From a virus: a stretch of 44,124 nt of DNA. Position numbers and translations under genes: made by a program. Each line of letters begins with the position of its first letter. Position 1 is the stretch's first letter. The notes below the pieces were generated by a model. The model had not been told where the DNA came from. It saw only the letters and a program-made list of their open reading frames with translations, and did not search any database. Below, in pieces: positions 1 to 44,124 of the stretch. The stretch lies in IMG/VR virus record IMGVR_UViG_3300048091_000070, positions 1-44,124 of that record; one strand, written 5' to 3'.

Positions 1-425
1 ACAACATTCCGGACTACCCGCTCCAGCGTGTCCAGCTAAAGGAAGCGATGGTCCGCTCCCAGCTAACCGGCGCCATCCCCCAGGTATTCGCTCGGCGCGG
101 TGGCTACTTTGTCCTCGGCCCGCAGCCCGCTGTTGGCTCTGTTATCGAGCTTGTCTACTACGCGGAATTCGCGCCCCTCGTGAACCCCACGGACACCAAC
201 ACCAGCTCAAGGATCGCTTGGGACGCTGTGGTCTACGGGGCCTTAGCTGCGGCCGCTGACTACTACAACGACGACCGCAGCCAGGTATTCGAGTCACGCT
301 ACGGCCAGATCACCCAGAACCTACAGGCCATGGCCGATGGTGACGAGTTGACCGCAGACGCCGCTGTGCGCCCTGCTCTCCTCTTCAACAACGATTGGTC
401 TCAATCTGACGGGATGTGCTGGTGA
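1..425 (+). CDS. Head-tail adaptor protein, C-terminal part (5' end outside window)
   Basis: The frame is open from base 3 to the stop at 423-425 (140 residues seen), so the first internal ATG at 48 is not the real start. The pattern of a short hydrophobic block, then VIELVYYAEFAPL, then a helix ending in AAAADYYNDD and a YGQITQNL helix is what I know from phage adaptor/connector proteins (DUF6682-like) that sit under the portal in podoviruses and siphoviruses. The matching N-terminus is at the right edge of the window (44088 on). Joining the two edges keeps the frame and would give 153 residues, which seems short for this family, so some bases may be missing. It overlaps the fibre gene by 10 bases. 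The family call is from memory of the fold pattern. Confidence 0.6.
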   Translation, partial: NIPDYPLQRVQLKEAMVRSQLTGAIPQVFARRGGYFVLGPQPAVGSVIELVYYAEFAPLVNPTDTNTSSRIAWDAVVYGALAAAADYYNDDRSQVFESRYGQITQNLQAMADGDELTADAAVRPALLFNNDWSQSDGMCW

Positions 426-1585
426 CGCAAAGCTCTTTCTATGGCGATACGCCTAACTTCGCTACCGACTTCCCCACGCAGAACGACGGCAACACTCAGC
501 CCGCCGACGGCAACGTACAGTCACCTAGCTCGTTCTACCCAAACGGCGGCATCTACGCTTTCCTTAACTCCAGTGACCCCCTGTTGGTTCAGCTGCAAGC
601 CCTTGCGGACGCAACGCGCTCCGACGCAGCGGACGCAGCTACTAGCGCGGCTAACGCTGCCGCTAGTGAGGCTACTGTGCTGGCAGGCATCGCTGGCGCA
701 GCGGGTACTGCCGCGCCTATCGTGGACGGTACGGCGACTGTCGGCGCGAGCACCAAATGGGCCCATGAGGACCACGTCCACCCTACGGATACATCGCGCG
801 CCTCTGTGACTGCCTTATCAGCCGCTGTCGCTCCGAAGGCTGACAAGACCTACGTAGATGCTCAGGACGCCATTGGGATTGCCCATACGGACAGCGTGGT
901 CGCACCAAAGGCCGATAAGACCTACGTGGATGCGCAGGATGCCATCGGGATAGCGCACACGGACACTGCGGTCGCTCCGAAGGCAGATAAGACCTACGTG
1001 GATGCGCAGGATGCTACCAAAGCAAACATCGCTAGTCCTACATTCACAGGTACTCCGCAGGCCCCGACGCCATCAGCGGGGGACGCGAGCACGAAACTAG
1101 CTACGACGCAGTTCGTCGCAACGGCTACGGCTGTCCAAACAGGAGCCCCGCTCAAGGTGCAGCAGACTGTGGACACGACGAATAGGTCCATCTCGTCCAC
1201 GACTGACGTAGCAACTGGTTCAATCTCTTCTGCGATTACTCCTCAGTCGTCGTCCAATAAGTTGCGCGTTCAGGTTTCTGGCATTATCGGCGCCTCAACC
1301 ACCATCGGCGTGCACACGAAACTGTACCGCTCCATCAACGGCGGCACGTACACTGACATCACCCCGGCAGGCATGACCGATATGCAGGGGCAGGTCGTTA
1401 ACAGCGCCACATTCCCGGTGCCGTTTAATCTCGATTTCATCGACAGCCCGGCAACTAACCTCCCTGTGACCTACCAGCTGTTCATGTCCGTAACTTCGGC
1501 CGCTACCGCTTTTCTGGGCAGGCGTGGCGGTGACACCGTGTTCAGCTCCCCTACCATCTTCACGGTCACCGAAATCAAAGGCTAA
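416..1585 (+). CDS. Tail fibre protein with three tandem 24-residue repeats
   Basis: A 389-residue virion protein, probably a trimeric tail fibre that recognises the host surface. The N-terminal part is Ala/Thr/Ser-rich and helical. The segment AHEDHVHPTD is a common fibre motif. From about residue 138 there are three tandem copies of a 24-residue unit beginning VAPKADKTYVDAQDA (72-base period). Next comes TFTGTPQAPTPSAGD followed by STKLATTQFV, which recurs in many phage fibres just before the receptor-binding end. The C-terminal 140 residues look beta-rich. Start is GTG 416 or GTG 422; both overlap the adaptor stop, implying translational coupling. The endolysin gene follows 8 bases downstream. 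Confidence 0.8.
   Translation: MLVTQSSFYGDTPNFATDFPTQNDGNTQPADGNVQSPSSFYPNGGIYAFLNSSDPLLVQLQALADATRSDAADAATSAANAAASEATVLAGIAGAAGTAAPIVDGTATVGASTKWAHEDHVHPTDTSRASVTALSAAVAPKADKTYVDAQDAIGIAHTDSVVAPKADKTYVDAQDAIGIAHTDTAVAPKADKTYVDAQDATKANIASPTFTGTPQAPTPSAGDASTKLATTQFVATATAVQTGAPLKVQQTVDTTNRSISSTTDVATGSISSAITPQSSSNKLRVQVSGIIGASTTIGVHTKLYRSINGGTYTDITPAGMTDMQGQVVNSATFPVPFNLDFIDSPATNLPVTYQLFMSVTSAATAFLGRRGGDTVFSSPTIFTVTEIKG
827..1042 (+). repeat. Three 72-bp tandem repeats inside the tail-fibre gene
   Basis: Copies begin at 827, 899 and 971, each encoding VAPKADKTYVDAQDA; the third diverges after that point. The copies differ at synonymous positions, so they are older than a recent slippage event and protein-level selection has kept them. 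Such units normally form coiled or collagen-like fibre shaft and can change in number by recombination, altering fibre length. Confidence 0.9.
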
Positions 1586-1593
1586 TCCCGGTA

Positions 1594-2229
1594 ATGAACA
1601 TCTCTACCAAGGGGCTCATTGAAATCATGAGCCACGAAGGCGTTTGCCTTTCTCCCTATCTTGACTCCGTCGGCGTTTGGACGATTGGCGTCGGCATCAC
1701 GAAGCACGACGGCAAGGACCCCCAGACCATGGGGACCATTACGATTGACCAAGCCATCGCTATGTTCAAGGACCGCATCGGCGCCTATGTGGCTCCGGTG
1801 CAGAAGCTCGGGCTTACGCTCACTCAAGCGCAGTTCGATGCGCTCGTGTCCTTCTGCTACAACGTCGGCGCACAGAACCTAGCTAACCTTTGTCACGGGC
1901 GCACTGTCGCCCAGATTGGCGAAGCGTTCGACCTGTACCACAAGCCCCCGGAAATCACTGAGCGCCGCAACAAAGAGAAGCGGCTCTTTCAGTCGGGCGT
2001 CTACTCGTCCAACGGCAAGGTTCTCGTCTTCCCGGTTAGCGCCTCTCACAAGCCTGTCTACAGCAAGGGCTATCAGCTCGACGTGTCCAAGTACTTCGTA
2101 ATGACCACGCAGCCAGCCCCTGTGAAGCCCGTGGAGCCTACTGCTCCTCCGGCTGCCCCTGTGAAGCCTTCGCTGCTCAACACGCTCCTCACCATCCTCA
2201 ACGCCATACTGCGGCTGTTCAGGCGATAA
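1594..2229 (+). CDS. Endolysin, T4-lysozyme type (GH24) with C-terminal membrane-active tail
   Basis: A muramidase that cuts peptidoglycan at the end of infection. The catalytic triad spacing E-8-[D/C]-5-T is present: E15 in SHEGVCL, D24 in PYLDSVG, T30 in WTIGVG. The domain ends near residue 165. A proline-rich linker with PVKPVEPTAPP follows, and the last 20 residues (SLLNTLLTIL... RLFRR) form a hydrophobic helix ending in arginines. That tail is not part of the lysozyme fold and could help it reach or disturb membranes. There is no N-terminal signal-anchor, so release should need a holin; three small membrane-protein genes follow directly. Confidence 0.9.
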   Translation: MNISTKGLIEIMSHEGVCLSPYLDSVGVWTIGVGITKHDGKDPQTMGTITIDQAIAMFKDRIGAYVAPVQKLGLTLTQAQFDALVSFCYNVGAQNLANLCHGRTVAQIGEAFDLYHKPPEITERRNKEKRLFQSGVYSSNGKVLVFPVSASHKPVYSKGYQLDVSKYFVMTTQPAPVKPVEPTAPPAAPVKPSLLNTLLTILNAILRLFRR

Positions 2230-2231
2230 CA

Positions 2232-2480
2232 ATGCATCTCCATGTAATCTGGGACGCCCTGAAGAGTTCAAAGCTCCTTCAGGCAGGCGCCCTACTTATT
2301 GTCTTCAGCGGACTTGCTGAGGCTTGCGACCAACTCGGGGCCGTTGACTTGTCAGCGGTCCCCTACCTCGGCAAGTACGCTCCTGCCATCGTAGCTACGG
2401 TTGGTCTAGCTAAGGTGGTCTTCCGCACGCTCGCGGTCCTCCTGTCTGCCTATCAGGCACGGAAGGAGACCGCGGAATGA
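2232..2480 (+). CDS. Small membrane protein of the lysis cassette
   Basis: 82 residues with two likely membrane segments: about residues 16-31 (LLQAGALLIVFSGLAE) and 48-73 (PAIVATVGLAKVVF...AVLLSAY), and a charged C-terminus QARKETAE. It begins 2 bases after the endolysin stop and overlaps the next gene by 4 bases (ATGA). Position and topology fit a holin or antiholin; I recognise no specific family. Confidence 0.6.
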   Translation: MHLHVIWDALKSSKLLQAGALLIVFSGLAEACDQLGAVDLSAVPYLGKYAPAIVATVGLAKVVFRTLAVLLSAYQARKETAE

Positions 2481-2890
2481 CGTGGCTATTCAGTCTCCTC
2501 ACGAGCCTCCCCGGCTTCCTCAACGGTCTCCTTGCGTATCTCAACAAGCGGCAAGACACCGCAGCGGCTCGCAGCGCTGGCGCTAAGGACGTTGGTATTG
2601 CAGTTGTCCAGGCGGAAGTCTCGCGGGTACAAGCTGCGGCCTCTGTGCTGCAAGTAGCTATGGGCCATCCTGTCTTCTGGATCGCTTGGGCCCTCGGGGT
2701 GCTCCCTGTGATGCTCTACTACGGCAGCATCTTCTGGGTAAGCACGTTCCCCGCGCTTGGCTGGGAGGTCTCTAAGGCCCCCGCTGATGCCCTCGATTTC
2801 GCGCACCAAATCACGAACTGGATGTTCGGCATAGCTGGTGCTTCCTCCCTCGTAGCTGGTGTCGCGCAGGCATGGGCAAAGAGAATCTAA
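2477..2890 (+). CDS. Membrane protein, candidate holin
   Basis: 137 residues. The N-terminal hydrophobic stretch (1-22) leads into a long Ala-rich helix with NKRQDTAAARSAGAKD and QAEVSRVQAAA (23-62). Two membrane segments follow, about 66-91 and 112-131, and a basic end (AWAKRI). A long N-terminal helix before membrane segments is a layout I know from some podovirus holins, but the family is not certain. ATG overlaps the previous stop (ATGA), and the next gene's ATG overlaps its TAA, so the lysis genes are translationally chained. Confidence 0.6.
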   Translation: MTWLFSLLTSLPGFLNGLLAYLNKRQDTAAARSAGAKDVGIAVVQAEVSRVQAAASVLQVAMGHPVFWIAWALGVLPVMLYYGSIFWVSTFPALGWEVSKAPADALDFAHQITNWMFGIAGASSLVAGVAQAWAKRI

Positions 2891-3045
2891 TGGACCACGC
2901 AACCAACGCCACGGCAGGCGTCGGCCTCGCTCAGTATTTCCTAGCGCTGCCGCTCATTAATCCGTTCCTCCAGACGCTCTTCCTGTTGGTGTCCATCGTC
3001 TGGGTTGGGACGCAAATCTATTTCAAATGGTTCAAGCATAAGTAA
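2890..3045 (+). CDS. 51-residue membrane protein, holin-like
   Basis: A small gene starting at the ATG that overlaps the previous TAA (TAATG) and ending with TAA immediately before the next GTG. It encodes 51 residues: a polar start (MDHATNATAG), then hydrophobic runs around LAQYFLALPLINPF and LQTLFLLVSIVWVG, then a basic end (KWFKHK). Size, one or two membrane spans and a positively charged C-terminus fit a class II holin or holin partner. It is the third membrane protein in a row after the endolysin, so which one is the pore former cannot be settled by sequence alone. Confidence 0.65.
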   Translation: MDHATNATAGVGLAQYFLALPLINPFLQTLFLLVSIVWVGTQIYFKWFKHK

Positions 3046-3315
3046 GTGACTAAGAAACTTTCTGAGAACTTCACGACCGCGCAGGTGGCCGTAACGACTT
3101 CGGCTGCCAAGGTGTGGACGGGTCAGGCCGGTGGCGACACCGTGACGCTCTACAACACTGGCGCCGCTACGGTCTACATCGGCAACTCCGCTGCCGTCAC
3201 TAGCGCCAACGGCTTCCCCATCATCGCGGGCGCCGCGCTCGTAATGGAAACCACGGCTGACATCTACGCTATCGGTGCTGCGGCTACGACCCTCGCTGTA
3301 ATTCAGGAGGGCTAA
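3046..3315 (+). CDS. Small beta-rich virion protein, unknown
   Basis: 89 residues starting at GTG 3046, directly after the preceding stop. The sequence is rich in Thr, Ala, Val and Gly in alternating patterns (KVWTGQAGGDTVTLYNT, VYIGNSAAVTS), typical of a beta-sandwich such as a capsid decoration or tail accessory domain. It shares a base with the start of the SGNH gene (TAATG), so the two are probably co-translated. I recognise no family. Confidence 0.6.
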   Translation: MTKKLSENFTTAQVAVTTSAAKVWTGQAGGDTVTLYNTGAATVYIGNSAAVTSANGFPIIAGAALVMETTADIYAIGAAATTLAVIQEG

Positions 3316-4454
3316 TGGCTAGGCTTATTCTCCCGGGATCAGCGACGCCCACGCTCGCATCCCTCGGGACCAATCTCTCCCCTACTACGCTTGCGAATTT
3401 TCAGGCGGCATTTAGAGCAGGCGCAGCTAACGTTCCTGTGGCTCTTGAGGGCGACAGCACCATTAGAGGCGTGGATGGTGCGAACGGCGCCAACCCGGCG
3501 CAGTACACACGTTCGTCCATTCAGGAAATCCTGACGAGGCTCCTAAGCGCTAGCGGATTCCACGCTGGGGGTCAGAGTTGGTACGGCATCAGCGGAACAA
3601 ACCTAGCTGACTACCTTGGCCGCACTAACCGCCTGACTATCGGCGGGGGCACGGTCATCGGGTCCAACAAGTACCTCGGCGGCGTCGAGCTACGCTTCCC
3701 CGGTGTTGCCTCTAGCGCCACCTTCCAAGTGTCAGACGTTGACACCATGCGGGTCATCTGGGGCGACCAAAGCGCAACGGGTCGGACTATGTCCTACTCG
3801 ATTGATGGCGGCGCTGCGGTCAACCTCGTGACCTCGGGTGTGTCGCAGATTGCTCGAACGGCGACCATCTCGCTCGGCTCTGTCGGAAGTCACACAATCA
3901 CGTTCAATTGGGTCAGCGGTGGCACAACGCTGCTTGTGGGCCTCGAACTCTGGGACAGCACGCGGATAGAAATCTCTGTCCAGAACGTAGCTATTTCTGG
4001 CGGTGTGTCTGCGAACTTCATCGACAACACGGGCTTCCCCGGTCAGGGCCGTGTCCAGCAGATGCAGAACTTCCCGCCCAAGATAGTCTTCACCGAAGGC
4101 GGCCTTGTGAACGATTGGCGCACCAGCGTTCCTGTTGCGACCAGCACTGCCAACATGACCACGCGGATCACCAACGCGAAGGCTATCAACGCCGATGTGG
4201 TGCTGATGGTCCCTCCGTGGGACAACAGCGTCAGCGTGGCCACGCAGCAGCCCTTCAGGGACATGATGTACTCGCTCGCGCAGTCGCAGAACGTGGGCCT
4301 GATCGATATCGGCCTGAGCACCGGGGGCTCCTACGCCCAGAGCGTTGCCAATGGCTATCAGTTCACTGGTGACAGCGTCCACATGACTACGGCCGGTAAG
4401 CGGCTCATCGCCAAAACTATCCACGACGTGCTGATCCACGCCGCTACTGTCTAA
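3315..4454 (+). CDS. SGNH/GDSL-type esterase virion protein
   Basis: 379 residues. SGNH hydrolase blocks are visible: block I ALEGDSTIRG with nucleophile Ser48, block III GGLVND near residue 267, and block V DSVHMT with Asp353 and His356. A beta-rich insertion (about 115-215, with SVGSHTITFNW) lies between blocks I and III. Such enzymes on phage tails remove acetyl or other esters from surface polysaccharide, so this is likely a tail-associated deacetylase that helps adsorption. No signal peptide. It lies at the end of the rightward arm after the lysis genes, an accessory position where host-range genes are often exchanged. Confidence 0.85.
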   Translation: MARLILPGSATPTLASLGTNLSPTTLANFQAAFRAGAANVPVALEGDSTIRGVDGANGANPAQYTRSSIQEILTRLLSASGFHAGGQSWYGISGTNLADYLGRTNRLTIGGGTVIGSNKYLGGVELRFPGVASSATFQVSDVDTMRVIWGDQSATGRTMSYSIDGGAAVNLVTSGVSQIARTATISLGSVGSHTITFNWVSGGTTLLVGLELWDSTRIEISVQNVAISGGVSANFIDNTGFPGQGRVQQMQNFPPKIVFTEGGLVNDWRTSVPVATSTANMTTRITNAKAINADVVLMVPPWDNSVSVATQQPFRDMMYSLAQSQNVGLIDIGLSTGGSYAQSVANGYQFTGDSVHMTTAGKRLIAKTIHDVLIHAATV

Positions 4455-4471
4455 ATATAAGGACACCTCTA

Positions 4472-4813
4472 TTGCCCCTCGACCTTTCCAAACTCACTGA
4501 CGCGGTTACCAAGGTAGCCACTCTCGCCTCCTCGGTTGTCTCTGTTGCCGCTGAGCGCGATGCTGCCAAGGCAGAACTCGTGCAGGCGCAGGCCGACGTT
4601 GACGCCCTCACGGCGCAGCTTGTTGCCGCTGCCACTACGCCCGCTGAGGCCGCTGGTCTCACTGCGGTAGCTGCGGCCCTTGCGCCTTCGGCTCTCGCCC
4701 CGGCCCCTGTCTCTCCTACCTTGCCCGCAGCCGATCCGGTCGTTGCTCCGGTGGCTGTGGGAGTAGCGGACACGATGGCCCAGGTTGCCGCCAACATGGC
4801 AGCTAAAGCCTAA
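4472..4813 (+). CDS. Small coiled-coil protein, unknown
   Basis: 113 residues from TTG 4472, preceded by AAGGACA as ribosome site. Residues 1-55 form a heptad-like helix (AERDAAKAELVQAQADV, DALTAQLVAA). An Ala/Pro-rich tail follows and a second short helix ends in AANMAAKA. It is the last rightward gene before the terminator. Function unknown; small coiled-coil proteins at this place may be virion accessories. Confidence 0.55.
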   Translation: MPLDLSKLTDAVTKVATLASSVVSVAAERDAAKAELVQAQADVDALTAQLVAAATTPAEAAGLTAVAAALAPSALAPAPVSPTLPAADPVVAPVAVGVADTMAQVAANMAAKA

Positions 4814-4823
4814 CTAAAAAATT

Positions 4824-4861
4824 CCCCCTAGGGTCCATTATGGATTCCTAGGGGGTTTTTT
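4824..4861. terminator. Bidirectional intrinsic terminator between the two arms
   Basis: A 9-bp stem CCCCCTAGG (4824-4832) pairs with CCTAGGGGG (4847-4855) and is followed by TTTTTT. A run of six A lies just upstream, so the same hairpin has a T-tract on the other strand. The last rightward gene ends at 4813 and the last leftward gene ends at 4964, so it can stop both converging transcripts. Confidence 0.9.
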
Positions 4862-4963
4862 CGTGCGGCACCGTTTGTAGCGCCCGCTATGCGGGGCCTT
4901 ACGCGGAGTTGGCCTTCCGGCCTTTGGACAGCCTCAGCTACTAGCCTAGCCGCACTGCCTTAG

Positions 4964-5296
4964 TTACGCGGCCTGCTGCATCTCTTGCGGCTTCAGCTGG
5001 GCGAGAACGCGTGTGGTGACATCGTCTTTCCAGCCCTTTTCTAGCGCAGCAATCAGCTGCTCCTTCGTGTACTCCTCGGGCGCCCATTGGCCCTCAAGGC
5101 CGTAGCAGGAGCAATGAGAACCGCTGACGGTGTAGTACTTGTCGCCGTTGCGGTAGACCACGTAGGCAGCGCCATCGTAGACCCCGCCATCATAGTCCGC
5201 CGCAATGACTTCGTCAGGCAGAGGCTCCTTCACCTCGAAGTCCTTACAAACATCGTCCCAGCAGTCCCAGTCGAAGTTACCAGTGTAAACGCTCAT
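4964..5296 (-). CDS. Conserved phage protein of unknown function
   Basis: 110 residues, acidic, with the Cys/His segment SGSHCSCYGLEGQW followed by PEEYTKEQL. I have seen this short Cys-rich stretch in uncharacterised proteins of many phages. Cys and His may bind a metal. It is the last gene of the leftward arm and starts 7 bases after the preceding small gene. Confidence 0.65.
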   Translation of the reverse strand: MSVYTGNFDWDCWDDVCKDFEVKEPLPDEVIAADYDGGVYDGAAYVVYRNGDKYYTVSGSHCSCYGLEGQWAPEEYTKEQLIAALEKGWKDDVTTRVLAQLKPQEMQQAA

Positions 5297-5303
5297 GTAT
5301 CCC

Positions 5304-5480
5304 TCAATGCAATTTGTTTGGTGGTGTTTCGCTAGCTAGCCGGAAGATGCACCCATGCACGTAGCTGACAGTCGCTGCGACTTCGTCAGGCGTGGTCTCG
5401 GGGTGCGTCTCCATGTACTGCTCAATGACTTCGGCCAGCTGCTCGACTAGCTCGCCGCAGTCAAAGGTTTGCAGCTTCAC
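5304..5480 (-). CDS. 58-residue protein, unknown
   Basis: Read from GTG 5480, whose bases overlap the previous stop (GTGA), to TGA at 5304-5306. It encodes 58 residues, mostly helical (CGELVEQLAEVIEQYMETHP, then TTPDEVAATVSYVHGCIF). The translational coupling on both sides and helix-rich composition support a real gene; no family recognised. Confidence 0.6.
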   Translation of the reverse strand: MKLQTFDCGELVEQLAEVIEQYMETHPETTPDEVAATVSYVHGCIFRLASETPPNKLH

Positions 5481-5647
5481 TTCCGCTTGCCCTTGGGCTT
5501 CTCGGCCTCGGGCTCCTTGGTGGGCTCCTCGACCGGCAGCAGCACAAGGAAAGCCTTGAGCAACTCCTCAATACGCATGAGGGCATCCAGCATCTGCTGT
5601 TCAAGCCTGCGCTCGTGATAGGGTGTGTGGTCTCGTTCGTTGCTCAC
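5477..5647 (-). CDS. 56-residue helix plus Lys/Pro-rich tail
   Basis: Runs from GTG 5647 (GTGA overlap with the 66-residue gene) to TGA 5477-5479 (GTGA overlap with the next gene). An amphipathic helix (RRLEQQMLDALMRIEELLK) is followed by FLVLLPVEEP and a charged tail (EPEAEKPKGKRK). Unknown function. Confidence 0.6.
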   Translation of the reverse strand: MSNERDHTPYHERRLEQQMLDALMRIEELLKAFLVLLPVEEPTKEPEAEKPKGKRK

Positions 5648-5844
5648 TTGCGTAGCATCCTTGTTTCAAATTCCATGTTGAGGGCGATAGCCAGCGCGAG
5701 CGCCTCCCCGTTCTTGAGTTCGTCTGTGACCACATGGGCCCTACAAACGACTACGGACCCACGAGGGGTCCGCTGTACGTTGTAAGGTCCGGTGGTGGTC
5801 CGCTCGGGCTCTGGATCATTCCAGTCAACCGTTAGCTCTAGCAT
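5644..5844 (-). CDS. 66-residue protein, unknown
   Basis: 66 residues starting at ATG 5844, whose bases overlap the stop of the upstream gene. The first half is beta-like (MLELTVDW, RGSVVVCRAHVV) and the end is helical (GEALALAIALNMEFE). No family recognised; support comes from its place in the overlapping chain of leftward genes. Confidence 0.6.
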   Translation of the reverse strand: MLELTVDWNDPEPERTTTGPYNVQRTPRGSVVVCRAHVVTDELKNGEALALAIALNMEFETRMLRK

Positions 5845-6020
5845 TAGCTCTCCACCCTCTTCATTTCGGACATCACCTTGACCTCAGCGATGAGGTAGGT
5901 GTTGTTGAAGTGATCGTTGTTCCTCTGAGCCTTCTTCAGCTGCTCGCGGCATTCAGCCTCTGTGCCGACACCGACCACGCTACCGCGTGACCAATCGATC
6001 AGAATGAACTCAGGCTTCAT
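5844..6020 (-). CDS. 58-residue protein, unknown
   Basis: The best start is ATG 6020 (MKPEFILIDWSRG), which overlaps the last 11 bases of terC; the frame is open further upstream but would run deep into terC. The N-terminal half looks like a strand plus ...VVGVGTEAECREQLKKA, a pattern I associate with small phage proteins that fold as beta-alpha units. It may be co-translated with terC. Function unknown. Confidence 0.6.
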   Translation of the reverse strand: MKPEFILIDWSRGSVVGVGTEAECREQLKKAQRNNDHFNNTYLIAEVKVMSEMKRVES

Positions 6021-6672
6021 TGACGACCTCTGCCCTACCCACCTTTGAAACCAGACCCACAACGATCACCACGGACACAGCGGTAACGCCCGCCAAGTAG
6101 TGGTCAACGTAGGGCGCGGCCCACGGGTCAGAGGCAATGATGCCACCAGCCACCCAAGCCAACAGAGCGCCACCAGCCCACACGAGGACCGGGAAGCGAC
6201 CAATGACCTTGGAGATGAGTGCGGCGCCCGCGATAACCAGCGGGATCGACAGGAGCACGCCGAGAGCCATGAGCAACTGTGAGCCGTGAGACAGCGCAGC
6301 AATGGCCATGACGTTGTCGAGGCTCATGCTGGCGTCCGCAGCTGCAATGGTGCCGATGGCGGCCCACAGAGTCACTGCGGGCTTCAGGGAGCCTTCGTCT
6401 TCATCCTCGCCCATGATGAGCTTAGCTGCCACGTAGAGCAGGAAGACGCCGCCGATCAGGCTGAGCCCAGGTACGCCGAGAAGCGCCGCAGCGAAGAACG
6501 CCATGGCCACCCGGAGGACGATAGCGGCAACGGTGCCCCCGATGATGCCCCACTTCTGCTGATTAGCTGGTAGCTGACGGCTGACCATCGCGATAACGAG
6601 CGCGTTGTCGCCAGACAGCAACAAGTCAATCCAGACGATGCCGAGAAGCGCGGCCCAGAACATAGTGTCCAT
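6010..6672 (-). CDS. terC: TerC-family integral membrane protein
   Basis: 220 residues with about seven membrane helices. The start ATG 6672 has AAAGGAAA in front; the frame is open upstream but that part is leader. Family hallmarks are seen twice: SGDN at residues 20-23 (IDLLLSGDNALVIAM) and SLDN at 117-120 (MSLDNVMAIA), each within a membrane helix. Between them lies an acidic loop GEDEDEG (88-94). TerC/Alx/YjbE proteins are linked to metal ion (Mn2+) export, tellurite resistance and membrane stress. The gene is at the distal end of the leftward arm, after TerB-like and coiled-coil genes, and has a 219-base folded leader of its own. A complete-looking TerC on a podophage is unusual. Confidence 0.9.
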   Translation of the reverse strand: MDTMFWAALLGIVWIDLLLSGDNALVIAMVSRQLPANQQKWGIIGGTVAAIVLRVAMAFFAAALLGVPGLSLIGGVFLLYVAAKLIMGEDEDEGSLKPAVTLWAAIGTIAAADASMSLDNVMAIAALSHGSQLLMALGVLLSIPLVIAGAALISKVIGRFPVLVWAGGALLAWVAGGIIASDPWAAPYVDHYLAGVTAVSVVIVVGLVSKVGRAEVVNEA

Positions 6673-6891
6673 GATGTTTCCTTTGAATGAATGCCGATAG
6701 GACGCCGGTGTCAGGTCTCCGGTCTCTAGCTTCCCCACCACGGGGCACTGCACCTATCAGCAACTGTGAAACTCGTGCGGGGCTTTCACCCGCTGCGGCC
6801 TCATTCCGAAGCTTTGGCCTCTGTTGGATCAAGAAAGTCTCGCCGTCCAACCGGCGCCCGGTGCCCGTGCACAGACAGTCGGGGAGATAGG
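6673..6891 (-). promoter_or_regulatory. Structured leader of terC (candidate cis-regulatory RNA)
   Basis: 219 bases without a convincing gene in an otherwise gapless arm. On the transcribed strand, GCTGATAGG (6753-6761) pairs with CCTATCGGC (6693-6701), a 9-bp stem with one G-U pair enclosing 51 bases. Inside it CCCC-GTGGT-GGGG and CCGG-AGACCTGACA-CCGG form two hairpins. Further upstream GTTGGA/TCCAAC and GCGGG-TGAAAGC-CCCGC form more. This multi-helix layout just before the terC ribosome site suggests an RNA switch or translation-control element. I could not match it to the yybP-ykoY consensus, the known Mn2+ switch of many terC-like genes. Confidence 0.5.
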
Positions 6892-7125
6892 TTAGGCCAC
6901 GAGGGCCTTGATCTTCTCGGCAACAGCGGTTGCCTTAGCGGCAGCGGCCTTTGCTTCTGCGGCGAGCCGCTCGCTCTCGTCAGCCTTGGCGAAGTGCTCG
7001 GAGGCTTCGTACGCCTTGGCAACCGCAGCGGCCTCCAGCTTCGCGACGGTGTCGGTGAAGTTCGCGATGATCGCCTCAACGTCGTGCTCGACGCGGACGA
7101 AGAGCGCTTTGATCTTTGAGAACAT
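6892..7125 (-). CDS. 77-residue coiled-coil protein in the Ter module
   Basis: An Ala/Glu/Lys-rich, almost entirely helical protein: MFSKIKALFVRVEHDVEAII, then repeated AAAVAKAYEASEHFAKAD and AAEAKAAAAKATAVAEKI. ATG 7125 has AAGGAACACC in front. No membrane segment. Lying between terB and terC, it may be a soluble linker or partner of the membrane complex; that is inference from position only. Confidence 0.7.
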   Translation of the reverse strand: MFSKIKALFVRVEHDVEAIIANFTDTVAKLEAAAVAKAYEASEHFAKADESERLAAEAKAAAAKATAVAEKIKALVA

Positions 7126-7144
7126 GGTGTTCCTTGTTGGTTAG

Positions 7145-7231
7145 CTAGCGACCCCGACCGATCAGGAAGAAGCCGCAGGACAGCACGGCAATGAAGATCA
7201 TCGCCGCGCCGAGAATGTCTTGGGCTGCCAT
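7145..7231 (-). CDS. 28-residue single-helix membrane micropeptide
   Basis: ATG 7231 overlaps the terB stop (TGATG), and the frame runs to TAG at 7145-7147. After MAAQDILGAA the peptide is one hydrophobic helix (MIFIAVLSCGFFLI) ending in GRGR. Coupled start, membrane-helix composition and positive end argue for a real micropeptide, perhaps a TerB or TerC partner. Confidence 0.55.
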   Translation of the reverse strand: MAAQDILGAAMIFIAVLSCGFFLIGRGR

Positions 7232-7665
7232 CAGGCCAGCAGCTTCGCGCCGTCTACGTTCAGCAGCTTGGCGATGTCGTTGAGCACAACCTGCTCCTGC
7301 GCACCGATGCCGTCCTGATCCGCAACGTCAGCCGCGATCAGGAACACGTCCTGACGCACGGACACGTCACGGGTCATCAGGGCCTCAATGAAGCGCTTGT
7401 TCTCCATGCGGCCCGCGCGGGACTTGGCGCGGCTGAGGGCGCCGTTGAGCGCCTCCTCAATCTGCGAGGAGTTGTAGGACGCCGAGACGATGGGGTTGGC
7501 CTGCATGCCCGCAATGGCAGCTTCGATTTCGCTGTCATCAATCGAGCCGTCGGCGGCGGTAACGTTAGCTGCGGCCGAAGCAACGCCCTTCAGGAAGGCC
7601 GCATCGCCCGCGTAGCTGTTGATGGTCTTTTTGGCTTTGGAGAGAAGATTGTCGAGGAGACCCAT
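7231..7665 (-). CDS. terB: TerB-like protein
   Basis: 144 residues with the TerB layout: an N-terminal helix (MGLLDNLLSKAKKTI), then two acidic calcium-loop-like repeats, TAADGSIDDSE (37-46) and ADQDGIGAQEQ (115-125), each followed by a helix. TerB (TerB_N-type/DjlA-like domain) binds divalent metal and membranes and works with TerC in tellurite/stress response complexes. A good ribosome site (AAGGAATATTGCT) precedes ATG 7665. Membrane micropeptides lie on both sides, and terC lies two genes downstream. Together they form a minimal Ter module. Other TerA/D/E/Z-type genes are absent from the window. Confidence 0.8.
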   Translation of the reverse strand: MGLLDNLLSKAKKTINSYAGDAAFLKGVASAAANVTAADGSIDDSEIEAAIAGMQANPIVSASYNSSQIEEALNGALSRAKSRAGRMENKRFIEALMTRDVSVRQDVFLIAADVADQDGIGAQEQVVLNDIAKLLNVDGAKLLA

Positions 7666-7687
7666 AGCAATATTCCTTTTTCAGTGC

Positions 7688-7801
7688 TCAGAAGAACCAG
7701 CGAGACACGGGCATTTTGCGCGTGATCTTCACGGTGATGATGATGAGGTATAGGACGCCGATGGCGCCCAAGAAGTTGTTGGCGAGTACAGCGACAATCA
7801 T
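7688..7801 (-). CDS. 37-residue membrane micropeptide
   Basis: Starts at ATG 7801, overlapping the stop of the 26-residue gene (ATGA), and ends with TGA at 7688-7690. The sequence has a hydrophobic helix (FLGAIGVLYLIIITV) followed by a basic tail KITRKMPVSRWFF, an N-out/C-in type signature by the positive-inside rule. Directly upstream of terB. Unknown function. Confidence 0.6.
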   Translation of the reverse strand: MIVAVLANNFLGAIGVLYLIIITVKITRKMPVSRWFF

Positions 7802-7878
7802 TCAAACCACACACAGATTGCGCAGCAGATGATGAGCGTGGCGCAGAACATGCCCACGATGAATTCAGCTTCGGTCAT
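7798..7878 (-). CDS. 26-residue membrane micropeptide
   Basis: ATG 7878 overlaps the stop of the zincin-like gene (ATGA) and its own TGA overlaps the next ATG. After an acidic start (MTEAEF) it is one Cys-rich hydrophobic helix (IVGMFCATLIICCAICVWF). It belongs to the same coupled chain as the 37-residue peptide and terB. Confidence 0.55.
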   Translation of the reverse strand: MTEAEFIVGMFCATLIICCAICVWFE

Positions 7879-8234
7879 GGTGACTTCTTCAGTCCTCGTT
7901 TGATCCAGTTGAGTAGCTTGGGATTGTCGCGGAACAGCGAGACAAGGCCGGTCTCAAAGGCCACAACCACAACCTCCTCCTCGTAGCCATCAGGCTCCGA
8001 AGGGGTTAGCTCCTTGTCATCGTGAATGACGTGGAGCAGCTCATGGATAACGGTACCCACGAGCCGCTCGGGAGATTGGTGGTTAGCTGGCCAAATAGTT
8101 ATCTCGGCCTTGTCGTAGTTGGTCTCTCCGTAGTCCTCACTAGGACCCGGATCGACCTTGATGCGCCAATCGTAGGCACCAACCTTGATCCTGCGAGGAA
8201 GGGTCTTGAGGACCGCTTCCACATCAGGGGTCAT
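7875..8234 (-). CDS. Zincin-like metallopeptidase
   Basis: 119 residues from ATG 8234, one base after the previous stop; the frame is open upstream but that part overlaps the 63-residue gene and lacks protein character. The motif VIHELLHVIHDD gives HExxH at 64-68 with a further His71, and acidic residues EEE (85-87) could supply the third ligand. An N-terminal segment with YDWRIKVDPG and DKAEITIWP is typical of small phage/SprT- or ImmA-like zinc peptidases. Substrate unknown. Its stop overlaps the first membrane micropeptide, so it is translationally tied to the Ter module. Confidence 0.7.
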   Translation of the reverse strand: MTPDVEAVLKTLPRRIKVGAYDWRIKVDPGPSEDYGETNYDKAEITIWPANHQSPERLVGTVIHELLHVIHDDKELTPSEPDGYEEEVVVVAFETGLVSLFRDNPKLLNWIKRGLKKSP

Positions 8235-8235
8235 G

Positions 8236-8427
8236 TTAGAGCGTCGTGTCGAGGTGCAGCGGCTGGTAGTCAGCTGCGGAGCCATCAGGGAAGAACGCCG
8301 AAACGCGAGCGTCCGTGATGAGCATATCGATACCAAAGGCCCGAAGGATGCCGGTGAGGCGCTCAGCGACTTCCTCGCCAGTGAGCTTGGGCGCGTTACC
8401 GAAGTCAAACTTATTGATGTAGTCCAT
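8236..8427 (-). CDS. 63-residue protein, unknown
   Basis: 63 residues, helical in the middle (LTGEEVAERLTGILRAFGI) and strand-like at the end (ARVSAFFPDGS). It sits between the RNA ligase (2 bases upstream) and the zincin-like gene (1 base downstream), so it is part of a tight operon. No family recognised. Confidence 0.6.
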   Translation of the reverse strand: MDYINKFDFGNAPKLTGEEVAERLTGILRAFGIDMLITDARVSAFFPDGSAADYQPLHLDTTL

Positions 8428-8429
8428 AG

Positions 8430-9035
8430 CTATGCGGCCTCCTTGTGCCGGTCATCGAAGGTTTTCTTGAAGGATGCGCGAGAGGCGCTGTGGTAGACCA
8501 CGATGCCCTCGGGGTTCATAAAGCCGGGGACAGCCTGTGAGCCTTGAACCCACAGCGTCTCCATGACTATTTCGATAGCTGCGGTAGAGAACTCGCCGCT
8601 GTGGAGCACAGGCACCACATCGACACACGCGGGCCTCGGGCGATCTGCGGGCCAACGGCTGGTGTCGAACAGAGCGAAGCGGCGCTCAGCTAAGCCGTAG
8701 GTGCGTTGGATGCCCCGGCCGTACCACTCACCGAAGTGTCGGCCCTCGCCAAGCTGAAACAGCTCCTCGGCGTGCTCCTTCACCCAGCTAGCGAAACCGT
8801 AGTTGTCGGTCTCTTTACCTGGAGTGATAAGGCGCGTTCGTGAGCCTGCGTACATCCAGAGCCCGTTGCTGCTAGTTGCCAACGGGTTCTCTTGGGCGAG
8901 CGCTTCGTAAAGCTCGCCCTCGGTGCTGTCAGGGTCCACGATGTAGACCTGTGCATTGGTTCCATCGAGCTTCTCGGTAATCGTGCAGCCCCTTGAAAGT
9001 CGGGCAAGCTTCGGGAACGGTTGGAAAACAGTCAC
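8430..9035 (-). CDS. RNA ligase (Rnl2-like nucleotidyltransferase)
   Basis: 201 residues. Ligase motif I is TEKLDGTNAQV with adenylated Lys22. FGEWYGRGIQRTYG (101-114) fits motif III, PEGIVVY (175-181) motif IV and SFKKTF (188-193) motif V. The Asn in KxDGTN is typical of the RNA_ligase family rather than ATP DNA ligases, and the protein has only the catalytic domain. Such enzymes reseal broken RNA, for example tRNAs cut by host anticodon nucleases during phage attack. The phage also carries a tRNA-Asn gene. The N-terminus overlaps the end of the upstream 29-residue frame by 4 bases. Confidence 0.85.
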   Translation of the reverse strand: MTVFQPFPKLARLSRGCTITEKLDGTNAQVYIVDPDSTEGELYEALAQENPLATSSNGLWMYAGSRTRLITPGKETDNYGFASWVKEHAEELFQLGEGRHFGEWYGRGIQRTYGLAERRFALFDTSRWPADRPRPACVDVVPVLHSGEFSTAAIEIVMETLWVQGSQAVPGFMNPEGIVVYHSASRASFKKTFDDRHKEAA

Positions 9036-9121
9036 GTATTCTCCACTGCCTTGTTGAGAGCAGCAATCAGGTCGTAGACTTGGCCAAGCGTTAGCTCGAC
9101 CACGTCAGCACGATCCGTCAT
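9032..9121 (-). CDS. 29-residue peptide, unknown
   Basis: The frame is open to 9322, but upstream codons lie in an apparently untranslated stretch. ATG 9121 has AAGAGAA in front and gives a 29-residue helical peptide (MTDRADVVELTLGQVYDLIA...). Its stop overlaps the RNA ligase ATG (ATGA), so it may act mainly as a translation leader for the ligase. Confidence 0.45.
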   Translation of the reverse strand: MTDRADVVELTLGQVYDLIAALNKAVENT

Positions 9122-9197
9122 GTTCTCTTGTTTGATGATAAGGGTTTCTTCAGCGCGGCTCTTGAAGCGCCTAGCCCACCACACGTCCAACAGCGGT

Positions 9198-9227
9198 GAC
9201 CCCGGAAGAGTTTTGGCCCCCGGGGTC
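9198..9227 (-). other. Perfect 8-bp inverted repeat upstream of the RNA ligase unit
   Basis: GACCCCGG (9198-9205) and CCGGGGTC (9220-9227) are perfect inverted copies around a 14-base loop. It lies in a 163-base stretch without genes (9122-9284), between the HNH endonuclease gene and the 29-residue frame. No T-run follows on the transcribed strand, so it is more likely a processing or stability hairpin than a terminator. Confidence 0.5.
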
Positions 9228-9284
9228 TTGACGGTTTCTGCTGCTGGTATTTGGTAGCTAGTGCCGTGCGCGTCCGTAGTAGAC

Positions 9285-9722
9285 TTACAGGCCAAGCAGT
9301 GCCTCTTCTGGGGTCCAGCCATTCTTCAGGCGGAACCGCAACGTCGTGTCCGGGATGCCGGTCTTACGGCTCCATTCGGCGCGCGTCATGGTTTCTCCGT
9401 TCAAGGTGATAAGATGGTTGTTACGTCGGTTAGACTGTTGTTCTAACGGGGAGGCCCAGCGGCAGTTATCCTTGCTGTAGGGTCCGTTGTTGTCCTTTCG
9501 ATCAAGCGTGCATCCTTCTGGTCGTGGTCCCATGTCATCCACGAATTGCCAGAAGTCGTCCCACGCTGGATCGACTGTGATGCCACGCGCCCCATAGTTC
9601 TTGTATTTGTTGTTCTTCGGGCTACGGCATCGCTGACGCATCAACGTCCACGTAACATACAGCGGATGGTCCCTACGCCGCCTCGCGACCAAGCAATACC
9701 TCGTGTAGCATCCCCTGCACAT
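9285..9722 (-). CDS. HNH-type homing endonuclease
   Basis: The frame is up to 145 residues from ATG 9722, which would overlap the upstream gene by 50 bases; a TTG/ATG start about 27 codons later is also possible. The core has LYVTWTLMRQRC, NYGARGITVDPAW, then CTLDRKDNNGPYSKDNCRW and a run of basic residues (EQQSNRRNN). This is the layout of phage HNH/His-Me-finger homing endonucleases I know. A C-terminal helix-turn-helix-like segment (MTRAEWSRKTGIPDTTLRF) probably binds DNA. It sits between two metabolic genes with extra non-coding DNA behind it, consistent with insertion as a selfish element. Confidence 0.75.
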   Translation of the reverse strand: MCRGCYTRYCLVARRRRDHPLYVTWTLMRQRCRSPKNNKYKNYGARGITVDPAWDDFWQFVDDMGPRPEGCTLDRKDNNGPYSKDNCRWASPLEQQSNRRNNHLITLNGETMTRAEWSRKTGIPDTTLRFRLKNGWTPEEALLGL

Positions 9723-10092
9723 TGAACAGGAGCGCGCACAGTTCTTCTGTGCTGTACTCGCCTGCCCTGTGCCCCTTCCAAACAGCGAAGAAGTGGCGGA
9801 ACATGCTCTTCATGTAGACGCTGCGCCCCATGCCGCGCTGCCAGTTGTCGCTGTCACGCATGGTGCCATCAGGCATCTTGCGCTTACCGTGCATGTACTT
9901 GGCGAACTCCTCCAGCACGAGCGGCGAGAGGAAGCCCTCAAAGTCCAGCTTGTTCTCGTCAAGGTCACGGGTGGCCCCGGTAGAGAACGTGCGGACCAGC
10001 GGATTACTCTTCTTCAGCATCTCCTCAGCGAATGCCGCCGCCTCCGCTTCCCTCTCTTCCTCAAACCTGTCCAGTGTCTTCTGTGATGGCAT
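9673..10092 (-). CDS. DUF5664 (dATP/dGTP diphosphohydrolase-like) protein
   Basis: 139 residues. The segment STGATRDLDENKLDFEGFLS, then EEFAKYMHGKRKM and DSDNWQRG, matches what I know of DUF5664, annotated as a dATP/dGTP diphosphohydrolase domain related to MazG-like enzymes. Some relatives feed 2-aminoadenine (Z) genomes, but no PurZ-like gene is seen here, so general nucleotide-pool control is more likely. ATG 10092 overlaps the stop of the nucleotidase gene. Confidence 0.65.
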   Translation of the reverse strand: MPSQKTLDRFEEEREAEAAAFAEEMLKKSNPLVRTFSTGATRDLDENKLDFEGFLSPLVLEEFAKYMHGKRKMPDGTMRDSDNWQRGMGRSVYMKSMFRHFFAVWKGHRAGEYSTEELCALLFNVQGMLHEVLLGREAA

Positions 10093-10568
10093 CAGTCAAT
10101 AATCCCCAATGCTTGCAGCGCCCCAATGGAGCGCGCGGCTGACGTGTGAATGATGTAGGTGCCTCCCTTAGCTATCCAGGCTTCCCGATTGACGGCTCGG
10201 TCATCGATCAGGATGTCCCCGGGCTTGCAGAAGTTCGGCTTGTCCTTGGTCAGACAGGTAATGACCGGGTAATCGCCAAGGTAATCCTCAACCCATTCGA
10301 GCTTCTGCTTTGCGACCTCGTCACCGTTGGTGCTCGGGATCGCTGTGAGGATCACGGGATCGAGGTGGTTAACAGGGTGCAGCAGGTCCCAGCAGTCGGT
10401 CATGGGCTGAAGGTCGCGGAAGAAGGCCGGGTCCTCGTTGATCTTGTCCCAGAATTTCCCAGAGCCCCAAACGAACTCGTACTTGTAGATGTTGTCGGTG
10501 CCCATTGCGGCGCCAGCTGCCTTGTCGAAGTCAGCTAAGACTCCGTCGAGGTCGAGATAGAGTGTCAT
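10092..10568 (-). CDS. HAD-family 5'(3')-deoxyribonucleotidase-like phosphatase
   Basis: 158 residues from ATG 10568, which overlaps the exonuclease stop (ATGA); the frame is open for 100 more codons upstream, but these are the reverse shadow of the exonuclease gene. HAD motif I is YLDLDGVLADF with Asp6 and Asp8, motif II LTAIPS, then KDKPNFCKPGDILIDDR as motifs III/IV. This fits 5'(3')-deoxyribonucleotidases that remove phosphate from dNMPs or phosphorylated modified nucleotides. Likely works with the neighbouring DUF5664 protein in nucleotide metabolism during replication. Confidence 0.8.
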   Translation of the reverse strand: MTLYLDLDGVLADFDKAAGAAMGTDNIYKYEFVWGSGKFWDKINEDPAFFRDLQPMTDCWDLLHPVNHLDPVILTAIPSTNGDEVAKQKLEWVEDYLGDYPVITCLTKDKPNFCKPGDILIDDRAVNREAWIAKGGTYIIHTSAARSIGALQALGIID

Positions 10569-11302
10569 GTCGGTGTCCAGAGTTTCGGTTGTTTCTTCGT
10601 CCTGTCCCAATCGTCCCATCGGAGAATGCGGGCCAAGCGGGCGTTGCGGAGTGCGTCTTCTTCGGTGAGCCTTTTGCGCTCGTAGGCAACAACTACGCGC
10701 CGCCACACCGCCTCCTCTGCGGAGTTGTCGAGTATCTTCTTGGCTCCTACAGGCCCCATACCCGGACAGCCCTTGAAGCCGTCCACGGCATCCCCGGTCA
10801 GCGTCTGGAACATGTGCCAGTAGTCGGCTTCTTCCTTGGTGACGTTGAGAACCTCGTCCCCTGTCCAAATCTTGGCCGGGATGGTCTTCATGTCCTTGTC
10901 TTGGGACACGATGATGCAGTTAGCTCCCGGCTTGGTAGCTAGGATGCCCATGACATCGTCGGCCTCAAGGCCCGGGAATGCTTGGGTGCTGTAGGTGTCG
11001 TCGGCCTCGCTACGCAGCGCCGCGTAACAGAGGGGCTTACGCTTCTCCTGTCGGCTAGCCTTGTAGGAAGGGTCGATAGCTAGCCGGAAGTTCGGAGTGT
11101 CATAGGTGCCGGAGAAGCAGAGCTTGATGTCCTGCGTGTGGAAGCGCTGCGCTAGCTTGTCGATAGAGCCCGCGAAGTCAGACCAGCACGCCTCCTCGTT
11201 AGCCTGAAGGACGTGGTTGTAATCGTCCCAGCGAATGTCCAGTTCGTTAGCTACGCAGGCCCGGAAGAGGTACTCGTCGCCGTCGATTAGAAGGGTGGTC
11301 AT
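10565..11302 (-). CDS. 5'-3' exonuclease (PIN/FEN type, T7 gp6-like role)
   Basis: 245 residues. Metal-binding acidic motifs are seen: LLIDGDEYLFRA, GLEADDVMGI, VSQDKDMKTI, and GDAVDGFKGCPGMGPVGAKK, the helix-3-turn-helix DNA-binding motif. It probably degrades host DNA and removes RNA primers, as gp6 does in T7. It lies downstream of the DNA polymerase, separated by three small genes, and overlaps genes on both sides (ATGA). Confidence 0.9.
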   Translation of the reverse strand: MTTLLIDGDEYLFRACVANELDIRWDDYNHVLQANEEACWSDFAGSIDKLAQRFHTQDIKLCFSGTYDTPNFRLAIDPSYKASRQEKRKPLCYAALRSEADDTYSTQAFPGLEADDVMGILATKPGANCIIVSQDKDMKTIPAKIWTGDEVLNVTKEEADYWHMFQTLTGDAVDGFKGCPGMGPVGAKKILDNSAEEAVWRRVVVAYERKRLTEEDALRNARLARILRWDDWDRTKKQPKLWTPT

Positions 11303-11463
11303 CGCTGCTCCAAGTCCTGCGCGAGCGCATACGCTGCCTCGCGTGTCATGTGGATTTCAGCGATTACGTCCAAGCCCTCTGTGAAGCGGAGGACCTTTCG
11401 GTCCCCCTTGGTCTCCACCTCGAACTTGAGCGGACCATCAACGAACTCATGATAGCCGTCCAT
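11299..11463 (-). CDS. 54-residue protein, unknown
   Basis: Begins at ATG 11463, which overlaps the upstream stop (TGATG). The frame is open further upstream, but that part overlaps the acidic repeat gene and lacks protein character. Pattern: strands KFEVETKGDRKVLRF and LDVIAEIHM, then a helix TREAAYALAQDLEQ. The TGA overlaps the exonuclease ATG. A beta-beta-alpha small protein of unknown role. Confidence 0.6.
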   Translation of the reverse strand: MDGYHEFVDGPLKFEVETKGDRKVLRFTEGLDVIAEIHMTREAAYALAQDLEQR

Positions 11464-11849
11464 CACCGGATGCCGTGCATCTCTTCGATCCACGAGCCAT
11501 CGTCGTTGAGGAGCCGCGTGCCCTCGGTCCACTCGTGGATGCGGGGCGGCTCATCGAACGCTGCGCCAAACGCTGCGGTCTCAGCGGCGCGGAGTTCAGC
11601 CTCTGCTTGGCCATCCTCGTAGCCATCGTCGTAGCTATCAGCGGCGCCGTCGTTGTAGCCTTCGTCGTACCCTTGGGCTTTGCCGTCATCGTAGCCTGCG
11701 TCGTAGGCATCCGCTTCTTGTTCGTCCGACAGCTGAGCCACGTCACCGCGCCCCACCTTGACGCCCGCCTGAAAGGCTTCCTCGGCCAGAGCCTCAACCT
11801 CAGCAACCAGCGCCTTCGCCTGTTCCTTCGACAGAATGAAATATTGCAT
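11463..11849 (-). CDS. Acidic protein with YDxGYxDG repeats
   Basis: 128 residues. An N-terminal helix (MQYFILSKEQAKALVAEVEA) is followed by about four tandem units of the type YDAGYDDG, YDEGYNDG and YDDGYEDG (residues 49-80), then a C-terminal segment with HEWTEGTRLLNDDGSW. Repeated Gly-Tyr-x-Asp-Gly helices of this kind occur in uncharacterised phage proteins and in Yae1-like repeats. ATG 11849 has GAGGGAAAC in front and lies inside the end of the upstream gene. Function unknown. Confidence 0.65.
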   Translation of the reverse strand: MQYFILSKEQAKALVAEVEALAEEAFQAGVKVGRGDVAQLSDEQEADAYDAGYDDGKAQGYDEGYNDGAADSYDDGYEDGQAEAELRAAETAAFGAAFDEPPRIHEWTEGTRLLNDDGSWIEEMHGIR

Positions 11850-12048
11850 TGTTTCCCTCGTTTAGAAGTACCAACCCCTTGCTCGTCACGCGCCAATCTC
11901 GGCCGAACGTGTGAGGGGTTATTTCTGTTGTGATGAGCCCCATAGAGGCAGCCATAGCTACAAGGTCCGCGTCTCGGCGGGCGGTGTTGCTCTGGATTGC
12001 TAAAGGGCGTTCGTAGATGACTTGCAGCAGGGTATGCAGGCGGTCCAT
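11800..12048 (-). CDS. 82-residue winged-helix-like protein
   Basis: Starts at ATG 12048, sharing a base with the DNA polymerase stop (TAATG). The pattern HTLLQVIYERPLAIQSN, DADLVAMAASMGLI, then RDWRVTSKGLVLLNE resembles a winged helix in which the final helix follows a strand pair (WRVTSKGLVLL). It overlaps the next gene by 50 bases. Possibly DNA-binding; no family assigned. Confidence 0.5.
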   Translation of the reverse strand: MDRLHTLLQVIYERPLAIQSNTARRDADLVAMAASMGLITTEITPHTFGRDWRVTSKGLVLLNEGNNAIFHSVEGTGEGAGC

Positions 12049-14030
12049 TAGTGGGTATCCGCCCAGCTATCCCCAATGCTGTACTCGCTGTCCAAACGGA
12101 TACGGAAGCCGTAGGGCTCACCCGCCTTCTGCGCGCACGCTACGAGCGTCTCACCAACGAAGTCGGCGTATTGCTCGCGGCAGGCCACTTGGTACTCGTC
12201 GTGGACCCACGCAGCGAAGAAGAAGTCTTCACCGGGCTTGATGAAGCCGGATAGTTCATCGTAGGCATTGCATCCCCATTCTTTGCAGAGGATCGCCCCG
12301 GCGTTCTGGATCAACGTATTGAGCGCTGCGAACTCTTTGCGCAACGGGATCAACCGCCCATCCAAGCCCTTCACTGCCCCGCGCTGCTTTACCCTATCGG
12401 CAAGCTGTGTGTTTAGTTGCTTGTAGCCTGTGATGCCTTCAGAGAACCGCTTGCGGGCGGTGCCTCCAACCTGCTTGAGCTTAGCTTCGCTCGGGGCGAG
12501 GTCGTCACCAAAGAACTGCCGGTAGATATCGATGCCCTCTTGGCCCGCATTGTTGCGAGCATTCAGGAGAGCTTCGTGAATGATAGCCCCAGCTTTGATG
12601 TCTCCTGCCCCGTAGACGGTGGCATAGACGAACACCTTGGCGCAGTCTTCTCTAAGGATGATGTGTAGCTGGTTGTGCTTATCTCGCGCCGTGTCAGGAG
12701 GAAGGAGACCAAGCGCGAGAACAGTAGACCAATGCGGATCGCCTTCAAGAAGCGTGCGGCCATAGGCCCCTCCGTCGTAGTATGAGAGATAATGAGCGAG
12801 CCCACGCAGCTCCAACCCTTGCATGTCGGCGCCCACGAGCTTGTAGCCCGGTGGCACAATGAACAGGCTGCGGAAGTTCGAGCCGTACGGTTTCTTAGCT
12901 GACGGGACTTGCGCGAGATTGGGCGAGAAGTGCGCCCCGCGTCCCGTTATGGTCCCCATAGGGTTGATGCGGCCATGTATCCTTCCGTCTTCTCGCACTG
13001 CTGCCATGAGGCTCTGTTTGGAGCCGGTCAGCTGCGAGAGGCGCTTGGTGAGCATCAGGTACTCGCCAACGCCATGTAGCTCGGGAAACCTAGCTACGGC
13101 GCCCTCAATGGTCTCCTCGTCCAACAGGGGGCTTCCGCCATCCGTGAACTTGGTGGGCTTCCACCCGCGCTCCTTGAGCACCTTGGCGATGTGTTGGCGT
13201 GAGCCCGGGTTGAACTCGACGGTCTTCATTTTGATGAAGCCTACGCCCTTCTTGTACCCGCGCTTTGCATCGTCCTTCTTGGGGACGAACCACGCCTTAG
13301 CTGGATCGGGTGAGATAGGTTGCTCCCACGAGCCGAACTCGGCCTTCAGCTTCTGCTCCAGCTGGTACTGCTTCTCTAACAGCTCGACGTGGAGCCGCCC
13401 TGCGGCGGCGAAGTCAAAAGGGAAGCCTGACTCCTCAATGTGCTCACACAGGTCAGCTATGCGGTGCTCCAGCACGATAGCTTTCTGCGGGTACTTGTCG
13501 GGGTTGAACTTCTTGTAGAGCAGGAAATTCAAGCGAACGTCCTGCATCATGTAGTCCATCATGGCATCCGAGAACTCGGCCCATATGAACCGCTGGATAG
13601 CTACCTCGTCCGTGTAGCCAAGGGCTACCGCTTCCTGGCGCTTCACTTCGGCATAGTCGCCTTTGTGCTCGCCTAGCCTGTGGCCCCACGCGGCCAGCGA
13701 ATGCTTCCCGACGTACTCAGAGGGGACGCCGACGTCGTTCGCCTTCAGGGCCGGATACATCAGCCGCGACACAACAAGCGTGTCCGTGACCTTCTGGCCC
13801 GCCTTGGGCACGAAGGCCCCCAGCTTCTTCAGGGCCGGGATATCGAAGGCTTTGATGTTGTGGCCAATGAGTTCGTCGGCCTCTTGGAGCCGCGCGATAG
13901 CTCGGGGCACCTCAGCAGGGCCGTAGCTGCTCTCGACGCCCGTATCAACGTCAACGATGCCGATGCAGTGGACTTTGGAAGCTACGTAGAGAAGGCCATC
14001 CGTTTCGATGTCGAATAGGAGCCTAGCCAC
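12048..14030 (-). CDS. DNA polymerase, family A (T7 gp5-like)
   Basis: 660 residues. The N-terminal 3'-5' exonuclease has LLFDIETDG (Exo I) and ELIGHNIKAFDIPAL (Exo II). The polymerase part has motif A VGADMQGLELRGLAHY, motif B around KVFVYATVYGAGD, and motif C AAWVHDEYQVAC. Length is close to T7 gp5 (704). It replicates the phage genome together with the primase-helicase and SSB on the same transcript; in T7, host thioredoxin is the processivity factor. Part of a fully packed operon. Confidence 0.95.
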   Translation of the reverse strand: MARLLFDIETDGLLYVASKVHCIGIVDVDTGVESSYGPAEVPRAIARLQEADELIGHNIKAFDIPALKKLGAFVPKAGQKVTDTLVVSRLMYPALKANDVGVPSEYVGKHSLAAWGHRLGEHKGDYAEVKRQEAVALGYTDEVAIQRFIWAEFSDAMMDYMMQDVRLNFLLYKKFNPDKYPQKAIVLEHRIADLCEHIEESGFPFDFAAAGRLHVELLEKQYQLEQKLKAEFGSWEQPISPDPAKAWFVPKKDDAKRGYKKGVGFIKMKTVEFNPGSRQHIAKVLKERGWKPTKFTDGGSPLLDEETIEGAVARFPELHGVGEYLMLTKRLSQLTGSKQSLMAAVREDGRIHGRINPMGTITGRGAHFSPNLAQVPSAKKPYGSNFRSLFIVPPGYKLVGADMQGLELRGLAHYLSYYDGGAYGRTLLEGDPHWSTVLALGLLPPDTARDKHNQLHIILREDCAKVFVYATVYGAGDIKAGAIIHEALLNARNNAGQEGIDIYRQFFGDDLAPSEAKLKQVGGTARKRFSEGITGYKQLNTQLADRVKQRGAVKGLDGRLIPLRKEFAALNTLIQNAGAILCKEWGCNAYDELSGFIKPGEDFFFAAWVHDEYQVACREQYADFVGETLVACAQKAGEPYGFRIRLDSEYSIGDSWADTH

Positions 14031-14253
14031 CGCCCCTCGCCTTCATCATGTGGTCGGCGTGCTCATAGGCAACCCGCGTATAGAACTCCGGGTTATGTGC
14101 GCTGTTGTTAGCCAGAAGGCCCGCCAGCGCCTGCCCCGCGAAGTAATCGCGCAGGGTCATGCCTAAATGGTAATGGCTATCCGTCTCCAAGGGGAACGCG
14201 GTCTCCAGCGCCTCTTCCTCTTCGTCAGTTTCAATAATCACCACGTACTCCAC
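14023..14253 (-). CDS. Conserved small phage protein, unknown
   Basis: 76 residues: an acidic start (IIETDEEEEALE), then LRDYFAGQALAGLLANN and YTRVAYEHADHMMKAR. The DYFAxQAL...AYxxAD pattern is common in small proteins encoded by phages and prophages, always without known role. It overlaps the DNA polymerase start by 8 bases. Confidence 0.65.
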   Translation of the reverse strand: MEYVVIIETDEEEEALETAFPLETDSHYHLGMTLRDYFAGQALAGLLANNSAHNPEFYTRVAYEHADHMMKARGGG

Positions 14254-14414
14254 AGGTAGTCCGCAATCTGGGTATGTCGCACAAAGGCAACCATATCTTT
14301 ACGGCGATACGCCTTGACCGCCTGTTCCCCGTGCCAAGCGGCAGCATTCGCGCGCCGCGTCATTGTCTGACGCTGCTCTTGCGGGATCGCCGCACTCAAA
14401 TCTTGCAGTTTCAT
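14238..14414 (-). CDS. 58-residue protein overlapping the endonuclease VII gene
   Basis: ATG 14414 has a strong site AGAAAGGG eight bases upstream. The product is 58 residues, with MKLQDLSAAIPQEQRQTMTR, then AWHGEQAVKAYRRKDMVAF and a C-terminal YLWSTW. It looks protein-like (amphipathic helices). It overlaps the last 116 bases of the endonuclease VII-like gene in another frame, and the first 16 bases of the next gene. Confidence 0.55.
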   Translation of the reverse strand: MKLQDLSAAIPQEQRQTMTRRANAAAWHGEQAVKAYRRKDMVAFVRHTQIADYLWSTW

Positions 14415-14781
14415 TAGATGCCCTTTCTAGGTAAGCAGCGGCGGCCCTTAACGTGGAGGGGCTGTCACCGCCTAGTCCGATCATGTGATTACATTTGTGG
14501 CAGAGAATACCGCGCACAGAGTTGGTGGTGTGGCAGTGGTCCGTGTGCCAAGGCTGCATCCCGGGATCACTGGTCCCGCAGATGCCGCAACATTCACCCT
14601 GCGAACTAAACAGCTCCAACCACTCTTCAGCGGTTATGCCGTAGCGGTGCTTTAGGTAGATGCCCTTTGTCTTTTCGGGATTTGCTTCCCGCCATGCTTT
14701 GGCTTTCTGAATATACCTATCTTTGTTCTTCGCGTAGTGCCGCTTCTGGGCGGCCTTCTGCTTCTCGGTAGCTTTAGCCAT
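14299..14781 (-). CDS. Endonuclease VII-like (T4 gp49 family) nuclease
   Basis: 160 residues. A basic N-terminus (KRHYAKNKDRYIQKAKAW) leads to YGITAEEWLELF, zinc-binding CCGICG, the catalytic WHTDHCH, then RGILCHKCNHMIG, all hallmarks of the recombination endonuclease VII / HNH family. Residues after about 122 have no counterpart in the usual domain and overlap a small gene in another frame. It either resolves DNA branches or is a free-standing homing nuclease. The phage also has a T7-type endonuclease I, which makes the homing role plausible. Confidence 0.85.
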   Translation of the reverse strand: MAKATEKQKAAQKRHYAKNKDRYIQKAKAWREANPEKTKGIYLKHRYGITAEEWLELFSSQGECCGICGTSDPGMQPWHTDHCHTTNSVRGILCHKCNHMIGLGGDSPSTLRAAAAYLERASNETARFECGDPARAASDNDAARECCRLARGTGGQGVSP

Positions 14782-16376
14782 CAGAAAGGACAGTCATCCC
14801 CTTCCGCTGCTGTGCTGGGGTCAAAGTCAGCTGGCCCCGCTACCTCGTATTGCCCTCTCTTCACATTCCATTTGAGTCTGTCCGCTTCTCCGGTCTCTCC
14901 GGTGATGCGGCACTTGAGCGAGCGCATCTGCGCGAATAGCTTCTGGTCGTTGTCTTGCTGGTCGCGCTCCAGCCCCAGAACGTTGAACGATAGCTGCTCA
15001 ATACTCGCGGAGCCGCGCATGTCAGTGAGGCTGATGGCGTCACCTTCGTTGTAGTTCTTGCCGCGTTTCAGATGGACAACGGCAATCACGCCAACGCCGG
15101 TCTCCTTGACGAAGCTAGCTAGCTTGGTCATCAGGATATCGATGTCTTTGCGTTCGTCGTTGGTCTCGGTGCCGCTGTGAACTATGCTGATATGGTCGAG
15201 CACAATGAACCGGCAGCCGCTCGCGGCCATGAAGCGCATCATGGTCAGCAGGCGCTCACTCTCCAACGAACCGAAGTGGTCGTAGAAGAGCATCCCGTCC
15301 CAGACCACAGCGGCTAGCGCTGCGTCCCAATCCTCGTCACTGATTGACTCAGGATTAGCTAAGACGTTCTTTAGGGGAACACCCTGATGTAGTGCGACGT
15401 AAGCGGACACGGAGGTATCGTTGTCTTCCTCAAGGTAGATGTTTCCAATCTTGAGGCCGTGCTCGGTGCGCAGGTGGTAGGCAATGTGCCTTGCGATAGT
15501 TGACTTGCCGATACCGCTGCCTGCGGCAATTGTCGTGACTTCTCCATCTCGGAGCCCCATCCACATTTCGTCTAGCTTGGGCCAAGGCAGCTTGAACCCG
15601 GCGCGCCGCTTCTTCTTCAGCCGCTCTTTGGTGAACTCGCGTCCCTCGCGGATACCATCGGGCCTGTATTCCTTCGCGTCATAGTAGGCGCGCACAAGGG
15701 CTTGGGGCCCATGCTTCATCAGGCAGTCATTGGCGTCCTTGCAATCCTCGGGAAGCCGAACGATTTTGACCTTGCCGACGGGCAATAGCTGGCAAGCTAG
15801 CTCCAGAGCCTTTTGTCCAGGCTCGTCATTGTCGAAGCTGAGGTAGATGGTGTCGAACGCACACAGCTGTTCGTAGTGCTTCAGGATCGCCTTGCGCACG
15901 GAGCCGGTGCCGTTCGGCAGAGAGCCCACGGGATACTTGCAGTCCCAAGCTTGCCAGAATGACAGCGCGTCAATCTCGCCTTCTGTCAGCAGCACGCTCC
16001 GGCCCTTCGATGGCCACAGCCAGCTAAGGTAAATCGGTGGGTCCTTTGCGTCCCCGATCCAAGAGCCCTTGCTCTCCGGCGTCCTGAACTTCTGTGCGAT
16101 CAGTTTGCCGCCAGTGTCCCGCACGTTCATGATGTGCGTTTTGGTGGCGCGGTCGTATTGGTAGCCCGCCTTTCGGAGCGTCTCTTCCTTGAGCGCCCGT
16201 GTGGTCATCGGGAGGTATTCGCCACGGCGCCAATCGCCGCTAGCTATCTCTGTCGTGTCGCCGTCTGCCTTGAAGTATGTCTCACAAGCAAAACAATACC
16301 CGGACCCATCGTCATAATGGGCCCGGGCATCGCTTGAGTTACACTTCTCGCAAGGCCCAGAACTGAGCCATGCCAT
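14781..16376 (-). CDS. Primase-helicase (T7 gp4-like)
   Basis: 531 residues. The N-terminal zinc ribbon has C9, C12, C28 and C31 (CEKC ... CFAC). The TOPRIM primase core has LLTEGEIDALS (Glu132) and SFDNDEPGQKA (Asp182). A basic linker (KERLKKKRR) precedes the RecA-like helicase, with Walker A GSGIGKST at 286-293 and FIVLDHISIV as Walker B. The C-terminus ends DDCPF, an acidic tail with terminal Phe like that by which T7 gp4 contacts the polymerase. It makes primers and unwinds DNA at the fork. Confidence 0.95.
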   Translation of the reverse strand: MAWLSSGPCEKCNSSDARAHYDDGSGYCFACETYFKADGDTTEIASGDWRRGEYLPMTTRALKEETLRKAGYQYDRATKTHIMNVRDTGGKLIAQKFRTPESKGSWIGDAKDPPIYLSWLWPSKGRSVLLTEGEIDALSFWQAWDCKYPVGSLPNGTGSVRKAILKHYEQLCAFDTIYLSFDNDEPGQKALELACQLLPVGKVKIVRLPEDCKDANDCLMKHGPQALVRAYYDAKEYRPDGIREGREFTKERLKKKRRAGFKLPWPKLDEMWMGLRDGEVTTIAAGSGIGKSTIARHIAYHLRTEHGLKIGNIYLEEDNDTSVSAYVALHQGVPLKNVLANPESISDEDWDAALAAVVWDGMLFYDHFGSLESERLLTMMRFMAASGCRFIVLDHISIVHSGTETNDERKDIDILMTKLASFVKETGVGVIAVVHLKRGKNYNEGDAISLTDMRGSASIEQLSFNVLGLERDQQDNDQKLFAQMRSLKCRITGETGEADRLKWNVKRGQYEVAGPADFDPSTAAEGDDCPF

Positions 16377-16381
16377 TAAGA

Positions 16382-16615
16382 TCAGGCCACCAACTCGTAG
16401 CGGCTGTACTTGTGGCCGGAGCCGTCAGTGCGAACATCGGTGAGGATCGCGAAGCCCTTGCGGCGAAGCTTCAGGATCACGTCAGAGAGGCGCTTGATCT
16501 GATAGACAGTCATGCTCTCCATGTCGCTGATGGTCTTGCCGCTAGCCAGATGGCCAAGGATGGTCCGCTGCTGCGGGGACAGGCTGACCGAGCGGAAAAA
16601 CTGCGAGTTCGTCAT
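16382..16615 (-). CDS. Small winged-helix DNA-binding protein
   Basis: 77 residues. LSPQQRTILGHLASGKTISD, then MTVYQIKRLSDVILKLRRKG and a two-strand wing FAILTDVRTDG...YSRYEL make a clear winged helix-turn-helix. It may regulate phage transcription or bind DNA during replication. It overlaps the endonuclease I stop by 4 bases (ATGA). Confidence 0.7.
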   Translation of the reverse strand: MTNSQFFRSVSLSPQQRTILGHLASGKTISDMESMTVYQIKRLSDVILKLRRKGFAILTDVRTDGSGHKYSRYELVA

Positions 16616-17067
16616 GTCTTCTTCCTCTTCTGTTGAAGTTTGATTTCATCGATCCATTCTTGCGGAATGGTCCCTTTGTCGGCCCACTTGAACCCATGGG
16701 TTTCTGCCCACATGGCGTTGGTGGTCGGACTGCCGGGATAAATCTTCGTACTGGCGCGTTCGTACACGACGCGAATATCAAGGCCGGGGTGCTGCTCTTT
16801 GAGGAGCAACATCTTCTGGCGCTGTTCTGCGGAAGCTTGCTTGATGCCTCCGAACTTGCCGCCGCCCCAATGGCCCTTAGCTTCTAGATAGATGTTGGTT
16901 CCGGAAATCGGAAAGTCGGGCAGATACTTCGCCACTCGGGCGGGGATGGTGTACGGAATCTTTTCGGATTCGTACTCGTAGCCAATCCCCGCCGCGTCCA
17001 ACTGCTCTGCAAGCTTCTCTTCGAGACCTGACCGATACCTACGCGCCAGCGCAGGTTTCTTGGTCAT
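16612..17067 (-). CDS. Endonuclease I, Holliday-junction resolvase (T7 gp3-like)
   Basis: 151 residues, close to T7 gp3 (149). The nuclease core fits the T7 active site: E16 in SGLEEKLAEQL, D51 in YLPDFPI, E62 and K64 in IYLEAKGHW (T7 E20, D55, E65, K67). The C-terminal part with YPGSPTTNAMWAETHGFKW is also as in the family. It cuts branched DNA and helps break down host DNA and process concatemers. Between SSB and primase-helicase genes. Confidence 0.9.
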   Translation of the reverse strand: MTKKPALARRYRSGLEEKLAEQLDAAGIGYEYESEKIPYTIPARVAKYLPDFPISGTNIYLEAKGHWGGGKFGGIKQASAEQRQKMLLLKEQHPGLDIRVVYERASTKIYPGSPTTNAMWAETHGFKWADKGTIPQEWIDEIKLQQKRKKT

Positions 17068-17636
17068 CAGAACGCCTCGTCGTCCGCGCTGTTGGCGGTG
17101 GACGGATCGAAGGGCGACTTGTCCTCGGCAACTGCCGGAGCCTCGTAGCCTTCCTCTTCCTCGAACGGGCTAACGCCATTGGCGCCACCACGTTCAAGCT
17201 TAATCACCTGCACTGCGTTGAGGTACAGCTTGATACCGCCGCCGAGACCCTCGTAGACGAAAGGTGACACGTTCACCTTGATCCGCGAGCCGCCGCCGAT
17301 CACAGTGCCCTCGGGGAGCTTGTTGTTCTTGGCGTCGTACAGGCCCGGTTTGTACTCCTCACCGGAGCTAACCATCAGCGTGAGTTCGCCGGTCTTCTTG
17401 TCTTTCTTCCACGGCCAGTTGGCCACTGAAGTCAGGCCAGCATCCTTAGCCAGCTTCTTCAGCCACGCATCAATTGCGCGGTGGTCTTCGTCCCCGTACT
17501 TCACTCGGGTGTTCCAAGTGCGCTTCTCTTCGCCACTGTTCTGGCCCTTTGCATTCTTCGGCTGATAAACGTCAACCTTATCGAGCTTGGGGAATACAGC
17601 GGTGCCCTCGGGGAGCGTCTTAGTAATCTTCGCCAT
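17067..17636 (-). CDS. Single-stranded DNA-binding protein (T7 gp2.5-like)
   Basis: 189 residues. It has a beta-rich OB-fold-like body (FPKLDKVDVYQPKN, SRIKVNVSPFVYEG, IKLYLNAVQVIKLE) and a flexible acidic C-terminus ending ADDEAF, the acidic-aromatic tail by which T7 gp2.5 binds the polymerase and helicase. First gene of the SSB-endonuclease I-primase set, preceded by an 82-base leader with three hairpins. Confidence 0.85.
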   Translation of the reverse strand: MAKITKTLPEGTAVFPKLDKVDVYQPKNAKGQNSGEEKRTWNTRVKYGDEDHRAIDAWLKKLAKDAGLTSVANWPWKKDKKTGELTLMVSSGEEYKPGLYDAKNNKLPEGTVIGGGSRIKVNVSPFVYEGLGGGIKLYLNAVQVIKLERGGANGVSPFEEEEGYEAPAVAEDKSPFDPSTANSADDEAF

Positions 17637-17649
17637 TATGGAAATTGTA

Positions 17650-17715
17650 GTCCTAGTAGATCAATACCTAGGACGGGGATTAACCCCGCCCATCTAACTT
17701 GCCCGCTAGTGCGGG
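17650..17715 (-). promoter_or_regulatory. Three hairpins in the SSB leader
   Basis: Inverted repeats GTCCTAG/CTAGGAC (17650-17656 and 17668-17674), CGGGG/CCCCG (17674-17678 and 17684-17688) and CCCGC/GCGGG (17702-17706 and 17711-17715) stand in a row between two genes. None has a T-run on the transcribed strand. They could be RNase III-type processing sites or stability elements, as hairpins between T7 genes are. Confidence 0.45.
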
Positions 17716-17718
17716 ACT

Positions 17719-17895
17719 TCAGAACCCCGCATCAATCAGGGCATTGGCGAGCGCCCGCGCCTGCTCATAGCTGAGCACGATGGCAGCTGTGGTCTCGTCC
17801 TTCACAGTGAGAACGACGCCGCCTGTCTCGCGCCGCCGATCCTCAAGGCGCAGCGTTGCGCCATACTCGTCAGTAAGCTCAGTCACGTCGTTCAT
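17719..17895 (-). CDS. 58-residue protein, unknown
   Basis: ATG 17895 overlaps the upstream stop (GATGA), and the frame runs to TGA 17719-17721. Pattern: beta strands (YGATLRLEDRR, GGVVLTVKD), then a helix (LSYEQARALANALIDAG). This small beta-alpha layout resembles the 54-residue protein at 11299-11463. Unknown function. Confidence 0.6.
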   Translation of the reverse strand: MNDVTELTDEYGATLRLEDRRRETGGVVLTVKDETTAAIVLSYEQARALANALIDAGF

Positions 17896-18071
17896 CGGCT
17901 GCTCGATGTTGGTGGTTGATAGTTACGGATGGCTCGCACCTGATAGCGGCGTTGCTGCTTCAGCCAGCGCCACTCATTCAGGTCTGCAAGGGAGACAACT
18001 GGTTTCCCAGCTATCTCCTCAAGCAGATGGTCGAGGCGGATAATCTCCTCGACGCTGGCAGTGATGCTCAC
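17892..18071 (-). CDS. 59-residue protein, unknown
   Basis: GTG 18071 overlaps the upstream TGA (GTGTGAGC). The product has a helix (ITASVEEIIRLDHLLEEIAG) and a basic C-terminal half (WRWLKQQRRYQVRAIRN), so it may bind nucleic acid. Coupled by overlaps on both sides. Confidence 0.55.
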   Translation of the reverse strand: MSITASVEEIIRLDHLLEEIAGKPVVSLADLNEWRWLKQQRRYQVRAIRNYQPPTSSSR

Positions 18072-18238
18072 ACGCCGCCCAAGGCAATCGCGCGGTCAAT
18101 GCACTTGCTGGCGCTGTCCGCGATAGATGCGGCCAGTTCCTTCTCGCCCATCAGCTTCAGCGTCAGGGCAGCAGCGATCAGGGCCGAGACGGCATCTTGG
18201 GCGATACGTTCAAAGTTATCGGTCGAAGTGTTGCTCAT
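18068..18238 (-). CDS. 56-residue helical protein, unknown
   Basis: First gene after the RNA polymerase. ATG 18238 follows AGGGAACC. The product is mostly one long helix (ISALIAAALTLKLM-like stretch after RIAQDAV, then ELAASIADSASKCIDRAI). A weakly hydrophobic segment could touch membrane. Function unknown. Confidence 0.55.
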   Translation of the reverse strand: MSNTSTDNFERIAQDAVSALIAAALTLKLMGEKELAASIADSASKCIDRAIALGGV

Positions 18239-18264
18239 GGTAATGGTTCCCTAAGTGTGACTAA

Positions 18265-20784
18265 TTAGGCAAAGGCATACTTCGCCCGGTGGACTTCGTT
18301 AAGGTCCAGCTGACCCTTCGTCGGAAGCTGCGGCAGTCGCTTTTGGTTTGCTTCTGACAACTGAGCGCTTGCTGTACTGCGTAGGCACGTTAGTAAGTCA
18401 TCCCGTTGATACATCTGCACAAACTGCTCACGAATGATCTGGTTGAACCTGTCAGCATGTGCCGGAAGGCAACCAAACGAGTCATGGACAGTCACGATAT
18501 CTGTGATGCCTTCGTCGGCGCACGCCCCCACAGTCAGGAGCAAATGAGCCGCGTCGAGCGAATGGACCCAATTGGGCGCAATCGACTGTTGGCACTTCCG
18601 TTTCAAGAGGGGCGCTTCGTCCCCCGTGGCCACGTTGACCTTGATGCGCTCATTGTGCAGCCACAGGCTAAGCGTCTTGGTCTTAGGGGCGTGGTAGCGG
18701 TTGATGCACGGGATGCCTGCCGGTGTGATCCAGCTAACCGGCTTGCCCTCGTGTGCCATCACGCCAGCCAAATCCTTCAGGAAGTCCATGGCCTCAGCGG
18801 GCTTGCGGACTACCTCAGTGATCGCCGCATAGGCCACGCGGCCCATGTAGCGCGCTGCTGCCGCTTGGTCCTTGACAGTCCCGAAGTGGTGGGGCGTCTT
18901 GTGCCGCACGGCCTCAGCTTGCAATGGTGCCATCAGGTCTTCAAAGAACTGATCGCCCATCCCGTTCGCCTCGGAGCTATAGCAGAACGTCATGGTCGAG
19001 CGCTTCAACAGCTTCCTGTCGATGCCCTTGCCATCCTTGTAGCTAAGGAACAGCCGGGCAAATCCCCGCTTCTTTTCGTCCTGGCCCGTCGCATCCTCCT
19101 CGACCATGCGTCGCGCTACCTTAGCCACGATGGCGTAGATGTCCTGCGGCGCTTCGTTGTCCGTGAGGTTCACGAAGCGGCCCTCCTCAGCCAGCGTTGC
19201 CCCGGCCATGTGCTGCAAACCACTGCAAGAGCCATCGAAGCTCACAGGGACATGGCACATATGCGTCGGCCCACTCTGGATGGCAGACACAAGTTCCCGG
19301 CACGCAGCTAGAAACAGGAACGGGCTGTCGGCCTGCGTCCAACCCAAATTGGCCAGCGGGGCTTCCGCATAGCTCCTCAGCGTCTCTTCGTTGTCCTTCG
19401 TCCATTGCACCCTCGCGTCTAGTGGTTTCTTGTCCAGCCCGGTCTCTTCGCCGGGGGCCTTCTGCGCCCAACAGTTGGCAACGTGTACTCGTAGCCAATA
19501 TGTACCCTTTTCGCCAATCGGAAGCCCGTTCTTGAACAGGAAGAGACTGCGCACATGATCGCCCCGCTGGAAATTGAAGCGCGGCAACGGATACACGCGG
19601 CCCCTGAAGTCCATCGTCATTCCCATGTAGAACTCGGGGACCTCGGCCAACCGGTGCGCCTCGGCCATGTCGAGGGCCAACAGCGTCAGGTCGCTGTGGC
19701 GCTGCCGGTTGAGCTTCTGCGCGGACCAGCGTTCCTCGCTAGCTAGCTTGCGCTCGTCTTGGCCTAGCGCGTTCCACTCCTCCTCCGATAGCTTCGGGGG
19801 CACCTCGACCTTGTCGGCCACGGTGAACCCGGGGACATTGACCCCATTGGCTTGCACCTGATCCATCACGCCCAGCAGCCAAGTGTTGATCTTGAACGGG
19901 ACAGCTTGCAGCGTGTTGATGCCCTTCATTGCTGGCGCCATTGTGCCATCAGCTATCGCCTTCTTGACCTCGGCAATCTGGTCGTTGTTGTACGCCTTGA
20001 GGATCGAAACGTCCTTGAGGATACGGGTGTCCTCGGCCGGTCGCTGTTTATAGCTAACCCACGGCTCGGGCGCTGTTAGCCTCGGCATCCACACGGGGCG
20101 CCGGAGGATCATGTCCCTGATGGCATCGCTCATGAACTTGTGGGCCTCTTCGGTCACCATCAGAACACGGGTCTTCTCAGGGACGCCTAGCGCCTTATTC
20201 CAAGTGGTGAACTCTTCCCAGCGGAACACGTCCGGCAGCCCTTCGGTCAACAGGTTGGCGCACCACACTCCCGCAATGGTTCGCTCCTCCGGTTGCCACT
20301 CCTCGCCAACGAAACCGGCCTTCTTAGCTACAGCACGGGCGGCCGACTGCCGCATTTTCTGATTGCCGTGTTTCTTCTCAGCGTACTTTTCGGCACGCTC
20401 GGCGAGCTTCTTATTGGCCTTGAGTAGTCCTGCCCGGAAGCACTCGGCCTCCAGATTGTCAGCGAACATTTTGAACGCCTGCACCTGATAGGTCCAGCGT
20501 CCAGCAACCACATGCAGGCCGGTTTGAAGGCACACTAGCGCTACAAGCTCCGGGTCAAGCTGCCTCAGCATCCGCTCAAGGTTATACTCAGGGGCGTTAG
20601 CTCGGCAGGGTGTCTTCCACTTCTCCCTCAGGTATTCAGTGAGGCGCGGCAGCTGCTGGCCACTGAGGGCCATAGCGCCTGTAGTCGATCCTTTGCCGAA
20701 GCTGGCGGCTTGTCGCTTGTCCCGCTTCTTCAGGGATGCTGCGGCCAGCTGGTATTCACGGGCTTCCATAGTTGTCTGGAGCAT
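18265..20784 (-). CDS. Single-subunit T7-like RNA polymerase
   Basis: 839 residues from ATG 20784, preceded by AAGGGGAACAG; the frame stays open upstream, but that part is leader. In the C-terminal half are the catalytic motifs: VSFDGSCSGLQHMAG (first Asp), KRSTMTFCYSS with the Lys and Tyr spaced as in T7 K631/Y639, and IVTVHDSFGCLPAHA (second Asp, T7 D812). It transcribes later phage genes from its own promoters. Unlike T7, its gene is on the opposite strand to the virion genes. Operator-like words and a TTGACA box precede it, so host RNA polymerase and a repressor probably control it. Confidence 0.95.
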   Translation of the reverse strand: MLQTTMEAREYQLAAASLKKRDKRQAASFGKGSTTGAMALSGQQLPRLTEYLREKWKTPCRANAPEYNLERMLRQLDPELVALVCLQTGLHVVAGRWTYQVQAFKMFADNLEAECFRAGLLKANKKLAERAEKYAEKKHGNQKMRQSAARAVAKKAGFVGEEWQPEERTIAGVWCANLLTEGLPDVFRWEEFTTWNKALGVPEKTRVLMVTEEAHKFMSDAIRDMILRRPVWMPRLTAPEPWVSYKQRPAEDTRILKDVSILKAYNNDQIAEVKKAIADGTMAPAMKGINTLQAVPFKINTWLLGVMDQVQANGVNVPGFTVADKVEVPPKLSEEEWNALGQDERKLASEERWSAQKLNRQRHSDLTLLALDMAEAHRLAEVPEFYMGMTMDFRGRVYPLPRFNFQRGDHVRSLFLFKNGLPIGEKGTYWLRVHVANCWAQKAPGEETGLDKKPLDARVQWTKDNEETLRSYAEAPLANLGWTQADSPFLFLAACRELVSAIQSGPTHMCHVPVSFDGSCSGLQHMAGATLAEEGRFVNLTDNEAPQDIYAIVAKVARRMVEEDATGQDEKKRGFARLFLSYKDGKGIDRKLLKRSTMTFCYSSEANGMGDQFFEDLMAPLQAEAVRHKTPHHFGTVKDQAAAARYMGRVAYAAITEVVRKPAEAMDFLKDLAGVMAHEGKPVSWITPAGIPCINRYHAPKTKTLSLWLHNERIKVNVATGDEAPLLKRKCQQSIAPNWVHSLDAAHLLLTVGACADEGITDIVTVHDSFGCLPAHADRFNQIIREQFVQMYQRDDLLTCLRSTASAQLSEANQKRLPQLPTKGQLDLNEVHRAKYAFA
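18368..18391 (-). repeat. 24-bp direct repeat, copy inside the RNA polymerase 3' end
   Basis: CTTGCTGTACTGCGT + AGGCACGTT (plus strand) matches a copy at 20798-20821 at 22 of 24 positions, in the same orientation, 2430 bases away. This copy encodes part of the RNA polymerase C-terminal region, about 130 bases upstream of the next gene's start. Confidence 0.7.
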
Positions 20785-20797
20785 CTGTTCCCCTTTT

Positions 20798-20821
20798 CTT
20801 GCTGTACTGCGTCGGCGCGTT
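20798..20821 (-). repeat. 24-bp direct repeat, copy in the RNA polymerase leader
   Basis: Second copy of the 24-base repeat (CTTGCTGTACTGCGT + CGGCGCGTT), lying just upstream of the RNA polymerase ribosome site. A repeat of promoter length placed before and at the end of the polymerase gene could be a phage promoter; it could also be a trace of an old recombination event. Confidence 0.7.
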
Positions 20822-20882
20822 CGCGGCCTAACTAGTTGGTTTTGTTGGATTGTTACCCAAAACAACATATCTGCATGGCGGT

Positions 20883-20927
20883 GTCTAAGTGATTTGCAAA
20901 TAGGTTGTCAACGGTAATAGTTTCCCA
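20883..20927 (-). promoter_or_regulatory. Candidate sigma-70 promoter and operator for the RNA polymerase gene
   Basis: On the minus strand a perfect TTGACA (20906-20911) is followed 17 bases later by TTAGAC, a weak -10. Overlapping it is TGACAACCTA (20901-20910), one base off the repeated word TGG(A/C)AACCTA, and a looser copy TGGGAAACTA (20918-20927) lies upstream. The paired half-sites around a -35 box look like repressor control of the phage polymerase. Confidence 0.5.
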
Positions 20928-20929
20928 TT

Positions 20930-20978
20930 CGGTTTTGTAAACCGTTGGTCCTCGGTTCGATCCCGGGAGCCGGCACCA
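20930..20978 (+). other. Putative attP: 3' end of a tRNA-Thr(TGT) gene
   Basis: The stretch contains an anticodon-loop-like TTTGTAA (anticodon TGT), a variable loop, a T-arm CTCGG-TTCGATC-CCGGG, the 3' acceptor strand AGCCGGC and CCA at 20976-20978. The matching 5' acceptor and D-arm are missing, so it is not a working tRNA. A tRNA 3' end next to an integrase is the usual form of a phage attachment site: integration would rebuild a host tRNA-Thr. The core length must be found by comparison with a host tRNA-Thr gene. Confidence 0.85.
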
Positions 20979-20998
20979 ACATTAGCTAAATCAATGAC

Positions 20999-22117
20999 TT
21001 AGCCGGGGGCCTCTTTGGCCCTTTTGAGCCGTTTCCCCGCGTACTCGTCAAGTTTTTTCACGGCTTCCAGCTGGTCCTCAAGGTCAACGTGATCATAGAT
21101 TTCGTTGGCCTCGTCGCTGATATGTCCAAGCATTTCCTTGCGAATTTTCTTCGAGACGCCAGCTTTCCGTAGTCGCGTGTTGCGTGCGTGGCGAAGCGAA
21201 TGCACAACCAAGTTGCCTTCAATCCCCGCCTCTTTACACGCGGATTGGAAGATAGTTAGCAATCGGTCAGCAGTTGGCAGGCTTCCCGTGGCGATCAGGG
21301 CCCTGATGTTCTTAGCTAATTCGGCGGAAAAGATTACAGGGCGTGACTTCTTGTTCTTGGTTTGACCGCGCTTCAAATGGAGCACGCCGACGAGAACAGG
21401 CGTTCCCGTATCGTCCTCTACCTGTTCGATTGTGATCTGCTCCGGCGTCAGCTTCTGTAGCTCCCCTTGCCGCAACCCGGTCTGAGCGATGCAGTCGAGG
21501 CACATAGCCTCAATGCGGTTGCCATGGCTCTCGATGAGCCCGAGCACAACCTCGTCTTGCCCGATGGCCAAGATGTCCCTATGCCGCCTGTCGTCGGTCT
21601 CGTTGAGCCAAGGGACGCTTGGCTTGGCCGGGATTATCTCCTCGTTGACAGCCCACGTCAGAACGCCGCTCGCGGCCGATAGGTAGCGGTTCATACGCGC
21701 GTTGCTCATGTGGCCACGCGCCTTGTCGGGCCCCCGCTTGCCCTCGGGTGTCTTGCGCGTAGCTAGGGCCTCGGTGATCAGCTTCAGGCTGCCACGGGTC
21801 ACGCGGCTGATACCCAAGTCCCCTATGACCTCGCAGCAATAGGCGAGCCGCTGCATCAGGTCGTCGTCGGTCTTCTGCCACTTGCCCTTGGGGCCTCCGG
21901 CGGCCTTAGCCTTCTCGCATACCTGGCTGAACGTTAGCTCGCCCTCGGACGGCCCGCCATCGTCAATGGTCGGCGGCTCGCGGCCGAACACTTGGGTAAA
22001 GGATTCATAGTCCTTCGCGGCCTGCATTGTCTTGAAGCGCCGCTTCTTCTTGCCCTTGGACCACTCGCCCACAAAGGAGCCAGTGGGCTTTCCGTTCTTC
22101 TTGTCCACGTATGCCAT
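20999..22117 (-). CDS. int: Tyrosine integrase
   Basis: 372 residues. A basic N-terminal arm-binding part (GKKKRRFKTMQAA) and a core-binding SAM-like domain (about 60-175) precede the catalytic domain. The catalytic set is R216 (TGLRQGEL), a Lys in QTKNKKSRPV, H306 and R309 (VVHSLRHARNT), H332 (EMLGHIS) and Y341 (EIYDHVD). It integrates and excises the genome at attP, whose tRNA-like core lies 20 bases past its stop codon. The gene follows a CxxC small protein by three bases, and both are downstream of a winged-helix gene with a good host promoter. Confidence 0.95.
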   Translation of the reverse strand: MAYVDKKNGKPTGSFVGEWSKGKKKRRFKTMQAAKDYESFTQVFGREPPTIDDGGPSEGELTFSQVCEKAKAAGGPKGKWQKTDDDLMQRLAYCCEVIGDLGISRVTRGSLKLITEALATRKTPEGKRGPDKARGHMSNARMNRYLSAASGVLTWAVNEEIIPAKPSVPWLNETDDRRHRDILAIGQDEVVLGLIESHGNRIEAMCLDCIAQTGLRQGELQKLTPEQITIEQVEDDTGTPVLVGVLHLKRGQTKNKKSRPVIFSAELAKNIRALIATGSLPTADRLLTIFQSACKEAGIEGNLVVHSLRHARNTRLRKAGVSKKIRKEMLGHISDEANEIYDHVDLEDQLEAVKKLDEYAGKRLKRAKEAPG

Positions 22118-22120
22118 CTG

Positions 22121-22282
22121 TCAGGCCCCCTCAAACATCATGCGCTTTATGATTTCCTCAGCTTCGTCTAGCTCATCGCGAAGCCGCGCGACCTCAGCCC
22201 GCAGCTCCTCTATTTCTGCGGTTTGGTCGGGGTGGATTTCACATCCGCACAGCCCGCATGTGGTCTTCTCACCGTATGCCAT
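22121..22282 (-). CDS. 53-residue CxxCxC coiled-coil protein upstream of integrase
   Basis: ATG 22282 has GCGAGGG six bases in front; TGA is at 22121-22123, three bases before the integrase ATG. The product has a small metal-binding-like knot (TTCGLCGCEIHPD) and then a heptad-rich helix (IEELRAEVARLRDELDEAEE). Position suggests a recombination partner such as a directionality factor, but the fold is unlike known excisionases, so this is only a possibility. Confidence 0.6.
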   Translation of the reverse strand: MAYGEKTTCGLCGCEIHPDQTAEIEELRAEVARLRDELDEAEEIIKRMMFEGA

Positions 22283-22287
22283 TTAGC

Positions 22288-22300
22288 CCTCGCGCGTTAG
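22288..22300 (-). promoter_or_regulatory. CTAACGCGCGAGG extended ribosome-site motif, copy 1
   Basis: On the minus strand CTAACGCGCGAGG lies five bases before ATG 22282. Similar copies occur at 23258-23268 (before ATG 23251), 24622-24634 and 24765-24775 (before ATG 24757). GAGG can act as the ribosome site, but the shared GC-rich part upstream is longer than a ribosome site needs. Confidence 0.5.
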
Positions 22301-22314
22301 TGTAGCTATTGCCA

Positions 22315-22401
22315 CTAGCTAACCATTTTGATAATTGCACCAAGCAGTAAGCCCAGCGCTACCCCGCCTATCACAAGCCAAAATTGGTCGATGTTCTGCA
22401 T
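22315..22401 (-). CDS. 28-residue membrane micropeptide
   Basis: ATG 22401 is two bases after the winged-helix gene stop, and TAG is at 22315-22317. MQNIDQF is followed by a hydrophobic helix (WLVIGGVALGLLLGAII) and KMVS. One more member of the membrane micropeptide set, here inside the lysogeny module. Confidence 0.5.
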   Translation of the reverse strand: MQNIDQFWLVIGGVALGLLLGAIIKMVS

Positions 22402-22403
22402 GT

Positions 22404-22793
22404 CTAACTCTTCCGGCTAAGTTCCCAAGCGCGCCTAACTTTAGAAAGCAAAGCCGCGCCCTTCTCACTGATAAAGGATCGATTAATTCTAAGGTCTACC
22501 TTGTCGCGGCGCTGTTCAATGACGTTCATGCCTTCCTCGCCGCGACGGTCCCGTTCGCCCAAATCCAACAGGTGGCGTGTCATGACCGCCTTATACACCC
22601 CAAGCTCGGTAGCGTACTCGTTGACCGGCCGCCCTTCCTTTTCGGCGACCGCGAGAAAGCTAATGATGTAGCTAGCGGGTATAGTCGGGTTGAGCGCGAC
22701 GAACGGCTCGAGTGCCAAGCGTAGGGCTTTGGCAGCCTGCCTAACTTCGTCCGTCAAGTGTGACTTGTACCCAGCTGGGATATTCACAGCCAT
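22404..22793 (-). CDS. Winged-helix (MarR-like) regulator
   Basis: 129 residues from ATG 22793, preceded by the strong site AGGAGG; an in-frame ATG at 22844 would add 17 residues. Helices 45-75 (IPASYIISFLAVAEKEG, VNEYATELGV), then YKAVMTRHLLDLGERDRRG and a wing-like stretch (DKVDLRINRSFISEKG), resemble MarR-type winged helices often seen in phages. With a sigma-70-like promoter in front and integrase behind, it is the best candidate for a lysogeny repressor, but no direct link to the operator words can be seen. Confidence 0.7.
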   Translation of the reverse strand: MAVNIPAGYKSHLTDEVRQAAKALRLALEPFVALNPTIPASYIISFLAVAEKEGRPVNEYATELGVYKAVMTRHLLDLGERDRRGEEGMNVIEQRRDKVDLRINRSFISEKGAALLSKVRRAWELSRKS

Positions 22794-22856
22794 GTTGCCT
22801 CCTAAATGTAATGCTCGCAGATAGTCTCCGTTAGTCTGTGCCATGACTTTACTCCA

Positions 22857-22884
22857 ATTACAACTTGTTTAAAGTGCCTTGCAA
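22857..22884 (-). promoter_or_regulatory. Candidate sigma-70 promoter of the lysogeny operon
   Basis: On the minus strand TTGCAA (22879-22884) and TGTAAT (22857-22862) are separated by 16 bases; the -10 box matches the consensus at 5 of 6. The start point would fall about 50 bases before ATG 22793. It would drive the winged-helix, micropeptide, CxxC and integrase genes. Confidence 0.5.
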
Positions 22885-22885
22885 C

Positions 22886-23251
22886 TCAGGGTGTGAAGAT
22901 GCGTTTCAGTACAAAGTCGCGCGAGATGCCTAGGGCAAATAGGCCCACAATGGTAACTATCCATCCGCCGCATGTGTAGTGCAGCACCCCAGCGGCAACA
23001 GGGATGGTGACAAACATCGAATAGAGGCTGCGAATATAGCCCTTGGCGTCCGTGCTCGGGTTATCCACAGGCGTGATAGCTGCCCAGACTTCAGCGTCAG
23101 TGTCCTCAACATCGAACACAAGGTCTTCATAGTGGTCGAAGGCGAGCGCCACATGATAGCTATCCAAGCGCGTTATCTGCCCGGTTGCCCCGGCCGGAGT
23201 GTTGTCTAGAGGGGCGGCTAGTACGAAGCGGATATTGGAGGGAATGGGCAT
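22886..23251 (-). CDS. Membrane-anchored protein, unknown
   Basis: 121 residues. The N-terminal 80 are soluble and beta-rich (VLAAPLDNTPAGATGQITRL, DSYHVALAFDHYEDLVF). Two hydrophobic segments follow (about 79-95 and 97-112, GGWIVTIVGLFALGI), with a basic end (VLKRIFTP). ATG 23251 has the ACGCGCGAG motif in front, and a promoter/operator pair lies about 50-80 bases upstream. A host-envelope target is likely, the role unknown. Confidence 0.65.
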   Translation of the reverse strand: MPIPSNIRFVLAAPLDNTPAGATGQITRLDSYHVALAFDHYEDLVFDVEDTDAEVWAAITPVDNPSTDAKGYIRSLYSMFVTIPVAAGVLHYTCGGWIVTIVGLFALGISRDFVLKRIFTP

Positions 23252-23295
23252 GTGATGCTCGCGCGTTAAGTCAGCTGGGTGTCAGTGATTAGCCG

Positions 23296-23331
23296 TGGAA
23301 ACCTAATTGCACGTCGGGAAAAAGTGGTCAA
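23296..23331 (-). promoter_or_regulatory. Candidate promoter with overlapping operator word
   Basis: On the minus strand TTGACC (23326-23331) and AATTAG (23303-23308) are 17 bases apart. The word TGGAAACCTA (plus strand 23296-23305) overlaps the -10 box. The same 10-base word occurs at 25116-25125. It lies in the 134-base gap (23252-23385) upstream of the 121-residue gene. Confidence 0.5.
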
Positions 23332-23385
23332 CGTTCTGCCCCCGTTTTGCCGTAGTATTACCGACAGCGTTACCGGGGGATAAAC

Positions 23386-23913
23386 TCACGCCACCCCCTT
23401 GTACGTCCTGCGGAGTCGAATGTTGCTGATGTTCGACTCGTGAACCTTGAAGCGCCTAGCTAGAACGGTGCCTGGAAGAGTGCTCGCGCGTATGAACACG
23501 ACCTGCTCGGGCGTCAGCTTGTGGTGGGTCGAGCGGCTCGCCTTCTCGCGTTCGGCCTCCAGCGCAGCCACGTCTATCTCTCGCGCGATGAGGATGCTCT
23601 CCGGGTCGCAGAGATCAGGCACCACAGGGAGCACATCGTCCCCGGGACAGAACACGCGAGGCTCAGATACCGTGCCGCGACGGTGCCCCTTGGACCGCTC
23701 GGCTTGCCGAACGCTCTTTAGGATCAACATCAGCCATGTAGCTAGCTTGCCCTTGGCTGAGTCAAACCAATCCTTGCGCGTCAAGGCGTAAACGATGGCT
23801 GTCTGAATACCATCCTCGGCGCCGTCGCGCGTCCCCCAGAGTTTGCGGGCGAACGTCTGCACCATGCCGGTTTGGCTAGCTTCCCAAATGTCAATTGCAG
23901 TTAGCGTAGTCAT
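23386..23913 (-). CDS. Sigma-70 region-2-like protein with C-terminal helix-turn-helix
   Basis: 175 residues from ATG 23913, which overlaps the stop of the 31-residue gene (ATGA); the frame is open to 24285, but that part runs against other genes. Residues 15-75 (VQTFARKLWGTRDGAEDGIQ, FDSAKGKLATWLMLILKSVR, ERSKGHRR) look like ECF sigma region 2. The last 45 residues (HKLTPEQVVFIRASTLPG, TVLARRFKVHESNISNIRL) form a helix-turn-helix resembling those of homing nucleases more than sigma region 4. It may redirect host RNA polymerase to phage promoters. Confidence 0.6.
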   Translation of the reverse strand: MTTLTAIDIWEASQTGMVQTFARKLWGTRDGAEDGIQTAIVYALTRKDWFDSAKGKLATWLMLILKSVRQAERSKGHRRGTVSEPRVFCPGDDVLPVVPDLCDPESILIAREIDVAALEAEREKASRSTHHKLTPEQVVFIRASTLPGTVLARRFKVHESNISNIRLRRTYKGVA

Positions 23914-24005
23914 ACGAACCTCGCGATGAAACCAATTCCCCAAGTCATCCCGCCCAGCCACAGCACGATACAGGCAGTTGCGGCCCATGTGTCCCCGTGT
24001 CTCAT
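23910..24005 (-). CDS. 31-residue membrane micropeptide
   Basis: ATG 24005 overlaps the upstream TGA, and its TGA overlaps the sigma-like ATG. MRHGDTWAATA is followed by one hydrophobic helix (CIVLWLGGMTWGIGFIA) and RFV. Overlaps at both ends and the composition support it. Confidence 0.5.
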   Translation of the reverse strand: MRHGDTWAATACIVLWLGGMTWGIGFIARFV

Positions 24006-24172
24006 TTGCGCTTCCCCTTGGCCTTCTTAGCTGCCTTGCGTTTCGCTTTGCGTGTTGGCTTGGCCAGCTGCTCCTCAATGAGCTTGATGGTCCCCGGGCT
24101 CGCCTTGATGAATGCTGGCGCGGGCTCGCCCCAGATATCCGCGTTGCTCGGTAGCTTGTCCTTTGTAGCCAT
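24002..24172 (-). CDS. 56-residue protein with Lys/Arg-rich tail
   Basis: ATG 24172 to TGA 24002-24004. The N-terminal half (KLPSNADIWGEPAPAFIKAS) is followed by a helix (TIKLIEEQLAKP) and a histone-like basic tail (TRKAKRKAAKKAKGKRK). It probably binds nucleic acid. Its stop overlaps the next micropeptide start. Confidence 0.6.
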   Translation of the reverse strand: MATKDKLPSNADIWGEPAPAFIKASPGTIKLIEEQLAKPTRKAKRKAAKKAKGKRK

Positions 24173-24175
24173 TGG

Positions 24176-24370
24176 CTAATCCTCCACTTCAATGTTTTCC
24201 GCGAGGCAGAGACTTTCCCAAAGGTCGTGGCCGGTCGGCGCTTGGAAGAAGGCACAGGTGCCGTCCCCGTACAGCACGCTTTCATTTACAGCCGCGTTTG
24301 CCGTTAGGTCGGTAGTGCGCCAACCGGCAGCGCGCGCCGCCTTCTCGTATTTGCTCGGCTTGTAGGCCAT
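24176..24370 (-). CDS. 64-residue protein, unknown
   Basis: ATG 24370 overlaps the upstream TAA (TAATG). Sequence: MAYKPSKYEKAARAAGWR, then AAVNESVLYGDGTCAFFQ and an acidic end (ENIEVED). No family recognised; kept because of coupling and plausible composition. Confidence 0.6.
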   Translation of the reverse strand: MAYKPSKYEKAARAAGWRTTDLTANAAVNESVLYGDGTCAFFQAPTGHDLWESLCLAENIEVED

Positions 24371-24531
24371 TAGCGTCCCTTCCTTTCGGTGCAGCGCTCC
24401 TCGCGCGTGGTGGTCGTCGGCCCCTTCTGCATCCCGTAGCGGTACAAGGCATATTCAGCCTTTCGCGCGTTGATGGTTGCCCGCAGGTTACGGGCGGCAT
24501 TCTTGATCACGTATGCTTTGCTTTGCTGCAT
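24370..24531 (-). CDS. 53-residue basic protein, unknown
   Basis: ATG 24531 to TAA 24370-24372. It has a strongly basic helical sequence (SKAYVIKNAARNLRATINAR, KAEYALYRYGM) and tail (TTTREERCTERKGR). An AAGGAAGGG ribosome site for the next gene lies inside its end. A candidate promoter TTGATT-16-TACACT (24562-24589) lies 30-60 bases upstream. Confidence 0.55.
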   Translation of the reverse strand: MQQSKAYVIKNAARNLRATINARKAEYALYRYGMQKGPTTTTREERCTERKGR

Positions 24532-24637
24532 TGTCGTTACTCGGTTCTAGTTGGTGCGATTAGTGTACTAGGTTGCGAAGGATAATCAATGCCTTTGTGT
24601 AGCTATTTTGCGTTAGCTATCCCTCGCGCGTTAGGGG

Positions 24638-24757
24638 TTAGCCTTCGTCATCCGGCACGATAGCCATGAGGACATCCCCCGACTGCCACGCAGCAATTGC
24701 TTCGTCGGCCGTTTCAAAGAACGTCTTGGTGAGGTCTGGGTGGAGTAGATAAAACAT
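24638..24757 (-). CDS. 39-residue acidic peptide, unknown
   Basis: The frame is open to 25000, but those codons overlap the 76-residue gene in reverse character. ATG 24757 has ACGCGCGAGG seven bases in front. The product (MFYLLHPDLTKTFFETADEA, then IAAWQSGDVLMAIVPDDEG) is compact and protein-like. Unknown role. Confidence 0.55.
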   Translation of the reverse strand: MFYLLHPDLTKTFFETADEAIAAWQSGDVLMAIVPDDEG

Positions 24758-24779
24758 CGTTGTTCCTCGCGCGTTGGGG

Positions 24780-25010
24780 TTAGTTGAGTGTGCTGTGGGC
24801 GGCATGGGTTGCGCGTTGCGCGTTAGGCACCAAATCGGCCAGCTCCTCGCACATACCGCCCTCCACTTCCCGGCAATGGGGCAGCGCTCGCACGCCTTCC
24901 GCTGCCGCGTCGATAGCCTCGATTGCGCTAGGGGCCCCCACGATTGCCACCGCCTCAATGGTGCGGCCGTCGGTATGGGTATAGAGCACGGTAACAGCAA
25001 ATAGCTTCAT
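24780..25010 (-). CDS. 76-residue protein, unknown
   Basis: ATG 25010 has AAAGG in front; an upstream in-frame ATG (25070) would add 20 unlikely residues. Two strands (KLFAVTVLYTHTDGR, TIEAVAIVGAP) are followed by a helix (AIEAIDAAAEGVRAL) and a Cys/Glu-rich end. Operator word TGGAAACCTA stands about 110 bases upstream. Confidence 0.6.
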   Translation of the reverse strand: MKLFAVTVLYTHTDGRTIEAVAIVGAPSAIEAIDAAAEGVRALPHCREVEGGMCEELADLVPNAQRATHAAHSTLN

Positions 25011-25115
25011 TGGTCGGCCTTTCAGCACCGCTAAGGTGCGGTTTGATTGTAAGGGGCCTAGGAGGCCCATGGGTGAGTTTTGGTAGCTAAGGCTAGTCAG
25101 GTAGCGGCTGCCCGC

Positions 25116-25125
25116 TGGAAACCTA
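25116..25125 (-). promoter_or_regulatory. Operator-like word TGGAAACCTA
   Basis: Exact copy of the 10-base word at 23296, in the 144-base gene-free stretch 25011-25154 before the 76-residue gene. A looser copy TGGTGACCTA overlaps 25148-25157. No convincing promoter boxes were seen here. Confidence 0.4.
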
Positions 25126-25154
25126 CCAATGGGCAGCTAATGGCATTTGGTGAC

Positions 25155-25376
25155 CTATTGGGCCTGCCATGTCTGAGAGAAGCCCGGGAATAGCCCGTCC
25201 TCATTGGGCCGCAGGAACAAATCGGTTTGCATTGGGCCCGGGTTGACTAGGCCCCGCGCTAGCTTTGTCGGAACCGTCCCCTGCCCGTCGATTGAGTACA
25301 GGGGGCCCGATTGCGTGAGTGTGAGCATCAGGGGGGCACCGTTGCGGAGAAGGCTAGTTGCTTTGTTGCTTGTCAT
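25155..25376 (-). CDS. 73-residue protein, unknown
   Basis: ATG 25376 has GAGGGGGC in front and lies just after the end of the larger upstream gene (stop at 25387). Sequence: TSLLRNGAPLMLTLTQSGPL, YSIDGQGTVPTKLARGL, then PMQTDLFLRPNEDGLFPG. Beta-rich and compact, no family recognised. Confidence 0.6.
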   Translation of the reverse strand: MTSNKATSLLRNGAPLMLTLTQSGPLYSIDGQGTVPTKLARGLVNPGPMQTDLFLRPNEDGLFPGFSQTWQAQ

Positions 25377-25386
25377 GGTTGCCCCC

Positions 25387-26241
25387 TCACTCCGCCAGCG
25401 CCGCACCGCCGTATTGGGCGAGCGTCTCCTTGAGCCATTTGACGGGCTCTTTTACCGTAGGGTCCTTAGCGTGAGCCGCGCCAACGTAGAGAACCTCACC
25501 TGTAACGCCTAAGGCGTTAGTGTACAATTCGCGCGCTGTTCGCTGGTAACCTTCAAAATCGTTGTGGGGCCAGCCGCCCATGTAACCGCCCTTAGCGATT
25601 TGATTGCAGGAAGCGTAGCCTAGGCCGCGCGTAACGCACGGGTCGGTGAGCATATGCGCGGCTCGCGCCAAGTCGAGCGGGGCAGTGTCGAGCTTAGTGA
25701 GCACGTGAGCCCCTCTCCCCGTTGAACCAAGGCAAACCGCCGTCCAAATCTCAACCGGGCGATTAGCTGACAGCAAGCGGACCAAGGCGAGCAGCGTTGC
25801 GCCGCGCTTGCGCATAGTCTCAACATCAATCATCGCGGACAGCGTCATTGACACGATGATGGTGAGAGGCCCCTGCTCTGTCATGACGCGCTCGCGGCGC
25901 CGCATGGCCATAGGATGGCCAGCAAGGAAGGCCGGAACGCAAGGCGATCCGCCAACCACGTCAAGCCGATTGCGCCATACGGGCGAAACGAATTGATCCG
26001 CCTCTAGCGTTTCGAGCAGCTGCTCGGAGGCAGCAACTCCGGACAAATCACCGTTGCGCACACAATCGAGCGCTTGCGCATAGGTTTTGTCTCCATACCA
26101 GCTGTTGCCCCTAGACGCCCCTTTGCGCTCCGATTGCTCCGCAGGAACAGAGGCAGCCAACTCTGCAAAACCCTGCATGTCGCAAACCGCAAAATAGTCC
26201 GTTCCGCCTTTAAGCCCGCGCCGTTCCGATTTAGTGATCAT
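25387..26241 (-). CDS. DUF7192-like partner of the MoxR-type ATPase
   Basis: 284 residues. GDKTYAQALDCVRNGDLSGV (49-68), RLDVVGGSPCVPAFLAGHP and the later hydrophobic block GPLTIIVSMTLSA...KRGATLLALVRLL recall DUF7192-type phage proteins, which I have seen next to MoxR-like ATPases. The second half could be a von Willebrand A-like fold. The gene follows the AAA+ gene and has its own candidate promoter inside a perfect 13-bp inverted repeat. In MoxR/VWA pairs the ATPase remodels a target that the partner selects. Family assignment needs an HMM search. Confidence 0.55.
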   Translation of the reverse strand: MITKSERRGLKGGTDYFAVCDMQGFAELAASVPAEQSERKGASRGNSWYGDKTYAQALDCVRNGDLSGVAASEQLLETLEADQFVSPVWRNRLDVVGGSPCVPAFLAGHPMAMRRRERVMTEQGPLTIIVSMTLSAMIDVETMRKRGATLLALVRLLSANRPVEIWTAVCLGSTGRGAHVLTKLDTAPLDLARAAHMLTDPCVTRGLGYASCNQIAKGGYMGGWPHNDFEGYQRTARELYTNALGVTGEVLYVGAAHAKDPTVKEPVKWLKETLAQYGGAALAE

Positions 26242-26267
26242 TGGTCCGCTCCGTTGTTGGTCCGGGT

Positions 26268-26312
26268 ATCCTATAGGTTGCCATTAGCCTGTCAATACCA
26301 ATGGCAACCTAT
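26268..26312 (-). promoter_or_regulatory. Promoter inside a perfect 13-bp inverted repeat (operator)
   Basis: ATAGGTTGCCATT (26273-26285) and AATGGCAACCTAT (26300-26312) are perfect inverted copies 14 bases apart. Between them, on the minus strand, is a consensus TTGACA (26290-26295); 16 bases on is TAGGAT (26268-26273). Each arm contains TGGCAACCTA. This is the classic form of a repressor-controlled host promoter and lies just upstream of the 284-residue gene. Confidence 0.75.
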
Positions 26313-26322
26313 TTGTTGAAAA

Positions 26323-27585
26323 TTATGCAGCGTCAACCATGCGGCGCTGGTCCGGTGTCAACTCTGCCAGATATGTCAATTCGGCAGCCTCTTCAAACGT
26401 CATGCCAGCGCCGATGATAGCTGCCCCCGCTTGCGTCATGCGCGGATCGATTTGCACCTTGATCCCGGCCTTCTGAGCGTTAGCGCGGGCTTTCTGGACG
26501 CGCTTGGCCCAATCGACATTACCGGAGATATCCCGCTCCAAAGCCTCGTCATAGCCCCAAGAAATGCGAACGGGGAAACGAGACTTGATTGCACCGTCAA
26601 GGCGATTGCGGCCGACGAATTCAGCCGTGGCGCCGTTGCCGAACGTGTTGCCAGCGGCGATGATAATGCTGTCAGGGTGGCGGTTGACAAGCGCGTCAGG
26701 GAATTCGGTGGAGCCATTGGCCATTGCGCCCGCAAGCGCCAACAGAGGCGAATTGTCCGAGCTGTCAATCTCGTCAAACAGGTAAACAGCTGGACGGCCG
26801 AAAGCCTTGCGGAAAGGCGTTTCGTGATAGTTGCCCGCTGCATCCTTGAAGCCGAGCAATTGGTGATCCATGCTGATTGCGCCGTTAGTGTAGAATTCGA
26901 GGCCAAGCGCCTTAGCCAGCTGCTCAACAGCATGGGTTTTGCCGCTACCAGTAGGGCCGACAAGCATAATGTTTGGGTGGCGACCATTGGCCTGACGCGA
27001 CGACGCGACCTTAAGCAGCTGCTCGAATTTGGGATGAACGCGGCCTTCCACCTTGTATGTGCTGCCGTCGTATTTCTTGAGTTCAATGGTGCGGACAGGG
27101 GAATGCTTGGCGATAAGGTCGGGCAGCTGAGCCAGCAAGTCAAAGATTTGATCGTTGACGATAGCCGCGACCGCTTTGTTATCCATCGGCGCGCTACCCT
27201 GAGACTTGGCGAGCGCTTCAGCAAGCAGGGCAGCTGCCGTAGCTACGTCAGACGCGGCGTTATCATTGGTATTCATTGCGAAGGTTTCTTCCTTAGTGGC
27301 ATGGGTGGCGTTAGTGCCATTGGACGCGGCGGATTGCGCTGCGCTAGCAGTGCCTTGAGACAGGCGCAGGATATTGAGCGAAGCATCGCTGATATCGTTC
27401 CAAGCGTTCTCTAGCTCTGCAAACGAGAGGCGGGCGGCATAGGTTGACGGGACGCCATTAGCTGACAGCCATTTGCGCAAGGCGAGCTTGGCGGGATGCT
27501 TAGCGTCCTGTGCCATACCGGAGAAGCTGAGGTAGCCACGGGGGGCAGAGATGGCAGAGGAAGTGGCGTGTTCGTTGGTCGTCAT
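26323..27585 (-). CDS. MoxR-like AAA+ ATPase
   Basis: 420 residues from ATG 27585 (site CGGAG in front); 41 more upstream codons are open but lack a site. N-terminal part up to about 165 is low-complexity and Ala/Ser/Asn-rich after a SAP-like segment (RKWLSANGVPSTYAARLSFA). AAA+ core: Walker A GPTGSGKT (210-217), Walker B YLFDEID (268-274), sensor IIIAAGNTFGNG, then arginine finger region NRLDGAIKSRFP. This is the AAA_5/MoxR type that remodels protein complexes. It is the first leftward gene after the control region, so among the first expressed. Confidence 0.85.
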   Translation of the reverse strand: MTTNEHATSSAISAPRGYLSFSGMAQDAKHPAKLALRKWLSANGVPSTYAARLSFAELENAWNDISDASLNILRLSQGTASAAQSAASNGTNATHATKEETFAMNTNDNAASDVATAAALLAEALAKSQGSAPMDNKAVAAIVNDQIFDLLAQLPDLIAKHSPVRTIELKKYDGSTYKVEGRVHPKFEQLLKVASSRQANGRHPNIMLVGPTGSGKTHAVEQLAKALGLEFYTNGAISMDHQLLGFKDAAGNYHETPFRKAFGRPAVYLFDEIDSSDNSPLLALAGAMANGSTEFPDALVNRHPDSIIIAAGNTFGNGATAEFVGRNRLDGAIKSRFPVRISWGYDEALERDISGNVDWAKRVQKARANAQKAGIKVQIDPRMTQAGAAIIGAGMTFEEAAELTYLAELTPDQRRMVDAA

Positions 27586-27828
27586 GTCCGTTAGCTCCGT
27601 TGTGTGTGGTTCGCCGTTGCCCCCTATGAACAGCATTTGGCACAGGGTTGCAATAGCTAATCGTTGCCCAAAGCTAACTTTAGGCCGAATGCATAGCAGG
27701 GATTCCAATGGCGCATGGCTGCCCTATCGCTCCCTATCGGCCATGGGGAACAGGGGGCAGCTAGCGGGGGCAGCTAGAGGCGACGGGTTGGCATGGGGTT
27801 AGTTAGCTGCCATTGGGCGCAACGTGCT

Positions 27829-27857
27829 CCTAGGGCTTCCTAGGGCTTCCTAGGGGC
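27829..27857. repeat. Short tandem repeat CTAGGGCTTC
   Basis: TCCTAGGGCTTCCTAGGGCT continues into TCCTAGGGG: three CCTAGG units at 10-base steps, i.e. about one helical turn apart. This spacing suggests a protein-binding array (repressor, origin or packaging protein). Confidence 0.7.
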
Positions 27858-27981
27858 AGTCTACGCTCCGACAAACGTAGGCCCATGCCAGTGTGCAACT
27901 ATACGGCCGTATCGGCCCTACCACTTGATAGGCTGGCTATCCCTAGCTATCCCCTTTGCGGTTAGGCTATCCGCATGTATG

Positions 27982-28001
27982 CCAATGATATCAATGGGTT
28001 A
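27982..28001 (+). repeat. 20-bp direct repeat, copy A
   Basis: CCAATGATATCAATGGGTTA, repeated with one change at 28256-28275. The inner TGATATCA is palindromic. Candidate operator or phage promoter. Confidence 0.7.
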
Positions 28002-28190
28002 GCCTTAGCGCGGGGGAAGCTAGCGGGGGATCGGGGCAAGCCAAAGGGACTCCGGCCGGGCATGGGGCCCCCGGGCTGAGGATTTGGGGCCCCCCGCTTC
28101 CAAAAAGTCGGGCTAAAGCCTTGGGCCTCTGCTCAGCTGAACAGGGCAGTGTGCTCTGCCCAGAGTACCGTAGGGGCCCAACGGCGACCC

Positions 28191-28246
28191 GGGGCCCCAA
28201 TGAGCCTCTCAGCGCCGCTTAGGCGCGGCTGGACCCCTGTTTTTGC
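28191..28246 (+). terminator. Possible terminator-like hairpin in the control region
   Basis: GCGCC-GCTTA-GGCGC lies inside a wider GGGG...CCCC pairing and is followed by TGTTTTTGC. It could stop rightward transcripts begun further left before they reach the tRNA and tail genes. Confidence 0.35.
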
Positions 28247-28255
28247 ATACGAAAT

Positions 28256-28275
28256 CCAATGATTTCAATGGGTTA
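28256..28275 (+). repeat. 20-bp direct repeat, copy B
   Basis: CCAATGATTTCAATGGGTTA, 19 of 20 identical to copy A, 274 bases downstream in the same orientation. Confidence 0.7.
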
Positions 28276-28534
28276 CCAGACAAACATGCCTACTCTGTAG
28301 AGAAAGAGGACCACTGATGCCCTCTCAAAGACCCTGTACTACAGCTAGTACCCTAGGGAACCCAATGTAACCGAATGGAACATAGGAACCCTAGGGATAC
28401 CAAGTAGTAGCAAATTACCACCCCTTAGAGAAACCTCTGAGGGACCTTTAGGTACCATTAGTTACCTATGGGGAACAGAAGTTTGGAGCTAGTAGCTAGC
28501 AACTGCAATCTTCTGTCCCTCACCACTAGTAAAT

Positions 28535-28609
28535 TGGCGTGTAGCTCAATGGTAGAGCACCTCGCTGTTAACGAGGCGGTTGCTGGTTCGAGTCCAGCCG
28601 TGCCAGCCA
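28535..28609 (+). tRNA. tRNA-Asn (anticodon GTT)
   Basis: Full cloverleaf: acceptor TGGCGTG pairs with CGTGCCA (two wobble pairs). The D-arm is GCTC-AATGGTA-GAGC, anticodon arm CCTCG-CTGTTAA-CGAGG, T-arm GCTGG-TTCGAGT-CCAGC; discriminator G and CCA are encoded. It sits 62 bases before the first rightward gene and is probably cut out of that transcript. It could top up AAC decoding for Asn-rich virion proteins or replace a host tRNA cut by a defence nuclease. Confidence 0.95.
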
Positions 28610-28671
28610 AATTTCACTGTCCCCTTTAGGCCCCTTATGGGCCCCATGTTTACATAGGCCCTCCTTCTTCT

Positions 28672-29655
28672 ATGCCTTTAGAGACTGCTACTTTCATTTC
28701 AGGACTTGTGCCGTCCAACCCCGCTTCTTCCGACGGCCTCAATCAAGCTGACGATCATCTCCGGCTCATTAAAGCCACGCTGCAAGCCACCTTCCCGAAT
28801 ATCGCGGGTGCTGTAACTGCAAGCGACACTCAGCTTAACTCCCTCCTCTCCCAACTTCTCGGTACTACGTCCTACGCGGCCCTCTTGGGCACTGTAGCTG
28901 CACCGTCCTACTCGTTCCTCGGGGACACTAACACCGGCTGGTACAGTCCAGGCGCTGACCAAGCTGCCTTAGCTGTTGGTGGCGCTGCTGCCATCACTGT
29001 TACTGCCGACAAGAAAGCCACCTTCGCTGGTGCTGTAGCTGCAACAGGTCCCATCTCGGGCCCCGGTGTTACGCCTATCGGCTCCATGGTCATGTGGCTA
29101 ACCGACACGTTGCCAACAGGCAATGGCGTGTGGGCTTGGGCCAACGGCGGCACCCTGTCCCGCACGACCCTTGGCGCCGGTAAGGAGCTGTTCGACCTCG
29201 TAGGTACCACCTATGGCGTTGGTGACGGATCTACCACGTTCAACGTGATCAACATGCAGGAGGTTGCGCCTGTCGGTAAGTCCACTATGGGCACCGCAGC
29301 TTCACCCGGCCTGCTTGCGTCTATCTCTGCTGGCCTCAAGGCCGCCCTAGGTGGACTGTTCGGCACCGATACGACCACGCTTACTGCGGCTCAAATCCCT
29401 ACGATCACCTCGACTGCAACTGCGTCCCTATCGGTGTCAACGACAACGAGTGCTGTTGTAGACATTGGCTCTCAGGACTTCTCGTCCGGTGGCGGCCAGT
29501 TCCACGTCAACATCCCCAGCGCTGTCAATCAGCCTGTGAGCGCCACAGGTACGGCTTCGGGCACTGTGTCGAGCACGTCGAACAACACAGGCGGGCAGCC
29601 GCATACCAACATGCAGCCGTCTCGCGCGGTGAACTTCATCATCCGCATCGCCTAA
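28672..29655 (+). CDS. Tail fibre / tail collar-domain protein
   Basis: 327 residues. The N-terminus (FISGLVPSNPASSDGLNQAD then DHLRLIKATLQATFPN) is a common start of phage fibres. A Gly/Ala repeat region follows, then the tail collar domain (IGSMVMWLTDTLPTGNGVWA, ELFDLVGTTYGVGDGSTTFN) and a C-terminal tip ending PSRAVNFIIRIA, typical of collar-domain proteins. It is the first gene of the rightward arm and precedes the tail hub. Host recognition is likely shared with the fibre at 416-1585 and the SGNH protein. Confidence 0.85.
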   Translation: MPLETATFISGLVPSNPASSDGLNQADDHLRLIKATLQATFPNIAGAVTASDTQLNSLLSQLLGTTSYAALLGTVAAPSYSFLGDTNTGWYSPGADQAALAVGGAAAITVTADKKATFAGAVAATGPISGPGVTPIGSMVMWLTDTLPTGNGVWAWANGGTLSRTTLGAGKELFDLVGTTYGVGDGSTTFNVINMQEVAPVGKSTMGTAASPGLLASISAGLKAALGGLFGTDTTTLTAAQIPTITSTATASLSVSTTTSAVVDIGSQDFSSGGGQFHVNIPSAVNQPVSATGTASGTVSSTSNNTGGQPHTNMQPSRAVNFIIRIA

Positions 29656-29672
29656 ATCCCCAGAGAGACCCA

Positions 29673-31316
29673 ATGCCCATTGTGAAGCTCCGAAACTTCG
29701 GAGCCCAAGGGGTCGTTACTGACCAAGACCCCTACGCTCTCCCGGTGGGCACGTGGTCTAGCGGCGTGAATGTTCGGTTCAGGAACAACAAGATCACCCC
29801 GGCCCCTGTCTACCGCACTGTCAAATCCCCGCTAGCTGAAGCTGATCCTCGGTACTCGTTCACAGCGGGTATCGGGGAGAGCAACAACGATATGTTCCTC
29901 GGCTACAAGTCTGGCAATGTCTACTTCTACGCCAACGGCACCGAGACACTCGTTAGCCCACCTGGCTATGTGACTTCTTCGGCTGAAGCCAATTGGACTA
30001 GCTACACCATCGGCAACGTCGTGTACGTCAATCGTGCCGACCGGCCCCCGTGGTTTCTCCTGCCGACCGCAACCACCTTTGCTGACTTGAGCACTGTAGG
30101 CTCCGCGCCTGACAGGTGGGAGCCTACTCATACCGCCAAGATCATCTCGCAGTGCGCAGGCGCCATCGTGGCCCTGAACATTACCAAGGGTGCGGCGTCG
30201 TTTCCCACGATGGTCAAGACCTCCTCCCCGGTCTCTGCTGATAACGTCCCGGCATCTTGGGACGTAACTAATCCGGCTACGCTGGCTGTCGAGAACATCC
30301 TTCAGTCGATGGATGGTCCGATCATGGATGCGTGCTCCCTCGGCCAAGACCTGATCATCTATGGTCAGCGTGAGGCTTGGCGTATGCACGCCGACGGCTC
30401 CATCTTTGTGTATAGCTTCACCAAGCTTAGCTACGCAAAGGGTGTGCTCAATACCAACTGCTCAATCGAGCTAGACGGCAAGAATTACTGCTTCGGTATT
30501 GACGATATCTGGGTGCATGACGGAATCTCAGAGCAAAGCCTCTGTGACAACTCGGTTCGCGACTTCATTTACAGTGCGCTCAACATCTCTCAGGCTGAGC
30601 GCTGCTTCATCCAGTACAACCCGCGTCTGAATGAAATCTATTTCGGCTACGTGTCTGGCGATCCGCTGACTAACTTCAAGAACGTCAACGGCTGCAACCG
30701 CTCTGCTGTCTACAACATGTCTACGCAGACGTGGTCGTTTGACGACCTACCTTCAATCTTCAACACAGACAACGGACCTGTCTCCAACATTCTGACCTAC
30801 GCTACCGCGACGGACAGCTATGCCTCTATGGGCGGTTCGTATCAGGATCAGGAAGACGGCGGAAAGCGCATCACCGTAGCTATTGGTGACGGCAACGCAC
30901 AGTACGGCCTCACCCCCTCCCTGTACGCTGTGGACGTAGCTGGCCCGGGCTCGGTAGCTCCGTATCCTGTCGATCCAAATGCAACCGCCCCGGTTCAGCT
31001 GGAGCGCATCGGCATCGACCTGGACGAATTGGGCGCCAGCCTGCGGGACTACAAGCTAATTAGCTCTGTGTACCCCCAAGCACGAGTGGACACGACGGGC
31101 GGACAGATGCTTCAGGTCTCTATCGGTGCATCTGACAACCCCAACGACCTCTCGCCAAACTACGCGCCCTTCCAGCCCTACGACGGCGTTACGAAGCAGA
31201 AGCTCGACTTCAACGTAGCGGGGCGTTGGTTAGCTGTCCGCTTCCTCTGGCCTGACTTCCGTACCTTCACGATGACGGGCATAGACCTCGACATCAAGAC
31301 GCAAGGACGAAGGTAA
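29673..31316 (+). CDS. Tail hub / nozzle protein (P22 gp10-like)
   Basis: 547 residues. The start PIVKLRNFGAQGVVTDQDPY, GTWSSGVNVRFRNNKI, repeated beta-propeller-like blades (LIIYGQREAWRMHADGS, GKNYCFGIDDIWVHDG) and the late MSTQTWSFDDLPS are features I know from tail hub/stabilisation proteins of P22-like and SU10-like podoviruses. It closes the tail below the portal and adaptor. Length is near P22 gp10 (472). Its stop overlaps the next start (TAATG). Confidence 0.75.
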   Translation: MPIVKLRNFGAQGVVTDQDPYALPVGTWSSGVNVRFRNNKITPAPVYRTVKSPLAEADPRYSFTAGIGESNNDMFLGYKSGNVYFYANGTETLVSPPGYVTSSAEANWTSYTIGNVVYVNRADRPPWFLLPTATTFADLSTVGSAPDRWEPTHTAKIISQCAGAIVALNITKGAASFPTMVKTSSPVSADNVPASWDVTNPATLAVENILQSMDGPIMDACSLGQDLIIYGQREAWRMHADGSIFVYSFTKLSYAKGVLNTNCSIELDGKNYCFGIDDIWVHDGISEQSLCDNSVRDFIYSALNISQAERCFIQYNPRLNEIYFGYVSGDPLTNFKNVNGCNRSAVYNMSTQTWSFDDLPSIFNTDNGPVSNILTYATATDSYASMGGSYQDQEDGGKRITVAIGDGNAQYGLTPSLYAVDVAGPGSVAPYPVDPNATAPVQLERIGIDLDELGASLRDYKLISSVYPQARVDTTGGQMLQVSIGASDNPNDLSPNYAPFQPYDGVTKQKLDFNVAGRWLAVRFLWPDFRTFTMTGIDLDIKTQGRR

Positions 31317-31489
31317 TGGCCGATACGACGCCAGCTAAACTAAGCACCTATGTGCCGCCGCCGCAGCCTACGCTCGGAGGGGACCAACAGTACCTTCAGC
31401 AGCAACTGGCGGCTATCTCAGGCGCGATATCGACGCTCAATGCCGCTATCCGTAAGTTAGAGGCCCGCCTTGTTGCCGGAGGACTTTAG
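31316..31489 (+). CDS. 57-residue Pro/Gln-rich coiled-coil protein
   Basis: ATG 31316 shares a base with the tail hub stop; TAG at 31487-31489. After YVPPPQPTLGGDQQYL comes a helix with heptad spacing (QQQLAAISGAISTLNAAIRK, LEARL). A small protein of this type sits beside tail hub genes in related phages and may be a trimerising virion part. Function unknown. Confidence 0.65.
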   Translation: MADTTPAKLSTYVPPPQPTLGGDQQYLQQQLAAISGAISTLNAAIRKLEARLVAGGL

Positions 31490-31841
31490 CCACGTAGCTT
31501 ATCACACTGTCCTCAAGAACGATGACATCGTGTGTGAGCTAGAAGAGATGCGGAGACCCTGCGACGGGGCGACCATGCTCATCATCCACGCCCATCTGGC
31601 GCGGTGGTCTCCGCGCATCCTCCGAGAGTGTCAGAAAAACTGGCACATATTTCGGACAACTGTCCCCCAAAACATATTCGCTTACCCGCTCGTGCCTGAT
31701 GCCCGATGGGAGAAATTCATTAGCTACTTCGGCTTCGTCCCGCTCATTCCAGCGGCCCCGTGCAACGACGGGACGATGAGGCCCATTTGGATAAACTATG
31801 CCCGGCCCCAGCAGCACCACGAACACCTCGAACAACAGTAA
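31470..31841 (+). CDS. Small tail-region protein, GNAT-like at best
   Basis: 123 residues from TTG 31470 (TTG 31473 also possible), overlapping the previous gene by 20 bases and the next by 44. Pattern: DFSHVAYHTVLKNDDIVCEL, MLIIHAHLARW, SPRILRECQKNW and ARWEKFISYFGFVPLIP. The last part recalls the end of GNAT acetyltransferase-like proteins found between tail and ejection genes in some podoviruses, but key motifs are not clear. Confidence 0.5.
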   Translation: MLPEDFSHVAYHTVLKNDDIVCELEEMRRPCDGATMLIIHAHLARWSPRILRECQKNWHIFRTTVPQNIFAYPLVPDARWEKFISYFGFVPLIPAAPCNDGTMRPIWINYARPQQHHEHLEQQ

Positions 31842-32916
31842 TTCCAACTACAGCAACACGGCCACCTCGGGCCCCGGCTTTCAGCCGCAGGCGAGCGCTC
31901 TTACCAACGCCTTCAATCAGGCCGGTGGCGCCCTGACTAATGCGCAGTCCTACTCTGCACCGACCGGCGCCGCCGCTAACCTCACTGGTAATGCCGCGCT
32001 GTCTAACAACGGCGTCACCCTGTCGAACAGCGGCACCAACGCGGCCACTTCGGGCCTCGGGGCTCTGTCCGGCTACAACGCTGGCAGCACGAACAATCCG
32101 CAGGCGATTACCGACGCCGCCACGCAGTATGCCAACGGTCAGAACATTGGCGCTCAGACCAGCGCAGCTATGCAGCAGGCGATGGAACAGGTGCGTGATG
32201 TAGCGCTTCCCGGTATTGCGCAGAACGCAGCGGCCTCCGGTAACTCGGATAGCTCGCGCTCCGGTATCGCGCAAGGCCTCGTTGAGCGCAGCCTCGCTGA
32301 GAATACCCAGAACACCTACAACAGCCTGTACGGTCAAGCGTATGGCAACGGCCTGAACCTCGCGCAGACACAGGCTAACAACAATAACGGCCTCAACCTA
32401 AGCGCAGCTAACTCGGCGGCGTCACAGGGCAACTCTGCGGTCAACACTGGCCAGAATGCGTACTCCGGCGCCCTGAACAACACGGGCACTGCGAACAGCA
32501 TCAATCAGGGCAACTACAGCAACAACGTCGGTAACGCATACTCGGCATTGCAGCAGTACATGAATCTGATTGGCGGCACCAACTGGGGCACCACGACTAG
32601 CTCTAGCGGAAACTCGCAGACGCAGGGAACGGGCACGAGCAACACACAGACCGACCCCGGGCTTCTCAGCAGCATCAGCAGCGGCATCGGCGTGCTCGGA
32701 GCGCTGCTCCCGTCGGACATGCGCCTCAAGACTGACATCAGGCGTGTTGGTATGACTGATAACGGCCTGCCTGTGTACACCTACAAGTACAAGGGCGATC
32801 CGCGCGAAACCACGCACATGGGCGTCATGGCACAGGAAGCTGAACAGACCCACCCGGAGGCCGTACACACTCACGCCAACGGCTACAAGATGGTCGATTA
32901 CAGCAAGGTTAGCTAA
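31798..32916 (+). CDS. Internal virion protein with C-terminal S74-type chaperone domain
   Basis: 372 residues. About 300 residues are Asn/Gly/Ser/Ala-rich and repetitive (SNNSNSNYSNTATSGPG, QANNNNGLNLSAANSAASQG). The last 65 residues (SDMRLKTDIRRVGMTDNGLP, VYTYKYKGDP, GVMAQEAEQTHPEAV, YKMVDYSKV) match the peptidase_S74/intramolecular chaperone domain known from tail spikes and some ejection proteins. That domain normally helps trimer folding and may cleave itself off. Its place before a transglycosylase-bearing ejection protein suggests a DNA-ejection role. Confidence 0.75.
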   Translation: MPGPSSTTNTSNNSNSNYSNTATSGPGFQPQASALTNAFNQAGGALTNAQSYSAPTGAAANLTGNAALSNNGVTLSNSGTNAATSGLGALSGYNAGSTNNPQAITDAATQYANGQNIGAQTSAAMQQAMEQVRDVALPGIAQNAAASGNSDSSRSGIAQGLVERSLAENTQNTYNSLYGQAYGNGLNLAQTQANNNNGLNLSAANSAASQGNSAVNTGQNAYSGALNNTGTANSINQGNYSNNVGNAYSALQQYMNLIGGTNWGTTTSSSGNSQTQGTGTSNTQTDPGLLSSISSGIGVLGALLPSDMRLKTDIRRVGMTDNGLPVYTYKYKGDPRETTHMGVMAQEAEQTHPEAVHTHANGYKMVDYSKVS

Positions 32917-32921
32917 GACAA

Positions 32922-34601
32922 ATGGACCCCACTGACCTCATTAATTACCAGAACGCCATCAAGAGCATCGAAAGCTCCGGTGGCAACTACGGCCTTACTG
33001 GGCCCGCTACCCGGAACGGAGACCGTGCTTACGGTGCGTATCAGGTCATGGGTAACAACATCCCCGCTTGGACGCAGAAGCACTTCGGCCAAGCGCTGAC
33101 CCCTCAGCAATTCTTGCAGAACAAGGAAGCTCAGGACGCCGTGTTCAACGGCGAGTTCGGCAGCTACATACAGAAGCACGGCAACCCCCAGGACGCCGCG
33201 TCCATGTGGTTCACTGGAAGGCCGCAGTCCCAAGGGGGCCAGTCGAGTGATGGTTACATCACAGGCAACCAGTACGTGGACAAGTTCAACAAGGCCCTTG
33301 GCTACGCCGATAACCCGGTGCAGGCGATCAACAGCGCGACATCCCAGCCTACCAGCGGTACGCTCTCCTTCTCAGGCGGAAACGACGGCAGCGGCAAGCA
33401 AGACAACCGCTTCGGCCTAGGCGACCTCTTCGGCGCCAGCGACGAGACCAAGGCAAAGATGAGCGGCATCGGCGCCCGATTGGTGCGTGTTGCTGCTGCG
33501 CTATCTGCTGGCGTCAATCCCGGCCAAGCCGCACAGCTAAACACGCTGGGCAAGAGCATCGAAGACCAGAACAAGACCGACTACCAGTACACGATGGGTC
33601 CAAATGGCCAGTTGGTGAAGATCAACAAGGACACTGGCGAGGTTAGCTTCGCTACGCTCCCGGGCGGCGCCAAAGGAAGCTTCGGTGTCGTGATGGGTAA
33701 GGATGCCATGGGCAACCCGGCCCCGATTGGCAAAATCAATCACAGCACTGGCGAGTTCACGCGCTACGGCGCTGATGGTAGCAACTCTGCCCCGGCCGGC
33801 CCGCCTATCGGCGGCGACCCCAACTTGACCGGCCAAGAGCGCCTCGACAGCATGTCACCTGAAGACCAGCGTGAAGTCACGGCGATGCTTGAGGGACGCG
33901 GACAGCCGCTGACTTCACTGAGCCTCCGTGACCCGAAGTTGCGGGCTCGATATGAAGCAGCGCGGGCTGTAGACCCTTCGTTCGACACAGCTAAATACAC
34001 CGCGCGGCAGAAGACGGTTGGCGGGCTGGCGCAGTCCACCCCGGGCAGCCTAGGCGGCCAGCTAGACAGCAGCGCGGCTATGATTAGCCACGTTACCGAT
34101 TTGGCTGACGACTATATCAAGCTGCACAACAGCGGAGGCTACGGCGCCTCGCTCCTGAACGCAGGCAAGAACTTGACAGCGGCAGCAGGCAGCGAACGCG
34201 ACCAGCTGCTCAAGTCCATCGCTACGCACTCCATGAACTTCTCAGGCGAAGTCACGAAGCAGCTTTCTGGCGCCCCCGGTGGTCAGGAAGAACGGCAGCG
34301 CCGCGTTGACTTGATCAACCAGCCCAACGGAGCCCCCTCTACACAGGCATCCGCGCTTGAAGCCGAATTGATGGACGCGATCAACAAACGCCAAGCAACT
34401 CTCGACCGTGTGAAAGACACCATGGGAGAGACTTACGTTGCGCAGAATCCCCGCTTTGCGAAGCAGGAAGAAGCCCTAGCTAAGGCGAAGCAGAAGCTGG
34501 AAGAGCTCCGGCGCGGCCCGGCCATTAAGGACGCAGCCACAGCTACACCTGGCGCTGCTCCCTCTAGCTGGGCTGACGCACAGAAGGCCGGTTGGAAATA
34601 A
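32922..34601 (+). CDS. Ejection protein with N-terminal lytic transglycosylase domain
   Basis: 559 residues. The first 130 hold a lysozyme-like transglycosylase: IKSIESSGGNYGLTGPATRN with the catalytic Glu17, then AYGAYQVMGNNIPAWTQKHF and MWFTGRP. The rest is long, polar and partly helical (KNLTAAAGSERDQLLKSIAT, EEALAKAKQKLEELRR). Phages of this type push such proteins through the envelope to open peptidoglycan locally for DNA entry. It lies between two other internal-protein genes. Confidence 0.8.
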   Translation: MDPTDLINYQNAIKSIESSGGNYGLTGPATRNGDRAYGAYQVMGNNIPAWTQKHFGQALTPQQFLQNKEAQDAVFNGEFGSYIQKHGNPQDAASMWFTGRPQSQGGQSSDGYITGNQYVDKFNKALGYADNPVQAINSATSQPTSGTLSFSGGNDGSGKQDNRFGLGDLFGASDETKAKMSGIGARLVRVAAALSAGVNPGQAAQLNTLGKSIEDQNKTDYQYTMGPNGQLVKINKDTGEVSFATLPGGAKGSFGVVMGKDAMGNPAPIGKINHSTGEFTRYGADGSNSAPAGPPIGGDPNLTGQERLDSMSPEDQREVTAMLEGRGQPLTSLSLRDPKLRARYEAARAVDPSFDTAKYTARQKTVGGLAQSTPGSLGGQLDSSAAMISHVTDLADDYIKLHNSGGYGASLLNAGKNLTAAAGSERDQLLKSIATHSMNFSGEVTKQLSGAPGGQEERQRRVDLINQPNGAPSTQASALEAELMDAINKRQATLDRVKDTMGETYVAQNPRFAKQEEALAKAKQKLEELRRGPAIKDAATATPGAAPSSWADAQKAGWK

Positions 34602-34612
34602 GGAAAGACCCG

Positions 34613-34783
34613 ATGGGCCGCAGAGCCTTTCGCTTCCGGTGTGACTGCAACAGTTGCACCGGAGTTGTGCGAGACAGGTTGGTCAAACGCTTCGAAGCCA
34701 AGCTCGTGCAAGAAGCCCTCGTACCTGACGAAGAGAAAATCTTCGATTGCTGGCACGATTGGGACAAAGACTACGACCTCTAA
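34613..34783 (+). CDS. 56-residue Cys-containing protein, unknown
   Basis: ATG 34613 has AAGGAAAG in front; an upstream in-frame TTG would overlap the previous stop. Sequence: GRRAFRFRCDCNSCTG with three Cys near the start, then helices DRLVKRFEAKLVQEAL and an acidic end. Metal binding is possible. Unknown role among ejection genes. Confidence 0.55.
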   Translation: MGRRAFRFRCDCNSCTGVVRDRLVKRFEAKLVQEALVPDEEKIFDCWHDWDKDYDL

Positions 34784-34792
34784 TGGAAACAC

Positions 34793-36418
34793 ATGCCTAC
34801 TTTCGATTTTACTGCACCTGACGGAACGACCCACTCTATCGAAGGCCCGGAAGGCGCAACGCGAGAGCAGGCGTTCCAAATGCTACAACTAAAGCTCGGG
34901 GGCCAAAGCGCCCCCGCAGCAAGCTCAGCTTCGCCCGCCCCCAAAGAGAGCTTCGGCTCTGACCTCGCTAAGAGTGTCGGCTCCGGGTTGGAGCAGGGCA
35001 CCGCAACTGCCCTCGGTCTCCCTGGTGACGTTGCGTCCCTCGCGCACGCTGTAGCCCCGCAGCGCGTCATTGACGCTGTTAAGGCTGTCCCCGGCGCTAA
35101 GTTTCTCTACGACCATCTGCCGGGCTCTGAGGCGGTACTGAACAGTGCCTCTGACCCTATGGTCGATCCCAACTACCAGCCACAGACGGCGGCCGGTCGC
35201 TACTCGCAGGCCATCGCTAAGAACGCGGGCCCCGGGCTCGCTACTGGCATGGGAGCCACAGGTACGATTGCTGGCGCTTTAGCTGGCCAAGGCGTCGAAG
35301 ACCTTACCGGCAGCAAGACGGCGGGAGCCGTAGCTAACCTGGGGGCCTCTATCGCCGCCCCGATGGCTCTTGCTCGCATAGGCAGGCAGGCCGCGCAGCC
35401 TATGCTCAACGCGCAGCAGGTAAAAGACCTCAGCAACGCTGGTTATGCAGACCCGCTGATCCGCGCCACAGCTATCTCCCCGCAGGCCACCGCGAACATC
35501 GCAGGCGATATGCAGGCCGCGCTGAATGGTGCGCGTAGTAGGTTCTCCCCAGCGAGAGCACCGGAGACCACGGCGGACATTGAGCGTCTCGCGGCTTCCG
35601 CCACGCACCCGAACGGCCCCCCGGCTCCTGTGAGCATTGAGGATTTGCATAACTTCCGCAAAGACCTCAGAGATACCGCGAGACAAGTTGGCCCAAACTT
35701 CCGGCCAACGGAAGAGGCGGCTGCGGCCGGACGGGCCCAGCGGGTTCTCAATCAGTACCTAGAGAACATCCCTTCTCATGACGTTGTTCGCGGCAACCCT
35801 ATCGACGCTGTAGATTCACTGAATCAGGCGGGCCGCAACTGGCGTGCCTATAGCGGCGCCGATCAGTTCGGCAACATCATCGAGAACGCACAGCTAAGGG
35901 CTGGCGGACAAGGCTCGGGCGCCAACTTCGGCAACCTGATGCGGCAGGAGACTGAGAAGCTCCTGAAGAACGGCGGCGTAAAGGCACGACAGATGGGAGC
36001 CGATGCGAACACTATGGACCTGCTCCGCACGGTCAATCAGGGAGACTTTGCTACCAACCTTATACGCCGTGCCAGTAACTACACGGGCGGCGGTGGTGGC
36101 ATCGCTAACCACGCGGCAGCTGCCTTGTTCGGTAACGCGGCGGGTCCTCTGGGCTATGTCCTAGGCGCCACTGTCGGCCCGGGCCTGCGGGCTGTGTCGA
36201 ACTCACGCACCCTCGCGGCTGCGCGGAGAGTACAGGACGCTCTGCTCCAGAATGCACCGATTAACGCTTCGATTGCCGCGCGCAACAACGCAGCTAAGCT
36301 AGCAAACTCACAGGCGTACTCGCAGGCTGTTGGCCGAAACGGCATTCCCAATGCGTTGCTTCAGGCGCTGAAGGTTCAGCGGCTCTATGTTGGGCCGAAC
36401 AGAGACAATGGCCAATAA
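34793..36418 (+). CDS. Large internal (ejection) protein
   Basis: 541 residues. The N-terminal 30 residues (FDFTAPDGTTHSIEGPEGAT then REQAFQMLQLK) are a short tail-domain signature often found at the start of phage internal proteins. A central Gly/Ala-rich hydrophobic section (GMGATGTIAGALAGQGV, VANLGASIAAPMALAR) could cross a membrane after ejection, and the C-terminal part is helical. It is directly upstream of the terminase genes and fits the last of three ejection proteins. Confidence 0.65.
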   Translation: MPTFDFTAPDGTTHSIEGPEGATREQAFQMLQLKLGGQSAPAASSASPAPKESFGSDLAKSVGSGLEQGTATALGLPGDVASLAHAVAPQRVIDAVKAVPGAKFLYDHLPGSEAVLNSASDPMVDPNYQPQTAAGRYSQAIAKNAGPGLATGMGATGTIAGALAGQGVEDLTGSKTAGAVANLGASIAAPMALARIGRQAAQPMLNAQQVKDLSNAGYADPLIRATAISPQATANIAGDMQAALNGARSRFSPARAPETTADIERLAASATHPNGPPAPVSIEDLHNFRKDLRDTARQVGPNFRPTEEAAAAGRAQRVLNQYLENIPSHDVVRGNPIDAVDSLNQAGRNWRAYSGADQFGNIIENAQLRAGGQGSGANFGNLMRQETEKLLKNGGVKARQMGADANTMDLLRTVNQGDFATNLIRRASNYTGGGGGIANHAAAALFGNAAGPLGYVLGATVGPGLRAVSNSRTLAAARRVQDALLQNAPINASIAARNNAAKLANSQAYSQAVGRNGIPNALLQALKVQRLYVGPNRDNGQ

Positions 36419-36935
36419 AACCACGTTCACAAAAGAGCAGTGGTCCGACCCAGACTACCGCACTCGAATGAAAGAGCGGGATGCCAGAACCAAGCAGATG
36501 CGCAAGGATGATCCTTGGGCCATTAAGCCTTGGGGCATCCCGCATGGAGTAGGCAAGAAGAAGGCCATCCCGCTTTGGCGGGCCGCCCACAAGCTTGCCG
36601 ATAAATATTTGGATTACATGAAGAAGACAGACCAAGCACCATCCGACATGGACGTGAAGGTTATCGACAGGCCGAACGTAATGCCGCACACCGAAATGGT
36701 TGTGCCGGACAGCGACGAAGAGAAGGCCGTTATCGCACTCCGCGAAGCCTTCCTGATAGCTGTGGGCCCTACCGCCCTCCCCGAAAAAATCAAAGCAATT
36801 AACACCGTGCTCGCCTACACCAAGACGAAGCCGGAAGCGCAGCACAAGCTGCGTGTGGAGAAGGCTGAGGACTTCCTTGACCTGATCGCTGAGGTCAGGA
36901 GCCCCACCGATGGCGATGACGCCGAAACAGATTGA
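36408..36935 (+). CDS. terS: Small terminase subunit
   Basis: 175 residues from ATG 36408 (MANKTTFTKEQWSDP), overlapping the previous stop. It has a basic N-terminal part (TRMKERDARTKQMRKDD), GIPHGVGKKKAIPLWRAAHK, and a C-terminal helical stretch (EKIKAINTVLAYTKTKPEAQ, KAEDFLDLI) ending acidic. Order before the large terminase and overlap with it by 26 bases support the assignment. It recognises packaging DNA. Confidence 0.75.
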   Translation: MANKTTFTKEQWSDPDYRTRMKERDARTKQMRKDDPWAIKPWGIPHGVGKKKAIPLWRAAHKLADKYLDYMKKTDQAPSDMDVKVIDRPNVMPHTEMVVPDSDEEKAVIALREAFLIAVGPTALPEKIKAINTVLAYTKTKPEAQHKLRVEKAEDFLDLIAEVRSPTDGDDAETD

Positions 36936-38562
36936 GACGCGCAAGCGCCTCCGAGACGACTTCGCTTACTACTGCGAGCACTGCGTAAAGATCAGAACCA
37001 AAGAGGGCACCATTGCCCCTCTGATCCTCAATCGAGTGCAGAGACGCTTCGTTGAGCGCATCACTGACCAGCTGCTCCGCACCGGCAAGGTGCGCTTCGT
37101 GGTCGTGAAGGCCCGACAGCAGGGACTTAGCACCGTTATCTCCGCTTGGCAGTATTGGTGGCTTAGCCAGCGCAAGGCCCAGAAGGGTCTCGTTATGGCC
37201 CACGTTGCCGAGAGCACCACGACGCTCTTCGACATGTACCACCGCATTCACTCCAACGTCCCCAAGATTGTCCAGCCGTCCACGAAGTACTCTTCGCGCA
37301 CTGAGTTGGTGTTCTCTGAGTTGGATAGCGCATTGCGCGTAGCTACGGCGGGCGGCAAAGGCGTTGCTCGCGGCGAAATGCTCAACGTTGTGCATCTGTC
37401 TGAGGTGGCCTTCTGGCCCGACACGTTCGCGCAAACCAACTTCAACGGTCTCATTCAGGCCGTGCCCGACAAGCCAGGTACAGCTGCGTTCCTTGAGAGC
37501 ACAGCTAACGGCATGACCGGCGTTTTCTACGAGCAGTACAAGGTGGCTAAGAGCGGCGAGAGCGGCTACGAGCTGTTCTTCAGCGCTTGGGTTGAATCCG
37601 ACGATTACCGGGACGACAGCGTGCCCGCAAACTTCGTGCGTGTCCCTGAAGAGGACGCCGTAGTTGAGTTAGCTAAGCGGCTGTATGGCATCGACGTTGA
37701 CAACGAGCAGCTATGGTGGCGCAGGCGCAAGATTGCGCTCAACGGCGCCGACATGTTCAAGCAGGAATACCCACTGACGCCTGAAGAGGCTTTCATCTCG
37801 ACCGGCCGCCCTATCTTCAACCCCGACTACATCGTTGAGCGACTGAAGACTCCTAAGACACCTATCAAGACGATGGCTGTTGAGGAAGTCTACGACCACG
37901 ATACCGGAAAGCGACTACCGCTACGCAAGCTTCGTGAGCACCCCCGTGGTGAACTGAAGATGTACCGAGAGCGCGACGAGAAAGAAACGTACACCATCGG
38001 CGCCGACGTTGGCATGGGGCTTAGAGCAGGCGTCAAAGGGCGCCCGTCTGATCCCTCTGTTGCGCAGGTGCTAGATAGCCAGCTGCGCCAAGTCGCGGTG
38101 TGGCGCGGCACAGTGCATCCTGATGTCTTCGCGGACATATTGGTCGCCATTGGGTACTATTTCAACGAGGCGCTTTTGGTGCCAGAACGTAACAATCACG
38201 GGCTAGTCACCTGTGTGGAGTTGCGGGACCAACAGTACCCCAACCTGTATCTCGACGTGACCGAGGGCACCATTGAGCCCGACAAGGAGACGCTGAACAT
38301 CGGCGTATTCACGAGCGAGAAGACCAAGCCGCTGATGATCGACAAGTTGCGCGCATTCGACCGCAACAAAGAAATCGAAATCAACGACAAACAGACGCTC
38401 GAAGAGATGCTGACCTTTGTGGTCACCGAGAGCGGCAAGATGGAAGCCGAAGGCGGCGCACACGACGACTGTGTGATGAGCCTCGCGCTAGCTGCCTACG
38501 CCAGCGATGGCAAATGGGAAGCCATCACCGTCACCGACGAATTTTACACACAAGCAATTTAG
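36910..38562 (+). CDS. terL: Large terminase subunit
   Basis: 550 residues. The ATPase has a Walker A variant VVVKARQQGLST (64-75) and Walker B LNVVHLSEVAFW (158-169). FLESTANGMTGVFYEQY follows the coupling motif. The RNase H-like nuclease has TIGADVGMGLRAG, VPERNNHG and HDDCVMSLALAAY as its acidic sites. It pumps DNA into the prohead and cuts it. The type is common in podoviruses with SU10-like capsids and is not the T7 gp19 type. Confidence 0.95.
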   Translation: MAMTPKQIETRKRLRDDFAYYCEHCVKIRTKEGTIAPLILNRVQRRFVERITDQLLRTGKVRFVVVKARQQGLSTVISAWQYWWLSQRKAQKGLVMAHVAESTTTLFDMYHRIHSNVPKIVQPSTKYSSRTELVFSELDSALRVATAGGKGVARGEMLNVVHLSEVAFWPDTFAQTNFNGLIQAVPDKPGTAAFLESTANGMTGVFYEQYKVAKSGESGYELFFSAWVESDDYRDDSVPANFVRVPEEDAVVELAKRLYGIDVDNEQLWWRRRKIALNGADMFKQEYPLTPEEAFISTGRPIFNPDYIVERLKTPKTPIKTMAVEEVYDHDTGKRLPLRKLREHPRGELKMYRERDEKETYTIGADVGMGLRAGVKGRPSDPSVAQVLDSQLRQVAVWRGTVHPDVFADILVAIGYYFNEALLVPERNNHGLVTCVELRDQQYPNLYLDVTEGTIEPDKETLNIGVFTSEKTKPLMIDKLRAFDRNKEIEINDKQTLEEMLTFVVTESGKMEAEGGAHDDCVMSLALAAYASDGKWEAITVTDEFYTQAI

Positions 38563-38574
38563 TTTTGAGGACGT

Positions 38575-40653
38575 ATGGCTAAAGGCCAACTGACGGACGA
38601 CGACATTTTAGCCCGCGTCCTGATGAAATCAAAAGACGCCGTGGGCTGGGCACAGGAGAAGCTGAGCATCGAGCGCGAGCGCGTTGCTAAGTACCTGAAC
38701 GGCGAATGGCCCAAGCGTAACTCTGAAGGCTCTTCTAGCTTCACTTCGCAGGACGTTTACGACAGCGTTAAGATGCAGCAGGCGCAGCTGCTTGAGGTAT
38801 TCGCTACCGGCGACCATATCGCCAAGTTCGATCCCGACAATCAGATGAGCGTGCAGGACTGCTTGGTAGCTACCGAGTACGCATCTTACGCCATCTTCCG
38901 CAAGAACAACGGCTATCAGATTTTCTCTGACACCGTCTACAACGGCCTCACAGCCCGCGCAGGTGTGGCTAAGGTCTATTGGGAAGAGAAGTACGAATAC
39001 ACCGAAGAGAACTTCGGGCCCATTGACGAAGCCACTGCTTACGGCATCGCCGCACAGGACGATGTTGACGAGTTCGACGCTACGCAGGACCCCATGACGG
39101 GGACCTACAGCGGCACTCTGATCCGCAAGGTGGATTGCAGCTGCGTTGCCATCGACGTTCTGATGCCGGAAGAGTTCCTAATCGAACCTCTGGCCCGATG
39201 CATCGAGAACGCTAGCTATTGCGGCCACCGCACGCCGAAGACGCGAGCGGACCTGATCGACATGGGCTATGACAAGAAGCTCGTGATGGGGCTTCCAGCC
39301 GACGACGCCAAGGAGCTTCTGTTCTCCCCGGAAGTCTTAGCTAGGACTGGCCCCACCAAGGCGGCAGAGACCTACGACAGCCCTATTCAGTCTGAGATGG
39401 ACTACCTCGTGTACTACGAGAGCTACGTCCGCATGAAGATTGACAAGGCGAAGGGCGTCCGTCTCTACAAGGTCTGCCACGCTGGCGACAAGCTGCTCGA
39501 TGAGCCGCAGGAGGTCGATAAGGCCCCCTTCATTGCTTACGTCCCGCTGCCCGTTCCTGGTGTCTTCTACGGTGACAACTTCGCTGCCCGTGTAGTGCCC
39601 GTGCAGAACGCAAAGACCGTGCTCATGCGCGGCGTGCTGGATCACACTGCCATCACCACGAACCCGCGCTATGCGGTCGTCAATGGTGGCCTGATGAATC
39701 CGCGCGAGCTGCTCGACAACCGCCTTGGCGGCATCGTGAACGTTCGGCGCCCTGACAGCGTTACGGCTCTCCCGCAGGCTAACCTGAACCCGTACATCTA
39801 TCAGACGCTCCAGCTGCTCGACACTTCTAACGAGAAGTCCACGGGCATCTCTGCTCTATCGCAGGGTCTCAACAAGGACGCCATTAGCACCCAGAACTCT
39901 CAGGGGCTGGTGGACAACATGATGAAGGCAAGCGGACAGCGAGCTAAGATTATGGCCCGCAACTTCGCCAACAACTTCCTCGTGCCCCTGATGATTGAAG
40001 TCATCCGGCTGGCCATCCTGCACGTCAAGCAACCAGAGTTCATTGAGGTTGCTGGGTCTCCGCTTCAGTGCAACGTCCATCAGTGGACCGACCGCAAGAC
40101 TTGCACCGTTAGCCAGCACTTGGGCTACGGCGAGAAGGACATGGCGGCGGCTGAGCTTGGACAGGGTTATCAGATGCTGGCTAAGGACCCGGCGCTTGGC
40201 AACATGTTCGGCCCGCAGCAGCGTTATCAGATGCTGTCGGACATCGCGAAGCTGAAGAGCTTCACGCGCTGGCCCGCGTATCTCGATCCGAATGCACCGC
40301 CTCCGCAGCCGCAGCCTGATCCTATCAAGGTTGAGGAAGTGAAGGCCAAGCAGACGGTCGCACAGGCAGCTGTCATGACCGCGCAGAGCGCACAGGCCAA
40401 GGAACAGCGTCTTGTTATGGAGGGTCAGCAGAAGAATGATCTGAAGCGTCACGACCTGACGATGAAGATTCTCGACCACGACCGGACCAACAACCGGCAG
40501 GACGCTGACACGGCGCACCGTATCATCCATGACGAGGCTGAGCTTGAGCTTCAAAAGGCGCAGACGGCCCTTCAGGCCCACAACGCTCACGAGGACCGAA
40601 CGGTAGCTATTCAAGCGCAGAAGACGAAAGCTAATGGATCAAAACCAAACTAG
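38575..40653 (+). CDS. Portal protein
   Basis: 692 residues, the largest virion gene. The start region (AVGWAQEKLSIERERVAKYL, GEWPKRNSEGSSSFTSQDV, YDSVKMQQAQLLEVFATGD) is the classic beginning of P22/Bcep22-like portals. Later YVPLPVPGVFYGDNFAARVV, QNAKTVLMRGVLDHTAI and GISALSQGLNKDAISTQNSQ are wing and stem parts. A C-terminal Gln/Ala-rich helix (VKAKQTVAQAAVMTAQSAQA) forms the barrel. It makes the 12-fold ring at one vertex. The next gene starts within its last 20 bases. Confidence 0.9.
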   Translation: MAKGQLTDDDILARVLMKSKDAVGWAQEKLSIERERVAKYLNGEWPKRNSEGSSSFTSQDVYDSVKMQQAQLLEVFATGDHIAKFDPDNQMSVQDCLVATEYASYAIFRKNNGYQIFSDTVYNGLTARAGVAKVYWEEKYEYTEENFGPIDEATAYGIAAQDDVDEFDATQDPMTGTYSGTLIRKVDCSCVAIDVLMPEEFLIEPLARCIENASYCGHRTPKTRADLIDMGYDKKLVMGLPADDAKELLFSPEVLARTGPTKAAETYDSPIQSEMDYLVYYESYVRMKIDKAKGVRLYKVCHAGDKLLDEPQEVDKAPFIAYVPLPVPGVFYGDNFAARVVPVQNAKTVLMRGVLDHTAITTNPRYAVVNGGLMNPRELLDNRLGGIVNVRRPDSVTALPQANLNPYIYQTLQLLDTSNEKSTGISALSQGLNKDAISTQNSQGLVDNMMKASGQRAKIMARNFANNFLVPLMIEVIRLAILHVKQPEFIEVAGSPLQCNVHQWTDRKTCTVSQHLGYGEKDMAAAELGQGYQMLAKDPALGNMFGPQQRYQMLSDIAKLKSFTRWPAYLDPNAPPPQPQPDPIKVEEVKAKQTVAQAAVMTAQSAQAKEQRLVMEGQQKNDLKRHDLTMKILDHDRTNNRQDADTAHRIIHDEAELELQKAQTALQAHNAHEDRTVAIQAQKTKANGSKPN

Positions 40654-41332
40654 CGCACTAAAGGCGGCTCTGGAAAGGGCCGCCGCTACCATGCGTAACT
40701 CAGGCTCGAACGTAGGTTCTGGCTCGGGGCTCTTTGCCCCTATGGACTTCGGTGGGCCCGGGATGTTCAACCCGACGCCCATGGCTAGCCAAGGCCAGCC
40801 AGGTATGCAGCCGACACCGGCCGCGCAGGTAGCTAACCGCTTCGGCGGGATGCAGCCTCCGTCACCGATGCCGGACCCTGCGCAACAGGTGGCCGCGCGC
40901 TTCCCTCAGACCATGGCGCAGGCTCCAGCCCCTGCGCAGGCCCCACAGGCGCCTAGTGTGCCTGTTCCCTCTCCCCGGCCTGCGCAAGCTCCACAGCCTC
41001 AACCACAGATGGGATTCTTCCAGCGTAACGCTGCGATGATGCGCGACCCGGCAACGGGCGAGCTAATCGACCCGCAGGGCGCAGCTAGAGCGCAAGCCTC
41101 CATGCCCTCCCACGGGACCGGCACTTGGGGCTCTAAGGGCATCCTGCCCAGCGTCATGAACCTCATAGGCGCAGGCACGGGAGCCCCCGGCACTAACGCC
41201 AACGGCTCCATCCAAGGCGCCTATGGCCCAACGTCAGTCGGGGGCGCTCCGCTTCAGCAGGTGCCGCAGCAGCAAGACCAAGGCGGCCTGATCCAGAGGA
41301 TGCTGGGCTACCTCGGAAGCAAACAGAGCTAA
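40634..41332 (+). CDS. Pro/Gln-rich virion or assembly protein
   Basis: 232 residues of low complexity: MFNPTPMASQGQPGMQPTPA, repeated PAPAQAPQAPSVPVPSP, then FFQRNAAMMRDPATGELID and a short helical end (GGLIQRMLGYLGSKQ). It sits between portal and scaffold genes. Such disordered proteins may help portal incorporation. No family recognised. Confidence 0.6.
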   Translation: MDQNQTSALKAALERAAATMRNSGSNVGSGSGLFAPMDFGGPGMFNPTPMASQGQPGMQPTPAAQVANRFGGMQPPSPMPDPAQQVAARFPQTMAQAPAPAQAPQAPSVPVPSPRPAQAPQPQPQMGFFQRNAAMMRDPATGELIDPQGAARAQASMPSHGTGTWGSKGILPSVMNLIGAGTGAPGTNANGSIQGAYGPTSVGGAPLQQVPQQQDQGGLIQRMLGYLGSKQS

Positions 41333-41335
41333 CAC

Positions 41336-41602
41336 TTGAACGACGACACCGTAATTACCCTCGGGGAGTTCTGCAAAGGACTCCTCGGGGACGAGCGCTT
41401 CCAAGCGCTTATCCAGCTATTCGGACAGCAGATGGCTGCCGACATGCTCAGCACACTGCCCCACGAAGCAAAGAAACGTGAGGGCATCCACGCTGCCTAC
41501 TCGGGCTTTACCGAGTTCACCGGCCTCATGAGCAAATTTGCTGAGGCTGCCGAGACCCTAGCTAAACAGCGGGCTCTCGCACACGACCCACTTACTGACT
41601 GA
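41336..41602 (+). CDS. 88-residue helical protein, unknown
   Basis: Starts at TTG 41336, three bases after the previous stop. Helices: DTVITLGEFCKGLLGDERFQ, ALIQLFGQQMAADMLSTLPH and a C-terminal KFAEAAETLAKQRALAHDP. A small assembly protein is likely from its place before the scaffold; a start further in is possible. Confidence 0.55.
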   Translation: MNDDTVITLGEFCKGLLGDERFQALIQLFGQQMAADMLSTLPHEAKKREGIHAAYSGFTEFTGLMSKFAEAAETLAKQRALAHDPLTD

Positions 41603-41619
41603 CAGAGCTAACTATCCTT

Positions 41620-42642
41620 ATGGACGTTACTGAAGATTTTGAAGACAACGGAGTTGATGCCTTTCTGAAACTCTTGGACGCTGAGAAGCCATCCGAAGAA
41701 GAGCACAAAGAGGGCGAGACCGAAGAGGCGGAAGCCTCGGAGGACACGGAAGCTGATACCGACGCTAACGAGAACGACGGTGAATCTGAGGACGGCGAGA
41801 GCTCATCCGAAGACACTGAAGAGACCGAAGGCGAAGCTGAAGAGACCAAGGCGAAGAAGTACGCCGACGATGAGGGAACATACGTCAAGGTCAAAGTAGG
41901 TGAGGAAGAGCACGAGGTTGCCGTAAAAGACCTCAAGCGTTTGTTTGGCCAAGAGGCCAGCCTGACGAAGAAATCCCAAGAAGTCGCTGAGCGCACCAAA
42001 GTCGCTGAGCTGTCGCAGGCCAAGAGCCTCGCTGCACTCGACGTTATGGTCAAGCGTGCGCAGGAAGCAGCTAACCCCTATCGGAACGTGAATTGGGCAT
42101 CCTTGATGAAGGACCCCACCGTTTCCGCTGAGGACGTTGGCGCCCTGCAAGAAGCAGCGCGGGCTGCGTTTGAGAACGAAACGTTCCTTACGACCCAGCT
42201 CGACGGCTTCATGCAAGAGGTACAGGCACAGCAGCATGCCGCACAGGCGGAAGCAGCTAAGGCTTGTATCCAAGCGCTCACTGACGACAAGTCGCCAACT
42301 TACATCAAGGGTTGGGATCAGAAGCTTTACGACGACATGCGTTCGTTCGCTGTCAGCGTCGGAGCTAACAAAGACATGGTCAACAGCCTCGCTGATCCGG
42401 CCGCGCTCAAGCTGATCCACATGGCCATGCAGTTCCACAAGGGACAGCAGAAGGTTGTGACGCAGAAGGTCAACAAGGCTCCAAAGAAGATTGTGAAGTC
42501 CTCGACCACCTCGACACAGCCTAGCCAGGACACCAACCGCGCTGTCGGCCGCCAGAAGGCCGTAGCTAACCAGAAGAAGGCCGGGGGCTCGATGAAAGCC
42601 ACTGAGGACGCCTTCATGTCGCTGTTTGGCGGCGACAAATAA
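41620..42642 (+). CDS. Scaffolding protein
   Basis: 340 residues. The first 75 are extremely acidic (EEHKEGETEEAEASEDTE, ESEDGESSSEDTEETEGEA). A folded domain follows (GTYVKVKVGEEEHEVAVKDL, KRLFGQEASLTKKSQEVAER), then a long helical middle and a basic C-terminus (NKAPKKIVKSSTTS, GRQKAVANQKKAGGSMK). Acidic N-terminus, helical core and basic capsid-binding end directly before the major capsid gene are the hallmarks of a podovirus scaffold. Confidence 0.85.
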   Translation: MDVTEDFEDNGVDAFLKLLDAEKPSEEEHKEGETEEAEASEDTEADTDANENDGESEDGESSSEDTEETEGEAEETKAKKYADDEGTYVKVKVGEEEHEVAVKDLKRLFGQEASLTKKSQEVAERTKVAELSQAKSLAALDVMVKRAQEAANPYRNVNWASLMKDPTVSAEDVGALQEAARAAFENETFLTTQLDGFMQEVQAQQHAAQAEAAKACIQALTDDKSPTYIKGWDQKLYDDMRSFAVSVGANKDMVNSLADPAALKLIHMAMQFHKGQQKVVTQKVNKAPKKIVKSSTTSTQPSQDTNRAVGRQKAVANQKKAGGSMKATEDAFMSLFGGDK

Positions 42643-42684
42643 TCTCGCACTACTAATTAGTTTCAGAAAGACACTTTACTTACT

Positions 42685-43587
42685 ATGGCTACTTTCCAGA
42701 CCTACACCGAAGTCGGCATCAAAGAGAACATCTCCGACATCATCACCAACATCTCCCCGCGTAAGACCCCGTTCCTGTCGAGCATCGGCAACGAGAAAAT
42801 CCACCAGCCGCTGTTCCAGTGGCAGGAAGACTCGCTGCGCTCCGTGCAGGGCACTGCGGCTGCGGCTAACGAAGGCGCCGATCCGGCTGACATCACTGTG
42901 GCCCCCACGGTCATGCGCAGCAACCAGTCTCAGATTTTCGTTGAGGCGGTCAAGGTTGCCGGTACCGTGCAGTCTACGCTTGCCTATGGTCGCGCGAAAG
43001 AACTCGCTTACCAGATGAGCAAGTCTTCGGCGGCCCTCAAGCGCGACCTTGAGAACGCCTATGTCGGTACCGGGCAGGCCGGTAACGTCGGTTCGGCTTC
43101 GTCCTCGACCGCCCGCCTGATGGTTGGCGCACAGGCGCAGATTGCTGCGGCTAACACTGTGGCCCTCGGTGCCGCTGTGGCTCTGAATGAGTCCGCGCTC
43201 CTCACGCAGCTGGGCGTTGCGTACAATGCCGGTGCGGACCCGACCCGCATTATGATCACCCCGTCCAACTCGATTATCATTGCGGCGTTCGCTGCGGCCT
43301 CCGGTCGCTTCCGGACCTTCTCCGGTGGCAAGTCGAATGACATCGTCAACACGGTCAACCTGTACGTCTCGCCGTTCGGTGAGCAGAAGGTTGAGCTGAA
43401 CCGCTTCCTCAAGGCGAAGAACACGCTGATCTATGAACCGGAGCAGTGGTCGCAGATCACCTTCCGTCCGTGGACCCGCGAGACGCTGGCTAAGACCGGC
43501 GACGCTGAGAAGCAGATGATCATCGGTGAGTTCAGCCTGAAGCATAAGAACTTCTTGGCTTCGGCTCAGATCAACGACAACACCTAA
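42685..43587 (+). CDS. Major capsid protein (DUF5309/SU10-like)
   Basis: 300 residues. The start FQTYTEVGIKENISDIITNI, SPRKTPFLSSIGNEKIHQPL and later RTFSGGKSNDIVNTVNLYVS, VELNRFLKAKNTLIYEPEQW match the DUF5309 capsid family known from SU10-type podoviruses, an HK97-fold group. It uses favoured codons more regularly than its neighbours, as expected for the most abundant protein. A strong terminator follows 27 bases after the stop. Confidence 0.85.
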   Translation: MATFQTYTEVGIKENISDIITNISPRKTPFLSSIGNEKIHQPLFQWQEDSLRSVQGTAAAANEGADPADITVAPTVMRSNQSQIFVEAVKVAGTVQSTLAYGRAKELAYQMSKSSAALKRDLENAYVGTGQAGNVGSASSSTARLMVGAQAQIAAANTVALGAAVALNESALLTQLGVAYNAGADPTRIMITPSNSIIIAAFAAASGRFRTFSGGKSNDIVNTVNLYVSPFGEQKVELNRFLKAKNTLIYEPEQWSQITFRPWTRETLAKTGDAEKQMIIGEFSLKHKNFLASAQINDNT

Positions 43588-43614
43588 TCTAACCTTTTCC
43601 TCTAGCTAGGATAC

Positions 43615-43653
43615 GAGGGGTGCCCCGCGACGGCGGGCCCCCTCACTTTTTTT
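43615..43653 (+). terminator. Intrinsic terminator after the capsid gene
   Basis: GAGGGG-T-GCCC-C-GC pairs with GCGGGCCCCCTC (43633-43644) with two small bulges and a GACG loop, followed by TTTTTTT (43647-43653). It ends right before the next ATG, so downstream genes must be expressed by partial read-through. It separates abundant capsid mRNA from adaptor and tail genes. Confidence 0.8.
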
Positions 43654-43980
43654 ATGTCTAACGAGACCTTCTACGAAGAGCCGCAGCTGATCAACTCGCT
43701 CGTCTCATTCGACCAAGATGTAGATGGCAAGAACCTCTACATCAACCAGACCCAAGAAATCACTGACGACTTCTTGCAGGCGCAAGCCGACAAACGGCTA
43801 GCTAGCACCAACGAACGCGCCAGCGACTTCTACGAAGTGGCGTCAATCCCCATCGCGGTCGTTGACCACCTCCTGACCCACTACGGCTTTGACGTGATGA
43901 CCGCTCCCGTCCGCGACACTCTGCGGATGCTGAAGCAGCTTGAACTGGATCAGTTCTTGTCAACACAGAAGCGCATCTAA
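43654..43980 (+). CDS. Small head-completion protein, unknown
   Basis: 108 residues, between capsid and adaptor genes. Helical: DFLQAQADKRLASTNERASD, FYEVASIPIAVVDHLLTHYG, VRDTLRMLKQLELDQFLSTQ. The position fits a head-completion or adaptor-associated protein. The ATG follows the terminator's T-run directly, and I see no ribosome site in front of it. Confidence 0.65.
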   Translation: MSNETFYEEPQLINSLVSFDQDVDGKNLYINQTQEITDDFLQAQADKRLASTNERASDFYEVASIPIAVVDHLLTHYGFDVMTAPVRDTLRMLKQLELDQFLSTQKRI

Positions 43981-44087
43981 CGCAGCGGGGTTCGCCTTGA
44001 ACAACCCATTGAGTGGGGCGGCACCCTAACGGGCCAAAGCCACAAATGTTGCCCGGCGCACGTCGCCTATTCCCCAAGGATAACTAA

Positions 44088-44124
44088 GTGAACCTCTCCC
44101 AGCTGACTCGCCAGTTTTTGGCTT
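44088..44124 (+). CDS. Head-tail adaptor protein, N-terminal part (cut by window end)
   Basis: GTG 44088 follows AAGGATAACTAA, a good ribosome site, and starts MNLSQLTRQFLA before the window ends. N-terminal Leu-rich helix start, place after the capsid and head-completion genes, and the matching C-terminal piece at the left edge identify it as the adaptor. The 107 bases before it (43981-44087) hold no gene I can support. Confidence 0.6.
   Translation, partial: MNLSQLTRQFLA

Follow-up and report, generated by a model that had tools for sequence, protein, structure and literature searches.

The window, by which we mean the whole stretch of 44,124 bases analysed here (an entire IMG/VR viral record), carries terB and terC as a minimal pair that recurs, with the same gene order, in many other phages. 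Among 68 viral loci found with a TerC profile scan, TerB was located directly upstream of TerC and on the same strand in 40 TerC-bearing contigs, several of which are near-duplicates of each other. A 37-residue membrane micropeptide, here called mp37, accompanied the pair in 30 of these 40 contigs.

Phage genome and gene layout

The minus strand of the window holds a block of genes for a T7-like RNA polymerase, primase/helicase, DNA polymerase, RNA ligase, a Gp2.5-type SSB, and endonuclease I-like and endonuclease VII-like proteins. The plus-strand genes encode tail, portal, scaffold and capsid proteins. A tyrosine integrase and a regulator are situated directly upstream of the RNA polymerase gene, and the Ter module comes towards the distal end of this leftward block. 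The T7-like replication block, the integrase, which looks intact, and the set of structural genes identify the window phage as a T7-like podophage of temperate type; the preliminary description of this DNA had likewise spoken of a temperate podophage. The host is probably a Methylobacterium-type bacterium of soil or plants, since the nearest bacterial and plasmid TerBs that we found come from Methylobacterium.

Table 1. Positions of the Ter genes, their neighbours and two marker genes of the phage in the window.
Feature	Position	Strand	Description
Small protein overlapping terC stop	5844..6020	-	Present in several, not all, T7-like relatives
terC	6010..6672	-	220-aa YjbE-type TerC, seven predicted transmembrane helices
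Structured RNA R1, about 112 nt	6775..6886	-	terC leader; predicted hairpins; no Rfam family
77-aa helical (coiled-coil-like) protein	6892..7125	-	Confined to close T7-like kin
28-aa membrane micropeptide	7145..7231	-	Overlaps terB stop codon
terB	7231..7665	-	Divergent TerB of 144 aa; predicted to be all-helical; both acidic motifs conserved
mp37	7688..7801	-	Conserved membrane micropeptide of 37 aa with a single helix; adjoins terB on its upstream side
26-aa membrane micropeptide	7798..7878	-	Upstream of mp37; like peptide in L001, not general
119-aa HELLH zincin-like protein	7875..8234	-	PHROG_1233; confined to close T7-like kin
T7-like RNA polymerase	18265..20868	-	Upstream of the Ter genes, same direction
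Tyrosine integrase	20999..22117	-	Catalytic R...HxxR...H...Y present; equips the phage for lysogeny

The overlapping genes and the three membrane micropeptides (26, 37 and 28 aa) that had been noticed earlier are seen in the sequence. The genes for the zincin, the 26-aa peptide and the 37-aa peptide are joined by ATGA overlaps, a gap of 22 nt separates the 37-aa peptide gene from terB, and the 28-aa peptide gene has one base in common with the terB stop. Further along in the same direction follows terC, 558 nt from terB, with small genes and RNA in between; the 219-nt gap immediately before terC holds the structured RNA. The zincin and the coiled-coil protein had also been taken as parts of the module. 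We rejected both, since each is restricted to close T7-like kin and TerB-TerC with mp37 recur without either of them; the 77-aa protein is probably outside the core module.

Identification of TerC and TerB

The assignment of the 220-residue protein with two S-x-D-N motifs to TerC was confirmed. It matched Pfam PF03741 with an E-value of 4.8e-42 (144.2 bits, cut-off 27.8) and the NCBIfam YjbE model TIGR03717 with 188.9 bits (cut-off 134.8), and it has both an SGDN and an SLDN motif. In an alignment of 34 phage TerCs the residues D16, D22, D113 and D119 were invariant. The AlphaFold2 model shows seven long helices (pLDDT 82.5), and a structure search with this TerC against the PDB gave no significant match. 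The window TerC is a genuine seven-helix member of the YjbE subfamily.

The window TerB matched PHROG_632 ('tellurite resistance') at 7.2e-19, and its score against the Pfam TerB family PF05099 was 22.8 bits, slightly under the cut-off of 24.4. The proposed profile check was positive for TerC, above the Pfam cut-off, and for TerB with the PHROG but not at the Pfam threshold. Six out of 17 relatives of the window TerB matched Pfam TerB at E<=0.001, the best of them at 5.5e-12, and a remote profile match linked the window protein to the solved Klebsiella TerB structure 2jxu (E 0.0015). The two acidic repeats reported previously correspond to ADGSIDDSE and DQDGIGAQE, which are largely conserved. 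The predicted model is helical (pLDDT 85), and its top match in the PDB was 2ou3, a cyanobacterial COG3793 tellurite-resistance protein (probability 0.94, with a weak E-value of 0.31 and a TM-score of about 0.4). We regard the protein as a divergent TerB.

Occurrence of the pair in other phages

All contigs with a TerC at least 50% identical to that of the window have TerB upstream, save L168, and nine more divergent contigs are also among the 40 (L163, L164, L167, L169, L170, L172, L173, L194 and L199). At the other 28 of the 68 loci, most of which have a TerC of less than 43% identity, no TerB was found; TelA, vWA or TerD was nearby, or nothing was found. Looking from the side of TerB, TerC was just downstream on the same strand at all phage loci whose TerB showed 49% identity or more, and was not found nearby at 27 viral TerB loci of less than 40% identity. 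In the isolated Rhizobium phage RHph_I1_18 the two genes are 17 kb apart.

The carriers are not of one phage type. A relative of the window's RNA polymerase (42-92% identity) was present in 13 of 28 TerB-TerC contigs checked, and the remaining TerB-TerC contigs include large ones without such a relative. The pair was also detected in plasmid pVL1_2 of Methylobacterium indicum, which we consider a contractile-tail phage-plasmid because it encodes capsid, terminase, tail sheath and baseplate. The TerD profile (PF02342) and the TelA profile were silent in the window and in 16 other TerB-TerC phages; two control phages scored with the former and one with the latter. As unrelated phages have kept the two genes without TerD or TelA, TerB-TerC can be seen as a natural minimal system. 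The earlier view of TerB and TerC as a linked unit is borne out by this shared order, and the gene-order search indicates that the pair is not made up of random passengers. Given the profile matches of both proteins and the recurrent order, neither of the outcomes named beforehand as contrary to the preliminary description (no TerC/TerB match, or relatives in which the genes are never found together) is what we found.

mp37-TerB-TerC was present in each of the seven close relatives with a contig that extends over this locus. The consensus of mp37 is MIVAxLANHxLDAxGxxxIIxxTxKIARGYPVSRWFF. In the T7-like phages and in L016 its gene immediately precedes TerB; in L008, L009, L011, L012 and L017 it lies on the downstream side of TerC, at a distance of about 1.3-4 kb. 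Among the viral loci collected for the Ter comparison mp37 was absent from those with TerB only. mp37 is a new conserved family of membrane micropeptides that accompanies TerB-TerC in phages. Another peptide, hydrophobic and 21-31 aa long, begins at the TerB stop or within a few codons of it in the close and the L030-type T7-like relatives examined; its sequence varies among relatives, and it is missing in L014 and L016.

Ancestry and selection

A TerC tree comprised 75 sequences, 35 of them bacterial and several on long branches. In it, 19 TerCs from TerB-TerC phages formed one clade apart from the 35 bacterial ones (UFBoot 95, SH-aLRT 78). The TerCs of L169, L170, L173 and L199 formed a second group, and the position of L172 was unsettled. 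A recent capture from a Methylobacterium host was unsupported by this tree, and those chromosomal TerB genes that most resemble the phage TerBs have no adjoining TerC. The dN/dS values were 0.06-0.27 for TerB and 0.18-0.34 for TerC, and by these low ratios both genes are under purifying selection. The distances of TerB and TerC correlated (r 0.87), and close kin were found to swap TerB alleles that are about 68% alike with the pair being retained.

Leader RNA of terC and expression signals

The RNA element R1, which was absent from the preliminary description, was found ahead of terC in the window and in L001, L005/L006 and L015. In L020 it stands before another gene, with no Ter genes nearby. 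A possible loop-loop contact (GUUGGA/UCCAAC) was predicted in it. In an alignment of five sequences four pairs had changes on both sides, which is suggestive only, and the fold energy of the leader was ordinary when set against shuffles. None of 248 genomes from the Methylobacterium family group contained R1, and a scan with a looser pattern gave chance hits only beyond the known sites. With five distinct places known, R1 was rejected as a widespread element. The yybP-ykoY manganese riboswitch (RF00080) was likewise rejected for the terC leader, as there was no Rfam match at the gathering score or at E<=5. Signals for an own promoter or terminator near the module were no more frequent than expected by chance in a weak promoter scan.

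Proposed function

TerC proteins have been shown to have Mn efflux activity and to metalate exported enzymes at the secretion machinery (PMC10550928). A complex of TerC with TerB, induction of terBCDE by Mn(II), and a contribution of terC to Zn, Mn and phage resistance have been reported as well (PMC12054061). Our preferred explanation, held tentatively and at slightly less than an even chance, is that the pair is a minimal phage-resident Ter module through which the infected cell deals with metal (probably Mn2+) and with stress on its envelope. The seven-helix TerC, with its conserved membrane aspartates, would move or deliver a divalent metal (likeliest Mn2+) at the inner membrane, and TerB, a soluble acidic helical protein, would bind metal and dock on TerC. 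The complex may be tuned or anchored by mp37 and by the membrane peptide at the TerB stop. The Ter genes would be made while the phage genome is expressed and replicated, and the module would maintain both metal homeostasis and a sound envelope in the infected cell. The identity of the metal, the contact between TerB and TerC in the phage, the timing and the benefit are all what we infer.

For this explanation we counted the family matches, the predicted folds, the recurrent order, the phage clade, selection, mp37, the absence of TerD and TelA, and the published TerC findings cited above. Against it we counted the TerB score under the Pfam cut-off, the lack of a PDB match for TerC, the lack of a match to the Mn riboswitch, and the report that TerC of K. 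pneumoniae does not act like a Zn/Mn efflux pump (PMC12054061). Expression during phage gene expression or replication is probable because the Ter genes belong to a leftward block with the RNA polymerase and replication genes and have no host-type promoter beside them; this timing is read from gene order and the weak promoter scan. In the L030-type phages the Ter genes are located between the RNA polymerase and the SSB. Since they are thus among replication genes in two different arrangements, use at the time of infection is favoured over a role as lysogen cargo.

A phage integrase was detected in 15 of 20 records tested, and every near-complete carrier of the main clade that was tested has one; the five records without it were one fragment of the main group, three members of the second group, and L285, which had no Ter genes in the part read. 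Given this association with temperate phages, exclusion and a benefit to the lysogen are conceivable as well. The main rival, which we regard as somewhat unlikely, is superinfection exclusion, in which TerB-TerC would defeat rival phages through a change in the envelope of the cell, be it a lysogen or an infected cell. It agrees with the integrases of the main clade, with the inhibition of phages by bacterial ter genes, including the larger plaques after loss of terC in K. pneumoniae (PMC12054061), and with the proposal that Ter proteins of jumbo phages act against superinfecting phages (PMC7824862). However, the Ter genes adjoin replication genes and not the repressor/integrase region, and a comparison of the module proteins with the PADLOC anti-phage defence profiles gave only a weak 16-bit match of TerB to ThsA.

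Slightly less probable again is that the module serves as fitness cargo, helping the lysogen to tolerate metals, tellurite or oxidative stress in its soil or plant habitat. The carriers are temperate, the classical roles of Ter genes are of this kind, and the pair occurs in a phage-plasmid of a Methylobacterium isolate. Most genomes of the presumed host group already have a YjbE-type TerC, though (282 of 298 match the TerC profile), the minimal tellurite-resistance unit in the literature is TerC-TerD and not TerB-TerC (PMC12054061), and an own promoter was not seen. A bolder proposal, which we consider quite doubtful, is a dedicated phage membrane complex of TerB, TerC and the 37-aa peptide, shared by temperate phages that are unrelated but infect a single group of bacteria. 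Metal movement by this complex would block rivals or protect the replicating phage, and in some of these phages R1 would be a new metal- or metabolite-sensing RNA controlling terC. That the genes are host-derived passengers without selected function, together by chance, is very improbable: relatives of both proteins exist in Methylobacterium genomes, but the low dN/dS, the order conserved in unrelated phages, the single old phage clade, the conserved micropeptide and the exchange of TerB alleles between kin with the pair kept all argue against it.

What the ter genes do has been a question for decades. Judging from the minimal pair, TerB and TerC may be able to act together as one unit, and the two-gene form offers a small construct for questions of metal transport, TerB-TerC binding and phage exclusion.

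Comparison with known Ter systems

The preliminary description knew of no such phage system. This held in part: phage Ter genes and a role against superinfecting phages have already been published (PMC7824862, PMC11256456), whereas the minimal TerB-TerC form in temperate phages, the micropeptides and the RNA of about 112 nt before terC appear undescribed in a limited literature search.

The ter operon terZABCDEF of plasmid R478, E. coli and Klebsiella, which published work connects with metals, tellurite, colicins and the inhibition of phages, has TerB directly followed by TerC from the same two families, as in the window. Unlike it, the window has neither TerD nor TelA (the profiles were silent across the whole window), its TerC is of the short YjbE type with 220 aa in comparison to 346 aa in R478, and the micropeptides and the RNA leader are extra. 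The TelA-vWA-TerC-TerD clusters of Otagovirus-type and jumbo phages also have a YjbE-type phage TerC (PMC7824862); they carry TelA, vWA and TerD with no TerB beside TerC, whereas the window has TerB and neither TelA nor TerD, and the tree places their TerCs apart from those of the window type. MeeF, MeeY and YjbE of Bacillus belong to the same TerC family, the phage TerC being in the YjbE subfamily TIGR03717, and were described without a TerB partner (PMC10550928); a Mn riboswitch controls meeY, and the phage terC leader gave no match to it. Finally, phages PMBT3, Lana, Paracoccus Pyei1 and Salmonella SP-058/076 carry terB too, as a single gene (PMC8421299, PMC6536676). In PMBT3 it was reported without companions, whereas TerB of the window is accompanied by TerC and the micropeptides.

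RNA genes and other features of the window

Several related phages have a structured RNA in the leader of terC. In another phage, which has an integrase (L020), this RNA lies ahead of an unrelated small gene. No Rfam family was found for the structured RNA of the window or of the compared loci L001, L005, L015 and L020.

Coordinates of RNA and protein features in the window and compared loci
Feature	Location	Strand	Remark
Structured RNA	window 6775-6886	-	terC leader
Structured RNA	L001 5794-5908		
Structured RNA	L005 3898-4016		
Structured RNA	L015 5793-5907		
Structured RNA	L020 8414-8528	-	
tmRNA gene	L167 4033-4304		same contig as L018
tRNA-Asn(gtt)	window 28535-28609	+	phage gene
AAA ATPase-like protein	window 25387-27708	-	PHROG_249 ('porphyrin biosynthesis')
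HNH endonuclease	window 9285-9722	-	flanked by two small genes

At L167, a more divergent viral locus, a permuted alphaproteobacterial tmRNA gene is located approximately 250 nt upstream of TerB. The 72-kb contig is viral and contains an integrase, and the tmRNA is either phage-borne or marks a prophage edge at a tmRNA gene.

The tRNA-Asn(gtt) is also present in Rhizobium phage RHEph21, close to the capsid gene. The AAA ATPase-like gene adjoins a gene for a PHROG_1909 protein of unknown function, both being positioned upstream of the window's integrase region. No counterpart of the HNH endonuclease was detected at the matching place in the relatives compared, and it is therefore possibly a recent insertion.

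TerB-TerC outside viral contigs

Within the Methylobacterium family group, two genomes (L231, L232) encode TerC with a distant TerB directly upstream, indicating that the two-gene order also occurs in cellular genomes or their prophages. NZ_AP024147.1 (L132, L133), the Methylobacterium indicum plasmid pVL1_2, is listed as a non-mobilizable plasmid. It encodes contractile-tail phage structural genes, and pVL1_2 is a phage-plasmid.
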